Numbered from the stretch's first letter, positions 1-64,000 are shown. The stretch: DNA of 64,000 nt from Prochlorococcus sp. AG-409-I11 (GCA_003215725.1 QCJX01000004.1:1-64000), one strand, 5' to 3'. A program made the numbers and translations. The notes: generated from the letters alone by a model not told the origin.

Positions 1-625
1 CAAAGTCAGTTTTTTCAACTTCAATGCCTTCACCTAAGGTATATCTAGTAAAACGCCTAACCTTGACATTCTCTCCGATTTGACCTGCTATTTGCTTAAC
101 ATGTTGCACAACAGAAACCGAACTATCTCTAATAAATGGTTGTTCCATAAGTGCTAGCTCTTTAAGTCTCTTTCCAATCCTTCCATCAACGATTTTGGAT
201 TTTATTTCTTCTGGTTTGCCTGTAAGGTCATCTCTACCCATTTCTATTGATTTTTCTTTCTCTACTATCTCAGAGGGAATATCAGTTACATCTACAAATT
301 CAACATTTGGACATGCCGCTACTTGCATAGCTACATCTTTTAAAAGAGATTGAAAGAGTTCCCCTCTAGCAACAAAATCAGTTTCACAATTCAACTCTAA
401 TAAAACACCAACCCTTGCACCAGTGTGTATATAACTTCCTACCGCTCCTTCAGCAGCTACGCGGCCAGATTTCTTTTCAGCACTAGCAATACCTTTCTGA
501 CGAAGCCATTCCATAGCCTTCTCGGTATCACCTCCTGTTTCTCCAAGAGCTTTTTTACAGTCCATCATTCCTGCACCTGTCTTATCGCGCAGATCTTTGA
601 CGAGTTTTGCTGTTATACCAGCCAT
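1..625 (-). CDS. tsf: Elongation factor Ts (3' end outside window)
   Basis: EF-Ts is the cytoplasmic guanine-nucleotide exchange factor that regenerates EF-Tu-GTP during translation. About 208 residues are visible, beginning MAGITAKL. The N-terminal UBA-like signature [16 protein letters not shown] lies at residues 12-27 and the core motif [11 protein letters not shown] at 77-87; both are diagnostic of the family. The C-terminus runs off the left edge of the window. It lies downstream of rpsB on the same strand with a 90-base gap, the usual bacterial rpsB-tsf order, so co-transcription is likely. Nothing odd is seen in the visible part. Confidence 0.97.
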
Positions 626-715
626 TTGTTTTAGTGATTAACGGTTGAGTAATTAAATTATGTTTTTCTTTGCCATAGGTTAATAGGCAAGAAAACCATA
701 AACTTTGGAGGGACG

Positions 716-1435
716 TCAGTTACGACTGACATCACCTCCTCTATTATCATTTGATCCATGCCTACCTTCATTGATAGCATCAGCTAACCTTCCAAGAACC
801 AATTGAACTGATCGAACAGCATCGTCATTGCAAGGTATTGGCACTTCACAAAGGTCTGGATCACAATTTGTATCAAGCATAGAAACTAATGAAATATCTA
901 ATTTTCTAGCTTCTAAAACAGCATTTGTTTCTCTACGTTGATCTACTAATACAACTACATCTGGCAATCTTCTCATCCCCTTTAAACCACCTAGATATTT
1001 TTGAAGTCTTTCTAATTCTCGTCTTAAAACAGCTGCTTCCTTCTTTGGTCGCATAGCTATTGCGCCACTTGATTCCATGCGCTCAAGATCTTTTAGTCGA
1101 TCAATTCTTGCCTTCATTGTTGTCCAATTGGTAAGCATTCCACCTAGCCAACGCTGATTTACATAAGAAGCACCACAGCGTAAAGCCTCTTGTGCTACCA
1201 CTTCAGAAGCTTGTTTTTTCGTACCAACAAATAAGAATCTCTTTCCACTTCTTGCTGCTGATCTCGTCCATTTATATGCATTATTCATGCATACAGCGGT
1301 TTTTACAAGATCAATAATATGAACTCCATTCCTGGCACAGTAGATATACCGGGACATTTTTGGATTCCATCTACGAGTTTGGTGACCAAAGTGAGCACCA
1401 GCCTCCATCATCTCTGAGAGAGTTACTACAGCCAT
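716..1435 (-). CDS. rpsB: 30S ribosomal protein S2
   Basis: S2 is a small-subunit ribosomal protein that binds 16S rRNA late in assembly, near S1. The 239-residue product has normal length for the family. It carries the N-terminal motif [20 protein letters not shown] (residues 6-25), the central FVGTKKQA and RWLGGMLTN segments, and the C-terminal [13 protein letters not shown] region typical of S2. Its start ATG follows a long leader with inverted repeats (annotated separately). It precedes tsf in the conserved rpsB-tsf arrangement. Confidence 0.98.
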
Positions 1436-1445
1436 TGTTTTTAGG

Positions 1446-1523
1446 GTTTCGGGTTCGCCTCCACCTGACAGGTATAAAAATTTTTTCTAGTGAAAACCAG
1501 AAAAATTTTTCATCACCCGAAAC
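1446..1523 (-). promoter_or_regulatory. Structured 5' leader of rpsB
   Basis: A perfect 9-base inverted repeat (gtttcgggt at 1446-1454, acccgaaac at 1515-1523) encloses the rpsB leader, ending 10 bases before the start codon. Inside it are a short palindrome ACCTGACAGGT (1463-1473) and two A5-6/T5-6 tracts that can pair with each other. On the minus strand this would fold as a long closed hairpin. S2 leaders in other bacteria are known to mediate S2 autoregulation; that this one does so is inference. Confidence 0.5.
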
Positions 1524-1575
1524 AGACAGGTGTGCGGAATTGATTAGAACTTAAGTAATTTATCAAAAGACGAGC

Positions 1576-2508
1576 TCAAAAAAGACCTTCTAATGCAGCT
1601 TCTCTATATAAAGTCCTAACACCAATAAGGTTCAAGGGTAATCTCAAAATCTCCATAGCCAAGGATGCTTGACCTCTAATAATCAAAAAAGCGAGCAAAG
1701 GTCTAAGTGTTTTTTCATTAAGTAGTCCACCAAAAGTTAAAACTTCCCAAAGTATTCTATGGATAAAAGTAAATTGAATGATAAATCGAACTCTAAGTGT
1801 TGGGTGTTTACGATAAAAAACCAAAGCCATTTTTGCTCTTTCTTTTTCTATTCGTATTAGGTCCTGAATGTTATCTAAATTCAAAGGAGGATGCCAGTGA
1901 TAGCCTACGGATCTAGGAGACTTAACAAGTCTTACACCCATAATTCTTAACCTTTCACCTAATTCTAAATCCTCCCAACCATAGAGCCTAAAAGAAGTAT
2001 CAAAAAGTCCTGATTGCTCTAGAATACTTCGATGTATAGCAACATTACCAGTTGCGAAATAAGCCCATGAAAAATCTTGTGGTTTATAAGATTCAGAAGT
2101 AGGGCTTTGAAAATTTGATGTGTTTATAACCGTTCCATATGTAAAAGAAAGCCTATTGCCATGTTTTTTCCAATCCTGACGTAAACGCTTTATATGGGAG
2201 GACAGAAAAGAATCCGTAACAACCAAATCACTGTCTATGAAGACAATTACATCGCCATGTGAATGATCAACCCCTCTATTACGACCCTCGGCTGGACCGC
2301 CATGATCTTGCTCAAATAAACGAACATGGGGGAAACGTTTAGCTTGAGATTTTAGCCAATCAGCAGTTCCATCAGTTGATCCATCATCTACAACAACAAC
2401 TTCGTAATCAGTTATTGAAGAAGATAATTCTTGTTTTTCTAGGGCATCTAGACACTTCTCAAGAATAGGAAGACGGTTATAAGTTGGTATAACTACGCTT
2501 AAAAACAT
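1576..2508 (-). CDS. Family 2 glycosyltransferase
   Basis: This is a GT-A fold glycosyltransferase that would move a sugar from a nucleotide-sugar donor onto a glycan or lipid acceptor at the cytoplasmic membrane. The 310-residue product opens with SVVIPTYNRLPILEKCL (residues 4-20), then VVVVDDGSTDGTADW (37-51) and the metal-binding DSD (92-94). A GWEDLELGERL motif follows near residue 180, as in GT2 family members with a C-terminal galactosyltransferase-like region (Glyco_transf_7C type). The C-terminal ~60 residues are hydrophobic and basic and may contact the membrane. The acceptor cannot be told from sequence. It is the last gene on the minus strand before rpsB, separated from the small basic gene by 94 bases. 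Confidence 0.88.
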   Translation of the reverse strand: MFLSVVIPTYNRLPILEKCLDALEKQELSSSITDYEVVVVDDGSTDGTADWLKSQAKRFPHVRLFEQDHGGPAEGRNRGVDHSHGDVIVFIDSDLVVTDSFLSSHIKRLRQDWKKHGNRLSFTYGTVINTSNFQSPTSESYKPQDFSWAYFATGNVAIHRSILEQSGLFDTSFRLYGWEDLELGERLRIMGVRLVKSPRSVGYHWHPPLNLDNIQDLIRIEKERAKMALVFYRKHPTLRVRFIIQFTFIHRILWEVLTFGGLLNEKTLRPLLAFLIIRGQASLAMEILRLPLNLIGVRTLYREAALEGLF

Positions 2509-2602
2509 TCTACTGATGTCTATATCTAATTGTTATTAGTTTATATAAAACCCTAAAAACAGGTAGAGCTTGCTCAATTGTGTCCATGAAAGGACTAGAA
2601 AA

Positions 2603-2758
2603 CTAGTCTGCGGCGCCGCCATTGTTAGCAGTACCTGTCACACCATTCCCTGCTCCTTCACCTCTTCCATCATTACGGAGTTTGCGCTTCTTAAATTTAC
2701 GAGCATAAGCTCTATTTCTCTCTTGCTTTTCTTTCTTGAGATTTCTTCTTTTAGCCAT
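2603..2758 (-). CDS. Small Lys/Arg-rich protein of unknown function
   Basis: A 51-residue very basic protein beginning MAKRRNLKKEKQERN, with about half of its first 32 residues Lys or Arg, followed by a Gly/Asn-rich acidic tail. I do not recognise a named family. The composition suggests RNA or ribosome contact, but this is inference. The reading frame stays open 22 codons upstream, but that extension overlaps the end of devA, and MAKRRN is the natural start. It lies 37 bases downstream of devA on the same strand and may share its transcript. Confidence 0.7.
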   Translation of the reverse strand: MAKRRNLKKEKQERNRAYARKFKKRKLRNDGRGEGAGNGVTGTANNGGAAD

Positions 2759-2795
2759 GCTCTTAGTTGTTTTAAATTTATTATCCCAAACCAAC

Positions 2796-3485
2796 CTACC
2801 CAATAGAAGGGAGTAATTGCCCATCTTCCATTTTTAAGAGACGATCTGCTACATCAAGAATTCTTGGATCGTGAGTGACCATCAATACCGAGCATGACTG
2901 CTCTAGCGCTAATTTCTTTAACAAATCAACAATCTCTCTACCCGTAACACTATCGAGAGCAGAAGTTGGCTCATCAGCAAGAAGTAATTTTGGTCTAGCA
3001 GCGAGAGCTCTAGCTATAGCAACTCTTTGTTTCTGGCCACCAGAAAGGTCATGTGGAAGTTTTCTCTTTTGATCCTCTAAACCAACTGCATTTAACCATT
3101 CACAAGCTTGCGTTCTTCTATCCCTATAGGAAAGCCCTTTCAATAGATCAGATCCCATTTGAACATTTTGTTCCGCACTAAGGCAACGAAGTAAATTATG
3201 ACCTTGAAAAATCATTCCAATGCGTCTTCTTAAAAGCTGACGTGTTTTCTGACTAGATCCCCGAAGCTCATGTCCAAAAACGCTCAATTCTCCTAACTGC
3301 ACCTTCCTAAGAGCTCCAATAAGCGTTAAAAGAGTTGTTTTTCCACAACCTGAAGGTCCAGTAAGCAAAACAACTTCTCCAGGAGCTATATCCATGGAAA
3401 TTGACTTCAAAACTTGTCGCTTCATAGAACCTTTCCCGTACCAATGAGAAAGCCCTGAGATTTTTACAGTTGATTTCTTCAACAC
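2796..3485 (-). CDS. devA: DevA-type ABC exporter ATP-binding subunit
   Basis: This is the ATPase of a DevBCA-type exporter that powers outward transport across the cell envelope. The 229-residue protein has Walker A GPSGCGKTT (residues 43-51), an ABC signature LSGGQKQR (near 147), Walker B LLLADEPTSALD (near 168) and a switch histidine in VMVTHDP. It belongs to the MacB/LolD/DevA group rather than to importers. The start is GTG. It follows devC (57-base gap), completing the gene set B-C-A. In filamentous cyanobacteria DevBCA exports heterocyst glycolipids; this unicellular lineage makes none, so the substrate here is unknown. Confidence 0.92.
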   Translation of the reverse strand: MLKKSTVKISGLSHWYGKGSMKRQVLKSISMDIAPGEVVLLTGPSGCGKTTLLTLIGALRKVQLGELSVFGHELRGSSQKTRQLLRRRIGMIFQGHNLLRCLSAEQNVQMGSDLLKGLSYRDRRTQACEWLNAVGLEDQKRKLPHDLSGGQKQRVAIARALAARPKLLLADEPTSALDSVTGREIVDLLKKLALEQSCSVLMVTHDPRILDVADRLLKMEDGQLLPSIG

Positions 3486-3542
3486 ATTTAATATCTATAT
3501 TTTAAGAATATAGTTAATATAAATGAATATAAAAAGTCATTA

Positions 3543-4715
3543 TTAAAAAATCTCTGCAGGGTCTGCATCTGCCAGTCTTCTCATCGCAACTAATGCAGAA
3601 CCCATGCACATAAATAATATTAGAATAAAAACCAAAATAGCTCTCTGTAAATCCATTTCTACGGGAAGTTTAGTTGAGTTTCTAACCAAAGCGTATAGTA
3701 ATTGAGCAGAACCATAAGCTGGTAAATATCCCATTATAGCTAGCAATATTCCTTCACGAGCAACAACACCAAGAAGAGTTTTAAGTCGGTAACCCATAGC
3801 CATTAGAGTTGCATATTCAGGCAAATGATCACTAACATCACTATAAAGTATTTGATAAACAATTACACATCCAACGACAAAACCCATTGCAGCTCCAAGT
3901 GAAAAAATAAAGCCAATAGAAGTACTTGACCTCCAATAATTTTTTTCAAATTCAATAAATTCCTTCTTAGTTAAGACTCTTACATCAGTAGGCAAACTCA
4001 AGTTTAAAGCTTTGACAATATTGTCTTTATTAGCATCAGAACGTAATCTAACTAGTCCTATTTCTATACTTCCTGGTGGTGTCCCAGGTAATAATTCTAG
4101 AAAGGTTTCCCTGCTAGTGAGGATATTCCCATCAGCACCAAAAGAAGGACCTAAACTTACCAAGCCAGAGACTCTTACTCTCTTGCCAGCAACTTCTGTT
4201 TCAACAACGCGTCCATCACGAAACCAAGCAGGTACTGGGCCAAATTCATCTCTAGATAACTCATCAAATAAAACACGTCCTTTAATTGTTAGGGTATTTG
4301 CTTTAGAAGTAAATTGAGGATCTTTTAAAAGTAAATCATTAGGTTCAAAACCCAATGCCAAAATTGATCTAGTAGAAAGATTTTTAGGGTTTCTCCATAA
4401 AAGAAAGTTCCAATTAACAGGTGTAATTCCTACAACATCTGGATGAGCCATCGCTTGAATAAGTCTTCTCCTAGGGAAGCCACTCATGCTTATAGAACTC
4501 ATCGATCGAGGACTAATTAACACCACGTCTGCGTCAAACAATTTATGAACGGTGACACTTGCGTCAAACAAACCATCTCGAAATCCGAGTTGCATAAACA
4601 TTAAGATTCCTGCAAAACATATTCCTGCCAAAGCAACAAACAAACGTAAGGGTTGCCTAGTAAGTAACAACCAAGCTAAAGGTATTCTTCTTTTATCCCA
4701 AAAATATATGGTCAC
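3543..4715 (-). CDS. devC: DevC-type ABC exporter permease
   Basis: This is the inner-membrane permease of the DevBCA exporter (FtsX/MacB fold). The 390-residue product has one N-terminal membrane helix (about residues 24-44), a large periplasmic domain, and three C-terminal helices (about 270-295, 320-340 and 355-378), the classical four-helix layout of this family. The GTG start overlaps the devB stop codon by four bases (GTGA), which indicates translational coupling. The C-terminal signature MRRLADADPAEIF closely matches cyanobacterial DevC proteins. Confidence 0.92.
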   Translation of the reverse strand: MTIYFWDKRRIPLAWLLLTRQPLRLFVALAGICFAGILMFMQLGFRDGLFDASVTVHKLFDADVVLISPRSMSSISMSGFPRRRLIQAMAHPDVVGITPVNWNFLLWRNPKNLSTRSILALGFEPNDLLLKDPQFTSKANTLTIKGRVLFDELSRDEFGPVPAWFRDGRVVETEVAGKRVRVSGLVSLGPSFGADGNILTSRETFLELLPGTPPGSIEIGLVRLRSDANKDNIVKALNLSLPTDVRVLTKKEFIEFEKNYWRSSTSIGFIFSLGAAMGFVVGCVIVYQILYSDVSDHLPEYATLMAMGYRLKTLLGVVAREGILLAIMGYLPAYGSAQLLYALVRNSTKLPVEMDLQRAILVFILILFMCMGSALVAMRRLADADPAEIF

Positions 4716-5611
4716 TTTGGCTTAAATCTTGCAATAACCTTCATGCCTGTTAAATGATTAACTAAAGAAGATGATTCTGGATCAAGAGTGACTCGCACTT
4801 CAACAATTCTTGCATCAGAATCTCCTGTAGGATCAGTAGACAAGACTTTTCGCTGACGTACTTGAGGGCTGATTCTACGTACGCTACCTTTTAGAGTACC
4901 AATGAAGCCTCCATTCTCACTAGTTAAATAAACATCTTGACCTAAGTTAATTCTATTTATATCTGATTCATAAACTTCTATCAACGCCTCCATCTCTTGG
5001 TTTGCTCCTACTTCAACAACACCATCACTTCCAGGTCTTTCTCCCTTACGCGCAAAAACTCTCAGAACAACGCCATCAATCGGACTCTTTAATTGACTAT
5101 CTAACAAATCCGCTTTTAAACCCCTAATAACAGCCAAAACTTCATTTTTATCACCTTGAAATTTTGTTAATTCATGTTGCTTTTGCTCTAAAATAATTAA
5201 AGGTGCAGCACCCTGACTAGCAGCTTTTTCATAACGTGAGATTTCACGTTTTTTATATGCTATTTTTTTATCGAGAGTATTTAGGCGAACAATACTACCT
5301 TCATAATCAGCAAGTATCTGAGGTCTATTATCAAATACAGCTAAGATTTGATTCTCAATAACCAAGTCACCTTCACTTACTAAAAGTTTAGAAATTCTGG
5401 GTGTTCCACCAAAACCACTTACAGGAGCTGCGAGACTTCTAACTTCTCCTAAAGGAGAAAGTTGACCTAGTGCAGCTACACCCTCTAAAGGTCTTACTTC
5501 TGTAAAAGTATTTAGGTTTGTTGATTTATTAGATTGGTTTTGTCGTTGTTCAGATTGACAAGATGCCAATAAACAAACAGACGCAGATATAAAGAATAAA
5601 CGTAATAACAT
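4712..5611 (-). CDS. devB: DevB-type membrane-fusion subunit, apparent lipoprotein
   Basis: This is the periplasmic adaptor (HlyD family) linking the DevCA ABC pump to an outer-membrane channel. The 299-residue protein begins with a signal peptide ending in the lipobox LASC (Cys near residue 18), so it is probably anchored as a lipoprotein. Well-studied DevB proteins instead use an uncleaved inner-membrane anchor. Next comes a split lipoyl-like domain (VSGFGGTPRISKLLVSEGD, then SPIDGVVLRVFARKGE) separated by a predicted coiled-coil hairpin (about residues 100-155), and finally a beta-barrel domain. It starts three bases after the pcyA stop and overlaps devC by four bases. Confidence 0.9.
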   Translation of the reverse strand: MLLRLFFISASVCLLASCQSEQRQNQSNKSTNLNTFTEVRPLEGVAALGQLSPLGEVRSLAAPVSGFGGTPRISKLLVSEGDLVIENQILAVFDNRPQILADYEGSIVRLNTLDKKIAYKKREISRYEKAASQGAAPLIILEQKQHELTKFQGDKNEVLAVIRGLKADLLDSQLKSPIDGVVLRVFARKGERPGSDGVVEVGANQEMEALIEVYESDINRINLGQDVYLTSENGGFIGTLKGSVRRISPQVRQRKVLSTDPTGDSDARIVEVRVTLDPESSSLVNHLTGMKVIARFKPK

Positions 5612-5614
5612 TAT

Positions 5615-6355
5615 TCAAACAACATCAGGAGAGTCAAAAAGAACGACATTAATGTATCTGTCAGCCCAATTAGAATTAAAAGTTTTTGCTAAAACACTCC
5701 TGGTCTTGTCATTACGTTTTTGCTGTTCACAGTAATTCCTTTGGCCATTAAATCTCTCAATTGTTGAAATAGAGGTAGAAAGCTCAGGTTGAAGGTTATC
5801 AGTATGGGAGATTAGAGTAATTAAGTATTTTTCAACTAATTCTAGAAAATTATTTTCTTCAGAAATATCAGCTGGTCTAATAAATTTAACGTATGGAGAG
5901 AAAATAGTTCCCCAAGAAGGTAATTCACGAACATTTTTAAAAGGTGGGAATGATATTTTATTAAGTTCAGTTTTGATAGATATAGGTAATTCAACTGAAA
6001 CAGGGGACAAATCAACAATTGCAGCAGATATACCTTCCGGCCCAGCAACAAGATCTACTCCAAATATCGGGAGGTCGTATGTTGGTTCAGGAAAGAATAC
6101 GCAATGAAGTATTTGCAATGCTGAGCCAAGGCTTGCTAGTTCTAAATGTAGTTTTCGAAAACCCTGAGCACTATGTAATTCATTAATTATAAGCAAGTCA
6201 TCACCATCAAATTTTCCGTAAATGCTTCTTAGTTCTGGGTCGAGTTCCAATGTACTTAAACACTTTAAACTCTTTCTATGGAACCTAATCCGTTCAGCTA
6301 CCGACTCCAACAATGGATGAAGTCGTTGTTCGTTTGTGGACGAGGAAAGCAACAC
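5615..6355 (-). CDS. pcyA: Phycocyanobilin:ferredoxin oxidoreductase
   Basis: PcyA reduces biliverdin IXalpha to phycocyanobilin with four electrons from ferredoxin. The 246-residue protein has normal family length and the conserved core ILHCVFFPEPTYDLPIFGVD. The spacing of Glu72, His84 and Asp101 matches the catalytic Glu76-His88-Asp105 triad of the Synechocystis enzyme, so all three active-site residues are present. The start is GTG and lies only 18 bases from the divergent peptidase start. It heads an apparent operon pcyA-devBCA. Prochlorococcus has lost most phycobilisome genes, so the bilin may serve as a chromophore for residual phycoerythrin or as a signal (inference). Confidence 0.95.
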   Translation of the reverse strand: MLLSSSTNEQRLHPLLESVAERIRFHRKSLKCLSTLELDPELRSIYGKFDGDDLLIINELHSAQGFRKLHLELASLGSALQILHCVFFPEPTYDLPIFGVDLVAGPEGISAAIVDLSPVSVELPISIKTELNKISFPPFKNVRELPSWGTIFSPYVKFIRPADISEENNFLELVEKYLITLISHTDNLQPELSTSISTIERFNGQRNYCEQQKRNDKTRSVLAKTFNSNWADRYINVVLFDSPDVV

Positions 6356-6373
6356 AATTGAAAATAGATCAGA

Positions 6374-7669
6374 ATGATTTTTTTCGATAAACCCCTGAAC
6401 AATTACCTACAAGGGCCAAAGCTTAAGCACTGGTCATTACAAAATGGCACTAATTGTGTAAAAGCTTCAATGCCAGAATCCCCACTAACCTGTTTGGATT
6501 TCTGGTGCAGGGCAGGAAGTTCTTTTGAAGACGAGGGAGAAGAAGGTTTTGCACATTTTCTAGAACACATGGTTTTCAAGGGTAGTCAAAACCTTCATGA
6601 AGGTGAGTTTGATAGAAAAATAGAAGAGATTGGAGGCAGTAGTAATGCAGCAACTGGATTTGATGACGTGCACTTTCATGTTTTAGTCCCTCCAACAGTA
6701 ATTGAACCAGCGCTAGAACATTTACTCAATCTTGTCCTTACACCAACATTATGTCCAGAGCCATTTTTTATAGAAAGGGAAGTAGTACTTGAAGAAATCG
6801 CTCAATATGTTGATCAACCAGATGAACAAGTACTTCAAGAGCTGCTAGCAGCCTGCTGGAAAGGTCACGCATATGGAAGACCTATCTTGGGGTATAAAAA
6901 AAGCTTAAAAGCATGTTCAGCTGAACAAATTAAGGGATTCCACAATCGTATGTATCAAGGAATCAATTGCACACTTTCAATTGCAGGTAATATCCCACTA
7001 AATTTAGAAAATATAATTAACAATACGCTCCTTTCAAGCCTAGGGAGTAATTACAATGTTCCTTATTTGAACAGAAGTAATCAAAAAAATAGAAAATTAG
7101 TTTTTTATACTGGTAGACATGAAATAAAGGTTTCTAGACTTGAATCAGCAAGATTTTTAATGGCATGGCCTCTACCACCAGCTAAGGATTTAGAAAAAAT
7201 AATGGGTGCTGATATAGCGACATCAATATTTGCAGAAGGTAGAAGGAGCCGTCTTGTTCATAGATTAAGAGAAGAACTTCAAATTGTTGAATCAATCGAT
7301 ATGGATATAACAGTTTTAGAGCAAGGTGGATTGATTTTGCTGGAAGCTTGCTGCTTAGAAGAGAACCTAGTGCAAGTAGAGAAGGAAATACATAATATGT
7401 TAACTATGAGCATAGAGACTTCACCAACAAACCAAGAACTCTGTAGAGCTCAACAACTCGTGAAAAATTCATTATGTTTTAGTCTTGAAGCTTCAAGTCA
7501 TGTTGCAGCACTAGCTGGGACTCAAACTCTTTGGAATCGCAAGTATCCTTTATTAGAGCCTTTAAAATATATAAAATATTGGACAGCTAAGAAACTTCAG
7601 AACGAAATCTTTCATGAAGTTCAACCAAATAAAAGCTTCACACTTATTGCCCGGCCAAAAGCTAATTAA
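6374..7669 (+). CDS. M16 family zinc peptidase (catalytic partner)
   Basis: A processing-peptidase-like metalloprotease (pitrilysin family M16B). The 431-residue protein carries the inverted zinc motif HFLEH at residues 61-65, and the downstream acidic ligand lies in EREVVLEEI (near 137). The C-terminal half is the usual second M16 domain. The next gene starts two bases later and encodes a sister protein lacking the zinc motif, a pairing like mitochondrial MPP beta/alpha. Together they probably form a heterodimeric peptidase. Substrates are unknown. The frame begins ATG immediately beside the divergent pcyA start. Confidence 0.93.
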   Translation: MIFFDKPLNNYLQGPKLKHWSLQNGTNCVKASMPESPLTCLDFWCRAGSSFEDEGEEGFAHFLEHMVFKGSQNLHEGEFDRKIEEIGGSSNAATGFDDVHFHVLVPPTVIEPALEHLLNLVLTPTLCPEPFFIEREVVLEEIAQYVDQPDEQVLQELLAACWKGHAYGRPILGYKKSLKACSAEQIKGFHNRMYQGINCTLSIAGNIPLNLENIINNTLLSSLGSNYNVPYLNRSNQKNRKLVFYTGRHEIKVSRLESARFLMAWPLPPAKDLEKIMGADIATSIFAEGRRSRLVHRLREELQIVESIDMDITVLEQGGLILLEACCLEENLVQVEKEIHNMLTMSIETSPTNQELCRAQQLVKNSLCFSLEASSHVAALAGTQTLWNRKYPLLEPLKYIKYWTAKKLQNEIFHEVQPNKSFTLIARPKAN

Positions 7670-7670
7670 A

Positions 7671-8924
7671 ATGAGTAAAATTAATATTTTTTTCGATTCT
7701 ATAAAATCTCCAGGTGTTATGGCTACAAAATTATGGATAAGAGGAGGCAGTAGAAATGATCCATCAAGTCAAAAGGGAATTAATCAACTTCTTGGATCAT
7801 TACTTACTAGAGGATGTGGTCCATACGATAAAAATTCTCTTGCTGATCTAGTTGAAGGTTGTGGCGCCGCACTTAGAAGCGATACCTCTGAGGATGGGTT
7901 GTTAATCAGTCTTAAATGTGCAACAAAAGATGCTGGTAAATTACTCCCAATTTTAGGTTGGATGATCAAGGATCCTCATTTAAAATCAGATCAAATAAAC
8001 TTAGAGAAGGAGTTAGCCTTACAAGTACTAAGAAGACAAAAAGAGAATCCATTTAATATCGCATATGATGAATGGAGAAATCTAGCCTATAAGGGTAGTT
8101 CATATAGTCATGACCCACTTGGAATAGAGAATCATATAAAAAAAATAGGGAAAGACGAACTATTACATATAGCCGAAGAAATTCAATCTAGTAAAAAAGT
8201 AATGGTAACAGCAGGAATTTATCCTCCTAGTATAAAAAGTAATCTTAAGGATTTAGAACCATTCAACTTGTTTTCAGAAAAAGAATCTAATAATGATAAT
8301 AATGATATTTACAACATCATAAATTCTCAAATAGACAACAACTCCAACTTGGTTTGCAAAGAACTGGAAACTGAGCAAGTTATTTTAATGCTCGGTATTC
8401 CAGTTGTTCCTCATGGACACCCAGATGATCTTCCTATAAGACTTTTAAGTTCTCATTTAGGCTCTGGGATGTCTAGCCTGTTATTTACTCAACTAAGAGA
8501 AAAGTACGGTGTTGCATATGATGTTGGAGTCCATCATCCAACAAGAGAAGGGCCTTCTCCGTTCCTTATACATGCATCTACAACTAAAGAGAAAGCTGAA
8601 TTAACTCTTAAACTACTGCGAGACTGTTGGGAAAGTATTTCAGCAAAGACATTATCCGAAGAGCAATTACGGTTAGCAAAAGCTAAATTTTACGGTCAAC
8701 TTGCTCACTCTTCACAAACAGTTGGTCAACGTGCTGAAAGGAAAGCTCACTTAATTGGCTTGGGGTTAGATGAAAAACACGATGAAGAAAGTCTTCAAAT
8801 GCTGAATAAGGTAACTAGTGATCAATTACTAACGAGTGCAAGAAAACACCTAAAAAATCCATTGTTAAGCCTTTGTGGGCCAGAAGATAGCTTAATAAAG
8901 CTATCAAAAGTATGGAGTAATTAA
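7671..8924 (+). CDS. M16 peptidase-like protein, non-catalytic partner
   Basis: A 417-residue M16-fold protein beginning MSKINIFF one base after the upstream peptidase stop; the frame is open further upstream, but only inside that gene. At the place of the HxxEH motif it has GINQLLGSLLTRG, with no zinc ligands, so it is expected to be proteolytically inactive and to form the substrate-binding half of the dimer. The C-terminal region keeps the family features FTQLREKYGVAYDVG and ERKAHL. Near residue 200 there is an Asn/Asp-rich low-complexity insert. Confidence 0.9.
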   Translation: MSKINIFFDSIKSPGVMATKLWIRGGSRNDPSSQKGINQLLGSLLTRGCGPYDKNSLADLVEGCGAALRSDTSEDGLLISLKCATKDAGKLLPILGWMIKDPHLKSDQINLEKELALQVLRRQKENPFNIAYDEWRNLAYKGSSYSHDPLGIENHIKKIGKDELLHIAEEIQSSKKVMVTAGIYPPSIKSNLKDLEPFNLFSEKESNNDNNDIYNIINSQIDNNSNLVCKELETEQVILMLGIPVVPHGHPDDLPIRLLSSHLGSGMSSLLFTQLREKYGVAYDVGVHHPTREGPSPFLIHASTTKEKAELTLKLLRDCWESISAKTLSEEQLRLAKAKFYGQLAHSSQTVGQRAERKAHLIGLGLDEKHDEESLQMLNKVTSDQLLTSARKHLKNPLLSLCGPEDSLIKLSKVWSN

Positions 8925-8925
8925 T

Positions 8926-9150
8926 TCACCCTTGTTTTTTAGGCTCCAACAGTAAATTCTCTATGGGAATTAAAAAAGTCCCTCTTCTAAAACGAACCTC
9001 AACAATATCAACAGGTCGAAGTCCTACAACTACCCCTAATTCCTCAAGTGAAACCAGTTCAGAAGGTCTAAGCATTGGCATAGGATCAGATGTTTTCAAA
9101 AATGGCAAAGGCATTTTTAAAAAGACCTTGTCGCCAATAGTTAGGTTCAT
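8926..9150 (-). CDS. SipA / DUF3148 (CRR42-like) family protein
   Basis: A 74-residue single-domain protein with the family's central motif KTSDPMPMLRPSELV (about residues 20-34) followed by a short beta-barrel-like region ending RRGTFLIPIENL. This pattern matches the DUF3148 family, which includes SipA, the small protein that binds the histidine kinase NblS (Hik33) and modulates stress and light signalling in Synechococcus. The usual GYW segment before the last strands is replaced by VDIVEVRF, so the homologue is divergent. It is convergent with the M16 pair, with stop codons one base apart. Confidence 0.72.
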   Translation of the reverse strand: MNLTIGDKVFLKMPLPFLKTSDPMPMLRPSELVSLEELGVVVGLRPVDIVEVRFRRGTFLIPIENLLLEPKKQG

Positions 9151-9260
9151 TTATTTAGAGATTTAATAATTAAAATTTATTCTAAATTATAAAACAAGAA
9201 TTTAAGATACTGGCATAAAATCAATGAATAATGCAGGATAGATAAAGTTGAATATTTAAA

Positions 9261-9833
9261 GTGCGCTCTATTACAACTTTAAGTGGAGCACTAGCAGGCT
9301 TAATGATGATCCTTGTCGGAGGAATGATTCCTGCTGCTTTAATTATTCCGAGAAGTGACCTTCAAAATAATATCTTGAGTTTACCTAGTTCATGGCAAGT
9401 TCCCTCTGTATTAATCTGTGCATTAATTTGTGGAGCCAAGTCTGGTCTAATTGCTGTAATCGCATACATAACAATTGGCCTTGTATACCTACCTATTTTT
9501 CATGGGGGTGGAAGCATTGGATATTTAGTAACTCCTGACTTTGGCTACATAGCTGGCTTCATTCCAGCAGCATTTATAACTGGTCATCTAGCAAGAAGAG
9601 TTGTAAAAAATGATCTGCTACAACTAACACTATGTGCAATAACTGGCCTAATTTTACTTCATTTTTGCGGAATACTAAATTTAATCATCGGCACAATATT
9701 AAACAGATGGCCAGAAAGTTTCTTGGAATTAATAATTGCTTATACACTGTCTCCATTACCATCTCAAGTAATTTTATGCCCTGGTATAGGACTTATCGCT
9801 ATAGCAATGAGAAGAATTCTATTTGTCGAATGA
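9261..9833 (+). CDS. bioY: BioY biotin uptake protein
   Basis: BioY is the membrane substrate-binding (S) component that takes up biotin, alone or with an ECF energizing module. The 190-residue protein is almost entirely hydrophobic, with about six membrane segments, and carries the BioY motifs YLPIFHGGGSIGYLVTPDFG (about residues 75-94) and GYIAGFIPAAF. No bioM/bioN-type ATPase or T-component is adjacent. The start is GTG. Its stop overlaps the lspA start (ATGA), so the two are translated together. Confidence 0.9.
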   Translation: MRSITTLSGALAGLMMILVGGMIPAALIIPRSDLQNNILSLPSSWQVPSVLICALICGAKSGLIAVIAYITIGLVYLPIFHGGGSIGYLVTPDFGYIAGFIPAAFITGHLARRVVKNDLLQLTLCAITGLILLHFCGILNLIIGTILNRWPESFLELIIAYTLSPLPSQVILCPGIGLIAIAMRRILFVE

Positions 9834-10303
9834 GTAAAATTCATCTAAAAAAGGAATCACTACTATTAATTAGTCTTTTAGTAGTAACAATTGACCAAGT
9901 AAGCAAAGGATTGGCAAGAAATAATCTAGTTGAAGGAAGTAAAGCATCATTCCTTCCTCATCTACTAAATTTTAGACTTGTAAAAAATTCAGGTGCAGCT
10001 TTTAGCTTATTTAGTAATTCAACTACTTTTTTAGCCTTATTAAGCCTGATTGTTTCTATAGTGCTATTGATATGGTTGTGGAAGAATTCACCAATAGTAT
10101 TTTGGAAAGGTATGGGTATAGCCTTTTTACTAGGAGGAAGCATTGGCAATGGATGGGACCGATGGAGATATTCTTATGTAACTGATTTTCTTGAGTTAAT
10201 ACCTATAAGCTTTCCAATATTTAATTTTGCCGATATAGCAATAAATATTGCAGTGATCTTCTTTATTATTGAATGGTTTTTTAATCAAAATGCCAAGCAA
10301 TAA
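9830..10303 (+). CDS. lspA: Lipoprotein signal peptidase II
   Basis: LspA is the inner-membrane aspartyl protease that removes signal peptides from diacylglyceryl-prolipoproteins. The 157-residue protein has four membrane helices and all family blocks: DQVSKG (about 20-25), LVKNSGAAFSLF (about 46-57), the first catalytic Asp in the GNGWDRWRYSYVTDF block, and the second in FNFADIAIN. The frame is open upstream inside bioY, but the ATG overlapping the bioY stop is the family-consistent start. The DevB-like lipoprotein in this window would be one substrate. Confidence 0.95.
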   Translation: MSKIHLKKESLLLISLLVVTIDQVSKGLARNNLVEGSKASFLPHLLNFRLVKNSGAAFSLFSNSTTFLALLSLIVSIVLLIWLWKNSPIVFWKGMGIAFLLGGSIGNGWDRWRYSYVTDFLELIPISFPIFNFADIAINIAVIFFIIEWFFNQNAKQ

Positions 10304-10372
10304 AGTTAATAGAACAATGCTATATAACTTACTCCAACAACTCGTCAAAAATAATATAATCTTTGTATCGCA

Positions 10373-11956
10373 ATGAAAAATACAAAGTTACTATTATTCA
10401 TGTTTGCAGTTTTAGTCTTCCTAATTTTAATTGGGAGTCTATTAGGAGCATTTATTCGCTTAGCAAATGAACTAAGGTATTCATTAGAATATTTTCTACC
10501 ATACTGGCTAGTAAATCCCATCCTATTGATATTTACAGGGATAATTATCTATTTGTTTATACAAGTAGCATGGCCATGGTGGAAAAACTACTATAAAAAC
10601 AAAACCAAAATAAGTTCTAACAATAAAGAAGCTATAAAACGTCCTAGGAACAAACAACAAGCAGCTAAACAAAGCTTAGAAAGTATTGACAGGTTAATTG
10701 ATCGAATACAAAATCAAGTATCTTCCAAAGCCCTTAGAGAACAAAGAGAACGCGTAGAAAAAGAACTTACAAGAGGCGACCTAATTGTCGCAATATTTGG
10801 TACCGGTTCTAGTGGAAAAACATCACTTATAAGAGCGATGCTAAATGAAATAGTTGGCGTAGTAGGTTCTCCTATGGGATCGACCACAACCAGCAAAACA
10901 TATAGACTAAGATTAAAAGGATTAAATAGAGGTCTTCAATTAATAGATACACCTGGAATACTTGAAGCAGGAGAAGAAGGCTTCCTTAGAGAGAAAGAAG
11001 CTCGACTAGAAGCTAGTCGATCAGATTTAATAATTGTTGTGGTTGATAGTGATCTTCGCTCATCAGAGATGCACGTAATAAAAAGTCTCGCCAAGCTTGG
11101 CAAAAGAATATTTCTTGTTTTAAATAAATGTGATTTACGAGGAGAAGCAGAGGAACAAAGGTTACTTGAATTACTTAAAATGCATAGTAAAGGATTAATA
11201 GATTCAGAAGATGTAATTTCAAGTTCTGCTGCACCACAATCAATACCTAAACCTGGAAGCAAACCTTTTCAACCAAAACCAGAAATAGAGATGCTTCTTA
11301 GACGTCTCGCAAAAGTACTTCATCATGATGGAGAAGAACTTTTAGCAGATAATATATTATTGCAATGTAGAAACCTTGGTGATCAAGGACGAGAACTACT
11401 TAATAGACAAAGAAAAAAAGAAGCACAAGGGTGCATAGATAGATATAGCTGGATCAGTAGTGGTGTTGTTGCTGTTACTCCACTACCAGGTATTGATTTA
11501 GTCGGCACTGCAGCAGTAAATGCACAAATGGTTATGGAAATTGCCCGAATTTATGGGGTTCAATTAACAAAATCTAGAGCTCAAGAACTAGCAGTTTCCG
11601 TTGGAAGAACACTTGCAGGACTTGGCATTGTGAAAGGTGGCGTATCAGTAATTAGTACAGCATTAAATTTAAATCTGCCAACTTTACTTGCTGGTAAAGC
11701 ATTGCAAAGTGTTGCCGCAGCTTGGTTAACTCGTATAGCAGGAGCAAGTTTTATTACTTACTTTCAACGAGATCAAGATTGGGGTGATGGTGGAATACAA
11801 GAAGTTGTACAACTTCATTACGATTTAAACCGTCGCGAATCAATTCTTAGAAAGTTTATAGAAACTGCACTATTAAGGGTTGTAGATCCTTTGCAAAGGA
11901 ATCAAAAGCGCCAATTACCCCCACGATCAAGGCCTCAGGAGGAGGGGGAAGCATAG
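10373..11956 (+). CDS. Membrane GTPase with C-terminal DUF697 domain
   Basis: A 527-residue protein of the cyanobacterial GTPase-DUF697 (YcjF-like) group. Two membrane helices (about residues 5-30 and 43-65) precede a Lys/Asn-rich linker. An Era-like G domain follows, with Walker A GTGSSGKTS (143-151), switch II DTPG (near 192) and NKCD (near 252). The last ~170 residues (GVVAVTPLPGIDLVGTAAVN onward) are the helical DUF697 module. Its role is unknown; family members are linked to membrane stress or lipid/photosynthesis homeostasis. The 3' end overlaps the opposite-strand gene by 101 bases. Confidence 0.85.
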   Translation: MKNTKLLLFMFAVLVFLILIGSLLGAFIRLANELRYSLEYFLPYWLVNPILLIFTGIIIYLFIQVAWPWWKNYYKNKTKISSNNKEAIKRPRNKQQAAKQSLESIDRLIDRIQNQVSSKALREQRERVEKELTRGDLIVAIFGTGSSGKTSLIRAMLNEIVGVVGSPMGSTTTSKTYRLRLKGLNRGLQLIDTPGILEAGEEGFLREKEARLEASRSDLIIVVVDSDLRSSEMHVIKSLAKLGKRIFLVLNKCDLRGEAEEQRLLELLKMHSKGLIDSEDVISSSAAPQSIPKPGSKPFQPKPEIEMLLRRLAKVLHHDGEELLADNILLQCRNLGDQGRELLNRQRKKEAQGCIDRYSWISSGVVAVTPLPGIDLVGTAAVNAQMVMEIARIYGVQLTKSRAQELAVSVGRTLAGLGIVKGGVSVISTALNLNLPTLLAGKALQSVAAAWLTRIAGASFITYFQRDQDWGDGGIQEVVQLHYDLNRRESILRKFIETALLRVVDPLQRNQKRQLPPRSRPQEEGEA

Positions 11957-12068
11957 GCCCACGAGAATCAAGAATGCTAACTAGTACCAAATAGATTAGA
12001 GCAATAAAAATAGAAAATGCTCCCGTGATTATCGCGACCCATCGTCCTTGTTTATTCTGATTACTCAT
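11856..12068 (-). CDS. Small single-helix membrane protein, unknown
   Basis: A 70-residue protein beginning MSNQNKQGRWVAIITG, with one clear membrane helix (about residues 10-33) followed by the segment DSRGPMLPPPPEAL. I have a general recollection of similar short proteins in marine picocyanobacteria but cannot name a family. It starts one base before the decarboxylase stop-side gap (same-strand successor, two bases after that gene's upstream neighbour region) and its 3' 101 bases overlap the GTPase gene on the other strand. The Pro-rich motif falls inside the overlap, so only conservation in relatives can tell which frame is constrained there. Confidence 0.55.
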   Translation of the reverse strand: MSNQNKQGRWVAIITGAFSIFIALIYLVLVSILDSRGPMLPPPPEALIVGVIGAFDSFAKDLQPLIVQFL

Positions 12069-12069
12069 T

Positions 12070-13482
12070 TTAAATATTCTCTGTTGATTGATTAACTAGT
12101 GCAAGTAGCTGATCAAGATGAAACGACATTGTATGAGGATTACCAGTGACAACTTTTAGATGGTAACGACCTTCATACATTGGTCTAGAAAGCATGAATT
12201 TATGAGCCAAAAGTTTCTTCCTTGTTTGATTAGACCATTTCAACGCACTTGTTATATCAATATTTTTTGGAGTAAAAGCAATTAAATGTAAAGGACCACT
12301 TTTTACATTCAAATTATTAAAATCAAGTTTATTTTCAAAATAACTACGTCTTGATATTGAGCTTTCAATCAATTTTGTAATACCTGTTTCCCCTAGTTGC
12401 CTTAAACCTAACCAAAGTTTTAAAACTTCAGCTGGTCTTGAACCTTGTAGACCATATTCTCCACCATTAATTTCATCATCAACAGTGGGTTCAATATAAG
12501 GTAGACCTGTTCCAAAAGTTGAGGTGAGGTCTTCTCTATTGGCTACTAATAACAATGAAGACGTTTTTGTTATTCCCAATAATTTTTGAGGATTAAGTGT
12601 TACTGAATCAGAAAGAGATATTCCTTCTAATAAGGAAGTAGTGCTCTGCGCTAAAGAAAACACGCCTCCAATAGCTCCATCAACATGAAGCCATAAGCCT
12701 TCCCTCTTACAAAATTCGGAGATCTTAAAAATAGGGTCAATAGCTCCTCTGACCGTCGTTCCTGCTGTTGCTACAACAGCGAAACACTTTCTACCTTGTG
12801 ACCGAAGCAAAGACAACTTGCATTCAAGATCTTGCATATTCATTTGACCATTTATATCTGTTGAGACTGTCTGCAAAGAGTCTGAACTGAGTCCCATTAC
12901 TCGAATCGCCTTTGACAAAGAGATATGTGCGTCATTACTGGCGAAAACTACAGCTTTAGAGTCATTTTGAAGATTAGCTTTAAATCGAGCTACTACTAAA
13001 GCCATTAAATTACTTAAGCTTCCACCACTTGCAGCAACACCTCCTGCTCTAGAAGGCATACCCAACCGTTCAGCAAACCAGTGACATAGATTTTTCTCTA
13101 GGCTTGACAGACTTGGTGATAATTCATGAGCTAATAAATTGTTATTAAGACCTGCACAAATCAAATCACCAACAACCGATGCAATTAATGGAGGTGGGTC
13201 TAAATGGGCAAGTGCTCCAGGGTGAGAAGGATGATAAGCACCATCCATTATCAACTGAAGATCTGCCATTAGAGCTTCAGTTGATAATCCCTCAAGTTTT
13301 GGTGCCACCTCTGGGTGCTGAACAAATTCTGGCAAAGGTCCTCTCTTTTCTGCACTTGCAAACCATTTACAAAGTTTGGTGCAAGCATCCTCTAGAAAAG
13401 ACTGTAGTTTTGGATCAAGTTGATCAGGCGAGGCAAAAGCTTCCAATGAAGGAGCTGGCTTTATTTGTGATGTGCCAGCCAA
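12070..13482 (-). CDS. PLP-dependent group II decarboxylase
   Basis: A 470-residue fold-type I pyridoxal-phosphate enzyme of the glutamate/aromatic/diaminobutyrate decarboxylase family, which removes the alpha-carboxyl of an amino acid. Visible are the PLP-phosphate loop AASGGSLSNLMALV (about 150-163), the Asp-containing LHVDGAIGGVF, and the lysine that should form the Schiff base in TLNPQKLLG. The usual His-Lys pair of this motif is Gln-Lys here. The substrate is uncertain. The start is TTG, 35 bases from the divergent deaminase. It is the first gene upstream of the 70-residue membrane protein on the same strand, separated by one base. Confidence 0.83.
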   Translation of the reverse strand: MAGTSQIKPAPSLEAFASPDQLDPKLQSFLEDACTKLCKWFASAEKRGPLPEFVQHPEVAPKLEGLSTEALMADLQLIMDGAYHPSHPGALAHLDPPPLIASVVGDLICAGLNNNLLAHELSPSLSSLEKNLCHWFAERLGMPSRAGGVAASGGSLSNLMALVVARFKANLQNDSKAVVFASNDAHISLSKAIRVMGLSSDSLQTVSTDINGQMNMQDLECKLSLLRSQGRKCFAVVATAGTTVRGAIDPIFKISEFCKREGLWLHVDGAIGGVFSLAQSTTSLLEGISLSDSVTLNPQKLLGITKTSSLLLVANREDLTSTFGTGLPYIEPTVDDEINGGEYGLQGSRPAEVLKLWLGLRQLGETGITKLIESSISRRSYFENKLDFNNLNVKSGPLHLIAFTPKNIDITSALKWSNQTRKKLLAHKFMLSRPMYEGRYHLKVVTGNPHTMSFHLDQLLALVNQSTENI

Positions 13483-13517
13483 GATTTAAAAAAGTTCAAT
13501 TACTATTCTCCCTCTTA

Positions 13518-14033
13518 ATGGATTCATTTGATCATCAACAAAATCTAAAAAAAACATTGTCAAAACCTATTTCATTAAGTGATGACCAAGCCAATCAATG
13601 GATGAAGAGGCTAATTGTTAGAGCAGAGAGCGTAGGAAAGCTTGGAGAGGTCCCAATAACTGCAGTAATACTTGACAGCCAGGGAAATTGCATTGGTCAT
13701 GGCACTAATAGAAGAGAAAGAGATTTTGATCCCCTTGGTCATGCGGAAATTATCGCCCTTAGGCAAGCCTCATTATTGCGAAAAGATTGGAGGTTTAACG
13801 ACTGCACATTAATTGTCAACCTTGAGCCATGCCCAATGTGTGCAGGTGCACTTGTCCAGTCAAGAATGGGACAAGTTATTTTTGGAGCACCTGATAGCAA
13901 GCGAGGAGCTTTAGGTGGAACTATTGATTTATCTAAACACAAAAGTGCTCATCACAAAATGATTGTTAAAAGTGGTTTTTTGCAAGAGGAGGCACAAAAA
14001 CAAATTGAGGACTGGTTTAGAAGTATTAGATAA
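13518..14033 (+). CDS. tadA: tRNA-specific adenosine deaminase (TadA type)
   Basis: A zinc-dependent deaminase expected to convert A34 to inosine in the anticodon of tRNA-Arg(ACG). The 171-residue product has the zinc/catalytic motif HAE (GHAEIIALRQAS, about residues 75-86) and the PCPMCAGAL motif with both cysteine ligands (about 106-114), followed by SRMGQVIFGAPDSKRGALGG, typical of TadA rather than cytidine deaminases. The frame is open far upstream but only through the divergent gene, so the ATG at MDSFDHQQ was chosen. It has ~20 extra N-terminal residues relative to short TadA proteins. Confidence 0.9.
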   Translation: MDSFDHQQNLKKTLSKPISLSDDQANQWMKRLIVRAESVGKLGEVPITAVILDSQGNCIGHGTNRRERDFDPLGHAEIIALRQASLLRKDWRFNDCTLIVNLEPCPMCAGALVQSRMGQVIFGAPDSKRGALGGTIDLSKHKSAHHKMIVKSGFLQEEAQKQIEDWFRSIR

Positions 14034-14035
14034 TT

Positions 14036-15202
14036 CTACTTTTTAAAGTTATCTAGTTCAGTCTCAAAAATATTCAGAATTTTATCAACATTTTCTTTTC
14101 TGGAGTTATAACCCATAAGACCTATTCTCCAAACTTTTCCTGCCAAACTGCCGAGTCCACCCCCAATCTCAATTCCATAGTTATTTAATAAGTGTATTAT
14201 AAAAGCCTTGCTATCTATTCCTGAAGGAATACGAACTGTAGTTAAGGTAGGCAAACGGTATTCTTCATCAACATGCAATTCTAAATTTAAAGAGTTTAAT
14301 CCTTTCCAAAGTCTTTCAGCATTTGATCTATGACGTTGCCATGATTTATCAAGACCTTCCTGAGAAAGAATCCTAAGTGCTTCGCGAAGCGCAAAGTTCA
14401 TATTAACAGGAGCTGTATGGTGGTATACGCGGTCACTACCCCAATATTTATTTAATAAAGAAACATCTAAATACCAGTTTGGAACTTTTTCTGACCGACT
14501 ATTCATTTTCTCTTCTGCTCTTTTATTCATCGTAAAAGGACCAAGCCCTGGGGGACAACTTAATCCTTTTTGACTACAACTATAAGCTAGGTCAACTTTC
14601 CATTTATCAAGAAAAAGCGGGACTCCTCCTAAAGAGGTAACTGTATCTAATAACAACAAACAATTATGTTTACGACATAGTTCACCAATTCCTTCCATGG
14701 GCTGACAGACACCAGTAGAAGTTTCTGCATGAACAAGAGCAAAAACTTTTGGTTGATATTTATTTAAAGCAGCTTCAATCTCATCTAATGAAAAAACTTG
14801 GCCCCATTCTTTTTCAATGGTCTCAACATTAGCTCTATATCTACTAGCCATATCAGCTAACCGGTGTCCAAAATATCCTTTAATGCCAATCAGGACAGTA
14901 TCTTGCGGTTCAACGACATTAGCCAGTGTTGCTTCCATAGCAGCACTGCCAGTTCCGCTCATAGGAATTGTCAACCGGTTGTCAGTTTGCCAGCAGTACC
15001 TTAAAAGTTCTTGTACTTCACTCATTAGACCCACATAAAAAGGATCCAAGTGTCCAACCGGACTAAGAGAAAGAGCTTGTAAGACCTGAGGATCCGCATT
15101 AGAGGGACCAGGACCTAATAAAAGTCTGTCAGGAGTAGAAGTTGGTTCGAAAACCTTAAAATGGCTTTGATCAACAGTGAAGGAGGATTGTGTCGTCGCC
15201 AA
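14036..15202 (-). CDS. Class V aminotransferase, alanine-glyoxylate/serine-pyruvate type
   Basis: A PLP enzyme of 388 residues that likely converts glyoxylate to glycine (or serine to hydroxypyruvate) in photorespiratory 2-phosphoglycolate metabolism. Family hallmarks are LLGPGPSNADPQVLQAL (about 28-44), SGTGSAAMEA (about 80-89) and the catalytic lysine in AYSCSQKGLSCPPGLG (Lys near 196). The C-terminal domain ends GGGLGSLAGKVWRIGLMGYN, as in AgxT. The start is TTG. It is convergent with tadA (two-base gap) and divergent from glnA. Confidence 0.9.
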   Translation of the reverse strand: MATTQSSFTVDQSHFKVFEPTSTPDRLLLGPGPSNADPQVLQALSLSPVGHLDPFYVGLMSEVQELLRYCWQTDNRLTIPMSGTGSAAMEATLANVVEPQDTVLIGIKGYFGHRLADMASRYRANVETIEKEWGQVFSLDEIEAALNKYQPKVFALVHAETSTGVCQPMEGIGELCRKHNCLLLLDTVTSLGGVPLFLDKWKVDLAYSCSQKGLSCPPGLGPFTMNKRAEEKMNSRSEKVPNWYLDVSLLNKYWGSDRVYHHTAPVNMNFALREALRILSQEGLDKSWQRHRSNAERLWKGLNSLNLELHVDEEYRLPTLTTVRIPSGIDSKAFIIHLLNNYGIEIGGGLGSLAGKVWRIGLMGYNSRKENVDKILNIFETELDNFKK

Positions 15203-15384
15203 AGCCTTAAAGAAGAGTTTATTTAGATAAAAGCCTAAACAGGCATGATGTAACTAGTAAAAAAAGTTTTAGGGTTTGCAATAGGTAATTTTACTTTTTT
15301 AACAATCTAGCCGGGTGTATAGAAAGTACTCAAACAAAAGAAGTCTAAATTTCCCTAAAAAGACTGAGTAAAGTCTTCAAAAAG

Positions 15385-15426
15385 GTACTCGTTGATACAA
15401 AAGCATGGCCAAACGCTTACTAACTT
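15385..15426 (+). promoter_or_regulatory. NtcA-activated glnA promoter
   Basis: GTA-CTCGTTGA-TAC at 15385-15398 is a perfect match to the NtcA box GTA-N8-TAC. Exactly 22 bases downstream lies TAACTT (15421-15426), a reasonable -10 hexamer, the class II spacing in which NtcA replaces the -35. Transcription would start near 15433, leaving a leader of about 25 bases before the ATG, too short for a glnA-type glutamine riboswitch. NtcA control of glnA by 2-oxoglutarate is well established in cyanobacteria. Confidence 0.85.
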
Positions 15427-15456
15427 AATTGTCTACGGCTTTGGTATAGGAATTTC

Positions 15457-16878
15457 ATGAGCAAATCTCCCCAAGACGTCCTCCGCCAGATAAAGGACGA
15501 GGGCATTGAGCTCATTGACTTGAAGTTCACTGACCTTCATGGCAAGTGGCAGCATCTAACAGTTACCTCTGACATGATTGAAGAAGAGTCGTTTCAAAGT
15601 GGTCTTGCATTTGACGGTTCATCAATTCGTGGTTGGAAAGCAATCAATGAATCTGATATGGCAATGGTTCCAGATTCTTCTACAGCTTGGATAGATCCTT
15701 TTTATCGTCACAAAACACTCAGCCTTATTTGTTCTATCCAAGAGCCACGCAGTGGAGAACCTTACTCTAGATGTCCTAGAGCTCTAGCTCAAAAAGCATT
15801 AGACCACCTAGCAAAAACCGGCTTAGCTGACACAGCATTCTTTGGAGCAGAACCAGAATTCTTTTTATTTGATGATGTTCGTTACAGCTCTAACGAAGGA
15901 GGTTGCTTCTATAGCGTTGACACGATTGAAGCGCCATGGAATACCGGACGAGTTGAAGAAGGAGGAAATCTTGCCTATAAAATTCAGACTAAAGAAGGGT
16001 ATTTTCCAGTAGCACCAAACGACACTGCTCAAGATATTCGCTCAGAAATGTTGCTGTTAATGGGTCAACTTGGTATACCCATCGAGAAACATCATCATGA
16101 AGTTGCAGGAGCAGGTCAGCATGAATTAGGTATGAAATTTGCCGAACTAATTAAAGCTGCCGATAATGTGATGACATACAAATATGTAGTACGAAATGTA
16201 GCCAAAAAATATGGTAAGACAGCAACATTTATGCCAAAACCAGTTTTTAATGACAACGGTACAGGCATGCATGTCCATCAGAGCCTATGGAAAGGAGGTC
16301 AACCTCTATTCTTTGGTGAAGGTACTTATGCAAATCTTTCTCAAACAGCGAGATGGTACATAGGTGGGATTTTGAAACATGCGCCATCATTCCTAGCATT
16401 TACAAACCCAACAACAAATAGCTACAAACGACTAGTCCCTGGTTTTGAAGCTCCAGTAAATCTTGTTTATTCACAAGGAAATAGATCAGCGGCTGTTCGT
16501 ATACCCCTCACAGGACCTAGCCCTAAAGCTAAACGTTTTGAATTTAGACCTGGAGATGCAATGGCAAATCCATACTTAGCCTTTAGTGCAATGATGATGG
16601 CAGGTATAGACGGTATCAAAAATCAAATTGACCCAGGAGATGGTGTAGATGTTGACTTGTTCGAGCTCCCAGAAGATCAACTAGCAAGTATCGCAACAGT
16701 ACCTTCTTCATTAAATGGAGCATTGGAATGCCTTAAAGCAGATAATGATTACCTCACTGAAGGTGATGTCTTTAGCCAAGACTTTATAAATAACTGGATA
16801 GATATAAAGTATGAAGAGGTTCAACAATTACGTCAAAGGCCTCATCCACATGAATTTGTCATGTACTACGACGCATAA
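15457..16878 (+). CDS. glnA: Glutamine synthetase type I
   Basis: GlnA makes glutamine from glutamate, ammonium and ATP, the main entry of nitrogen in cyanobacteria. At 473 residues it has normal GSI length. Visible blocks are FDGSSIRGW (about 51-59), the ammonium/Glu-binding FFGAEPEFF, the [12 protein letters not shown] catalytic loop, and the ATP/Glu site [17 protein letters not shown]. The position of the adenylylated tyrosine (Tyr in NLYDLPPE of enterobacteria) is Phe402 (DLFELPEDQ), so control by adenylylation is impossible. A perfect NtcA promoter lies upstream. No inactivating-factor gene (gifA/gifB) is adjacent. Confidence 0.98.
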
Positions 16879-16896
16879 AAAAGAAACCTTAAAGAA

Positions 16897-16941
16897 TCAG
16901 AACCTTAAATCTATAAGGATAAAGCTTCACTAAGCTTCTGA
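16897..16941 (+). other. Compact inverted-repeat cluster after glnA
   Basis: Two hairpins stand side by side 18 bases after the glnA stop: CCTTA-N6-TAAGG (16903-16918) and AAGCTT-CACT-AAGCTT (16922-16937). TCAG (16897-16900) and CTGA (16938-16941) can close them into a three-way junction. No U-tract follows, so a classical intrinsic terminator is not supported. It could be a 3'-end processing or attenuation structure. Confidence 0.4.
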
Positions 16942-16989
16942 ATCTATTTAGATGTAGAAAATTAAACTCAAAAGATCAAGATATTACTT

Positions 16990-17319
16990 ATGCGTTTTAA
17001 AATATTTCCATTAATTGTAATTAGCTTTATAGTAGCGATCAATGGATTCGCTAGAAAATTACCAAGCAATAAGGTACCAACTAATACCTTATTTGAAATA
17101 AACAATCAAATGGAATTATTGGATGATTCAATTCAGTCTGAAAATGACTTTAAATCTTGTATTCATTCACAAAAGGCTCATCAATTAATTCAATCAGATT
17201 TAAAGAGTTTAAAGAGGTTAGAACCATATTATCAATGGGAGGAAATAATTAATGTTTTAGAAACTACTTCTAATATGTATTGTCGGCAAGGTATGTCAAA
17301 CCAACTCTTGAAAAATTAA
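16990..17319 (+). CDS. Small exported protein of unknown function
   Basis: A 109-residue protein with a typical N-terminal signal peptide (Arg/Lys then hydrophobic residues 6-20, cleavage plausible near NGFA), followed by a mainly helical, charged mature region with two Cys (in KSCIHSQ and MYCRQG) about 43 residues apart that might form a disulfide in the periplasm. No family recognised. It lies 111 bases downstream of glnA on the same strand; whether it is read from the glnA promoter is unclear. Confidence 0.65.
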   Translation: MRFKIFPLIVISFIVAINGFARKLPSNKVPTNTLFEINNQMELLDDSIQSENDFKSCIHSQKAHQLIQSDLKSLKRLEPYYQWEEIINVLETTSNMYCRQGMSNQLLKN

Positions 17320-17426
17320 CAGGTAATTAATTTATTAATAAAATTTGATTTGTACTTATGTTAATCAATTCCCAGCATCAATAATGCTTAAATCTTATCT
17401 ATATTAACTTCATTCACAAACCTAAT

Positions 17427-19082
17427 GTGACAGACCTCCCTTTCGAAGCAATCGTTATTGGATCTGGAGCTACTGGAGGAGTAGCTGCCTTAACTTTATC
17501 TGAGAAAGGCATCAAAGTACTTGTAATAGAGGCTGGTCCACTCTTAACCGCGAAGGAAGCAGCTGGCTCAGAGCCATCAAATACTATTAAACGAATACAA
17601 GGAGTCATTACTGGTGAAAAAGTTAAACAAGCCCAACACCCTGGATATTGGAAAGCAAACCCATTGCTTTATACAAATGAAAGGGTGAATCCTTACACTT
17701 GTCCATCAAATAAGCCATTTATTTGGACTCAAGGTAATCAAGTTGGTGGGAGGAGTCTTACTTGGGGCGGAATAACACTTAGACTTTCTGACAAAGAATT
17801 CAAAGCAGCAAAAGAAGATGGATATGGTCTTGACTGGCCAATACAATATTCCGACATTAATTCACATTATTCAGCAATTGAAAAGTTTCTTCAAGTTCAT
17901 GGAAAAAAGGATAATTTATCTCAACTTCCTGATGGTGAATACTTAAATCCTTTACCTCTAACAAAAAGTGAAATTACATTTTCAAGAAAACTTAAAAGGT
18001 CCTTGGGATACCCATTAATTAATTCAAGAGGCTTTGGGCCACCTGAATTCAATGGTCCTGGCTTATGGCCTATATCAAGTAGCATGGGAAGCACACTAAA
18101 AAAAGCATTTGACACTGGAAAAGTAGAACTTTTATCTAATCATATGGCTGACTACTTAGTAATAGATAAAGCAAAAGAGTTAGCCAAAGGTGTTGTAGTA
18201 GTTAATCAAAATGATGGTAGCAGAATCCTTCTTGAAAGTAACCTAATTGTACTATGTGCCTCAACAATTCAAAGCATTAGGTTACTTTTAAATTCAGAAG
18301 AAAGTCATCGAAAAGGAGGCTTTATAGACCCCTCTAATTCATTGGGTAAAAACATAATGGATCATGTTTCTACATGTCGTTTTTTTTCATACCCAACCGG
18401 ACATAATCAAAGAGGTTATAACAATGATTCAAGTAAAGAATCACTTTCAGGTGCTGGAAGCTTCTTTATTCCTTTTGGAACAAATTTAAAAACTTCTATT
18501 AAACCAGATTTTATTCGTGGCTATGGTATTTGGGGTGGTATAGATAGATTTGAGCCTCCAAATATATTAAAAAGATTGCCCGACAGGAAACTTGGCTTTT
18601 TAATTGCTCATGGAGAAGTACTTGCATATGTAGATAATAAAGTCACTTTATCTAATAAGTTAAATCGCTGGGGAATTGCAGTTCCTAATATTGATGTTGA
18701 ATGGAAAGATAATGAAAAAAGAATGGTCAAGCATATGAATACAACCATTCAAGAAATCATTGAAAATACTGGAGGTGAAATGTTACCACTTAAAGATTTA
18801 ATAAAAATGCCATTTATTGAGCCAATAATAAATAATGCTGTAGCAATTAAAGAAGAATCACCACCTCCAGGTTATTACATTCATGAGCTAGGAGGAGCTC
18901 CTATGGGGAAAAGTGAAGAGAATAGCGTTGTAGATAAATGGAATAGATTGTGGCGTTGTAAGAACGTATTAGTAGTTGATGGAGCTTGCTGGCCATCATC
19001 TGCTTGGCAAAGTCCAACATTGACAATGATGGCTTTAACAAGAAGAGCCTGTCTAAATGCAATTACAAATCAGAGCGCTTAA
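17427..19082 (+). CDS. GMC-family FAD oxidoreductase
   Basis: A 551-residue flavoprotein of the glucose-methanol-choline oxidoreductase superfamily, oxidising an alcohol or sugar group. The FAD Rossmann motif is AIVIGSGATGGVAALTL (residues 8-24), ending in VLVIEAGP. A second conserved region is NQVGGRSLTWGGITLRL (about 110-126). The C-terminal GMC domain has HELGGAPMG and NVLVVDGACWPSSAWQSPTLT, the usual active-site and FAD-contact block. No signal peptide, so probably cytoplasmic. The ATG two bases earlier reads directly into TGA, so the start is GTG. The substrate is unknown. The end overlaps the opposite-strand DUF2811 gene by 20 bases. Confidence 0.88.
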   Translation: MTDLPFEAIVIGSGATGGVAALTLSEKGIKVLVIEAGPLLTAKEAAGSEPSNTIKRIQGVITGEKVKQAQHPGYWKANPLLYTNERVNPYTCPSNKPFIWTQGNQVGGRSLTWGGITLRLSDKEFKAAKEDGYGLDWPIQYSDINSHYSAIEKFLQVHGKKDNLSQLPDGEYLNPLPLTKSEITFSRKLKRSLGYPLINSRGFGPPEFNGPGLWPISSSMGSTLKKAFDTGKVELLSNHMADYLVIDKAKELAKGVVVVNQNDGSRILLESNLIVLCASTIQSIRLLLNSEESHRKGGFIDPSNSLGKNIMDHVSTCRFFSYPTGHNQRGYNNDSSKESLSGAGSFFIPFGTNLKTSIKPDFIRGYGIWGGIDRFEPPNILKRLPDRKLGFLIAHGEVLAYVDNKVTLSNKLNRWGIAVPNIDVEWKDNEKRMVKHMNTTIQEIIENTGGEMLPLKDLIKMPFIEPIINNAVAIKEESPPPGYYIHELGGAPMGKSEENSVVDKWNRLWRCKNVLVVDGACWPSSAWQSPTLTMMALTRRACLNAITNQSA

Positions 19083-19329
19083 ATAGATCATTTAAATACC
19101 TTTCGGTAACACACCTATCATTACAGCCATTTTGGAATAAAAAATTTGCAAGAGCTGTACTCATTAATTGATATTGATCCCATGATGGATGATCAACTAA
19201 GAAGTCCTTCATTCCTTTATAAAGTTCTTCAGGAATTTCAGCTTCCATGCTGACCAAAGGTAAAGGTGCATTTTTTGTACTATTGGTTGCATTCAGTTCA
19301 ATACATCCTTGGTGATGAGTTAAATCCAT
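19063..19329 (-). CDS. DUF2811 family protein
   Basis: An 88-residue soluble protein with the core VSMEAEIPEELYKGMKDF and LVDHPSWDQYQLMSTALANF (about residues 26-62) followed by LFQNGCNDRCVTERYLNDLF. This pattern (EIPEEL, HP-WDQ, FL-QNG, YL--LF) matches cyanobacterial DUF2811 proteins as I remember them. Function is unknown; the fold looks like a short helical module. The ATG at 19329 is preferred over a TTG three bases earlier. It is convergent with the GMC oxidoreductase, overlapping by 20 bases. Confidence 0.68.
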   Translation of the reverse strand: MDLTHHQGCIELNATNSTKNAPLPLVSMEAEIPEELYKGMKDFLVDHPSWDQYQLMSTALANFLFQNGCNDRCVTERYLNDLFKRSDL

Positions 19330-19510
19330 CAAAGACTGCTCTTAATTTTATTTGCAAACAAGCATCCTTTTATTTCAACGCTGAGTCAAAGCTAAAGTAA
19401 TTCTAAAGACATCAAATAAGACTTCACGAGACTCATCTAAAGAAAGCAGTTTGATCCGTAATTAGAAGAATGCATAGAGTTTTGAAGGCAATAATCATTT
19501 CTGTCAAGGA

Positions 19511-19642
19511 TCATTGGGTACTTAAAGTAAAAACCACAGAATTAACGAAAACACTAGTATTTCTTGGAATCATTAGTGGAAAAACCTCCAAATCCTGTGG
19601 AAATCCTTCTGGAAAATCAATAGAACTCAAACCATCAGCCAT
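19511..19642 (-). CDS. Candidate small ORF in a 395-base gap
   Basis: In the spacer 19330-19727 the minus strand holds a 43-codon ORF beginning MADGLSSIDFPEGF, with balanced amino-acid composition. The frame is open another 18 codons upstream (reading RLFLACDSRDSLG) without a standard start. It could be a short gene or the remnant of a longer one. The opposite strand carries a 76-codon frame that looks like its shadow. Nothing else recognisable is seen in this gap. Confidence 0.3.
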   Translation of the reverse strand: MADGLSSIDFPEGFPQDLEVFPLMIPRNTSVFVNSVVFTLSTQ

Positions 19643-19727
19643 ACTTATACCCAGTGAGTCTCTAGAGTCGCAAGCAAGAAAGAGACGGTTGATTCAGTGA
19701 AATCATCTATTTTATTTAACTTTTGAT

Positions 19728-20780
19728 CTACTTTTGCGAGCGAAGCGTAACTGGGCCAAGAGGATGATCCGAATGAGGGTATTGAGGATGATGCTCATGC
19801 TCATGCTCATGGACTATTGAACTTTGTGATTTGGATTCATTAAGGTCACATAATCCAGTGCATTCCTTTTCACAAAGGTCACAGGTTTCACTTATACCTT
19901 CAACATGATGATGATGACTAGTTTGTGGGAGGCCAACTTCTTTCTCAAAGCCTAATAAATTTGACCTATATTTACAGAGGGAACAATTCATAGAATTGTT
20001 CCCTATCAATACTTCCTCTATCCGCTCAATAAAAGTTTGAACCACTAAAGGATGATCATTGAGGTAACCAGCATTTATAAAGTCAATTTCTGGAAAATCA
20101 TTAGCAACTTTATTTGTGTATTTCCGAATTCGACCTACTAATACTCCAGAAAAAAGAAAGTATGGAAAAACAATAACCTTTTTAAAACCAAGCCTAACTA
20201 CATGTCGCAAACCTGGCTCGACCAAAGGAAAGGTAACACCTGAATAAAGAGTTTCCCCCCATCCAAAACCAATCCCTTCAACAAGCATTCTCGTGATTTT
20301 TGCAACATTAGAATTTGCATCAGGATCAGAAGATCCCCTACCAACTACGACTAAAAGTGTTTGTGATAGGGATAAGTCTGGATATTGCTCACAAGCCTGC
20401 TGCACTCTTTGACCAGCAGCACCAATCATCAAAGTATTTATCCCTAACTCTCTTCCATAATCAATCCTTATTCCAGTTTCAAGCGAATAAGCATTTAATA
20501 AAGCTGGAATATCATTTTTTGCATGCCCAGCAGCAAAAAGCATTGCTGGAATAGCAATAATTCTTTCAACATTCTTTAGTCTCAAACGTTCTAGTGCTTC
20601 TTTTAGTACTGGACGCGCAAATTCCAGATAACCATATTCAATAGGAATAGGAGCTAATTTCGATTGAATCGAGTTAGCTAAATTTGCAAACTCTTGAACG
20701 GCCAGACGATTTCTGCTGCCATGACCACATATGAGGACACCAATTCGAGAGTTAGATTGGCTTAAAAGCGAAGAAGTCAA
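19728..20780 (-). CDS. CbiX/SirB-type chelatase with His/Cys-rich tail
   Basis: A 350-residue class II chelatase-fold protein that inserts Co(II) or Fe(II) into sirohydrochlorin, for cobalamin or siroheme synthesis. Two tandem CbiX-like halves are visible: the first with the metal-binding ICGHGSRN and AGHAKNDIPALL, the second with VVVGRGSSDPDAN and KVIVFPYFLFSGVLVGRI. From about residue 258 comes a tail with CSLC, HHHH, CDLCEKECTGLCD and HEHEHEHH, a dense potential metal-binding region; the HEHEHE part is coded by an ATGCTC tandem repeat near 19791-19810. The start is TTG. Cobalt versus iron cannot be decided from sequence. Confidence 0.85.
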   Translation of the reverse strand: MTSSLLSQSNSRIGVLICGHGSRNRLAVQEFANLANSIQSKLAPIPIEYGYLEFARPVLKEALERLRLKNVERIIAIPAMLFAAGHAKNDIPALLNAYSLETGIRIDYGRELGINTLMIGAAGQRVQQACEQYPDLSLSQTLLVVVGRGSSDPDANSNVAKITRMLVEGIGFGWGETLYSGVTFPLVEPGLRHVVRLGFKKVIVFPYFLFSGVLVGRIRKYTNKVANDFPEIDFINAGYLNDHPLVVQTFIERIEEVLIGNNSMNCSLCKYRSNLLGFEKEVGLPQTSHHHHVEGISETCDLCEKECTGLCDLNESKSQSSIVHEHEHEHHPQYPHSDHPLGPVTLRSQK

Positions 20781-20822
20781 AACTTTTTGTCTCTTTATTG
20801 ACCTTATCTTGTTATCAAGAGA

Positions 20823-22157
20823 TTGAGTAGCAATTGGTCATTTTTAGTACTCTATAAGAGGAGTTCAAAACCGATTATTGAAAAACATCTCCTAGTTCCA
20901 AATACCATTGCTGAGGACAGCTGCATCGCAGGCGTGTATGAAAAGCTAGATAAGAGTTTAATTAATAAAATAAAAAACGATGAGATTATCCCAAAACCAT
21001 TACTAATCTGCAGTGGAGGAACATCAAGTCGCTGTGCAAATGATTCTCAATGGACTTTAGATTTAAGAAAAAACTATAGAAATATTATTTATGACAAAGA
21101 AAATAAATTTGTTGATATTGGTGGTGGCACATTAATGTCAAGTATTCTAAGTGGGTTATTAGATTATGGGCGTACATTTCCCATTGGTTTATCCGGGTTA
21201 ACAGGTACAGGTTATATTTTAACTGGTGGTATTAGTCCAATAAGTAGAAGCAGAGGTTTAGCTATAGATCAAATTATAAGACTTAAGGGTTATTGGGGAA
21301 ATGGAGACGCCTTTGAGTTAAATCTGCCGACTCAATTTAGTAGCAGTGAAGACAAATTAAAATGGAAAGGGTTATTAGGCGCTGCACCATTCCTCGGAAT
21401 AGTTACTGAAATTAGAATTAATTCTATACAAAATAAGAAATTAATGTGTTGGCAGGAAGATTTAGATCCAGACCAACTAGCAGAAATAATATATGAGGCA
21501 GAAAACTGGCCAAATTCATCTAGCTTTCATTGGGTTTTATCTGACACGATAAGGGGATTTATTGTAATAGAATTAGATGGTAAAAGTGATTCAATTGCTA
21601 TAGAGAGTGTTAATAATGTTTTAAAAAAAAATATTTTCTCAAAAATATCAATTGTAAAAGGACTTATTGATCTTCCACAAATTGAAGTGCCAACATTCAA
21701 ACTTGAAAGGTCTAAAAGAAGAATTCACTCCGAAGTATTAGGCGTCTTAGGTCCGCCATGGAGACAAGGATCATATGGTTTGATACAAACTCTTGTAAAA
21801 CTTATAAAAAAACGACCAAACCCACATTGTTATATAGCTGCACAACAATTAGGTGGTGTAACAAGTCTACAAAGCAAAGGAAGTAGCTCATTTATTCATA
21901 GAGATGCTGTGTGGAAGCCATGGATTACAGGATCATGGGAAGCAGGTAATAAGAATATGAAAGATAAGAGTATTGATTGGATTGAAGAAGTATGGGAAGA
22001 ACTAGAAAAATATTGTCCTGGTATCCATCTTGCACAAATGCATGATCATTTACCTTGGCATAAAAGAGAAATAGAGGCCGCTTTTGGTGAATGGCTTCCT
22101 GGATTGCAAGAATTAAAGAGAGAATTGGACCCTAAAGGTTTATTACCTCCACTTTGA
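20823..22157 (+). CDS. FAD-binding (PCMH-type) oxidoreductase
   Basis: A 444-residue flavoprotein of the FAD-linked oxidase family. The N-terminal PCMH domain shows PLLICSGGTSSRC (about residues 59-71), VDIGGGTLMSSIL (about 98-110) and the pyrophosphate-binding stretch FPIGLSGLTGTGYILTGGIS (about 119-138) followed by SRSRGLAIDQI. The C-terminus has an FAD-oxidase ending (HLPWHKREIEAAFGEWLPGL, LDPKGLLPPL). Substrate is unknown. The start is TTG; no in-frame ATG occurs in the first 100 residues. It is divergent from the chelatase (42-base gap) and directly upstream of the SulP transporter (26-base gap). Confidence 0.85.
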   Translation: MSSNWSFLVLYKRSSKPIIEKHLLVPNTIAEDSCIAGVYEKLDKSLINKIKNDEIIPKPLLICSGGTSSRCANDSQWTLDLRKNYRNIIYDKENKFVDIGGGTLMSSILSGLLDYGRTFPIGLSGLTGTGYILTGGISPISRSRGLAIDQIIRLKGYWGNGDAFELNLPTQFSSSEDKLKWKGLLGAAPFLGIVTEIRINSIQNKKLMCWQEDLDPDQLAEIIYEAENWPNSSSFHWVLSDTIRGFIVIELDGKSDSIAIESVNNVLKKNIFSKISIVKGLIDLPQIEVPTFKLERSKRRIHSEVLGVLGPPWRQGSYGLIQTLVKLIKKRPNPHCYIAAQQLGGVTSLQSKGSSSFIHRDAVWKPWITGSWEAGNKNMKDKSIDWIEEVWEELEKYCPGIHLAQMHDHLPWHKREIEAAFGEWLPGLQELKRELDPKGLLPPL

Positions 22158-22183
22158 GATACTAAACATACAAACCTTTTTCT

Positions 22184-23761
22184 ATGAATAACATCAAACC
22201 AGTTCCACTCATAGACCAGTGGATAAGAAATCCAAGAGAAGACATTCTTTCAGGAGTAGTAGTAGCTTTTGCAATGATTCCAGAAGCAATTGCATTTTCT
22301 GGTATTGCAGGAGTAGACCCTCAGGTAGGTCTTTTTGGAGCATTCTGCCTATCTGTGACCATTGCAGTTGTAGGTGGTCGACTAGGAATGATCACATCAG
22401 CAACAGGATCTACAGCCCTGCTAATGACTGGAATAGTTACTACGGGAAATCTAAGAGGCGAAGGACTGGGGCTTTCATATTTAATTGTGGCTGGCCTATT
22501 AACTGGTGTATTTCAAATCATTTGGGGATACATGAGACTCGCATACCAAATGCGATTCGTACCCACAGGTGTTCTAAGTGGTTTCGTTAATGCGCTTGCA
22601 TTATTAATCCTTCAAGCACAATTACCACATTTAGGTCTAAACATTCACTATGGAGAAAAGCTTACTAGTGATCATATAAATCAAACAATCCCAACAGGGA
22701 TAGATATTCCAATAGTATGGATGCTTGTTCTAATAGGTTTAGTAATAATATATGGCTTACCAAAGATTACAAGAGTAGTTCCATCACAATTAGTTGCTAT
22801 AATTATAATTACAGTTATTACGATTTCATTTAATCTAGATATTCCAACAGTCAAAGAGCTAGGTCAATTGCCTAGTGGACTTCCTGTACTATCAAACCCG
22901 TTTGGTTCACTTTCCGAAGGAAAAGTTCCATTTAATTTTGAAACAATTGGACTAGTACTACCCACAGCATTAGCCATTTCGCTAGTTGGATTAATGGAAA
23001 CATTCCTAACCCAAGATATACTTGATGATATAACTGATACAAACTCAAATAAAAATACAGAAGCTCGTGGTCAAGGTATAGCAAATATTATTTCTAGCTT
23101 ATTTGGAGGGATGGCAGGTTGCGCACTTATAGGGCAATCAGTTATGAACACAGAAAATGGTGGAAGGACCAGATTATCTACATTCTTTTCTGGTATAAGC
23201 CTTTTGCTGATGATATTAATAGGCAAAGCATGGTTAGAAAGAATCCCTATGGCAGCACTTGTTGCTGTAATGATAACAATTGCTGTAAGTACTGCTGATA
23301 CAAACTCTCTTAAAAATATATCGAAAATACCAAGAAGTGATACTGCTGTAATGCTGATGACTTTCTCAGTGACAATGCTTACAACTCCTCATAATCTTGC
23401 CCTTGGAGTTATAGCTGGAGTTGCACTTGCAGGTATATTATTCAGCAGAAAAATAGCAAAAGTAATTAAAGTTGATGCCAAAGAAATTAGTGATGGAAAT
23501 ATACTTTATCAAGTTAGTGGACAATTATTTTTTGTGAGCAAAATTTATTTCCTACAAGGTTTTGATGTACATGACCATGCATCAAATATAACTATAGACA
23601 TGTCTAATGCCCATATTTGGGATCAAACTGGAGTAGCTGCACTTGACCAAGTAATTAGAAAGTTGAGACAAGGAGGTTCAGAAGTTCAAGTTATTGGACT
23701 TAATAAGGAAAGCTTGAATCTTTTCGAACGACTAGGAGGACAAGAGTCAGTTCATACGTAA
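22184..23761 (+). CDS. SulP-family anion transporter with STAS domain
   Basis: A 525-residue membrane transporter of the SLC26/SulP family, which includes cyanobacterial bicarbonate (BicA) and sulfate carriers. The N-terminal signature DILSGVVVAFAMIPEAIAFS (residues 19-38) and TGSTALLMTG are visible, with about 10-12 membrane segments to residue ~410. A cytoplasmic STAS domain (about 430-525) contains ITIDMSNAHIWDQTGVAALD. A Na+-dependent bicarbonate role is attractive in a photoautotroph, but sulfate or another anion is equally compatible with the sequence. Confidence 0.9.
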   Translation: MNNIKPVPLIDQWIRNPREDILSGVVVAFAMIPEAIAFSGIAGVDPQVGLFGAFCLSVTIAVVGGRLGMITSATGSTALLMTGIVTTGNLRGEGLGLSYLIVAGLLTGVFQIIWGYMRLAYQMRFVPTGVLSGFVNALALLILQAQLPHLGLNIHYGEKLTSDHINQTIPTGIDIPIVWMLVLIGLVIIYGLPKITRVVPSQLVAIIIITVITISFNLDIPTVKELGQLPSGLPVLSNPFGSLSEGKVPFNFETIGLVLPTALAISLVGLMETFLTQDILDDITDTNSNKNTEARGQGIANIISSLFGGMAGCALIGQSVMNTENGGRTRLSTFFSGISLLLMILIGKAWLERIPMAALVAVMITIAVSTADTNSLKNISKIPRSDTAVMLMTFSVTMLTTPHNLALGVIAGVALAGILFSRKIAKVIKVDAKEISDGNILYQVSGQLFFVSKIYFLQGFDVHDHASNITIDMSNAHIWDQTGVAALDQVIRKLRQGGSEVQVIGLNKESLNLFERLGGQESVHT

Positions 23762-23919
23762 GGTATTAATGAGACATGGTTTTGAAGGGGTATTGATTGG
23801 TACACCGACTAATGAAGAAGTGAACCACCGTAGTCGCAAAAATAGACAATACAATATTTAATAACATTAAATAACTTTGATCAATTCAAGGTATATTTGA
23901 TTTAGCGGCAAAGAATTAA

Positions 23920-24213
23920 ATGGCTTATGGAGAAATGCAGATTATCGCTGGAGGAGTTGCTCATGTTCCAGTTCTAATAGCGATTTTAAAATTCTTCGAC
24001 GGTCAGACAGCTAAAGGGTATAACACCCGCAAGGCCGCCGAGGAGAAAGCAGCAGCAGCTGCTGCTGCTGCTGCTGCAAAAGCTGAGGCTGAAGCAAAAG
24101 CTGCAGCAAAAGCAAAAGCCGATGCTGCTGCAAAAGCAAAAGCTGAGGCAAAAGCAAAGGCTGAAGCTGAAGCTGAAGCAAAGAATGCCTCCTCAGAGAC
24201 CAATGAGAGTTAG
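23920..24213 (+). CDS. Ala/Lys/Glu-repeat protein with hydrophobic N-terminus
   Basis: A 97-residue protein in two parts. Residues 1-30 (MAYGEMQIIAGG..., then HVPVLIAILKFFDG) form one hydrophobic segment that could insert in a membrane. Residues 42-90 are a low-complexity helix of Ala, Lys and Glu only, in AKAEAEAKA-like units, ending in a Ser/Thr/Asn tail. Alternating charges predict a long single alpha-helix or coiled coil, as in TolA-like stalks. The coding DNA is a CAG/CTG-rich microsatellite with a 22-base palindrome. It lies 158 bases after the SulP gene. The function is unknown. The reverse frames open only because of the repeat. Confidence 0.7.
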   Translation: MAYGEMQIIAGGVAHVPVLIAILKFFDGQTAKGYNTRKAAEEKAAAAAAAAAAKAEAEAKAAAKAKADAAAKAKAEAKAKAEAEAEAKNASSETNES

Positions 24214-24250
24214 AATTTAATATCATTATTTAAATTTATTTAAAACAAAT

Positions 24251-24311
24251 AAACTATAGATATAAAACTATAAACATATGTTCAATATAAATAATTTTAT
24301 ATCTATAGTTT
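24251..24311. terminator. 17-bp perfect AT-rich inverted repeat, convergent terminator
   Basis: aaactatagatataaaa (24251-24267) is the exact reverse complement of ttttatatctatagttt (24295-24311), separated by 27 bases. It fills the space between the convergent Ala-rich gene (stop 24213) and AlkB gene (stop 24312), and the right arm ends in a T-run. A bidirectional terminator is the simplest reading, though the stem has only about 12% GC. Confidence 0.55.
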
Positions 24312-24878
24312 TTATCTATACGAGCGAAAAGTAAGATTTATTCTAGGTTTATTTATCTTTAATCTTTTAGGAATAGAGTGTTTCCAATCTTTCTGACATT
24401 CTGGCAGCATAATCAAAAGATCTCCATTACCCAAGGATAAACAATGACGTTCCGACGAATTGTTTCTTTTTAGAATAAAATCCCTTGATGCACCTAATGA
24501 AAGTGAACTAATAGGCTTATCTGAGTCCAACTCAGGTTCATTATCAGAATGCCACCCCATCCTATCTAAACCATTTCGATAAAGGTTAAGCAAGCAACCA
24601 TTAAATTCAACATTACATGAAGATCTTACTTTTTTTAGTAAAGGTAAGAACCAATCAGGCCACCCTTTTGCAATATGCAAATGAGAGCTATAAGAATACG
24701 AAATTCCTTTATTTCCAATAAATTGTGTTTTACGTGGAGTTAAATAATTATTTCCATAGATCAAAACATTTGGGCGTTCCCAAGCAATTTCTCTAAAAGC
24801 TCGATCGTACCAATAAGTAGACTCCGAGGGAGGCAACCAACCTCTAATTAATATCCAAGGCAAAGGCTGCAGAGACAA
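24312..24878 (-). CDS. AlkB-like 2-oxoglutarate/Fe(II) dioxygenase
   Basis: A 188-residue non-haem iron dioxygenase that oxidatively removes alkyl groups from DNA or RNA bases. The iron site is HSD in MGWHSDNEPEL (about residues 121-123) plus the distal His in KHSIPK, and the 2-oxoglutarate/substrate motif RINLTFR ends the protein, matching the AlkB pattern RxNxTxR. The N-terminal nucleotide-recognition lid with PRKTQFIGNKGISYSYS resembles ALKBH2/3-type bacterial homologues. The start is TTG. It stands alone on the minus strand. Confidence 0.88.
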   Translation of the reverse strand: MSLQPLPWILIRGWLPPSESTYWYDRAFREIAWERPNVLIYGNNYLTPRKTQFIGNKGISYSYSSHLHIAKGWPDWFLPLLKKVRSSCNVEFNGCLLNLYRNGLDRMGWHSDNEPELDSDKPISSLSLGASRDFILKRNNSSERHCLSLGNGDLLIMLPECQKDWKHSIPKRLKINKPRINLTFRSYR

Positions 24879-25109
24879 TTATAAAAGAATTTATTAGACA
24901 AGTAACAACATACACGACATTTATCATAAATGATCAGTGTTAAGAGCAAACAAATAAAACATAAATAATGAAAAATAATCCCATGAGATAGCAAGGTATT
25001 ATAACAATTTACAAATAAGATTTATTCCAACAATGTAAGAATTGATTTAACAATTAAAGGTCAATTTAAAAATTAGAGGTAGGAGCTAGAGTCTAGCTAA
25101 TAAAATTTA

Positions 25110-26003
25110 TCATCCTTTTAAACTAACCCTTTGATAACAGAACCAAAGCCATTGCTGAAACAGTAAATTTCGGTGTGATCTCCAAGAAGTTACTGGGTTG
25201 CTTGAGTTAAAGTTTTCAGGAGGTGGTACATCTCCTCGAGCTAAGTCTCTTTCTATTTCCGACAGTATTCTTCCAACGTTATATTCAGGATGACCAAGGT
25301 GCATCAACTGGCGTTGATCTGTCGTTTCAAAAATTGTATATCCAACTTTTTCTCCATACGCCAATAGTCTCAACTTGCCTTGGCGTTGTGCAGCTTCCAT
25401 CTCTGCATCTGGCAAACCAGCGTGCCTACTTTGGGGACATAAGAAATGATCGTCTTGTGTCCCCATAAGAGGATGACCAGGAACCAAACTTCTCATTGGA
25501 AAAACACCAAATAGTTTTTTTTCAAAGATTTGCTTGTCTACTCCTGCCAAATAAGCAAGTGCAAATCCAGCCCAACAAAGGCCAAGTGTACTTGCACAAT
25601 TTTCTCTTGCCTCATCTATAAGTTCAAGTAATTCTTTCCAGTAGGTAACACCTTCAAAAGGAATGTGCTCAACTGGAGCACCTGTAATAATTAAACCATC
25701 CAAAGGAAAAGGAGACATTGCTTCTTCCCAACTTACATAAAGTTGATCTAAGTGAGAGGTATCCCATGTGGTGTACGAGTGACTATGAAGTCTTATCCAT
25801 ATAGGTTCAATTTGAAGTGGAGATAATCCCAAGGGATGTAATAAATTAAACTCATATTGCTTGCCTAAAGGCATGATGTTAAGGATACCTATTCTTAGAG
25901 GCCTAATATCCTGACGCTTAGCTAGTTCAGGCTCTATCCATGAGATATGGTTTCTCTCAATTGAAGTAATTTTATGATAACTTCTAGGAAGAATTAAAGC
26001 CAT
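25110..26003 (-). CDS. metA: Homoserine O-acyltransferase (MetA)
   Basis: MetA acylates homoserine with acetyl- or succinyl-CoA, the first committed step of methionine synthesis. The 297-residue protein has normal length, the catalytic Cys in STLGLCWAGFALAY (near residue 142) and the conserved His/Glu region MHLGHPEYN (near 235). A good Shine-Dalgarno (GGAGG) precedes the ATG. The gene follows metY by 17 bases; because MetY uses O-acetylhomoserine, acetyl-CoA is the more likely donor (inference). The 231 bases downstream of AlkB's start hold no gene that I can see. Confidence 0.93.
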   Translation of the reverse strand: MALILPRSYHKITSIERNHISWIEPELAKRQDIRPLRIGILNIMPLGKQYEFNLLHPLGLSPLQIEPIWIRLHSHSYTTWDTSHLDQLYVSWEEAMSPFPLDGLIITGAPVEHIPFEGVTYWKELLELIDEARENCASTLGLCWAGFALAYLAGVDKQIFEKKLFGVFPMRSLVPGHPLMGTQDDHFLCPQSRHAGLPDAEMEAAQRQGKLRLLAYGEKVGYTIFETTDQRQLMHLGHPEYNVGRILSEIERDLARGDVPPPENFNSSNPVTSWRSHRNLLFQQWLWFCYQRVSLKG

Positions 26004-26020
26004 TAATTAGCCTCCATCAA

Positions 26021-27376
<1,356 letters not shown>

Positions 27377-27390
27377 CTAGCTAAATAAAA

Positions 27391-28092
27391 TCAATCTGGG
27401 ATCCAATCTTCAGGAGGATTAGGTTTATCTGATTCAGATAAAGAAGGAAATACTTCTCTAACCCTTACTGTTAGTTCGGAACGAACATCCTTTCTAAAAC
27501 CTTCTACAGCATCGGAATGAAGAACAGGGTAGTTTTTTTCATCCTTTGATAAGCCTTCTCTTAGTTGACGCCACTTTGTCGATTCCTTTTTCTTTAAGGT
27601 CTCCAATGGCTCAGAAAAATCAAACAAGAACATATCTATTTGTTGCGGATAATTGCTTATGGACCTAAGAATTATTTCTTCTCTAAAAGAATCAAGCTGT
27701 TTAGCTTTAAGAGTATCTGGTAGTCCTAGAACAGGTTGATAGTAATCAAGAGCTCTCAATTCCTCCTCAAGAATTATTGGCCATAAACCTCGAGAACCTT
27801 CTTTTAAATTGAAATTGTTTTCTGCTTTGTTAATTTCGTCTAAATAGAAAGTCAACCACCGGTAATAAGACTTTTCTTTTATAGGTTTTTTAACAGATGC
27901 TTTTCCTTTAGGTAATTCGGGTAAAACCGCTTCTGCTTTCCTAAGGAATAGACGATCTTCCCTTTCAAGGTTTATAGCTCCCCACCTTTGACGATAGTCC
28001 CAAAGCTCGACATAACGAGTAATTTCTTCATTGGACCAACCAAGTGCTTTGAGGTCATCTGCTCTGTGAGTCAACTCTTTAGTCACGCGCAA
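27391..28092 (-). CDS. Conserved-looking soluble protein, unknown function
   Basis: A 233-residue hydrophilic protein without signal peptide or membrane helix. It begins with a helical region containing LKALGWSNEEITRYVELWDYRQRWG, ends in PPEDWIPD, and is rich in Trp, Arg and Glu. I cannot assign a family. The first in-frame starts are TTG (28092) and GTG two codons later. It lies 12 bases after the lytic transglycosylase stop and 41 bases before metY on the same strand, so it may be part of either transcript. Confidence 0.7.
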   Translation of the reverse strand: MRVTKELTHRADDLKALGWSNEEITRYVELWDYRQRWGAINLEREDRLFLRKAEAVLPELPKGKASVKKPIKEKSYYRWLTFYLDEINKAENNFNLKEGSRGLWPIILEEELRALDYYQPVLGLPDTLKAKQLDSFREEIILRSISNYPQQIDMFLFDFSEPLETLKKKESTKWRQLREGLSKDEKNYPVLHSDAVEGFRKDVRSELTVRVREVFPSLSESDKPNPPEDWIPD

Positions 28093-28104
28093 TGAATAGA
28101 TCGA

Positions 28105-29097
28105 TTATCTAGAAGGGTATACGGGTGGAAGGCTTACTGGAAAGTCTTTTAAATAGGTCGATATAGGAATACTGGTGTTTTGACTGTATCCAACAGGTAA
28201 CCAAAGATCTCCTTCATCTACATAAAAATGAATTTCCCAGTGATAAAGACCTCTAAAAGCATAAGGATCATCCCTTAATAGTTCGGAATAAAGAAGTACG
28301 GCTCTGCCGTAATAATCGCTGTTGTTATATCCCCATAAACCCTTTTTAATATCTTCAAGACCACCCCTTTGCACTAAATATCTTGCTGCTGCTTGAATTG
28401 AATCATGAGGATCAGTGATGTCACCATCATTACCTATACCGGGAAGATCCCATGTCGAAGGTAAAAATTGCATAGGACCTTTTGCATTGGCAACAGAAAC
28501 GCCAGAAATGCGACCCATACCTGTTTCGACAAGATTAATTGCGGCTAGGATATGCCAATCAATACCGGTCTCAGTTTCTGCCTTGTGGTAGTAAGAAAGA
28601 AGGTTTTTAGGTGGTTCTGGCTGAACAATTGTCCAAGCGGGCAAAGTGGTTGGCCTAAGTTTCCCTTTGGACATATTCAAAAACTCCCTTCTTGCAGCGA
28701 GATGAATATTGGCTGTTCTTGTCCAACGTAAAGGCAAATGATTGATAACCTGTTGAGCTATAACTTGATTTCTAGATAAAAAACGATAAATAACTTGTTG
28801 TTGGTGGGAATATTTGGATAGTAAAGTGTCATCAATTAAAGGATTACGTATATTTTCCTCAAGAGAAACTAAAAGTTTTGAAATTTCTGTGGGATTAACA
28901 GGTACAAGAGGATAATGACGTCCATCAGCCGTTAAAGGCAAGTTGTTTGATGTAGGGAGTGATAAAGGTTTTAAATTATTGATAGAGGTATGAGATGGTA
29001 AATTGATATGAGTTTTATAATTAAAAAGTTTTGAAGCCAAAACAGAGGAATTAAAACCAAGTATTGAAAAGAACAAGAAATAGAAGATAGCTAACAT
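28105..29097 (-). CDS. Lytic murein transglycosylase, SLT domain
   Basis: An exported enzyme that cleaves the MurNAc-GlcNAc bond of peptidoglycan with 1,6-anhydro ring formation. The 330-residue protein has a signal peptide (hydrophobic residues 2-20, cleavage near VLAS). The C-terminal half is a lytic transglycosylase domain with LAAINLVETGMGR (catalytic Glu in VETG, about residue 190), SVANAKGPMQFLPSTW, and the end-of-domain GLWGYNNSDYYG. This resembles the MltB/SLT-type domain used by actinobacterial and cyanobacterial proteins. Periplasmic location is expected. Confidence 0.88.
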   Translation of the reverse strand: MLAIFYFLFFSILGFNSSVLASKLFNYKTHINLPSHTSINNLKPLSLPTSNNLPLTADGRHYPLVPVNPTEISKLLVSLEENIRNPLIDDTLLSKYSHQQQVIYRFLSRNQVIAQQVINHLPLRWTRTANIHLAARREFLNMSKGKLRPTTLPAWTIVQPEPPKNLLSYYHKAETETGIDWHILAAINLVETGMGRISGVSVANAKGPMQFLPSTWDLPGIGNDGDITDPHDSIQAAARYLVQRGGLEDIKKGLWGYNNSDYYGRAVLLYSELLRDDPYAFRGLYHWEIHFYVDEGDLWLPVGYSQNTSIPISTYLKDFPVSLPPVYPSR

Positions 29098-29211
29098 AGA
29101 AATATGTTTTAGATAATTATCTAATGATTAGAAGTTAAAACGGAGTGAAGAAAAAATAGAGACTTTTAAAGGGATGATTTAAATTATATTGATAGAAAAG
29201 ATAGTGAAAAG

Positions 29212-30327
29212 TCAATCAAGTTGCTTATTCATAAAAAGTAAAATAGAATCCCATTGGCTTTCGATGCTTTCCAGTAGTTTAAATTGTACTTCTGCTCTAA
29301 AGAGATTATGAGCAGGATACTCTGTCCTGAAATATAAATTACCTAAGAAATAATCCGATAGAAACCTTAAACCTAGTTCGAAAGTTATAATTTTAATGGA
29401 GTTCGCTATAGAAACAATGCTAAAGTTGTTCAAAAAATTGGGATAGGCTTTAATGTAGCCATCTAACATAGACTGACAATAATGCAAATTAAAAGAAACA
29501 TCTAATAAGTCTTGCGGATCTTCTCCTCCAATATTACAAATAGAGCGTAAGCAATCTCCGAGATCATAAAGAATACAACCAGGTTGAGCAGTGTCTAAAT
29601 CTATAATAGATCTAAATAATAGACTTTTTTGATCAAAAAGAAAATTTGAAATCTTGGGATCTCCGTGTATGAGTTGTAAGCCCAAATTATTTTCTGAAGA
29701 TCGAAAGTCTAATAAATATATATAATCCTTTCTTTGATCTACAAAATTAATTAGTTTGGTGATACGTGAGTTGAATTGAAAACAATCAGCATTTAAACCC
29801 TTAAAAAACTTGAAAGATTGAACAAGATTGTGATAATGATGTTTGGTATTATGCAAATTCGGAATAATTGTATGTAATTTATTTACGGGTAGGTCATGAT
29901 AATTATAATGAAATGAACCCAACCCGTAACCTACTTGATAAGCTATAGATTCAGATGGAACACATCTATAAGTAGTTGAAGAGTCTACAAATTCGTAGGC
30001 TCTCCAAAACTGACCATCCAATTCTAATAAAAAATTATCTGATTTCACTAATGGAATAAGCCTAGGCAGAATAGAACTAGAATTAAAAAGACTAGGAGAT
30101 TTGTCAAATTCTGCAAAATCATAAATATAAATATAGTTGGAAATTAACTTAAAGGGATCAGAGAAGACTGAAGTATTGATCTGTTGCAAAATTAACTTTT
30201 CAGGAAAACCAGAGTTTAAGGATTCAACTAAAAATGTTTGATTAATATTACCTATAGATAATTTAGTAACGGAAATATTATTAGGACTCCTAGAAAAGCT
30301 CGATGCTATCTTATTAAGTTGAACCAA
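29212..30327 (-). CDS. APH-fold sugar kinase, NahK-like
   Basis: A 371-residue small-molecule kinase of the aminoglycoside phosphotransferase/choline kinase fold. The catalytic loop is LIHGDPKISNFLFD (near residue 220), followed by the metal-binding IDLDTAQPGCILYDLGDCLR. The latter closely resembles N-acetylhexosamine 1-kinase (NahK), in which the Asp of DLDT is the metal ligand. It probably phosphorylates a sugar or sugar derivative at C1. The start is TTG. The next gene upstream on the same strand encodes an unrecognised 504-residue protein, and a StpA-like phosphatase is divergent beyond it. Substrate unknown; antibiotic resistance is unlikely. Confidence 0.8.
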   Translation of the reverse strand: MVQLNKIASSFSRSPNNISVTKLSIGNINQTFLVESLNSGFPEKLILQQINTSVFSDPFKLISNYIYIYDFAEFDKSPSLFNSSSILPRLIPLVKSDNFLLELDGQFWRAYEFVDSSTTYRCVPSESIAYQVGYGLGSFHYNYHDLPVNKLHTIIPNLHNTKHHYHNLVQSFKFFKGLNADCFQFNSRITKLINFVDQRKDYIYLLDFRSSENNLGLQLIHGDPKISNFLFDQKSLLFRSIIDLDTAQPGCILYDLGDCLRSICNIGGEDPQDLLDVSFNLHYCQSMLDGYIKAYPNFLNNFSIVSIANSIKIITFELGLRFLSDYFLGNLYFRTEYPAHNLFRAEVQFKLLESIESQWDSILLFMNKQLD

Positions 30328-30453
30328 AATTTCTATTTCTTTTTAATTTAACATACAACTATAGCCAAGCAAGCAATGCTATCCTAATCAGAATGAAATT
30401 TTAAAGTATTTCAAAGATTAATAGACATATTAAATCTAAGGCCAATATTAATA

Positions 30454-31968
30454 TTAGTTAAATTGATCATTTATTAATTGAATAGCTCTTAAGTATGCAG
30501 AAGATGATTGAGAAAAATTCATGTCATTGGATTGGCTTGGAAGGGGAGAGATTCTAGTACCTGAATTATTTAGAATACAATCTAATATATAATTAAAGGA
30601 TTCTTTTTTATCTAAAGAGTTAAGCTCTTGATAAACTTTTTTTGTATGTGAAGGCGATACAGATTCCTGGCAATAATTACTAAGTTCTCGACTTTGTGTT
30701 AAAACTTGATGGATAACTTGTTTCATATCCTTAGAAGCATAAATACTCATATATAAAAGATTAACTAGAGAACAGTCATTTAATGGGATCTGGTATTTAC
30801 TACGAATGTCAGGCCAAATTTTTAAAGAATTCAAACCTTCCAGAGCCCCTTGTTTTAATCCTGCGTCTGCACACCAAATGAGAAATTCATTAAGATCTTC
30901 AGGACACCTACCTAATCTATTAATATTTTGAGCTAACACTACGCCTGCTTGAAAATTTCTTGTTGGTTTACCGTTTAAAGGTTTTATAAGGCTTCCATTA
31001 ATGTCTGCCACGACGGCTGTAAGCTGGGAAAAAGTATGATCTCTAACATGAGGCTTATCGTATTGATTTAATAGTGAAGCTTCTATACGTTGAACACCAT
31101 AACCTAGCTGATTCAAAGTAAAAGTTTGCTGAAGATATAATGTATCTCTATCTTTCCTTATCATAGAAATAGATGCTGCTTGATCTAAGCATTGACTAGA
31201 TAAAAGGGTTAAGATTGTGGGTAACAGGCCTGGATTTTCCTGATGGAAGGTTAAAGCAAATCCAGAAAAGATGGAAGCCATATTTTTAGATGCTTTTATA
31301 TATTGGCATTCAAGATTATGAACACCTGCTGAAACTTGTATATTTGGAGATAATTTGTCTAACAAGTAAGAACCAAAAGCTGCTGTGATCGAATCTGGAT
31401 GAGTAAAGTTGGCTGTAAAACTATCTAAGGGATTACGAAGATCTGAATGTCTATGAAACCCAGAAAAGAAAGCAAGTTGAGGAAACTTTTCACATAAAAG
31501 ATAAGAGTCATTAGTAGTATTGTCATGACAAAAAGATCCGGCAAGGCAAGCAATAACAACATTAGGTCGATTGAGTTCATCTCTTAACTTAATAGCCAAC
31601 ATTAAGTCTTCCTCTATGTAATTGCTATTGGCAGATAAAAGAACTAAATCACACCTTAAAATTAAATCAGAAAGTTTATTAGTTATTAAATTATTCCCTT
31701 CATAGTGCATTGACATATGACTCATAACCGAAAGATGATTTGAGTCCATGTTGGATAGTGTTATCGAATCAAAAGCTCCAAGAAGTGATCTGTTGGGCCT
31801 TGGAGCTAAAAGCAACCACTGTCCATTGGTTTGCATTGCGCTGTTATAAGCAAGTGAGGCTGGGTAAAGACCAATGCTATAAAAGCCTATTTTCCCAGAC
31901 TTAAGTTCATTTATACGTCTTGATATAGAATTCTGATCTATTAAATTGCGAAAAAAAGAATTATACAT
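30454..31968 (-). CDS. Unrecognised 504-residue protein, dehydrogenase-like layout
   Basis: I cannot name this family. The first ~180 residues look like a divergent Rossmann domain: GKIGFYSIGLYPASLAY (29-45), then ILRCDLVLLSANSNYIEEDL (102-121) and NVVIACLAGSF. A mostly helical region follows with GVHNLECQYIKASKNMASIF (near 215), the position where glycerol-3-phosphate and related dehydrogenases carry their catalytic lysine-containing helix. These similarities are by eye only, and the GxGxxG signature is not intact. No signal peptide. Upstream of the NahK-like kinase (126-base gap) and divergent from the phosphatase (143 bases between chosen starts). Confidence 0.72.
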   Translation of the reverse strand: MYNSFFRNLIDQNSISRRINELKSGKIGFYSIGLYPASLAYNSAMQTNGQWLLLAPRPNRSLLGAFDSITLSNMDSNHLSVMSHMSMHYEGNNLITNKLSDLILRCDLVLLSANSNYIEEDLMLAIKLRDELNRPNVVIACLAGSFCHDNTTNDSYLLCEKFPQLAFFSGFHRHSDLRNPLDSFTANFTHPDSITAAFGSYLLDKLSPNIQVSAGVHNLECQYIKASKNMASIFSGFALTFHQENPGLLPTILTLLSSQCLDQAASISMIRKDRDTLYLQQTFTLNQLGYGVQRIEASLLNQYDKPHVRDHTFSQLTAVVADINGSLIKPLNGKPTRNFQAGVVLAQNINRLGRCPEDLNEFLIWCADAGLKQGALEGLNSLKIWPDIRSKYQIPLNDCSLVNLLYMSIYASKDMKQVIHQVLTQSRELSNYCQESVSPSHTKKVYQELNSLDKKESFNYILDCILNNSGTRISPLPSQSNDMNFSQSSSAYLRAIQLINDQFN

Positions 31969-32111
31969 AATTTAAAATCTCATCTAAATTAAATATAAAA
32001 AAATCATGGCATTTATAATCTTCAGGGAGAAGTATATATTTAATGAAATGGATAATAGTATCAACTATCTGAACTTATTGCTATTATAGCACATAAGTGC
32101 AAGATCTATCA

Positions 32112-33320
32112 ATGAGTAATCAAATATCCAATGCTGGTTATATAGAGATTCTGTCGAATAAGTCTAATTTACTTATAATTCAAGACATAGATGGTGTTTG
32201 TATTCCACTGGTAAATAATCCAATGAATAGGGTGATTAGTAGGGACTATGTGATGTCAGCCAATAAATTAAAAGGAAATTTTTATGTTCTAACCAATGGA
32301 GAGCATGGTGGTAAAAGAGGAGTGAATAGGGTTATTGAAAAATCTTTTGAAAGTAACAAAATCCTAGATGCTTCACCATACTTTCTTCCTGGACTAGCTG
32401 CAGGTGGAGTTGAATACCAGAACGAGAGTGGAAATATAGTTTTTCCAGGAGTGAGAAAAGATGAAATTAATTTCTTAAAAAATGTTCCAAACCTTCTCAA
32501 TCCAAGATTTTTATTAAAACTAAAAGAAATATTTCCTAAGAGTAATGAATCAGAATTAATGAGACTAACAAAAAAATCTATACTCGACACAAGACTTTCC
32601 CCAACTATTAACCTTAATGCATTATTTAAATTGTGTAAAAATGAAATAGAATTAAAAATTAAACTTCAAGAAGCAGCATTCAATGTAATGCAATCGATAA
32701 TGTTAGAAGCAGGAAAATCAAATATGTCCACATCCTTCTATCTTCATATTGCTCCAAATCTAGGGAAAGTAGATGGTAAAGAGTTAATTAAATATGCAAA
32801 TGAAGATGATATAGGAACTACAGATATTCAATTTATGATAAGTAATGCCGTCAAAGATGCTGGGGTATTGTTTCTGCTAAATACTTACATTAAGAATAAA
32901 ACTGGCGTGGCACCATTTGGCGATCATTTTAATGTTAGAGAGGCACCAAAGCTCATGGATCAACAAATAGAACTATGTCTAAGAAATATTAAAAAAGAAG
33001 AAATGCCAACTATTGTAGGTGTTGGAGATACAGTTACTTCATCAAAAAAACAGTCGTCGAATATTAGATTAAGGGGAGGTAGTGATAGAACATTTCTAAC
33101 CTTAATTCAGGAAATAGGAAAATGCTACGATAAAAATAATATTATTATATTTGTAGATAGTAGTGATGGAGAAGTATATAGACCTTCAATAAATAGTAAT
33201 GAAGGGATAACAGATAAGGATGATATACTAAAATTCAATATAACTATGACTAAAGGACATAAAGAATATCTACAATGGTTTCAAGCATTATCAAGGGAAA
33301 TAGTTAATAAGAGGAACTAA
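32112..33320 (+). CDS. stpA: Glucosylglycerol-3-phosphate phosphatase-like (StpA/GgpP)
   Basis: A 402-residue protein matching StpA, the phosphatase that releases the osmolyte glucosylglycerol from its phosphate in Synechocystis. The N-terminal LLIIQDIDGVCIPLVNNPMNRVI is the HAD-like DxDGVC motif and following block of that family, and the length is close to Synechocystis StpA (about 420). Further family-like segments are FYVLTNGEHGG and TIVGVGDTVTSSKK near the C-terminus. The partner synthase ggpS is not in this window. The frame also opens at a GTG five codons earlier; neither start has a Shine-Dalgarno. Substrate here is inferred from homology. Confidence 0.83.
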   Translation: MSNQISNAGYIEILSNKSNLLIIQDIDGVCIPLVNNPMNRVISRDYVMSANKLKGNFYVLTNGEHGGKRGVNRVIEKSFESNKILDASPYFLPGLAAGGVEYQNESGNIVFPGVRKDEINFLKNVPNLLNPRFLLKLKEIFPKSNESELMRLTKKSILDTRLSPTINLNALFKLCKNEIELKIKLQEAAFNVMQSIMLEAGKSNMSTSFYLHIAPNLGKVDGKELIKYANEDDIGTTDIQFMISNAVKDAGVLFLLNTYIKNKTGVAPFGDHFNVREAPKLMDQQIELCLRNIKKEEMPTIVGVGDTVTSSKKQSSNIRLRGGSDRTFLTLIQEIGKCYDKNNIIIFVDSSDGEVYRPSINSNEGITDKDDILKFNITMTKGHKEYLQWFQALSREIVNKRN

Positions 33321-33424
33321 AGAATTCATACACCCACAGCTATACAAACCTGAATAAGCTTGATTAAATATTTTATATAGGTAGAATTATAAAAACAAAT
33401 AAATTCAACACCAATTCGAGAATC

Positions 33425-34363
33425 ATGAAGTTCCCTGAAATAAGAAGGGGTGAGCTCACAACTTTACAAGTAAATATTGGCTACAAATGTAATCAAGCTT
33501 GTGTTCATTGTCATGTAAATGCTAGTCCAATCAGAACAGAAATGATGAGCAATGAGACCCTATTATTGATACTGAAGGTACTAAAAAAATATAAAATTAA
33601 AACTTTAGATATAACTGGGGGTGCTCCTGAGATGCATCCAGGATTTAAAGGGTTGGTAATTAAAGCTAGAGAAATTGGAGTAGAGGTGATAGACAGGTGT
33701 AATTTAACAATCTTAACTGAGAAAGGGTACGAAGAGATGGCAGAATTTCTTGCTAACAATAAGGTTACCGTAACAGCCTCATTGCCTTGTTATGAAAAGA
33801 ACAATGTTGATTTACAAAGAGGAAGGGGTGTATACGAGAGAAGTATAGAAGGATTAATTAAATTAAATAAATTAGGCTATGGCATTCCAGACTCTGACAA
33901 TGGAAAGGTACTTAATCTAGTATATAATCCCTTGGGAGCGAGCCTCCCTCCAGAACAAATTGAATTAGAAAAGAGCTATAGAATTGCTCTATACGAGAAG
34001 TATAAGATAACCTTCAATAATTTATTCACAATAACAAATATGCCTATACAAAGATTCAAAATGCAATTAAAAAGAAGTAATGAGTTAGAAGAATATCAAA
34101 AATTGTTATATGATTCTTATAATTCTGAGAACATAAAATCAGTTATGTGCAGAAGCTTAATAAGTGTTGATTGGGAAGGAAATATCTTTGACTGTGACTT
34201 TAACCAACAGTTAGGTATAAAAGTTAAAGGTAATTATAAAAAATTAGTGGATCTTATTAACAATCAAGTTAATCTTAGTGGAAATGTAATTCAAGTAGGT
34301 AGTCATTGTTATGGTTGCACTGCTGGTTGTGGCTCAAGTTGTGGTGGTGCATTGAAGAGCTAA
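33425..34363 (+). CDS. arsS: Radical SAM protein, ArsS type
   Basis: A 312-residue radical SAM enzyme. The cluster motif is CNQACVHCH (CxxxCxxC, about residues 19-26), followed by TLDITGGAPEMHP, VIDRCNLTIL and the C-terminal HCYGCTAGCGSSCGGAL, which all match ArsS, the enzyme attaching an adenosyl group to dimethylarsinate in arsenosugar synthesis. The C-terminal Cys cluster is characteristic of the family. No arsM-type methyltransferase is adjacent. It stands alone, 104 bases after stpA. Confidence 0.88.
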   Translation: MKFPEIRRGELTTLQVNIGYKCNQACVHCHVNASPIRTEMMSNETLLLILKVLKKYKIKTLDITGGAPEMHPGFKGLVIKAREIGVEVIDRCNLTILTEKGYEEMAEFLANNKVTVTASLPCYEKNNVDLQRGRGVYERSIEGLIKLNKLGYGIPDSDNGKVLNLVYNPLGASLPPEQIELEKSYRIALYEKYKITFNNLFTITNMPIQRFKMQLKRSNELEEYQKLLYDSYNSENIKSVMCRSLISVDWEGNIFDCDFNQQLGIKVKGNYKKLVDLINNQVNLSGNVIQVGSHCYGCTAGCGSSCGGALKS

Positions 34364-34388
34364 TTAATCGATTCAAGTTGAAAAGTTA

Positions 34389-34841
34389 TTACTGACATGA
34401 AGGGCAAATAGCTCTTACATTCAAAGTAGATTCAACTAATTTAAAACCAATCTTTTCAGCTGCAAATCTTCCAGCCTGTAAAATTTGATCGCTTTCAAAT
34501 TCTTCAGTCCTTCCACAACGGACACAAACTAAGTGATGGTGATCGGGTTGATCATGACATGCCAGCTCAAATCTATGTCCTCCTTCACTTAACTCCAATT
34601 CATGTAGAAAGCCCATTTTTACGAGTAACCTTAAAGTTCTATAGATAGTTGCTAATGAGACTTTAGAATTTGATTGAACAAGCTGATGGTGAACTTCTTC
34701 GGCACTTAAATGTATACCAGATCCATGACTCTCAAATAAGTCTAAAACTCTTCTTCTTTGTGGTGTAAGGCGTCTTCCGTCCTCATGAAGTCCTGCCTCT
34801 AGAGGCAGGCCTAAACGAGTAAATGACCTAGAGATAGGCAA
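34389..34841 (-). CDS. Fur-family metal-dependent repressor
   Basis: A 150-residue winged-helix regulator. DNA-binding features are RRLTPQRRRVLDLFE (about 23-37) and SLATIYRTLRLLVKMG (about 77-92). The zinc/metal region has HRFELACHDQPDHHHLVCVRCG with the first CxxC, and the second CPSC closes the protein, so both structural-zinc cysteine pairs are present. Fur (iron), Zur (zinc) and PerR (peroxide) cannot be separated with certainty by eye. The start is TTG. A 9-base inverted repeat sits 15-50 bases upstream and could be an autoregulatory site. Confidence 0.9.
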   Translation of the reverse strand: MPISRSFTRLGLPLEAGLHEDGRRLTPQRRRVLDLFESHGSGIHLSAEEVHHQLVQSNSKVSLATIYRTLRLLVKMGFLHELELSEGGHRFELACHDQPDHHHLVCVRCGRTEEFESDQILQAGRFAAEKIGFKLVESTLNVRAICPSCQ

Positions 34842-34855
34842 AGGGTAAGCATTAA

Positions 34856-34891
34856 CTCATTCTCAATAATAGTGACTAATGAGAGAATGAG
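34856..34891 (-). promoter_or_regulatory. Inverted repeat upstream of the Fur-family gene
   Basis: ctcattctc (34856-34864) and gagaatgag (34883-34891) are exact reverse complements flanking an 18-base AT-rich centre. They begin 15 bases upstream of the TTG start. It is either an operator or a leader hairpin. It does not match the classical 7-1-7 Fur box well. Confidence 0.4.
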
Positions 34892-35024
34892 GCAAGAAAT
34901 TAGTAAAACAATCAAATATTTAAAAAAAGAATCAGGTAGGTTCCTTACAAGAGAGGGACAAAATTTGAAAATTTTTAATTATACAATATAATAAAAAGTG
35001 CAAAGAACAAGACGAGCTGGTTAT

Positions 35025-35564
35025 ATGAATGATACAAACTACATTTTAATGATAATTGACGTTCAAGAGAAGCTAGTAAAGTCACTATACAATAATCAAG
35101 AGATGACTATGAATATAGAAAAAATAATCAAAGCATTTGATTTACTTAATTTAAAGATTATCTATACAGAACAAAATCCACACAAGCTTGGCAAAACCTT
35201 AAGAGAGATAAGAGTAGATGAAGATAATATTAATTTACATGAAAAAATGAGTTTTAGTGCTGGAAAGTGCAATGGCGTTATAGATAGTTTAAAGAAAGAA
35301 GAGAAAAGTAAAATAATTATTTGTGGACTTGAAACACATATATGTGTTCAACAAACATGTATAGATTTAATTGACCTTAATTTTAATATATATATCGTAG
35401 CAGACGGGGTAGGAAGCCGAAAAGAATTAGATAGTAAAATAGCCTTAAACAGAATGGAAAAATATGGTGCAGTTATAACAACAACAGAATCAGTTATATT
35501 TGAATGTTGTGGAACCGCTGATAGGGCTGAGTTCAAAGCTATAAGTCAAATAATAAAAGGTTAG
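35025..35564 (+). CDS. Isochorismatase-family cysteine hydrolase
   Basis: A 179-residue hydrolase of the isochorismatase/nicotinamidase fold. The catalytic Asp is in MIIDVQEKL (near residue 13), a Lys in LHEKMSFSA (near 76), and the nucleophile Cys in IICGLETHICVQQT (Cys near 112), followed by VADGVGSR. The triad Asp-Lys-Cys is complete. Substrate is unknown; relatives include the YcaC-like and MES isochorismatase group. A GTG nine codons upstream could also start the protein; the ATG fits family length better. Confidence 0.85.
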   Translation: MNDTNYILMIIDVQEKLVKSLYNNQEMTMNIEKIIKAFDLLNLKIIYTEQNPHKLGKTLREIRVDEDNINLHEKMSFSAGKCNGVIDSLKKEEKSKIIICGLETHICVQQTCIDLIDLNFNIYIVADGVGSRKELDSKIALNRMEKYGAVITTTESVIFECCGTADRAEFKAISQIIKG

Positions 35565-35687
35565 AAGTAAAGCGAATCAATACCTTGCGCAAATAGTAAA
35601 AAAAAAATAAAGAGTTCAGATGCATTAACTTAAACACTAGCTTAAGTAGATCAGCACAGCATAATAGTATTAAGTCGCATCATTTAG

Positions 35688-36713
35688 ATGGAGGGCGTCT
35701 ATCAAAGTATCCTTCTCTCAATTCTAGTTTTTATTTCAGGAGGATTAATCACATTATTATTTGCACGTGTAATTAAAGTTATATTTGGTAAAATAACCTC
35801 TAGAACCAAAACGGAAACAGATGACTATATTTTAAAGGTAATAATAGAAACTATTAAACCATTAGGTCTTACAGTTAGTATATTGCTAGCAATAAGAAGT
35901 CTTAATATTGGTAAGGAGGCTTTAGGTATAATATTTATCTTATCTAAGTTAATTTGTATAGTTCTAATAATAAGGCTAATTAACAGAATATTGCTGAGGT
36001 TGTTATTAAGGTGGTCAGTACATATAAATGACCCAGCAGTAAGCACAATGCTTAGGTCTTTAAGTCCTATGGCTAGAGCTTTAGTGTGGTCTATTGGTAT
36101 AGTTTTTTACTTACAAAATATTGGTGTTCAAATGGCAGCTATTTGGGCACTTCTAAGCGCAGGTGGAATAGGGGCAGGCTTAGCCTTAAAAGAACCAGTA
36201 CAAGAGTTCTTTGAATACATCACGATACTTTTAGATAAACCTTTTCAAAATGGACAATTTATCCATGTTGATGATGTTTGGGCAACTGTAGAAAGAGTTG
36301 GAGTTAGATCCACTCGCTTGAGAAGTGTAAATGGAGAAGTTATAGTTATGAGTAATAGTGCTTTAACTAATGGTGTGATATCTAATTATGGGGAAATGGA
36401 AAATAGACGTTTGGTTCATAAATTAGGAGTTGAATATGAAACGAATTTATCAAAGATGAAAAAAATACCTTCTATTTTAAGAGACATTGTTGAAAATACT
36501 GAAAATGCTATTTTTGACAGGTGTCATTTTACTCAATTTGGAAGTTTCAGCCTAGACTTTGAACTTGTTTACTATATTCCTACAAACAATTATCTTTTAG
36601 CTATGGACTCACAGCAAAGAATTAATCTTGAAATAATTAGAAGATTTGAGCATGAAGGAATAAATTTTGCATTCCCAACTCAAACCTTGCACCTTTCTAA
36701 AGATAAAATTTAA
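35688..36713 (+). CDS. mscS: MscS-type mechanosensitive channel
   Basis: A 341-residue channel that releases solutes during hypo-osmotic shock. Three or more N-terminal membrane helices are seen (about 5-30, 55-75, 80-100). The pore-lining region is MAAIWALLSAGGIGAGLALKEPVQEF (about residues 148-173), matching the Gly/Ala-rich TM3 of MscS. The beta domain has GQFIHVDDVWATVERVGVRSTRLR, and the C-terminal cytoplasmic alpha/beta domain follows. It lies downstream of stpA by about 2.3 kb, which may be coincidental although both concern osmotic balance. Confidence 0.92.
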   Translation: MEGVYQSILLSILVFISGGLITLLFARVIKVIFGKITSRTKTETDDYILKVIIETIKPLGLTVSILLAIRSLNIGKEALGIIFILSKLICIVLIIRLINRILLRLLLRWSVHINDPAVSTMLRSLSPMARALVWSIGIVFYLQNIGVQMAAIWALLSAGGIGAGLALKEPVQEFFEYITILLDKPFQNGQFIHVDDVWATVERVGVRSTRLRSVNGEVIVMSNSALTNGVISNYGEMENRRLVHKLGVEYETNLSKMKKIPSILRDIVENTENAIFDRCHFTQFGSFSLDFELVYYIPTNNYLLAMDSQQRINLEIIRRFEHEGINFAFPTQTLHLSKDKI

Positions 36714-36930
36714 TTTATATAACATGTAGAATTTTTAAATAACTTATATAAGATATATCTCTTAAAACATAAGTTACTTATTCTTAATTACAAACTTTAG
36801 GTTAAAGTACAGATTATTCTTATAAAAGCTAAATAAATACATAAAAGCGGATATCAAACTTAAATTCAGTTTTGTTATATAAATGAATGCATAAGATATT
36901 GTTATCGAATTAAAGATACTATTTTATTAG

Positions 36931-37950
36931 TTAAATATTGAATTCTGAATCGATATTAATTAATTTAGAGCTACTAACCCATAAATCTTTAGCTAATTGA
37001 TCATTCATTGCTTCATTACTTATTTCACTTTCCTCAAATTGAAATCTACCAAATCCCATCACTCTATTAGAATAGTATCTAAAGCCGGGAGAAGAGTATT
37101 GTTCTTTTGTTGATATCTCAAATAATATTCTTCCAGCATTCTTTGGACTATCAGAGAACTTTAAAACATCTCTAGCTAGAAAAGCAAAAATAATTTGACC
37201 AACATTATTATATTGTCTACTGTAACGGAAAAAGCCTTGGTTTCCTTTAGGTATAATAAGACCAGGAGCCCATGCTATAACAGGCACCTCTAGATTTTTA
37301 TCTATGAGTATTTTAGATAAGTGTCTGGCAAAAAGTATATTACAAAGCTTACTATCCTTGTAAGCTTTGTCTGCATTAAATTCTGATATACCATCAAGCA
37401 TATCAAATGCTTGATGGTAATTAATTCCTTGTAAATTATTTAATGAGGCTTTTCTACCAATAGATCCTCCAGAGGATTTAGGGTTATGAACTTCTGAAGA
37501 GGTTATAATAATCCTTGGATTATCTGACTTAAGTATTAATGGTAATAGTAATCTTGTCAAATAATAATGTCCTAAATGATTGACAGCAAAAGTCAATTCA
37601 TACCCTTGTACTGATTTGATTGGTTTTTTTGCACCTGTGTATTGAAGACCTGCATTTAATATCAAAATATCAATTTCAATACCTTTGGCGACAGCTTCAT
37701 TTTTGAATTTGTTTATAGATTCAAGATCACTCAAGTCTAGTATTGGAGTAGATAAAATTGAAGGGTCTGAATTCTTAAGATTCATATGGTTTTGCAAATT
37801 CTTGTATGTATTTTCTGCGGTAGAAGTATTTTTACATGGCATTATAAGTCTGTACCCAGCTTTAGCTAATAATAATGCTGTTTGATAACCAATTCCAGAA
37901 GAAGCTCCTGTAATTAGAATAGTTTTATTATCCAGATGATCTTTGTACAT
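36931..37950 (-). CDS. Short-chain dehydrogenase, protochlorophyllide-reductase-like
   Basis: A 339-residue NAD(P)H-dependent SDR. The cofactor motif TGASSGIGYQTALLLAKAG (residues 15-33), NAG in ILNAGLQ (about 99-105), and the catalytic block with the Tyr-x-x-x-Lys in AYKDSKLCN (about 194-202) are all present. The overall layout (NHLGHYYLTRLLL, long C-terminus with NVGQIIFAFLARDV) resembles light-dependent protochlorophyllide reductase and its paralogues. Light-dependent POR in cyanobacteria is more conserved than this, so it is probably a paralogue with another substrate. Confidence 0.82.
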   Translation of the reverse strand: MYKDHLDNKTILITGASSGIGYQTALLLAKAGYRLIMPCKNTSTAENTYKNLQNHMNLKNSDPSILSTPILDLSDLESINKFKNEAVAKGIEIDILILNAGLQYTGAKKPIKSVQGYELTFAVNHLGHYYLTRLLLPLILKSDNPRIIITSSEVHNPKSSGGSIGRKASLNNLQGINYHQAFDMLDGISEFNADKAYKDSKLCNILFARHLSKILIDKNLEVPVIAWAPGLIIPKGNQGFFRYSRQYNNVGQIIFAFLARDVLKFSDSPKNAGRILFEISTKEQYSSPGFRYYSNRVMGFGRFQFEESEISNEAMNDQLAKDLWVSSSKLINIDSEFNI

Positions 37951-38402
37951 TTAAATTCCAGCTTTTAGTAAAAGACAATATAGTATATATAAATTACTTG
38001 AGGTTCTTAGTCAAATTAAATCAAGAATTCACTTCTCCTAAAAAGGTACTGCTAAAAGGTTAAATTAAAGGTATACATTAACTATTTATAACTAATAGAA
38101 CAAAGACCCTTAATGGATTCGTCCCATGATTCCATAATGTATTTGAAAAAAGCAGGCAATAAAATTCTGAAAATTAGAGTTTTCAAAGTATTTTATATGT
38201 ATTAAATGACATTGTAGAACCAGAAATGAGGGCAAAACCAAGGTTCGAAGTAGAGTTAAGCTTTTAGGCTACCTGCCTGTAATAATTGATTTGACTCGTT
38301 ATAGAAACCCTGATCAAGAAAAACAAAGAATAATTTTTTCATTTTTTATCTTCAGCGTTAATGCGATGTAGCCTCAATGAGTGAGATCTGGAGGTTACTA
38401 AA
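37951..38402. other. Long AT-rich spacer, no gene recognised
   Basis: Between the minus-strand SDR and the lycopene cyclase region lie about 450 bases with no ORF that I trust, no tRNA-like fold and no clear terminator. A nine-codon ORF (38377-38406, reading MSEIWRLLK) ends exactly where the next small ORF starts (GTGA overlap). The rest may hold promoters or a small RNA. Confidence 0.5.
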
Positions 38403-38519
38403 GTGACCGGCTATACAAGCCATCATCCAAATCAATATCTAGCGCCCTATCTCTCTGATATGAAGCATCTTCAGCTCTCAAAAAATGAAATCGCCATAAG
38501 TGATAACGATGACAAATAA
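38403..38519 (+). CDS. Candidate 38-residue leader ORF before crtL
   Basis: GTG at 38403 is preceded by a perfect GGAGG (38390-38394) at eight-base spacing, one of the best Shine-Dalgarno sequences in the window. The product begins MTGYTSHHPNQYLAP and ends SDNDDK. Its stop lies beyond the crtL start codons in another frame, so it overlaps crtL and could couple or attenuate its translation. No homologue recognised. Confidence 0.45.
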   Translation: MTGYTSHHPNQYLAPYLSDMKHLQLSKNEIAISDNDDK

Positions 38520-39792
38520 AGCATCTATGGATGTACTAGTCCTTGGTTCAGGTCCAGGAGCTCTTGCAATTGCTGCTGCTCTGAGCAAGGAAAAGCTGAC
38601 AATACAAGCACTTTCAGCCTCCGAGCCAAGTGATCCCTGGCCTTATACATACGGAATATGGGGACAAGAAGTTGACGAGCTAGGTCTAAATCATTTACTA
38701 GAACATAGGTGGAAAAATACCGTAAGTTTCTTCGGTGAAGGTTCAACTATAGAAACCAACAAAAAGAATATAGAAACCAAGCATAATAAAGATTACGGCT
38801 TATTTGACAAAAGAAGATTACAAGAACATTGGCTAAATGAATGTAAACAAGGAAAAGTCGAATGGCATAAGGGTATTGCTGTTAATTTACAAGTAAATAA
38901 AGAAGTTAGTACAGTTACAACAGCTGATGGGAGGAAGCTAGAAGCTAGACTAGTTGTTGATGCAACTGGTTATGAACCAGTATTTTTAAAATCAGAAGCT
39001 GAAGAAGAAATTGCTGTACAAACATGTTATGGGATAGTTGGAAGATTCAATAAATCACCAATGAATAAAGGGCAATTTATTCTTATGGACTATAGATGTG
39101 ACCATCTCAATAAAAATCAAAGAAAGGAACCACCAACGTTCCTGTATGCAATGGATATGGGGAAAGATAGATTCTTCCTAGAAGAAACCTCACTGGGACT
39201 ATACCCACCACTTACTTTAGAAGTGCTAAAGGAAAGACTTAATTTAAGGTTGGCACATAGAGGTATAGAAATAACAGAATTAGAACATGAAGAACTTGGA
39301 TTATTTCTTCCAATGAATAAACCAATACCTGATCTTAATCAACCAATTATCGGTTTTGGTGGAGCTGCAGCTATGGTACATCCCGCTTCAGGCTATCTTG
39401 TAGGTGGATTGCTGAGAAGAGCACCTATAGTTGCCAAAGCAATTTCGAATGCAATGAATAATAAAAATGCTTCACCTGAAGAAATTGCTAAGCAGGGTTG
39501 GACTGCCCTATGGCCTACAGAATTAAGAAGAAAGCATGCATTATATATATTTGGAATAGAAAAACTAATGAGGTTTGAAGAAGAACAATTAAGAGAATTC
39601 TTTAAAAGCTTTTTTGAACTTCCTAATGATCAATGGTATGGGTTTTTAACAAACACGCTAAGTGTGATGGAGTTAGTAAATGCAATGTGGACAATGTTCA
39701 AAACAGCCTCTTGGAAAGTTAAGTGGGGTCTAATGGGTATGCAAGGTAGAGAGATTCGTCTTTTATGGAATTTTATAAGTCCGAGGTACTAG
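38509..39792 (+). CDS. crtL: Lycopene cyclase, CrtL type
   Basis: A FAD/NAD(P)-binding lycopene cyclase that forms beta and/or epsilon rings of the carotenoids. The 427-residue protein has VLVLGSGPGALAIAAALS near the N-terminus, the cyclase motif YTYGIWGQEVDELGL, a central VVDATGYEPVFL, and GFGGAAAMVHPASGYLVGGLLRRAP near residue 290, all typical of plant-type CrtL. Prochlorococcus has crtL-b and crtL-e; I cannot tell which this is. A GTG three codons earlier (38500) is an alternative start. The next gene begins two bases after the stop. Confidence 0.88.
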   Translation: MTNKASMDVLVLGSGPGALAIAAALSKEKLTIQALSASEPSDPWPYTYGIWGQEVDELGLNHLLEHRWKNTVSFFGEGSTIETNKKNIETKHNKDYGLFDKRRLQEHWLNECKQGKVEWHKGIAVNLQVNKEVSTVTTADGRKLEARLVVDATGYEPVFLKSEAEEEIAVQTCYGIVGRFNKSPMNKGQFILMDYRCDHLNKNQRKEPPTFLYAMDMGKDRFFLEETSLGLYPPLTLEVLKERLNLRLAHRGIEITELEHEELGLFLPMNKPIPDLNQPIIGFGGAAAMVHPASGYLVGGLLRRAPIVAKAISNAMNNKNASPEEIAKQGWTALWPTELRRKHALYIFGIEKLMRFEEEQLREFFKSFFELPNDQWYGFLTNTLSVMELVNAMWTMFKTASWKVKWGLMGMQGREIRLLWNFISPRY

Positions 39793-39794
39793 AA

Positions 39795-40502
39795 ATGAGA
39801 TCAGTGCTTATCACTGGGGCCAGTAGGGGCATTGGAAATTCAATAGCAAAAAGATTACTCGAAGATGGTCATAGAATAAGTATCGGTATAAGAAAAGGTA
39901 CAACTATTAAAGGTGAACTAAATAAAAAAGTGGAAATGTATTCAAAGAATATGATGGTAAGTGAATATGATTCACTTAGTAAGAAGTTGGCTGATAAATG
40001 GGTAGATAAAACAATAAAAAATTATGGAAGTATAGATACTATTATTCATTGTGCTGGAATATTTAGAGGTACTAAATTCCTATATGAAGAGAGTGAAGAA
40101 GCGGACATAGAGCAGTTGTGGCGAGTAAATGTCTTGGCACCATGGTACTTGACACGTATCGCTTGGAAATATCTAATAAGCAACAAAGAAAGTAGAGTTA
40201 TTACTCTGGTTTCACTAAGTGGAAAAAGATCAAAAGGAAACCTGGCAGGTTATTCTATGAGCAAATTTGCGCTAATGAGTCTATGCCAAACAATGAGAAA
40301 TGAAGGGTGGAACCATGGACTAAGAGTTACAGCTATTTGTCCAAGCTGGGTAAATACAGATATGGCTAAAAATATTAATACCATAAACAAATCTGAGATG
40401 ACACAACCTGAAGATATTGCTTCGATATGTTCAAATATTATCTCACTTCCAAATAGCTGTGTTCCCTTTGAAATAAGTATAAATTGCAATCTAGAAAAAT
40501 AA
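39795..40502 (+). CDS. Short-chain dehydrogenase/reductase
   Basis: A 235-residue SDR with cofactor motif LITGASRGIGNSIAKRLLEDG (residues 5-20 region) and the catalytic Tyr/Lys in GYSMSKFALMS (about 155-165); the catalytic Ser lies in VSLSGKRS. The substrate is unknown. The ATG at 39795 stands two bases after the crtL stop (the frame is open farther upstream inside crtL), so the pair is probably co-transcribed. A link to carotenoid or isoprenoid metabolism is only suggested by the position. Confidence 0.85.
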   Translation: MRSVLITGASRGIGNSIAKRLLEDGHRISIGIRKGTTIKGELNKKVEMYSKNMMVSEYDSLSKKLADKWVDKTIKNYGSIDTIIHCAGIFRGTKFLYEESEEADIEQLWRVNVLAPWYLTRIAWKYLISNKESRVITLVSLSGKRSKGNLAGYSMSKFALMSLCQTMRNEGWNHGLRVTAICPSWVNTDMAKNINTINKSEMTQPEDIASICSNIISLPNSCVPFEISINCNLEK

Positions 40503-40536
40503 AAAACAAATAAAATTGCTATAAAAAGCTAGAACT

Positions 40537-40803
40537 TTATATAGTTTGATTAGAATTGCTGCTTCTTCTTTTGAATAAACCAAAGATACTTACGAGGGCT
40601 GAGCGCAAATAGTTATGAAGAAATTGTCGATAGAATCTACCAAAGGCTTTACCAATAGAAAAAGTACGTTGAATCATTCCAACAATGAGATTAAATGCCC
40701 ACAGGATAAATAGAACAGATATAACCAAGGTAGCTATTGAATAGAACCTAGAGAACTGATCTTGAAGCGGATCAAGAAATTGAAGAGAGTGAATAAGGTT
40801 CAT
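40537..40803 (-). CDS. Small membrane protein, unknown
   Basis: An 88-residue protein with one strong membrane helix (about residues 22-44, IATLVISVLFILWAFNLIVGMI) and a basic amphipathic C-terminal region (FGRFYRQFLHNYLRSALVSIF, then KRRSS). By the positive-inside rule the C-terminus should face the cytoplasm. Family unknown to me; similar short proteins occur in cyanobacteria. It lies between two plus-strand genes, in its own spacer. Confidence 0.65.
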   Translation of the reverse strand: MNLIHSLQFLDPLQDQFSRFYSIATLVISVLFILWAFNLIVGMIQRTFSIGKAFGRFYRQFLHNYLRSALVSIFGLFKRRSSNSNQTI

Positions 40804-40972
40804 AGGAAAGAAGGAAATGATTTAAGATCTTTTTTTGTTTACTCATTAACGCAAAATTGCAGGGCAGACGCAATAGAGGATTAAAAAGATAATATTAAAT
40901 AATTCCAAAAGAAAAGAATGTTAAAACTATTAAATGATTATTGTGAGTAATAGCATTTATAAAATTGATAAG

Positions 40973-41716
40973 ATGTCTACCTATGCTACTTATTACGGAG
41001 GTAACAGCTGGCTTATTGAAATGGATAAAGTGAAGATACTTATAGATCCATGGTTTTGTGGTGATTTAACATTCTTTAATACAGAGTTACTACTAAAGGG
41101 TAAGAAAAATGATGTAATAGATTTCAAGTTTAATGAAAAAATAGATCTAATATTAATAACTCAGGGTTTAGAAGATCATTGCCATAAGGAAACACTAAGT
41201 AAATTACCATGTAATACACAAACAATAGCCTCTAAATCTGCTGGAGAAATTCTAAGGGGAATTGGATATAAAAATGTTAAAGTGTTAATACCTGATGAGA
41301 AGATAAATTTTATGAGTTTAACAATCCAAGCAACAGCTGGTGCCAAAGTGCCATTTCAAGAAAATGGATATTTAATATCTTCTAAAGAGAGGAAATTATA
41401 TATTGAGCCGCATGGTTATTTAGATGCAACAATAAAAGATAAAAAAATAGATATCATAATCACGCCAGTAGTAGATGCATACCTCTTATTTATATTTGAG
41501 ATAATTAGAGGAGCGAAATCTCTAAATGTATTAATTGATAAATTCAAACCAGATGTTGTTTTAGCCAGTACTACAGGCGGAGATATTACTTTTACGGGTC
41601 TTGTTTCAAGGCTAATTACGCAAAGAGGATCATTCCCAAAATTGCAAAACAGTATAAATAAGGCTACAAGGTTATTAAATCCCAAAGTAAATAAAAGATA
41701 TGACCTGACCACATAA
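40973..41716 (+). CDS. Metallo-beta-lactamase-fold protein, altered metal motif
   Basis: A 247-residue protein beginning MSTYATYYGGNSWLIEMD and having the DPWFCGDL loop typical of the UlaG-like part of the MBL superfamily. At the place of the HxHxDH zinc motif it reads LITQGLEDHCHKETL: the first two His are Gln and Leu, while the Asp-His pair and a following His remain. So metal binding must be reduced or different. The frame is open 13 codons upstream from an ATG at 40934. The next gene starts eight bases after the stop and is likely co-transcribed. Confidence 0.75.
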   Translation: MSTYATYYGGNSWLIEMDKVKILIDPWFCGDLTFFNTELLLKGKKNDVIDFKFNEKIDLILITQGLEDHCHKETLSKLPCNTQTIASKSAGEILRGIGYKNVKVLIPDEKINFMSLTIQATAGAKVPFQENGYLISSKERKLYIEPHGYLDATIKDKKIDIIITPVVDAYLLFIFEIIRGAKSLNVLIDKFKPDVVLASTTGGDITFTGLVSRLITQRGSFPKLQNSINKATRLLNPKVNKRYDLTT

Positions 41717-41724
41717 AGAAAGTA

Positions 41725-42222
41725 GTGAAATTAAAAGCATTTCCTGCCATTAAGAATATAGTACTATGCTCTATAGTACTAAATATTATACTTTTTATAT
41801 TATATTTAAGTGGTATCCTAGAAAAGTTATCAAGGCAATTGACTCTAGTTATTGAGATCCAGCCAGTAAGTAAAATTTATTTTTCAATATTTATATTGCT
41901 TTCATTAATAGTACCTTTAATATATAAAATATCTATTAAACTAAATGAACAGAATATAAAAATATTAAACTCTTATTTATTATTTTTACTTGCTCAAATA
42001 GTCACAGAAGTATCATTTATACTTATATTAGACAAAGGCGTTGCTGTAATTGTTGGATTGTTGTTTAGTGTAGTAAGGCTATTTCATATTGTGAGTTCTC
42101 TAAAACTTATAAGATTGAATAAATCATTTAGTATACTAATGAAGTCAATACTAATTTTATGGACCATAAATATAGTTCAAATACTGGCAAATCGGATCAT
42201 ACCTTTACTTGGATTAACCTAA
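41725..42222 (+). CDS. Polytopic membrane protein, unknown
   Basis: A 165-residue, very hydrophobic Ile/Leu-rich protein with four to five predicted membrane segments (about 10-30, 48-70, 85-105, 108-125, 138-158). No conserved family motif recognised. It starts with GTG eight bases after the MBL-fold gene. A 10-base direct repeat tatagtacta (41757-41766 and 41772-41781, 15 bases apart) encodes a repeated Ile-Val-Leu near the N-terminus and may reflect slippage. Confidence 0.6.
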   Translation: MKLKAFPAIKNIVLCSIVLNIILFILYLSGILEKLSRQLTLVIEIQPVSKIYFSIFILLSLIVPLIYKISIKLNEQNIKILNSYLLFLLAQIVTEVSFILILDKGVAVIVGLLFSVVRLFHIVSSLKLIRLNKSFSILMKSILILWTINIVQILANRIIPLLGLT

Positions 42223-42228
42223 GCATAT

Positions 42229-42777
42229 TTAAGGGAATTTAATCAGATATAAACCGTATGCAAATAACATTAGTATCAGAGTAATAGTAAATGCTTTTAA
42301 TCTATTTAATAATGATGAAATAAATGGTAAGTCTTCTGTCTCATATCCACCGAAATGACCGAAGAGTAAAAGCATGAACATTGGAGTGGAAGAAACCAAA
42401 AGTGAGAACAAGATTGTGTTGAACAAATTAATTCGTAAAATTATAAAGAGAGTAATAGAAAAGAAAGCTAACAAAATTGAGCCTGTAATTCCAATTGAAA
42501 CCTCAGAGCCAAAAGTAGTATTTAACTTAGATTTAATATTTAATTGGCTAATGCAATCTAAAAGTTGCTGGTTTGACAATCTTAAGTAAGAAGTGCCAGG
42601 AACACGAACACGTTTGTATCTCTTTAACAGTCTTGCCTGTAGAGCTTTAGGATGGTTGGTAGTTACTGTAAGAATAGTTTCGTCTGGTCTTAAATATTTA
42701 AGAGTACGCTGGAGGTCAGTGGTGTAACCAATATTATAAAGGTCGTTATTCCTAACTAGATAGACAATGCTCTCCAC
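42229..42777 (-). CDS. GIY-YIG/T5orf172-like domain fused to membrane helices
   Basis: A 182-residue protein. Residues 1-85 resemble the GIY-YIG nuclease-like T5orf172 domain: VYLVRNNDLYNIGYTTDLQ carries the paired YLV/NIGYT strands, followed by a conserved KALQARLLKRYKR helix. Residues 95-182 hold three hydrophobic segments (about 96-116, 119-138 and 160-180), an unusual attachment of this domain to a membrane. The GTG start has an excellent Shine-Dalgarno (AAAGGAGG, about eight bases upstream). It is convergent with the membrane protein gene (six bases). Function unknown; nuclease activity is not established for many such domains. Confidence 0.72.
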   Translation of the reverse strand: MESIVYLVRNNDLYNIGYTTDLQRTLKYLRPDETILTVTTNHPKALQARLLKRYKRVRVPGTSYLRLSNQQLLDCISQLNIKSKLNTTFGSEVSIGITGSILLAFFSITLFIILRINLFNTILFSLLVSSTPMFMLLLFGHFGGYETEDLPFISSLLNRLKAFTITLILMLFAYGLYLIKFP

Positions 42778-42910
42778 AAGAGATTCCTCCTTTAGAGTTA
42801 GCAGAGGTTAATTTAACTAAATTATATATTAACCTTCTAAAGATAGATAAATTCTAAGAAAAATTTAGGAAAAAGGAATAAAATATAAATAATGAAGTTG
42901 AATTGACATC

Positions 42911-43615
42911 TTGAACTCAGAAAAAGCACCTAACAAGCTCCCTATTTTATATACATTTAATCGTTGTCCATATGCAATGAGAGCAAGGTGGGCTATTATT
43001 TTAGCAAATTTAACTGTAATATGGAGAGAAGTTAATCTACGAAAAAAGCCAAAAGAGCTTCTGGCCACCTCTTCAAAAGCAACAGTTCCCCTGTTAATTA
43101 CTCAAGAAGGAGTTATCCTTGAAGAAAGTATGGATATAATAAAATGGGCTCTTGAAAAATTTGATAAAGATTTAATATTAGACTCAGGGACAACTACTAG
43201 TAAGCTAGATATAGATTTATTAATCAATGAAAATGACAATATATTTAAATATCATTTAGATAAATATAAGTATTCTTCAAGATTGGATGTTGATAATTTT
43301 AATTATCATAAAAATATCGCTAGAAATATATTAGTAAAGTGGAATAGAATGATTTTAAACTCCATTAAAAAGAACAATACTTATTGGTTGGTGGGTGGGA
43401 AACAAACAATAGCTGACCTAGCATTATGGCCTTTTGTTAGACAATATAGAGGAGTAGATAGTACTAGCTTTGATAATGATGATGAATTGCAAGAACTAAA
43501 CTTATGGCTGAAATTTTACACTGATAATACTTTGTTTAAAACCCTGATGCATAAAACAAAAGAATGGGAAGTAAATTCATTACCAATTTACTTCCCTCCT
43601 ATCATTAGTAAATGA
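42911..43615 (+). CDS. Glutathione S-transferase family protein
   Basis: A 234-residue GST-fold protein. The N-terminal thioredoxin-like domain has LYTFNRCPYAMRARWAI (about 13-29) with an active-site Cys (CPYAMRA), then TVPLLITQEGVILEESMDII, the cis-Pro and glutathione gamma-glutamyl contact. The helical C-terminal domain contains GGKQTIADLALWPFVRQY. It resembles omega/glutaredoxin-like GSTs. The start TTG is the first in-frame start; it overlaps no neighbour. Substrate unknown. Confidence 0.85.
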   Translation: MNSEKAPNKLPILYTFNRCPYAMRARWAIILANLTVIWREVNLRKKPKELLATSSKATVPLLITQEGVILEESMDIIKWALEKFDKDLILDSGTTTSKLDIDLLINENDNIFKYHLDKYKYSSRLDVDNFNYHKNIARNILVKWNRMILNSIKKNNTYWLVGGKQTIADLALWPFVRQYRGVDSTSFDNDDELQELNLWLKFYTDNTLFKTLMHKTKEWEVNSLPIYFPPIISK

Positions 43616-43685
43616 TTTAAACCATTGAATTAGATATCGTTTATAACCAGTAAATTAATCAATGTTTATTTAACTTGTTGTACTG

Positions 43686-43943
43686 TTATTCCAGCATGCG
43701 TCTTCTATCAATAATTTTAGAAAGTTCCAGAAAATAACCAGCAGTACAGTACTTTCCTAAGTTTCTATCTCTGTTATCGGGATCACTTCTTAACTCAGCT
43801 GTTTCTGCCATTATTAGGTCAAGTTCATTTTGTGGCATATCATATAACTCTTTAAGTTCAACCTCGCGGCCTAACAAATGACTTTTAAACCATTTTTCTC
43901 GTAGTTCTTGAGGTGGAACTTCCTGATAACTGAGAGAACTCAT
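43686..43943 (-). CDS. Small soluble protein, unknown
   Basis: An 85-residue charged protein beginning MSSLSYQEVPPQELREKWF and containing a helical acidic segment (NELDLIMAETAELRSDPD). No family recognised. An ATG four codons earlier is also possible; neither start has a Shine-Dalgarno. It stands alone between the GST and the symporter genes. Confidence 0.6.
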   Translation of the reverse strand: MSSLSYQEVPPQELREKWFKSHLLGREVELKELYDMPQNELDLIMAETAELRSDPDNRDRNLGKYCTAGYFLELSKIIDRRRMLE

Positions 43944-44010
43944 ATTAAAATACATTCAATTATATCAACATCTTACTATATATAGTAAATATTGTGTTTT
44001 TTAAATCTTT

Positions 44011-45396
44011 CTATAATGAAGCTTTAGGAATAGCTAGTTTAATTACAATAGCAATTCCAAGAAAAAGTATAGTAGAAATAGCACATATTTCTGTCCAACC
44101 TTTTAATCCAAGATTAACTATAGCTAAAGGAGCTATTACTGTAATTATTCCTCCTGAAAGTAAAGGTTGTAAAAATAATTGTTTTATAGAAAATATTGGC
44201 AGTGTATTGGTTGAGTTTCTTGGATCAGACAGTCTTAACAACAATAAACCACTAGCTGCTACTCCTGTTGCGTTGCCAAATTCAATAATTGACCTTTCAA
44301 ACCATTCATCTTGAAAGGCAAAGCGTGCAAAAAAGAACATGGCTACTAAGTTCCAGATCAATCCAGCCAAAGCCAAAATAGTTAAAGGGATCCAATCATT
44401 CAATAAAAGTGGCAAATTCAAACTTGCCATCGCTGTAGTAATTAACAAGTCAGTAGCCAAGACACCAATCTCCCTTTGAAGAATTTGTGAAATTAAAAAC
44501 GTTTTTTCAAATTTCTCTAAAAGATATCTTATTAAAAGTGAGCCTAATAAAGCCAAAGGAAAAACCGGGAAAACCAAAAGAACCTCTTGAAAAATGCCCC
44601 CAACAAAAGGTGCTAATGCTCTAAGAATATTTTGCAATAAGAATCCAATTAATACAGCAAGTCCTGTAAAAGCTATATTTATGAAAAGTCTTTTGAGTTG
44701 ATTAAAATAATTGTCATCGTTTTCTTCTTTGACTTTATTGTCTTTATAAGAGATTGAATTGGGTGCAATCCATCCCCAAAAACGTCCTACAACCACTAAA
44801 CCACTTCCAAAAATAGTTGAAAGCAACAGCCCAATAGTTGCCATTGCTAGTCCAAGGTCAAGACCTCCAGAAAAACCTAATTTTGCAAAACTTGCACCCA
44901 TTATTGAAGCTGCACCATGTCCTCCCTCAAATCCAACTTCAATCAGACATCCCATTAAAGGGTCAACATTTAAATAAGGAATTAATATAAAAATAACCAC
45001 TAATCCACCAACAAAGTACTGACCAAAACCAAGTAATAGAGCCAATAAAGCTTGTGTAGCTACAGGTTGAATCAAACCTTTTGCTTTTGGTATTGGTCTT
45101 CCCAGCATCAAAGTCGCAAATACAAGTGTAAGAAGTGGTGTAGGTAAATTAATCCAAATATCAGTAACTGATTGAGGTAACAAAGGCAATGGACCATAAG
45201 GGCCTATAAGTATTGACAACAAACCAAGCAAGAGAGCTATAGGAATACCTAGTCTTTCTAACTTCACTGCTGGATCAAGATTCCTACCAAGACTTAAAAG
45301 AAAACCAATAATTAATAGTAATATAAATGCTATAAAAAAGCCTGGTAAGACATGGCTTTGAATATAAAGCTTGAGATTCTGAACTAACAAGTTCAT
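44011..45396 (-). CDS. gltS: Sodium/glutamate symporter, GltS family
   Basis: A membrane transporter of 461 residues with about ten or more helices, taking up glutamate (or a related carboxylate) with Na+. The central motif EVGFEGGHGAASIMGASF (near residue 165) and the repeated hydrophobic segments with FGQYFVGGLVV match GltS. A TTG six codons upstream is possible; the ATG was preferred. In a nitrogen-economising organism an amino-acid or organic-acid uptake role fits, but the substrate is inferred. Confidence 0.85.
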   Translation of the reverse strand: MNLLVQNLKLYIQSHVLPGFFIAFILLLIIGFLLSLGRNLDPAVKLERLGIPIALLLGLLSILIGPYGPLPLLPQSVTDIWINLPTPLLTLVFATLMLGRPIPKAKGLIQPVATQALLALLLGFGQYFVGGLVVIFILIPYLNVDPLMGCLIEVGFEGGHGAASIMGASFAKLGFSGGLDLGLAMATIGLLLSTIFGSGLVVVGRFWGWIAPNSISYKDNKVKEENDDNYFNQLKRLFINIAFTGLAVLIGFLLQNILRALAPFVGGIFQEVLLVFPVFPLALLGSLLIRYLLEKFEKTFLISQILQREIGVLATDLLITTAMASLNLPLLLNDWIPLTILALAGLIWNLVAMFFFARFAFQDEWFERSIIEFGNATGVAASGLLLLRLSDPRNSTNTLPIFSIKQLFLQPLLSGGIITVIAPLAIVNLGLKGWTEICAISTILFLGIAIVIKLAIPKASL

Positions 45397-45633
45397 AATA
45401 ATTTCATGGGGCAATTAAACGAATTTGTAATGAGTCAACATGACTAAAAAAGATATGCCATAGCTAATGTTTGGCCTTTTTTAGATAAATTACTAGAGAA
45501 TTAATGATCATAGTCAAATCGATATATAAGTTTGATCCAATTGAAAGAAAGATATAATAAACTTTTGAAGTAAGAAATTCTTCTATTAATAAAGATTCTA
45601 AAATAAACCTAGTAAAAGTTTATTAAAAAGAAA

Positions 45634-45777
45634 CTAGACCAAAAGTAGCAAAGCAAGAGCGTGTATAAATAATTCTGCCAGTCCTAACTTCAACTTAAAA
45701 TCTGAACTTTTCATCTGCTCGGATTCAACAACTTGAGGGAAGAAGTCTTCAGAAGAGGATTGAGATTGGTATTCCAT
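45634..45777 (-). CDS. Candidate 47-residue C-tail-anchored protein
   Basis: A short ORF beginning MEYQSQSSSEDFFPQVV with a Ser/Glu-rich N-terminal half and one hydrophobic C-terminal segment (LGLAELFIHALALLLLV). It would be a tail-anchored thylakoid or plasma-membrane protein. An upstream TTG start 16 codons earlier is possible. It lies between the symporter and pcb on the same strand as pcb. No family recognised. Confidence 0.4.
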   Translation of the reverse strand: MEYQSQSSSEDFFPQVVESEQMKSSDFKLKLGLAELFIHALALLLLV

Positions 45778-45943
45778 ATGTCTAATGCATTTATCCAATA
45801 AAGCGTTAAAAAAGCCAATGAGCAACTACCCCATATAGTGCCTACATTGTTTTGTTCACACCATATGAAGAGGAATAGAAACCTATTTAGATCCTTATTA
45901 ACAAGAAAATCTCAAAATAACTATAAATAAGAGGATATAAAAA

Positions 45944-45974
45944 AAAAGGCCTCACTTAAAAAGTGAGGCCTTTT
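45944..45974. terminator. Strong intrinsic terminator after pcb
   Basis: aaaaggcctcactt (45944-45957) is the perfect reverse complement of aagtgaggcctttt (45961-45974), with a three-base loop. On the minus strand a T-run follows. The terminator begins about 40 bases after the pcb stop (46015). It is symmetrical and could also stop plus-strand transcripts. It is the only GC-rich perfect hairpin of this kind that I see in the window. Confidence 0.9.
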
Positions 45975-46014
45975 AAATCATTAAGCCAAAGGTCGATTTA
46001 ATTAAAAAATCAAA

Positions 46015-47070
46015 TCAATCGTTGAGCGTAACTGAAGCAGTGTCAAGATTTCCAATCGCATTGGTAACGCGCTTAAAGTCAAAGCCCATTGCACGAAGAG
46101 CGTGCCATAAATGACCTTGGATATAGAAGAATCCTAGGTAATAATGAACATTGGTTAGCCAAGCACGTGATGTATGCAATCCATCTGGCAGATCAACCGA
46201 ATCTACCCAATAAGGTGAAATTGTGAATTTGAAATTTAAAGTTTCTCCGAAGAAAGCTTCTGGATAAACAGTGGTATTTGTTGCACACCAGAAAGCAGCA
46301 ATAATTGCCATCCAGCCAATACCTGCTAGTGACCAAGAAAGAATTGCCTCTGCAGACAGAAGACCTGCTCCTTTGAACTGAGTGTATTCGCCAACTTGCT
46401 TGGTAGCGATGTGGAATGCTCCACCGCCTATTTCAAAGAAAGCCAAGAAAGCATGGCCGCCCATGACATCTTCAAGACTGTCGATTTTAAGGAAGTCAAA
46501 TTGATGGTTCCAAATCGCAGTTAAATCAAGGTTGTAATTAACTTGACGTATGGCATCAATTGAAGGGTCATAAATTCCATGGACCCTGGCCCACTCAACG
46601 AACCAGACACAAGCCACACCCATGAAAATCAAGTGGTGACCAAGGATGAAAGTTTGGTTGTCAGGGTTATCCCATTCCAACTTGAACTTTCTGGCTTGCA
46701 GGACATCTGAATCCTGCATATCCCCTGTAAAAAGAAGAGAGTGAAGAAGTCCACCTGCTCCATAAACCATAGAGAAAACAAGGTGAACAATGGCAACTGA
46801 AACGACAGCTGTTCCACCCACCCATGCACCTGTTTCATCAAAGCCAATCCCTAATGCCGCCAAATGCGGAAGAGCGATTAATGGTTGATGCCCCATTGGC
46901 ACCGTGGAGTCGTAGCGAGCTAATTCAAAAAGTGTGAAGGCACCAGCCCAGAAAGCAATCAAGCCGGTATGAGCGGCATGAGCAGCAATAAATTTGCCTG
47001 AGCGGTTGGTGACCCCAGAATTACCAGCCCACCACCCGTAGGTGACGTCTGGATTTCCATAGGTCTGCAT
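46015..47070 (-). CDS. pcb: Pcb chlorophyll a/b-binding antenna protein
   Basis: Pcb proteins bind divinyl chlorophyll a and b and serve as the intrinsic antenna of photosystem I or II in Prochlorococcus in place of phycobilisomes. The 351-residue protein opens MQTYGNPDVTYGWWAGNSG and has six membrane helices with the conserved His pairs (AAHAAHTGL, IALPHLAAL, VHLVFS, ILGHHLIF, GGHAFLAF, GHLWHALRAMGFDF). It lacks the large lumenal loop of CP43, like other Pcb/IsiA proteins. Which paralogue (pcbA-H) cannot be decided here. A strong terminator lies just downstream. Confidence 0.96.
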   Translation of the reverse strand: MQTYGNPDVTYGWWAGNSGVTNRSGKFIAAHAAHTGLIAFWAGAFTLFELARYDSTVPMGHQPLIALPHLAALGIGFDETGAWVGGTAVVSVAIVHLVFSMVYGAGGLLHSLLFTGDMQDSDVLQARKFKLEWDNPDNQTFILGHHLIFMGVACVWFVEWARVHGIYDPSIDAIRQVNYNLDLTAIWNHQFDFLKIDSLEDVMGGHAFLAFFEIGGGAFHIATKQVGEYTQFKGAGLLSAEAILSWSLAGIGWMAIIAAFWCATNTTVYPEAFFGETLNFKFTISPYWVDSVDLPDGLHTSRAWLTNVHYYLGFFYIQGHLWHALRAMGFDFKRVTNAIGNLDTASVTLND

Positions 47071-47517
47071 TAGTAGTGCATGGATGCAAATCGCACTGAC
47101 ATTACTCCCTAAAAGGCCCTAAAAGTGATTGATCAAAAGACTTTTACAATGTGTAAATAGTTTTAAACTTGGACAAAAGCAGGAATAGAAAGGGGAAAGA
47201 GAATTATTAGGTGATTTTTAAAAGGTAATAGTGTTGATAAGTCAACAAAAGGAAGTTGAGTTCAAACCTGTGAATTAAAAATAATTGATAGGCAATTGAT
47301 GACTAGGAGGCAAAGAATATTCATTAATATAAATAATGTATAAATAAAACAATTCAAAATATAATTATAATCATAAAAGTTTTCCTTAAAGTCCTAATAT
47401 TTAGGTCTAATCTTTTAAAGTTAGGCTGGTTTAATAACAATCGAAATCAATTTCTAGAAATAATTAGACATTAGCGGTAGTGAAGGTGTAATTTATTAAA
47501 AGCAATTATTTCAAACC
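47071..47517. other. Divergent spacer upstream of pcb
   Basis: A 447-base AT-rich spacer between pcb (minus) and a small membrane-protein gene (plus). No ORF or RNA gene recognised. It should hold the promoters of both; the pcb leader includes a G-rich TAGGGAG 36 bases before the start and a small hairpin (aaaagt/actttt, 47121-47145). Confidence 0.5.
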
Positions 47518-47682
47518 ATGGCTGGAGGCCCCTTACTACAGATATGGGATTCCATTATGCCCTTAGTAAAGGACCTTAGAATCCGATTTGCAATCGCAAT
47601 GGTAGGAAACATACTGGCTTTATGGTTTCTATACACATTTTTTAAGAGATTTCTCCCAGATTTAGATATAAACTTAACCTAA
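47518..47682 (+). CDS. 54-residue single-helix membrane protein
   Basis: A small protein reading MAGGPLLQIWDSIMPLVKD at its start, with one membrane helix (RFAIAMVGNILALWFLYTFF, about residues 24-43) and a short acidic tail. The size suggests a photosystem, cytochrome or NDH subunit, but it does not match any small subunit that I remember (PsaI, PsaJ, PsbX, NdhL and others). A terminator follows directly. Its position across a spacer from pcb is suggestive only. Confidence 0.6.
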   Translation: MAGGPLLQIWDSIMPLVKDLRIRFAIAMVGNILALWFLYTFFKRFLPDLDINLT

Positions 47683-47709
47683 AATTAGTATTAAATAATA
47701 AATAAAATC

Positions 47710-47729
47710 ACAACTTAAAAGTTGTTTTT
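47710..47729 (+). terminator. Intrinsic terminator of the 54-residue gene
   Basis: acaactt (47710-47716), loop aa, aagttgt (47719-47725) followed by a T-run, 27 bases after the stop of the upstream gene. Confidence 0.65.
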
Positions 47730-48132
47730 GTATTTTTCTTTGGAGCTTATAATTATAAGTGTACAAACTAAAATCCTACAAAAATGATAAATCAACAAGG
47801 TTAAAATAAAGTGCCACAGCGATAATGAATACTGATCAAATTATATGAGAAGTAATGTAAGCATGGATCAATAAACTGAAAGCATGAAGCAAAAGTTCAA
47901 GTCAAGAATTAAATATAGTGTTGATTTACAAATTCCAAATGGAATTAGCTTGCACGAATAAAACCTTCAAGCCAGAAGACATGGAAATCATCCTACTGTT
48001 GATAGAAGATAAATTCATAGTGCGAACCCACTCTCTTTATAAGCATTAAAGGTTTGTTAAATAAAAATTTCATGTCGCGATTTTCTCTTTAATGAAGTAA
48101 TATCAAAGGAAATATCATTAGAATTTACAAGA
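47730..48132. other. Spacer, no gene recognised
   Basis: About 400 bases without a convincing gene, tRNA or repeat. Only a chance-length 22-codon frame is seen. It could hold a small RNA or the promoter of the following short gene. Confidence 0.45.
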
Positions 48133-48270
48133 ATGGGTGAAACGTCATCTAACAAAGCGCATAGGAAGCTTATAAAGCTAGCGAAAAAGGCAGAGTTATG
48201 CGTTAGCCGCGAAGAAGCTCAAAAACTGATAAAGAAAGCGGATAAGGCTCACGCAAAACTTATCAGCTAA
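48133..48270 (+). CDS. 45-residue helical basic protein
   Basis: A small ORF starting MGETSSNKAHRKLIKLAKKAE and ending KADKAHAKLIS. It is Lys- and Ala-rich and predicted as two amphipathic helices sharing a repeated sense, HRKLIKLAKKAE and KLIKKADKAHAK. The gene is richer in G+C and in GCG/CGC codons than the surroundings. No family recognised. The composition would fit RNA or nucleoprotein binding (inference). Confidence 0.5.
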   Translation: MGETSSNKAHRKLIKLAKKAELCVSREEAQKLIKKADKAHAKLIS

Positions 48271-48474
48271 CAACTGGGCAAAACTAATTTAGTTAATCTA
48301 GCTAACCAATTACTGTAATTATTAGCCATTAATTTGTTATTTTTCTTACCTGCTAATTCGTCTTAGCATGGCAACAATAAACAACATTTGAGTACCGTAT
48401 AATTTAAGAAAAATACCTGACGAATATGACACAACATATTTGAATTATTTAATAAATATAAAGCCCTTGGTCGC

Positions 48475-48696
48475 TTGATCGAATTGTATCTAAAAGGTTT
48501 AATAACATCTAAAGCTTTTATGGAGTTAATAGGGCAGGCAACAAGGTCAAATCAGCTAGAAATGAAAAATGAAGATCACTATAAAAAGCAAGCTGATTTT
48601 TACAGAAACTCAGAGGAATACAGCAAAATGTTGTCCCTATACCCAATACTCCGAACTGTTAAAGATGAGTGCAAAGAAGAGACTTTAATCGCATAG
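48475..48696 (+). CDS. Small soluble protein; start disrupted or frameshifted
   Basis: A 73-residue protein from TTG (MIELYLKGLITSKAF...), helical and charged. In the same frame coding-like sequence continues upstream (FELFNKYKALGR) back to 48439 without a standard start. A good ATG at 48426 (MTQHI) lies in the frame shifted by one, meeting a TGA directly before this frame at 48441. A +1 shift at ATT-TGA-A would join both into an ~89-residue protein. Either a programmed shift, a mutation or a TTG start explains this. No family recognised. Confidence 0.5.
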   Translation: MIELYLKGLITSKAFMELIGQATRSNQLEMKNEDHYKKQADFYRNSEEYSKMLSLYPILRTVKDECKEETLIA

Positions 48697-48862
48697 AGAG
48701 GTTACTATTGTTGAGTTGCTCTAAAGAATTAAGTTTATAAGATAATTAGACATCTATTAAGTTTCCTGTATTACAATCAAATAGTCATAATTATATTTAT
48801 AAAATGTGCGAATATTTATAATATCTTATAGGGTGTTGTAAGAGTATCCTAATTCGTATTAT

Positions 48863-49213
48863 TTAGTTGAACCATGGCCTGTTATCTATATACTCATTTG
48901 ATATGTAAAGTCCAGAGTCTAAGGATGGATGAAGACAGCATTTAAATGGATAATCAGTATCATTAGTTGTATTTGTATTAGACAAAGACGTGTTAAGTGA
49001 GTTGGCATCACAAAAATCATTCCAGCCTTCAATCCAATGAGATTGATCATTTATTTCATTCCATTTTTTAATTAAACGAACTGACCCATCTAATACAGAT
49101 ACGAAGTTAACCCAGCGAGATACATCATTCCCTCCATAATTTATTGCAACAAAATATCTATGCCCTAAATATGGATCAAACTTAGTCCATGCCTTTACTG
49201 GGGGCCATCTCAT
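48863..49213 (-). CDS. Trp-rich protein, TIGR02450/DUF2389-like
   Basis: A 116-residue protein. Residues 1-65 have RWPPVKAWTKFDP, GHRYFVAINYGG, RWVNFVSVLDGSVRLIKKW and the terminal SHWIEGWNDF, a Trp-rich pattern like the short TIGR02450/DUF2389 family of cyanobacteria and proteobacteria. The remaining ~50 residues (Asn/Thr/Asp-rich with two Cys) are an extension. Function unknown. It stands alone on the minus strand. Confidence 0.6.
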   Translation of the reverse strand: MRWPPVKAWTKFDPYLGHRYFVAINYGGNDVSRWVNFVSVLDGSVRLIKKWNEINDQSHWIEGWNDFCDANSLNTSLSNTNTTNDTDYPFKCCLHPSLDSGLYISNEYIDNRPWFN

Positions 49214-49327
49214 GATTTTTCTACTACTTTCAATCTTAACACTAAAAAGTATTTTACTAAGCCAGTCAAAATGCTAAGTGCTGATAGTTTTTTAGGCTAT
49301 AATTGATTTTAGAATTTACTTTATCTA

Positions 49328-49585
49328 TTAATATTTTTTACTTATTGTCTTGTACTCCCTTCTTATTTTCTCTAGCAGATTCTTCTTCTTTTTCATTGCC
49401 TGCTTCTGATCATCAAAATAACGAGACTTTCTCTCTTCTCTTGTTAATCCCATCCATTCTTTGATTTCTAATTTATTATTCAGTCGTCTCATACGGTTTA
49501 GGCGAAGCATAGTTAGCCTATTAAGTAAAATAGGAATCAATAAACCTATTAAAATTCCAAATACTAAAATAATATTGAATTTCAT
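49328..49585 (-). CDS. Small basic protein with N-terminal membrane helix
   Basis: An 85-residue protein with a hydrophobic N-terminus (IILVFGILIGLLIPILLNRL, about residues 4-23) followed by a highly charged Lys/Arg/Glu tail (RLNRMRRLNNKLEIKEW, TREERKSRYF, KKKKNLLEKIRR). It would be anchored with the tail in the cytoplasm. No family recognised. It lies 34 bases downstream of ugd on the same strand. Confidence 0.6.
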   Translation of the reverse strand: MKFNIILVFGILIGLLIPILLNRLTMLRLNRMRRLNNKLEIKEWMGLTREERKSRYFDDQKQAMKKKKNLLEKIRREYKTISKKY

Positions 49586-49619
49586 AGTTGATCAATTATT
49601 AACAGGTATTGTTCTAAAT

Positions 49620-51032
49620 TCATCCTAATACTCCATCGCCAACTCTCCAGAAGTTTAGACCAGCTAGTTTGATTTGCTCAGGATCAACAACTGAACGTGT
49701 ATCAAATACCCACCCAGGAGCTCTCATTTTCTTAGCTATCAATGCCCAATCCAGCTTAGAGTATTCATTCCACTCTGTAAGAATAATTACTGCATCAGCT
49801 TCATTAACTGCTTCAAATACATTTTTAGAAATGAAAAGTTGTTCATTGTTTGTTTCTAATTTAGACACACCTAGGTCTTCATATATTTTTTCTGATGAAA
49901 CCTTAGGGTCGTGAATCATCAAGAATGCGCCTTCTTCTAGTAAATCTTTGGAAATACGAATTGCAGGAGATTCTCTTGTATCATTTGTATCTGCTTTAAA
50001 AGCAAATCCAAGAATGGCTAATTTCTTTCCGGTTACAGTCCCAAAGAGGTTTTGTAGAACTAAGCGGTAAATCCTATGTTGTTGCCAAGTATTTAGTTCA
50101 ACAACTTGTTGCCAATATTCTGCAACATTTAAAAGTCCAAAATGGCGACATAAGTAAACTAAATTAAGTATGTCTTTTTGAAAACAACTTCCTCCAAATC
50201 CAGGTCCAGCATTTAAGAACTTTTGACCAATCCTACTATCACTTCCAATAGCTTTTGAGACTTCACGTACATCAGCTCCTGTAGCTTCACATATCGCAGA
50301 GACAGAGTTTATAGAACTAATTCTCTGAGCTAGAAAAGCATTAGCAGTTAGTTTAGATAGTTCACTACTCCAAAGATTAGTTCTAATGATTTTATCTTTA
50401 TCAACCCACTGAAGATATATAGCCTCTAATGAGTCAAGGGCTTCTAAATCTTCACCTCCAATCAATACTCTGTCAGGTGACTCAAGGTCATTTATTGCAG
50501 TACCTTCGGAAAGAAATTCAGGGTTCGAAAGTACAGAAAAAGTAGCTTTTGACGTATTTTCTTCATTGCGATTCTGAGGTGTTTCTAAAATTGACCTAAT
50601 TGCTGCTGCAGTTCTTACTGGCAAAGTACTCTTTTCAACAACAATAGTATGTCCCTTTGCATATTTAGCAACTTGTCTAGCACTTGCTTCAACCCACCTG
50701 ATATCACTAGCTTCACCAGCCCCCAAACCTTTTGTTTTAGTTGGGGTATTTACAGATATAAATACCATATCAGATGAAGCAATAGTTTCATTAATTGAAG
50801 TTGTAAAGAAGAGATTTCTTCCTCTTGCTCTTTTAATAACAGCATCTAGGCCAGGTTCATAAATAGGAAGCTTGTCTAAATCATCTTCATTCCATGCAGC
50901 TATTCGTTTTTCATTTATATCTACCACAGTAACTTTTATATCCGGACATCTGTCTGCAATAACTGCCATTGTAGGGCCTCCTACATAGCCAGCACCTATA
51001 CAGCAGATTGATTCAATAACGTTTTTGTTCAT
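49620..51032 (-). CDS. ugd: UDP-glucose 6-dehydrogenase
   Basis: Ugd oxidises UDP-glucose to UDP-glucuronate with two NAD+, supplying acidic sugars for surface polysaccharide. The 470-residue protein has the NAD motif CIGAGYVGGPTMAVIADRCP (near residue 11), NTPTKTKG, and the catalytic Cys in GPGFGGSCFQKDILNLVYLC. The GYVGGPT motif and DTNDTRESPAI block resemble the animal/plant-type UGDH more than the shorter enterobacterial enzyme. A TTG two codons earlier is possible. It lies four bases... upstream of no overlap with hisS on the same strand (10-base gap) and opposite to the Wza/Wzc/galE genes. Confidence 0.93.
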   Translation of the reverse strand: MNKNVIESICCIGAGYVGGPTMAVIADRCPDIKVTVVDINEKRIAAWNEDDLDKLPIYEPGLDAVIKRARGRNLFFTTSINETIASSDMVFISVNTPTKTKGLGAGEASDIRWVEASARQVAKYAKGHTIVVEKSTLPVRTAAAIRSILETPQNRNEENTSKATFSVLSNPEFLSEGTAINDLESPDRVLIGGEDLEALDSLEAIYLQWVDKDKIIRTNLWSSELSKLTANAFLAQRISSINSVSAICEATGADVREVSKAIGSDSRIGQKFLNAGPGFGGSCFQKDILNLVYLCRHFGLLNVAEYWQQVVELNTWQQHRIYRLVLQNLFGTVTGKKLAILGFAFKADTNDTRESPAIRISKDLLEEGAFLMIHDPKVSSEKIYEDLGVSKLETNNEQLFISKNVFEAVNEADAVIILTEWNEYSKLDWALIAKKMRAPGWVFDTRSVVDPEQIKLAGLNFWRVGDGVLG

Positions 51033-51042
51033 TTTCAAGAAA

Positions 51043-52326
51043 TCAGTTTTTAATTTTATCCTTTAAAAAATTTATTAATTGATCTATATCTGATGAAGAA
51101 ATTTTATATTGTTTAGGACTCTTATCATCATGACTATTTCTAAGTCTCTTAATAAAGACTTCACCTCTACTTACTTCATCATCTCCAAGAACAAGTGCCC
51201 ATTTAGCTCCAGAACGATCTGCCCTTTTAAATTGTTTAGCAAAAGCAGAGCCAGAGCTATCGAGCTCAATTGAAATATTTTGAGCTCTTAGTTTTCTTGA
51301 AAGGACAAGAGCATTTGTTTCAGCTTGATATCCTTTATTGACAAAATAAACATCTGGTGAAATGTCGTTAGAAATTGAATTTCCCAAAATAAGTAATAGT
51401 CTCTCCAATCCTATTGCAAATCCCATAGCAGGAGTATCTGCTCCTCCAAGTTCTTCAATAAGAGAATCATAACGTCCTCCTCCACATACAGTAGATTGCG
51501 CGCCTAATTGGTCACTAAGAATTTCAAACGCAGTATGTCCATAATAATCAAGGCCTCTGACAAGTCTGGGGTTAAGTTTAAAAGGTATCTCTAAAGCCTT
51601 TAATAGTTCCTGAACTTTTTCAAATCTATCCAAGCTCTCATTACATAAATTATTAATTAGCAATGGTGCTTCTTTCAGCATCTTTTGCGTATCAACATTT
51701 TTAGTATCTAAAATTCGCAACGGATTAATATTAATTTTTTTCTGTGAATCACTATCTAAATGCTCAAAATTATCTTGTAGCCATTCAATTAAACAAGTTC
51801 GATAGTTGCGTCGATCCTCTGCTTTACCAAGACTATTAATTTCTAGGACCAAACCCTTAAGTCCTAAAGATAAAAGAAGGTCCCAAGCAATTGAAATAAC
51901 CTCACTATCAATGCGAGAGGACGCTAAACCTAAATACTCAACTCCTAATTGATGAAATTGACGTTGTCGGCCTGCTTGAGGACGTTCATAACGGAACATA
52001 GGTCCTAAATACCAAAGTCTTTGAGGCCCTTGACTTAGTAGACCATGTTGTAAAGCTGATCTAACTACAGATGCAGTTCCTTCTGGCCGAAGAGTGCAAG
52101 AACGATCTGCACGATCAAAAAAGGTATACATTTCTTTTCCTACGACATCTGATGCCTCACCAATACTTCTTGAGAACAATTCAGTTGCTTCTAACAATGG
52201 AGTTCGTATCTCTTTCAAACCAACTAAACCAAATTGCTTTCTAGCAATGTTTTCAACGGCATTCCAACGATGCACCTCATCAGGAAGGAGGTCAGTCATT
52301 CCTCGTAGGCTTTGAATTTGACTCAC
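51043..52326 (-). CDS. hisS: Histidyl-tRNA synthetase
   Basis: HisS charges tRNA-His with histidine in the cytoplasm. The 427-residue class II synthetase has motif 1 region [11 protein letters not shown] near the N-terminus, motif 2 [17 protein letters not shown] and [20 protein letters not shown], and the HisS-specific [14 protein letters not shown] and motif 3 [13 protein letters not shown]-like [15 protein letters not shown]. The C-terminal anticodon-binding domain ends after [18 protein letters not shown]. The start is GTG. It is a housekeeping gene set between ugd and the export genes, and is probably not part of their function. Confidence 0.97.
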
Positions 52327-52461
52327 GATGGAATTAGATCAGATTTGATTGTGCACTATGGAAATGAGCCATAGTTTTTTTATCAATATCAGTATGGACC
52401 AATTGAGCCCCCGACCACATAGTTAGTAGATTTTCGCGAAACTGGTCCTAACGTTCCCGTA

Positions 52462-53643
52462 ATGAGGACAAGAAAACTTTCAAAACTTGTTGTTGCTGCT
52501 GGTGCAACGGTATCCACTTTGTTGGTTAACTTTCCAGTGGGCGCTATGGAGAATGGATACAATCCATTAATTGAAACATCAGGAAGCTCTCCTTCAAACA
52601 CAAGAAATAATTCTGATTATGACAATTACATACTAGGTCCAGGAGACACAATACAAGTAAATGTTTTAGATCTCCCTGAATTAAGCGGATACTTTTCAAT
52701 TGGTCCAGATGGAATGATTTACTTTCCTAGATTAAGAAATACATATGTAGAAGGTCTTACTATTGAAGAACTAAGACTTCTACTAACCAGTGAATTAAAA
52801 AAGTATATATATTCACCTGATATATATATCAGAACTCTTAGATATAGACCAATAAGAGTTTATGTAGGTGGAGAAGTCAAAAGGCCTGGTTACTACACCT
52901 TAAGTACTAGTCAATTGGTTGCTCGCACAGAGAGTGGAGTATATGAAAATGAATTTGAAAATCGTAAATTCGAGACAGAATGGAATGAATACGCTGATAA
53001 ACAAACTCAAATAGCCAATAATCGTTCAATATTTTTTCCAACCGTCTTTGATGCTATTAAAGAAAGTCAAGGCATTACGCCATACTCAAATTTATCGAAA
53101 GTAAAAGTCAAAAGGAAATTACCTGAAGGTTTAGGTGGTGGCCATAAAGAAGCAGAGCTTAACTTTCTTTCAGTAATAACAACAGGGAACGAATCTCAAA
53201 ACATAAGACTATTTGACGGTGATGTAGTTACCGTTGAACAAAGCAATGAAGTCATGAGAGACCAACTTTTAAAAGCAGCAAAAACCAATCTAAACCCTGA
53301 TTCAATTAGAGTATTTATAAGTGGTCGTATTGTTCAACCAGGTACTATAAGAATTCCTCAGGGGTCTTCACTTAATCAAGCAGTTGCCGTAGCAGGAGGA
53401 CCAAAATTACTAAATGGTGGACTTGAGTTTGTTCGATTCACACTTGATGGAAAAATTGATAGGCGAATATTTAGATACAAACCTAATGCAGCAAAAGACT
53501 CATATAACAACCCAGTCCTAATGTCTGGTGATGTAATCAGGGTTCGCAATTCACTTTTAAGTGGTTCAATGGAAGTACTTAATGAAGTTACTGCACCTGC
53601 AGTTGGTGTTTTCTCTGTATATAGACTCTTTGGAGGTAATTAA
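52462..53643 (+). CDS. Wza-like polysaccharide export protein
   Basis: An outer-membrane/periplasmic channel component for polysaccharide export. The 393-residue protein has a Sec signal peptide (hydrophobic residues 9-27, cleavage near VGAM) and no lipobox, unlike E. coli Wza. The Poly_export domain is YILGPGDTIQVNVLDLPELSG (about 52-70 region) and two SLBB-type domains follow (VYVGGEVKRPGYYTL and VFISGRIVQPGTIRIPQGSSL). The next gene, a Wzc-like protein, starts one base after its stop. Confidence 0.9.
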   Translation: MRTRKLSKLVVAAGATVSTLLVNFPVGAMENGYNPLIETSGSSPSNTRNNSDYDNYILGPGDTIQVNVLDLPELSGYFSIGPDGMIYFPRLRNTYVEGLTIEELRLLLTSELKKYIYSPDIYIRTLRYRPIRVYVGGEVKRPGYYTLSTSQLVARTESGVYENEFENRKFETEWNEYADKQTQIANNRSIFFPTVFDAIKESQGITPYSNLSKVKVKRKLPEGLGGGHKEAELNFLSVITTGNESQNIRLFDGDVVTVEQSNEVMRDQLLKAAKTNLNPDSIRVFISGRIVQPGTIRIPQGSSLNQAVAVAGGPKLLNGGLEFVRFTLDGKIDRRIFRYKPNAAKDSYNNPVLMSGDVIRVRNSLLSGSMEVLNEVTAPAVGVFSVYRLFGGN

Positions 53644-53644
53644 A

Positions 53645-55342
53645 ATGAGCAATAATAAAGAAAACTCTTCAACCAATATCAATAATATATCCAACTTAAT
53701 GGATGATGAAATTGATCTAAGGCACATAGCTGGTTCATTAATTCGCCACAAAGGTCTTTTAACTAAATTTGCATACGGTAGTCTTCTTTTAAGCGTAATT
53801 TATGCTCTATTTCAGAAACAAGTTTGGCAAGGTGAGTTTCAGATAGTTCTTGAATCGTCAGATCAAGGATATAATTCCTTAGTATCTCAATCATTAAGTT
53901 CAAATCCGCTGCTTGCTAATTTTATTGGTGCAAATAAACAACAATCCTTACAAACTGAAGTAAAGATTTTAAAGAGTCCATCCGTTTTAAAACCTGTATT
54001 CGATTTTGTTAAGCAAAAAAAATCCAAAAAAGGTATTGATTACACAGGATTATCTTATTCCGACTGGGTTAAAGGTAGCTTAAGAATTTATCTTGAAGGT
54101 AATACACCTGTTTTAAATATCACTTATAAAGATACAGATAAAACAATGATAATTCCCGTCATGAATTTAATCTCTAATACTTATCAAGAATATTCTGGAA
54201 GAGACAGGGAAAGAGGTTTAACGCAAGGTATTACATACCTAGAAAAACAATCAGTTGCAATGAGAGAGCAGTCAAATAAATCCATGAGACAAGCTCAAAC
54301 ATTTGCATTAAATAATGGATTGGGCTTACAAGATGGAATGCCCTCAACGACAACAAGTATAAATTCAGTGCAATTCAATAGAGAAAAGGCTCAGAATAAA
54401 GTAAACAAATTAGAACAACAACTTAATTTTGCTAAGACATCAACTGACGATAGTGTCTACATTGCTCCACAACTAAAAGCTAATTCAGAACTATATTCAA
54501 AATTACAGAGTCTTGAGTCAGAACTTGCTGATAAGTCAGCCTTATTTAAACCAAGTGATCAGTCAATAAAGACACTTAAGAGAAAAATATCGAGTCTTAA
54601 AACTTATTTAAACCGTCAAACTACTGGACTCATTCAAGGAGAGTTTGATACAACCAAAGCCGAGTTGGCATCTTTAACAAGACCTACAAAAATATTATTA
54701 CAACATAGAGAGTTAGTAAGAAATGCTTTAAGGGACGAAAAAACCCTTAACGACCTAGAGACAAAGTTACAAATACTAAAATTAGATAAAGCCAGGCAAG
54801 CAAATCCTTGGGAACTAATTTCTACTCCTACCTTACTTGATAACCCAGTAGCGCCAAGAAGGAAAAGAATTGTTGCCCTAGGTTTTCTAGGAGGTCTAAT
54901 ACTAGGAAGTCTTACTACAATTTTGTTGGATCGTAGGACAGGTTTAATTTTTAATATTGATGAATTTAAGAACCAACTTCCATACCCCTTACTAAAGCAT
55001 TTCTCAATTAAAACTAAAGATAACTGGGATATGATAATTAATTTATTAGCACAAGGACCTTTGAAAATAGACAAATCAAGTTCAATTGCAATAATTCCTG
55101 TTGGTGATTTCCCTCCGCAACAAATTAATGAGTTTTCTATGAAACTAAAACAAGCACTAAAAGGTGGAGAAATTATTGTTTCTAAAGATCTAATGCAGAC
55201 TAGAAGCTGCTCTAAACAATTGCTAGTTACTTCTCCTGAGATTGCAACTAAAACTGAAGTTAGAGAACTTGTTCAACAACTAACAATACAAGGAAAGCCG
55301 GTCTCAGGTTGGGTTTATATTGATTCCGAAAAAGTGCTATGA
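53645..55342 (+). CDS. Wzc/Wzz-like chain-length protein without kinase site
   Basis: A 565-residue polysaccharide co-polymerase. The N-terminal Wzz domain and first membrane helix (about residues 38-58), a long periplasmic coiled-coil (about 180-370) and a second helix after PVAPRRKRIVALGFLGG (about 410-430) are present. The cytoplasmic ~130 residues keep an alpha/beta outline but lack Walker A (GxxGxGKT) and the Tyr cluster, so BY-kinase activity is not expected. The frame is open upstream inside the Wza gene; the ATG one base after the Wza stop fits best. galE starts three bases after the stop. Confidence 0.88.
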   Translation: MSNNKENSSTNINNISNLMDDEIDLRHIAGSLIRHKGLLTKFAYGSLLLSVIYALFQKQVWQGEFQIVLESSDQGYNSLVSQSLSSNPLLANFIGANKQQSLQTEVKILKSPSVLKPVFDFVKQKKSKKGIDYTGLSYSDWVKGSLRIYLEGNTPVLNITYKDTDKTMIIPVMNLISNTYQEYSGRDRERGLTQGITYLEKQSVAMREQSNKSMRQAQTFALNNGLGLQDGMPSTTTSINSVQFNREKAQNKVNKLEQQLNFAKTSTDDSVYIAPQLKANSELYSKLQSLESELADKSALFKPSDQSIKTLKRKISSLKTYLNRQTTGLIQGEFDTTKAELASLTRPTKILLQHRELVRNALRDEKTLNDLETKLQILKLDKARQANPWELISTPTLLDNPVAPRRKRIVALGFLGGLILGSLTTILLDRRTGLIFNIDEFKNQLPYPLLKHFSIKTKDNWDMIINLLAQGPLKIDKSSSIAIIPVGDFPPQQINEFSMKLKQALKGGEIIVSKDLMQTRSCSKQLLVTSPEIATKTEVRELVQQLTIQGKPVSGWVYIDSEKVL

Positions 55343-55345
55343 CCC

Positions 55346-56413
55346 ATGGCAAAGTTACTTATAACAGGAGGTGCGGGTTTTATAGGTACACATACATCTC
55401 TTGTACTTTTAGAAGCAGGTTACGATCTAATAATACTTGACTCATTTATAAACAGTTCACCAATTGCACTTAAGCGAGTATCACAAATTTCAGGTTTAAA
55501 TTCAACAGAGTTAGCAAGGCGATTAAAAACTTACACAGGAGATATTAGAGATTTAGATTTTCTCGAAAATATTTTTAAGACATGCGGGCAAGAGGGAAAT
55601 CCAATTGATGCAGTAATTCATTTTGCAGGTTTAAAGTCAGTAGACGAATCAGTAAAGAATCCACTTCTATATTGGGATGTGAATTTAAATGGGACAAAAA
55701 CTCTTCTTACTGCTATGGAGAAAAACAATTGTAGAACAATTGTTTTCAGCAGTAGCGCAACAATTTACGGTAAAGCTCAATCTATACCTATTCAAGAGAC
55801 AGCGAAAATCCAGCCTATAAATCCATACGGAAAAACTAAAGCTGCTATTGAAAATATCCTATCTGATCTAACAGGAATAAATCCAAATTGGCGAATTGCT
55901 TGCTTACGTTATTTCAACCCTGTAGGTGCACATCCAACTGGGTTGATTGGAGAAAATCCACTTGGTACACCAAATAATTTATTCCCAGTTATTAATCAAG
56001 TCGCAATAAATAAACTAAAAGTATTGAAAATATTTGGTGGAGATTGGCCAACACCAGACAAAACGGCAATGCGAGACTACATTCATATAATGGATCTCGC
56101 AGAGGGACATCTAGCAGCTCTTAATTACCTTCAAAATTCAACTCCAGAACTTATAACTCTTAATCTAGGTAGTGGAAAAGGCTATTCAGTTCTTGAAGTG
56201 GTCAGTGAGTATCAAAAAGTTTGTCGAAAAAAACTACCCTTTGAAGTAGTAAATAGAAGACAAGGAGATTCTGCTATTAGTATTGCGGACCCATCAAAAG
56301 CTTTAACCAAATTAGGTTGGCAAACTAAAAGAACTCTAAATGAAATGGTTAGAGATGGTTGGAACTGGCAAGTCAAAAACCCTAAAGGCTATTTAGAAGA
56401 GGAAAGAAAATGA
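55346..56413 (+). CDS. galE: UDP-glucose 4-epimerase
   Basis: GalE interconverts UDP-glucose and UDP-galactose. The 355-residue extended SDR has the NAD motif LLITGGAGFIGTHTSLVLLE (residues 4-23), DAVIHFAGLKSVDES, the catalytic Ser in SSSATIYG, YxxxK in PINPYGKTKAAIE and RYFNPVGAHPTGLIGE, all classical GalE. It belongs to the export operon, starting three bases after the Wzc-like gene and overlapping the next gene by four bases (ATGA). It probably supplies UDP-Gal for the polymer. Confidence 0.95.
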   Translation: MAKLLITGGAGFIGTHTSLVLLEAGYDLIILDSFINSSPIALKRVSQISGLNSTELARRLKTYTGDIRDLDFLENIFKTCGQEGNPIDAVIHFAGLKSVDESVKNPLLYWDVNLNGTKTLLTAMEKNNCRTIVFSSSATIYGKAQSIPIQETAKIQPINPYGKTKAAIENILSDLTGINPNWRIACLRYFNPVGAHPTGLIGENPLGTPNNLFPVINQVAINKLKVLKIFGGDWPTPDKTAMRDYIHIMDLAEGHLAALNYLQNSTPELITLNLGSGKGYSVLEVVSEYQKVCRKKLPFEVVNRRQGDSAISIADPSKALTKLGWQTKRTLNEMVRDGWNWQVKNPKGYLEEERK

Positions 56414-58479
56414 AATTAAGTATAACTAAAACTAGAACTATTCATTTGATAATACTATCACTGATAGGTAATGCAACGTTGGCGAATGAAGGAGATTTTT
56501 GGAAGCCTATGACCATCAGATCGCCATATAGAATAGAGTCAAATCCAGAAAAAAGGAAAAATGAAAGTACGCAAAAATACCAAATTGATAAAACAAAGAA
56601 AAAGAGATCTACATCAAAGGAGAATATAAAGCAACGTAAAACTTTAAAACAAGATAATAAACAAATAGATTATGAATTCAGAAATAATATACCCTTTGTT
56701 AAAGAAGAGAAGAATAAGAAAGTATATTCGTTAACAACAAGAACTAGAAAGAAAAGTAATATTAAATGGTCAACAGTTTCAACACAATATAATAAGGCTG
56801 ATGAAAGTGTTAATTGGAAGGTAGTAACGAGTACAGAGCAAGCATCAAATAAAAAAATAATAGTTAAAGAAAGAGCTATTCCTTCAACAATGCAAGAGTC
56901 AGATACACTATATGGTTTAATCAAACCTCAAAAAGAAGATTTTGGTACACCTCTAAGAATTGGTCCTACTTTCCCAACAGCCAATCAACTTGAATGGGGA
57001 GATAGTAATTTAAAAGTATATACTTTATCTACATTTTCAGGAGGTGAAGCAGGTGGCACAGGTAATCAAAACTATGCTTTTAGACTAGATTATGGACTGA
57101 CAAGTGACCTGCAGCTCTCTGGTTTCTACTCAGTAGCAGATGATCCATTATATTCAAAATTAAAATCCAATACAAGCTCTACGCCTAATTATTGGGAAAG
57201 TTATGGAGCAGCTTTTAAGTATTCTATTTTAAAAACTGATGCATTAAGATTTTCTTTTACAGGATCTGTTGAGTCTTGGAATGTAAAAAGTGGAAATCCC
57301 AATATGTTCAATTCCTCTGACAATGAGGTTTCTAATAAAAACTTAGTTGGCTCGATTGCAATACCATTAAGTTGGCAACTTTCTCAAGATTTTCAATTAA
57401 GTTTTACTCCTGGTGTTTCATTTCTTCCTTCAGACCAAGGAGAGAAAGATTTTAGAGATGGTGAATTTTATGGAACTAACTACTATTTTGGAACTGGGTT
57501 TATTTGGAAAGCAAATTCAAATTTAAGCTTTTTAAGCTCAGTTTCTTATCCTATTGGGCCTGGCAACAATAATTTCGATTCAAGCTTAGTTTTTAGCAGA
57601 GTTCCTATATATAACTTTGGAATTAATTGGGATATAAATCCTAGGATAGGAATAGAAGGTATGTTGACGAACAGCTTTGGTGCAACTCCAGCAACAGGTA
57701 TCCTTACAATTCCTTCAGAAGATAAGCTTGGCTATTACGCGGGGTTTAGGTATACACCTTGGGGTATAGATTCTCCACAACGTCCATTTTCTCCAAGAGA
57801 AAAATCTCTTGCGAATGGAGGATTAACAGTTAATACAGCTTTAGTTCCGCCTAGAGGGGATACCCAAGTTTGGGTAAATGCAGATAATGAAGGAAATGTT
57901 TTTGGTTATATAGGACATTCCCTTTCAAATGTTTTCCAACTTGATGTTATAAACATTGGTTCCTTTAATGATGTATCTTCAAGAGGAGAAAGTAGAGGTG
58001 TACTTGTTGATAGATATACAAACGATGTAGGTTTAAATACTCGCGTAGGAGGAAAGTTTGTTATCTTTAGCCCTCTTAGAAATTCTCCAATATGGACGGC
58101 TACAAGAATTAGCGCAGGCAGAAATCAAGATAGTCGTCAAGGATATTTATTTACAGAGCTAATAAATACATGGGAAATCTCTGACAAATTAGCTATTAAT
58201 TTTGTACCTAAGTTTGCATGGAATGGTTATAGCACTCCAAAAGGACTAGGCCTAGGAGCGAATCTACAACTCTCCAAAAGGTTTCAATTGATTCCAGAAT
58301 ATAATTTAGTTGACAATAAAAATGGAGACAGCAATGGAACTCTAGCCATAAGATGGCTATTCAACGATGATATAACACTAGACCTTTATGCAAGTTCTGC
58401 TGCTGGATTGCAAGACATGGGTCAACTTATTGGAAGCGATAGCACAAGGTTAGGAATGCGATTTAACATTAATTATTAA
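56410..58479 (+). CDS. Outer-membrane beta-barrel candidate, export operon
   Basis: A 689-residue exported protein. It has a signal peptide (about residues 11-25, cleavage near LANEG), a Lys/Thr/Asn-rich low-complexity segment (about 30-160) and then ~520 residues of alternating beta-strand-like sequence with many aromatic ends (for example FRLDYGLTSDLQLSGFYS, YYFGTGFIWKAN, WTATRISAGRNQDSR, ending MRFNINY). The last aromatic residue is the usual barrel sorting signal. It overlaps galE by four bases and so is co-translated. It may be the outer-membrane port or an anchor for the polysaccharide; I do not recognise a named family. Confidence 0.75.
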   Translation: MKLSITKTRTIHLIILSLIGNATLANEGDFWKPMTIRSPYRIESNPEKRKNESTQKYQIDKTKKKRSTSKENIKQRKTLKQDNKQIDYEFRNNIPFVKEEKNKKVYSLTTRTRKKSNIKWSTVSTQYNKADESVNWKVVTSTEQASNKKIIVKERAIPSTMQESDTLYGLIKPQKEDFGTPLRIGPTFPTANQLEWGDSNLKVYTLSTFSGGEAGGTGNQNYAFRLDYGLTSDLQLSGFYSVADDPLYSKLKSNTSSTPNYWESYGAAFKYSILKTDALRFSFTGSVESWNVKSGNPNMFNSSDNEVSNKNLVGSIAIPLSWQLSQDFQLSFTPGVSFLPSDQGEKDFRDGEFYGTNYYFGTGFIWKANSNLSFLSSVSYPIGPGNNNFDSSLVFSRVPIYNFGINWDINPRIGIEGMLTNSFGATPATGILTIPSEDKLGYYAGFRYTPWGIDSPQRPFSPREKSLANGGLTVNTALVPPRGDTQVWVNADNEGNVFGYIGHSLSNVFQLDVINIGSFNDVSSRGESRGVLVDRYTNDVGLNTRVGGKFVIFSPLRNSPIWTATRISAGRNQDSRQGYLFTELINTWEISDKLAINFVPKFAWNGYSTPKGLGLGANLQLSKRFQLIPEYNLVDNKNGDSNGTLAIRWLFNDDITLDLYASSAAGLQDMGQLIGSDSTRLGMRFNINY

Positions 58480-58679
58480 CTAGTTCGGAGAGTTTTAACA
58501 ACAATGGCTCTATACAAATAATCTAAGAGGAAGATTATTTAGAATACTTAACCATTTAAGCTGGTCTCCATGGACTTTTATTGTAGGGTTAAATAATTAA
58601 CTTTGTTAATACCATGTGTTCATATTAATGATTGATAAATTAAAACCTATGTCAACAATTTTTTCTTCAGTGATCTTAT

Positions 58680-59537
58680 TTAATTCTCAATATTCACTGG
58701 GTCAATAACGACAACTTTAAACTCTAGCTCTGATATTTGCCTATCACTTAAGCGGCGAGTCCAAGCACCTTGAATAGGTTCATTCCAGCGAAATCCTGCT
58801 TTCTTTGCTAGCCCCCTTTCATCATAAGAAACTATTGCTCTAACGAGCTTTTTCGGCTCGAGAGCTTTAATTAACAAGTCCTCCAAATCATTGCATCGTT
58901 TAAATACTTCTGCCAAGTAAATACAATCAGTCAAAGCTCTATGAGCACTCCAAACTGGTATTTCATAAGCCAATGCAAGATCTCTAACGGATGGTCTTAT
59001 ACGCAAATTTCGATCTACAGGCCATGGAATATCTTCCATAGAGCAAATCCATGGTTTATTAATATTCGGAAGAGGTTCTTTCCCAAACCATTTTTTATCA
59101 AAAGCAACATTATGCGCAACCAAGGCATCAACTGATTCAATTAGTTTCATGAAATAAGCCAAAGCATCTAGCCATGGCTGATGCACTCTTGTTATTTCAG
59201 CAGGAATCTTATTTATTGATACTGCTGCATTTGATTCAACAGGTATTAGAAATGACTGCTGAGCAAGTACAGATCTACTTTTGACATGAAAAAGAATTGC
59301 ACCAACCTCTAAGCAGTGATCCTTGGCTAAATCCAAGCCTGTAGTTTCAGTATCTATGATCAGAAGCTTTTCAGGTACAGAGAAGGCATCACCTTTCACC
59401 AAAGAATTAGATGGTTGACATTTTGACTTAAGTATTGACTCCTTTCCTTCTTGTTTTCTAGTAGGTGTGGCTCCTGGAAAGCCATCAAGAAAATTCAACT
59501 GGTCACCAGCTAACTGAAGATTCTTCTCTTCGAACAC
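58680..59537 (-). CDS. DEDDh exonuclease, DnaQ-like
   Basis: A 285-residue 3'-5' exonuclease of the DNA polymerase III epsilon family. The acidic residues are in LLIIDTETTGLDL (Exo I, about residues 59-71), LVAHNVAFDKKWF (Exo II) and SAHRALTDCIYLAEVF (Exo III, the His of the DEDDh class). There is a ~50-residue extension before the domain and a ~50-residue C-terminal part (SYDERGLAKKAGFRW, then EPIQGAWTRRLSD) that looks like a second small domain found in several proteins of this group. Not linked to neighbouring genes. Confidence 0.88.
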   Translation of the reverse strand: MFEEKNLQLAGDQLNFLDGFPGATPTRKQEGKESILKSKCQPSNSLVKGDAFSVPEKLLIIDTETTGLDLAKDHCLEVGAILFHVKSRSVLAQQSFLIPVESNAAVSINKIPAEITRVHQPWLDALAYFMKLIESVDALVAHNVAFDKKWFGKEPLPNINKPWICSMEDIPWPVDRNLRIRPSVRDLALAYEIPVWSAHRALTDCIYLAEVFKRCNDLEDLLIKALEPKKLVRAIVSYDERGLAKKAGFRWNEPIQGAWTRRLSDRQISELEFKVVVIDPVNIEN

Positions 59538-59661
59538 GAAGTTTATGGAGAATGTCTTCCTTAATTCTGTCTCATACTTAAATTTAATAGTAGATTAATC
59601 TTATGAAGTTAAATTTATTGATGTATCTAATGCATCAAAACAACCTACTTTACCAACAAAA

Positions 59662-59745
59662 ATGTCCGAGATGTTAGAAGTATTCATTCGTAAATCATCA
59701 ATGGGCATACAAATTCCAAGAAATTCTTACTTCGAAAAGGAGTGA
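59662..59745 (+). CDS. Candidate 27-residue leader peptide
   Basis: An ATG-initiated ORF (MSEMLEVFIRKSS...) ending in EKE-stop, three bases before the next GTG. Its last codons AAG-GAG contain the Shine-Dalgarno of the DUF1350 gene, so its translation would interact with that gene. May be chance; no homologue recognised. Confidence 0.35.
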   Translation: MSEMLEVFIRKSSMGIQIPRNSYFEKE

Positions 59746-59748
59746 CAC

Positions 59749-60489
59749 GTGAACCGTTGGCGAAAAATAGTAAACACATGGTGTCTATGGCCATCAAACC
59801 CAATAGGAATAATAGAAATGATAGGAGGAAGTTATCTTGCTGCTAGTCCGCAAATTAGTTATAGAAGGCTTTTAGAAGGCTTAAATGCTCGTAATTTCGC
59901 AGTTCATGCATGGAGCTATATACCAAGTTTCGACCATCAAGGACAAGCAAACGAGGCATGGAAAGATTTTAGATTATGTAAAAAAAAACTTGAATCTAGA
60001 GTGAATCAAACCGTTCAACCTATTCGTCTAGGCCATAGCTTGGGTTGTAAATTACATTTGTTAGCACCTGATGGGGGTAGAAATAGTAAAGGATTAATTA
60101 CTTTGAGTTTTAATAACTTTGCTGCCAGCCAATCAGTACCAATGCTTTCAAAAGTAACTAATAAGTTTGGTAATTATTCGGAATTCAGTCCAAGTCCAAA
60201 GGAAACTTTAAATTTGATATTAAATGGGTATATCCAACAGAATAATCTACTGATCAAGTTTGACAAAGATAAACTTGATCAAAGTTTTGAGCTATCACGA
60301 TATCTAAAAAAGAGAGTATATGATTTAACCAATAATTTGCAACTAAAAGGTAATCACTTAACACCAGCATCTGCTGGTCTTCGAAAGTCTCTTTTAGGTA
60401 ATTGGGCTGATAATGGATCTAAGGTAGAAGATTTAAATATTCTTTTAGAAGTTATTTATCAATGGAGCAACACAAAACTACTCCCTTAA
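59749..60489 (+). CDS. DUF1350 family, alpha/beta-hydrolase-like
   Basis: A 246-residue protein of the DUF1350 family found in cyanobacteria and plastids. It begins with [20 protein letters not shown] and has the region [21 protein letters not shown], then [12 protein letters not shown], a G-H-S-L-G nucleophile elbow typical of alpha/beta hydrolases (Ser near residue 96), and [11 protein letters not shown]. Enzymatic activity is not established for the family. GTG start with AAGGAG six bases upstream. The 3' end overlaps the opposite-strand acs gene by 12 bases. Confidence 0.85.
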
Positions 60490-62454
60490 TTTATCCAGAA
60501 CAGATCTATCCTCTAGTGTACTGGTGTCACCACTTACCTCTTGTCCGGCAGCAAGTGCTCTAAGAATTCTTCTCATAATCTTCCCACTTCGAGTTTTTGG
60601 CAAAGCATCAGTAAATTTCATTTCATCAGGTTTGGCTATTGGCCCAATCTCAGCTGCGACATGAGATCGCAGATCATCAACAAGAGTATCCGTAGTTTGC
60701 CTCCCTCCTTCTAACGTTATGAAAGCAACAATTGCCTCTCCTTTGAGGTCATCTGGGCGTCCAACAACTGCCGCCTCCGATACAGCAGGGTGACTGACTA
60801 AAGCAGATTCAATCTCCATAGTCCCCAACCGATGACCAGAGACATTAATTACATCATCAACTCTCCCCATAACCCAGTAATAACCATCAGAGTCGCGTCG
60901 AGCTCCATCCCCAGCAAAATAAATATAACTACCATCTTGAGGCTTTAAAAATTCCCAATAACTATCTCTAAATCTCTTTTCATCTCCATGCACTGTCCTC
61001 ATCATTCCAGGCCATGGTTTTTTTATAACTAAATAACCTCCTTCATCTTGAGATACTGGGATACCTTTTTCATCAACGACATCAGCTTCAATACCTGGTA
61101 AAGGTAGTGTGGCAGAACCTGGCTTAGTAGGGGTGGCGCCTGGCAAAGGGCTAATCATTACTCCGCCAGTTTCCGTTTGCCACCAAGTATCCACAACCGG
61201 ACAACGGCTACCTCCAACAACATCTCTGTACCACATCCACGCCTCTGGATTAATAGGTTCGCCAACTGTTCCTAATAATCTCAAACTTTTCATATCAAAT
61301 TGATCAGGAATAGTTCTACCTGATTTCATAAATGCCCTAATTGCCGTTGGAGCCGTATAAAAAATAGTAATCTTGTGTTTTTGTATAAGCTCCCAAAAGG
61401 CGCCTGGCTTTGATGGCCGAGGGGCTCCTTCATACATAACAGTTGTAGCACCATTAGATAAAGGGCCATAAACGATATAGCTATGACCAGTTATCCATCC
61501 AACATCCGCCGTACACCAATAAATATCTTCTTTACGTATATCAAAGATCCACTTAAAAGTGAGATGTGCCCATAAGTTATATCCAGCTGTTGTATGCACT
61601 ACTCCTTTGGGCTTACCTGTGGAACCTGACGTATAAAGAACAAACAATCGATCTTCACTTTCCATAGGCTCTGCAGGACATACATTCGATTGAGAAGGGA
61701 CAAGATCGTGCCACCAATGATCACGCCCTTCCTCAATTAAAACTGACTCCTTAGTGCGTTGTACTACCAATACAGATTGAACATTTGGGCAGGCTCCATT
61801 AGCCAAAGCTTCATCTACGGCAGGCTTTAGAGAAACCGACTTGTCCTTACGAAAGCCCCCATCTGCAGTTATTACAGCTTTAGCATTCCCATCAATTAAA
61901 CGATCTCTTAGGGCCTCTGCAGAGAACCCACCAAAAACAACTGAATGTGGTGCGCCAATACGCGCACAAGCCAACATTGCTATAGCAGCTTCCGGCAACA
62001 TTGGCATATACAACGCAACTAAATCACCTTTTCGTATGCCTAACGCTTTTAAAGCATTTGCAGTACGACAAACTTCTATATGAAGTTGCTTGTAAGTAAA
62101 TTTCCTAACATCTCCAGGTTCTCCTTCCCATATCAAAGCTTCCTTATCTGCATTGCCATTAGTTAAATGGCGATCCAAGCAATTAAAGGCAAGATTTGTT
62201 TTCCCTCCCTCAAACCACCTAGCGAAAGGAGGATTGTCCCAATTAAGAACTGTATGAAAAGGTTCAAACCAATGCAATTCCTTAAGTGCAGCATCACCCC
62301 AAAACTTGTCGGGATCTTTTTTGGCAGAATCAACCATTACTTGGTAAACATTCAAATTGCCAATGCTCGACTTGCCAGAAAAATCAGGAGACGGGCCAAA
62401 GACTCGTTGTTCATGAAGAACCGACTCAATAGTTATGGAGGGGTCGGAGGACAT
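60478..62454 (-). CDS. acs: Acetyl-CoA synthetase
   Basis: Acs joins acetate and CoA with ATP via acetyl-AMP, for acetate assimilation or recycling. The 658-residue protein has full family length, with [20 protein letters not shown] (A3), [10 protein letters not shown] (A5), [19 protein letters not shown] and the C-terminal [17 protein letters not shown], whose Lys is the acetylation-regulated residue. The ATG giving MSSDPSI was preferred; an ATG ten codons upstream (62484) is also possible and neither has a Shine-Dalgarno. Confidence 0.95.
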
Positions 62455-62552
62455 AGAGAAAAAACAACGATTCACTTGCTTCATTCAAGCTATTAAGCAC
62501 TTAATCAGTAAGAGAGTGAAACGCTTATTAAAAAGAAACCTCTAAATCATCA

Positions 62553-63221
62553 ATGGATTTACCTCAAGCCTGCCTTTTTGATCTTGATGGTGTGTTGTTA
62601 AACACAGAGCCTCTACATGGACAAGCATGGAAAGAGACCGCGGAAGTCTTTGGTAAAACTCTTACAACAAAACAATTGAACTTACTAAAAGGCAGGCAAC
62701 GTAAAGATTGCGCTAAAAAAATTATTGAGTGGCTTAACGAAGCAATAAATGAAAAAGATGTTTTAGCCGTACATCAACCTTTAGCCAAAAAGCATTTAAG
62801 CGGTGCAAAAGCAATCCCTGGTGCAGAGGATTTAGTGAGGTGGTGTGCAACAAATAACTTACCAATTGCTCTTGTAACAAGTAGCACTTCTGAGTCAGTG
62901 AAATTTAAAACTAAAACTCATAAGTGGATAGACCTCTTTTCAATAAGAGTTCAAGGAGATGATCCTTATTTAAAACAAGGCAAGCCAGCTCCTGACCCTT
63001 TCTTATTGGCAGCATTAAAACTAAATGTAAATCCACAGAGATGTTGGGCAATAGAAGATTCTTTATCAGGCGTACAATCCGCAATTGCGGCAGGTTGTCA
63101 AGTTTGGCTATTAGAAACTACTCGAGGAAATCAAAAGAAGCTAAAATCAAACCTCCAAGGATCTAACCCTCTTAGAATATCTAGACTTTCTGAAATATTA
63201 GATCAGTTAAAGAACATGTAA
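62553..63221 (+). CDS. HAD-superfamily phosphatase/phosphomutase
   Basis: A 222-residue HAD hydrolase, subfamily IA with a helical cap. The nucleophile motif is LFDLDGVLLNTEPLHGQAW (Asp10/Asp12), motif II VTSSTS, and motif III/IV KPAPDPFL and AIEDSLSGVQSA. The second Asp in DLDGV and the cap type fit phosphatases such as phosphoglycolate or 2-deoxyglucose-6-phosphate phosphatase and beta-phosphoglucomutase. Substrate cannot be fixed. It is divergent from acs. Confidence 0.87.
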   Translation: MDLPQACLFDLDGVLLNTEPLHGQAWKETAEVFGKTLTTKQLNLLKGRQRKDCAKKIIEWLNEAINEKDVLAVHQPLAKKHLSGAKAIPGAEDLVRWCATNNLPIALVTSSTSESVKFKTKTHKWIDLFSIRVQGDDPYLKQGKPAPDPFLLAALKLNVNPQRCWAIEDSLSGVQSAIAAGCQVWLLETTRGNQKKLKSNLQGSNPLRISRLSEILDQLKNM

Positions 63222-63222
63222 C

Positions 63223-64000
63223 TTAATAAAGTCTACTTAATACATAGTCTGGAAGCTCTAACAATGCTCTTTTATATGGTGAGTCTTCAAGCCAAGTTAT
63301 TGATTCACGTGCTTGCATTGTAAATTTTTCAGCTAATTCCATAGATTTCTTAATTGCATTTGAATCACGAACCAACTGCAATGCTCTATCAATATCACCT
63401 TTTTGGGAAAATTCACGTTCTATTAATACTGAAAGAGCAGGATTATCCTCAAGGGCATATAAGGCAGGTGCAGTTAGATATCCACTAACCAAATCGCTAG
63501 CAGCTGGCTTACCTAGTTGCTTATCATCACTAGTAAAATCCAAAATATCATCCACTACTTGGAAAGCAAGCCCCAATTGTTTTCCAAAATTATAAAGTAA
63601 TTTCAACTTATCATCTTCTAACTCGCTTAAAACACCAGCAGCTCTAGAACTATTTGCAATAAGCGATGCAGTTTTGCAATAACTTTTTTCTAAATAACTA
63701 GATAGCGATTGTTCCGAAGAAAATCGATATAACCCTTGCTTAACCTCACCATCAGCAAGATCCATAATTACTCGACTCAAAAGTTTAACAACTTCAAGGT
63801 TTTCCAAATTAGCCAAATGCCAACTTGCTTGAGCAAAAAGAAAATCGCCTGCTAAAACTGCTACACGATGATTGAAAAGGTTATGTACTGTTTGAACACC
63901 TCTACGAATAGATGCATCATCAACAACATCATCATGAACAAGAGAGGCGGTATGAATCATTTCTGAAATCTGTGCGAGCTTTTTATGTTTCGACGAAAGT
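63223..64000 (-). CDS. sds: Polyprenyl (solanesyl) diphosphate synthase (5' end outside)
   Basis: A trans-prenyl diphosphate synthase that extends FPP/GGPP with IPP for the quinone side chain (plastoquinone). The frame continues upstream through the window edge (KKLAQISEMIHTAS...), so the N-terminus is missing. The first aspartate-rich motif is LVHDDVVDD and the second VVDDILDF, both complete, with MDLADGEVKQGL between. The visible ~260 residues are the main catalytic part. It ends one base after the HAD gene stop on the other strand. Exact chain length (sds versus ggps) is inferred from cyanobacterial resemblance. Confidence 0.9.
   Translation of the reverse strand, partial: LSSKHKKLAQISEMIHTASLVHDDVVDDASIRRGVQTVHNLFNHRVAVLAGDFLFAQASWHLANLENLEVVKLLSRVIMDLADGEVKQGLYRFSSEQSLSSYLEKSYCKTASLIANSSRAAGVLSELEDDKLKLLYNFGKQLGLAFQVVDDILDFTSDDKQLGKPAASDLVSGYLTAPALYALEDNPALSVLIEREFSQKGDIDRALQLVRDSNAIKKSMELAEKFTMQARESITWLEDSPYKRALLELPDYVLSRLY

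Follow-up and report, generated by a model that had tools for sequence, protein, structure and literature searches.

A probable glycerol-3-phosphate dehydrogenase of marine picocyanobacteria encoded divergently from stpA

Which enzyme makes glycerol-3-phosphate (G3P) in marine picocyanobacteria, and is it encoded by a gene of no known family that lies beside stpA? G3P is the backbone of membrane lipids and is needed by every cell with ester-linked glycerolipids; GlpA/GlpD normally oxidises it. According to two genome comparisons, the usual G3P enzyme is lacking in the principal picocyanobacteria of the ocean, Prochlorococcus and marine Synechococcus: Prochlorococcus and WH7803 have no annotated EC 1.1.1.94 (PMC3369817), and gpsA is found only in freshwater and SC5.2 strains, the FAD-dependent GlpA being pointed to as the marine variant (PMC9361551). 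We analysed a 64,000-nt stretch of DNA (the window) from a 1.33 Mb, 74% complete Cyanobiaceae genome, in which a 504-residue protein, here called p504, is encoded divergently from stpA. Our analysis indicates that p504 is probably a divergent G3P dehydrogenase, one that took the place of GpsA in marine picocyanobacteria and feeds G3P into glucosylglycerol synthesis. No paper naming p504 or resolving the G3P dehydrogenase gap was found in our literature searches. If correct, p504 would fill a gap in the metabolic models of Prochlorococcus and marine Synechococcus, represent a G3P dehydrogenase family with an unusual cofactor loop that is invisible to current profile libraries, and tie osmolyte synthesis to membrane-lipid supply.

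Organization of the p504/stpA locus

The ORFs of a sugar kinase-like protein, p504 and an StpA-like phosphatase are present where an earlier sequence-only reading of the window had placed them, with the stpA frame opening at a GTG ahead of the possible ATG start (Table 1). That reading had also named the phosphatase correctly: the protein matches TIGR02399 with 490 bits (cut-off 365.5) and carries the HAD motif D30-I-D-G-V-C together with G-V-G-D-T. The divergent p504/stpA pair is conserved far beyond chance in the loci of relatives, and most loci of Prochlorococcus and marine Synechococcus show the order arsS-stpA<>p504-(kinase), where <> marks the divergent pair. arsS adjoins stpA in most loci examined; the arsenosugar literature searched contains no link to StpA. 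Promoter-like matches in the p504/stpA intergenic region are no commoner than in shuffled sequence.

The wider neighborhood holds an SDR-family protein (window 36931-37950), conserved near the locus in many relatives, whose match to light-dependent protochlorophyllide reductase stays below the threshold (156 bits, cut-off 331). In some marine genomes an inserted SbcC/SbcD-like (Rad50/Mre11-like) gene pair separates p504 from the kinase (L113, 10044-14011; also L111 and L129).

Table 1. Features of the p504/stpA locus, in window coordinates
Feature	Position	Strand	Description
NahK-like (N-acetylhexosamine 1-kinase-like) APH-fold kinase	29212..30327	-	371 aa
p504	30454..31968	-	504 aa ORF; divergent glycerol-3-phosphate-dehydrogenase-fold protein (predicted)
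p504/stpA divergent intergenic region	31969..32096		128 bp
stpA/ggpP	32097..33320	+	407 aa from GTG; possible ATG start at 32112; glucosylglycerol-3-phosphate phosphatase homologue
arsS, ArsS radical SAM (arsenosugar biosynthesis)	33425..34363	+	TIGR04167, 447 bits; directly downstream of stpA

Predicted fold and active-site motifs of p504

p504 has no match in Pfam, NCBIfam or the PDB sequences, in line with its earlier description as a protein without a known family, and no member of a 32-row family alignment has a meaningful Pfam or NCBIfam match, PF01210 and PF07479 included. An AlphaFold model of p504 itself, computed together with 32 relatives, reaches a mean pLDDT of 87.1 and a pTM of 0.87. 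Its 13 best PDB matches in Foldseek, with E-values from 8e-9 to 2e-7, are without exception G3P dehydrogenases (human, Plasmodium, Leishmania, Dunaliella and Archaeoglobus), and the next structural class, other members of the 6-phosphogluconate-dehydrogenase-like superfamily, follows at E 5e-5. A second model, of an orthologue 45% identical to p504, is of lower confidence (pLDDT 75), and its 15 best matches are again all G3P dehydrogenases. By these matches both models have the fold of NAD(P)-dependent G3P dehydrogenases (Rossmann plus helical C-terminal domain), so that the layout of such enzymes, suspected previously, is recovered by structure prediction and fold search. TM-scores against G3P dehydrogenase structures are moderate, mostly 0.60-0.71 by target and lower by query, owing to the roughly 150 additional residues of p504. 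At the sequence level, the hhalign comparison of the p504 profile with GpsA is not significant (probability 0.1) and the overall profile alignment is weak (z 4.8; 32.9 against 28.2 for the reversed control).

Local similarity to GpsA is concentrated in two motifs. Every 20-residue segment of the p504 profile was compared, without gaps and with no prior choice, with every such segment of a cyanobacterial GpsA profile, and the two top pairs among the 138,710 contain the R-N motif (p504 R337 N338, GpsA R227 N228) and the K-N motif (p504 K228 N229, GpsA K163 N164). Both are invariant in the p504 family and are the equivalents of R269-N270 and K204-N205, conserved active-site residues of human GPDH that grip the substrate phosphate and lie at the reacting carbonyl, respectively (PMC12874384). 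The region of human K120 and D260 aligns unreliably with p504 and equivalents were not located there; manual placement suggests that the position of K120 is not a lysine.

The dinucleotide loop of p504 reads S31-x-G33-x-x-P36 where GpsA has GxGxxG, the ungapped alignment setting I-G-F-Y-S-I-G-L-Y-P against I-G-I-Y-G-Q-G-A-W-G. This is the cofactor motif that had been called broken, and because SxGxxP is common to the whole p504 family the loop is altered rather than decayed. R57 and R60 are invariant after strand 2 and R57 aligns with GpsA R33; on account of this retained arginine, p504 probably uses NADPH. A GFHRH motif is invariant in p504 and absent from GpsA, and p504 has an extra C-terminal region. 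Since p504 is recognized by neither PF01210 nor PF07479 and does not have GxGxxG, we treat it as a new variant instead of filing it as a GpsA member.

Distribution of p504, GpsA and glucosylglycerol genes

Among 300 Cyanobiaceae genomes p504 is present in 159 and stpA in 165, and the two occur together in 157 of the 167 genomes having either. GpsA was scored by PF07479 because PF01210 alone gave weak partial matches in Cyanobiaceae; canonical GpsA is found in 126 of the 300 genomes, always as a strong match. The presence/absence sets were transcribed by hand and their totals equal the computed tallies. The 197 near-complete Cyanobiaceae genomes, to which the complementarity counts refer, divide into 100 with p504 only, 74 with gpsA only, 21 with both and two with neither (G013 and G072); in G013 the expected start of p504 falls at a contig end, no more than about 80 bases from stpA. 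By the tree, the p504-only genomes may amount to no more than one or two lineages, so that the Fisher value of 7e-32 overstates independence. In 16 p504-only genomes searched for glpK and GlpD both are absent, having been lost together, and p504 is the sole candidate G3P source found there among those searched (gpsA, glpK and glpD included), although G3P uptake or an unknown enzyme could also contribute. glpD is missing from many Prochlorococcus, and marine strains bearing glpD and glpK exist, the source genome included.

A scan of named genomes also found p504 in WH7803, WH5701, SynAce01 and Cyanobium CH-040 and ATX 6A2. Beyond Cyanobiaceae it occurs in the marine cyanobacteria Xenococcus, Hyella, Acaryochloris, Leptolyngbya and Zarconia, where it lies apart from stpA; homologues at L175 (8706-10217) and L207-L244 (Xenococcus, Acaryochloris, Leptolyngbya) are 65-79% identical to the picocyanobacterial copies. 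No p504 was found in viral contigs and phage records.

The earlier observation that ggpS is missing holds for the 64,000-nt window and fails for the genome, which carries ggpS on another contig (G000:C19:8849-10291) beside GH13-glpK-glpD-GH13 genes. The 95 near-complete genomes with gpsA link p504 closely to the glucosylglycerol genes. Here p504 and stpA are both present in 20, p504 alone in one, stpA alone in three and neither in 71, and the corresponding numbers for p504 and ggpS are 21, zero, five and 69. The patchy occurrence of p504 following stpA and ggpS in these genomes agrees with retention of a G3P dehydrogenase to serve osmolyte synthesis. In three loci of genera g10 and g25 (L101, L108 and L120) the p504/stpA pair lies between ggpS-side ABC transporter genes and GH13-glpD-glpK genes, in a cluster comprising ggpS, a four-gene ABC transporter, a GH13 gene, glpD, glpK and mscS. 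In Synechococcus RCC307 the pair is located between GH13 and the same transporter genes. Cyanobium CH-040 and ATX 6A2, both p504-positive, are the only freshwater strains named as having ggpSP (PMC9361551). We considered a first origin of p504 inside the glucosylglycerol cluster and dropped it, as the tree nests the copies of gpsA-bearing genomes among marine copies.

The glucosylglycerol cluster of the source genome (G000:C19, locus L136, 1637-9328) comprises glpK, glpD, ggpS and two GH13 enzymes. Given that gghA is reported absent from marine picocyanobacteria (PMC6753628), one of these GH13 proteins could be the missing degrading enzyme.

Most Prochlorococcus have kept stpA and p504, still adjoining, without ggpS. 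In eight ggpS-less Prochlorococcus loci (L099, L102, L103, L104, L105, L114, L118 and L134) StpA has the substitutions N67C and G103C (window numbering) at two positions that do not vary among twenty copies from ggpS-bearing genomes, and its catalytic HAD motif is intact; L111, from a 99%-complete genome, and L131, from one that is 64% complete, are the exceptions. The eight loci are probably of one ancestor and thus count as one event. These substitutions suggest that the role of StpA has changed in ggpS-less Prochlorococcus. That p504 and the substituted StpA form a new route there, leading from DHAP through G3P to glycerol or to another glyceryl glycoside, such as one linked to the neighboring arsS, is conceivable and, in our estimate, rather unlikely.

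Explanations for p504 and comparison with known systems

In the explanation we favor, p504 would reduce DHAP to sn-glycerol-3-phosphate, probably with NADPH. In salt-tolerant picocyanobacteria it would supply G3P as the acceptor to GgpS, whose product StpA would dephosphorylate to glucosylglycerol. Prochlorococcus and most marine Synechococcus have lost canonical GpsA, and there p504 would also be the G3P source for membrane lipids, a presumably essential role.

A protein with the G3P dehydrogenase fold could act on another phosphorylated substrate, or could serve the glucosylglycerol pathway in a binding or regulatory role without redox chemistry, as the altered loop, the invariant GFHRH motif, the extra C-terminal region and the hhalign result without a sequence-level relation to GpsA would allow. 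We consider this unlikely, because no segments match GpsA better than those with the K-N and R-N motifs and because p504 is present in essentially all gpsA-less near-complete genomes, streamlined ones without ggpS included. The complementarity of p504 and gpsA could also be a coincidence of lineage, p504 being a marine marker while another, unknown enzyme or a reversed FAD-dependent GlpD, as implied by a previous comparison (PMC9361551), supplies G3P. The gpsA-less genomes do fall in few clades, and glpD and glpK are present in some marine strains. The 16 p504-only genomes without glpD and glpK, together with the predicted fold and the motifs of p504, make such a coincidence decidedly improbable.

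The sequence-only reading had instead joined kinase, p504 and StpA in one module, which might follow an undescribed route to make a glycosylated solute, to salvage it or to remodel it. The kinase gives 48 bits against APH (Pfam PF01636) and 150 bits against NahK structures (PDB 4wh1/4ocj), and it is a frequent but inconstant downstream neighbor of p504, adjoining it in about half of the examined loci. The retention of stpA and p504 in ggpS-less Prochlorococcus, with two conserved cysteine substitutions in StpA, also speaks for a module. However, the kinase is distributed independently of p504 and stpA across the 300 genomes: it occurs in 214, many without either gene, and is absent from every sampled g18 genome, where both are kept. 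We therefore rejected the three-gene unit and retain its p504/stpA part. Nor is an undescribed route needed for the source genome, which has a standard ggpS/stpA pair, and the module is very unlikely to be correct. G3P supply and substitution for GpsA, which that reading had missed, is the stronger explanation.

Among known systems, NahK is represented by the structures that the neighboring kinase matches (150 bits); the kinase is a putative N-acetylhexosamine kinase and is inconsistently linked to p504 or stpA. The GgpS-GgpP/StpA pathway of Synechocystis and marine Synechococcus shares with our locus an StpA assigned by TIGR02399, the placement of p504 within the pathway's gene cluster in some strains and the ggpS of the source genome, whereas most Prochlorococcus hold stpA and p504 without ggpS; the literature searched contains no description of p504 as a member of this pathway. 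GpsA/GPD1 (PF01210 and PF07479) resembles p504 in predicted fold, K-N and R-N motifs and complementary genomic distribution. In contrast to GpsA/GPD1, p504 has no Pfam or NCBIfam match, SxGxxP in place of GxGxxG, a GFHRH motif and a length of about 504 residues, against about 305-350. Dunaliella salina DsGPDH (PDB 6iuy), a long osmolyte-related G3P dehydrogenase, is among the top fold matches of both p504 models. The Dunaliella enzyme serves osmolyte synthesis and is fused to a phosphatase domain, whereas StpA is encoded by a separate, divergent gene and belongs to another phosphatase family.
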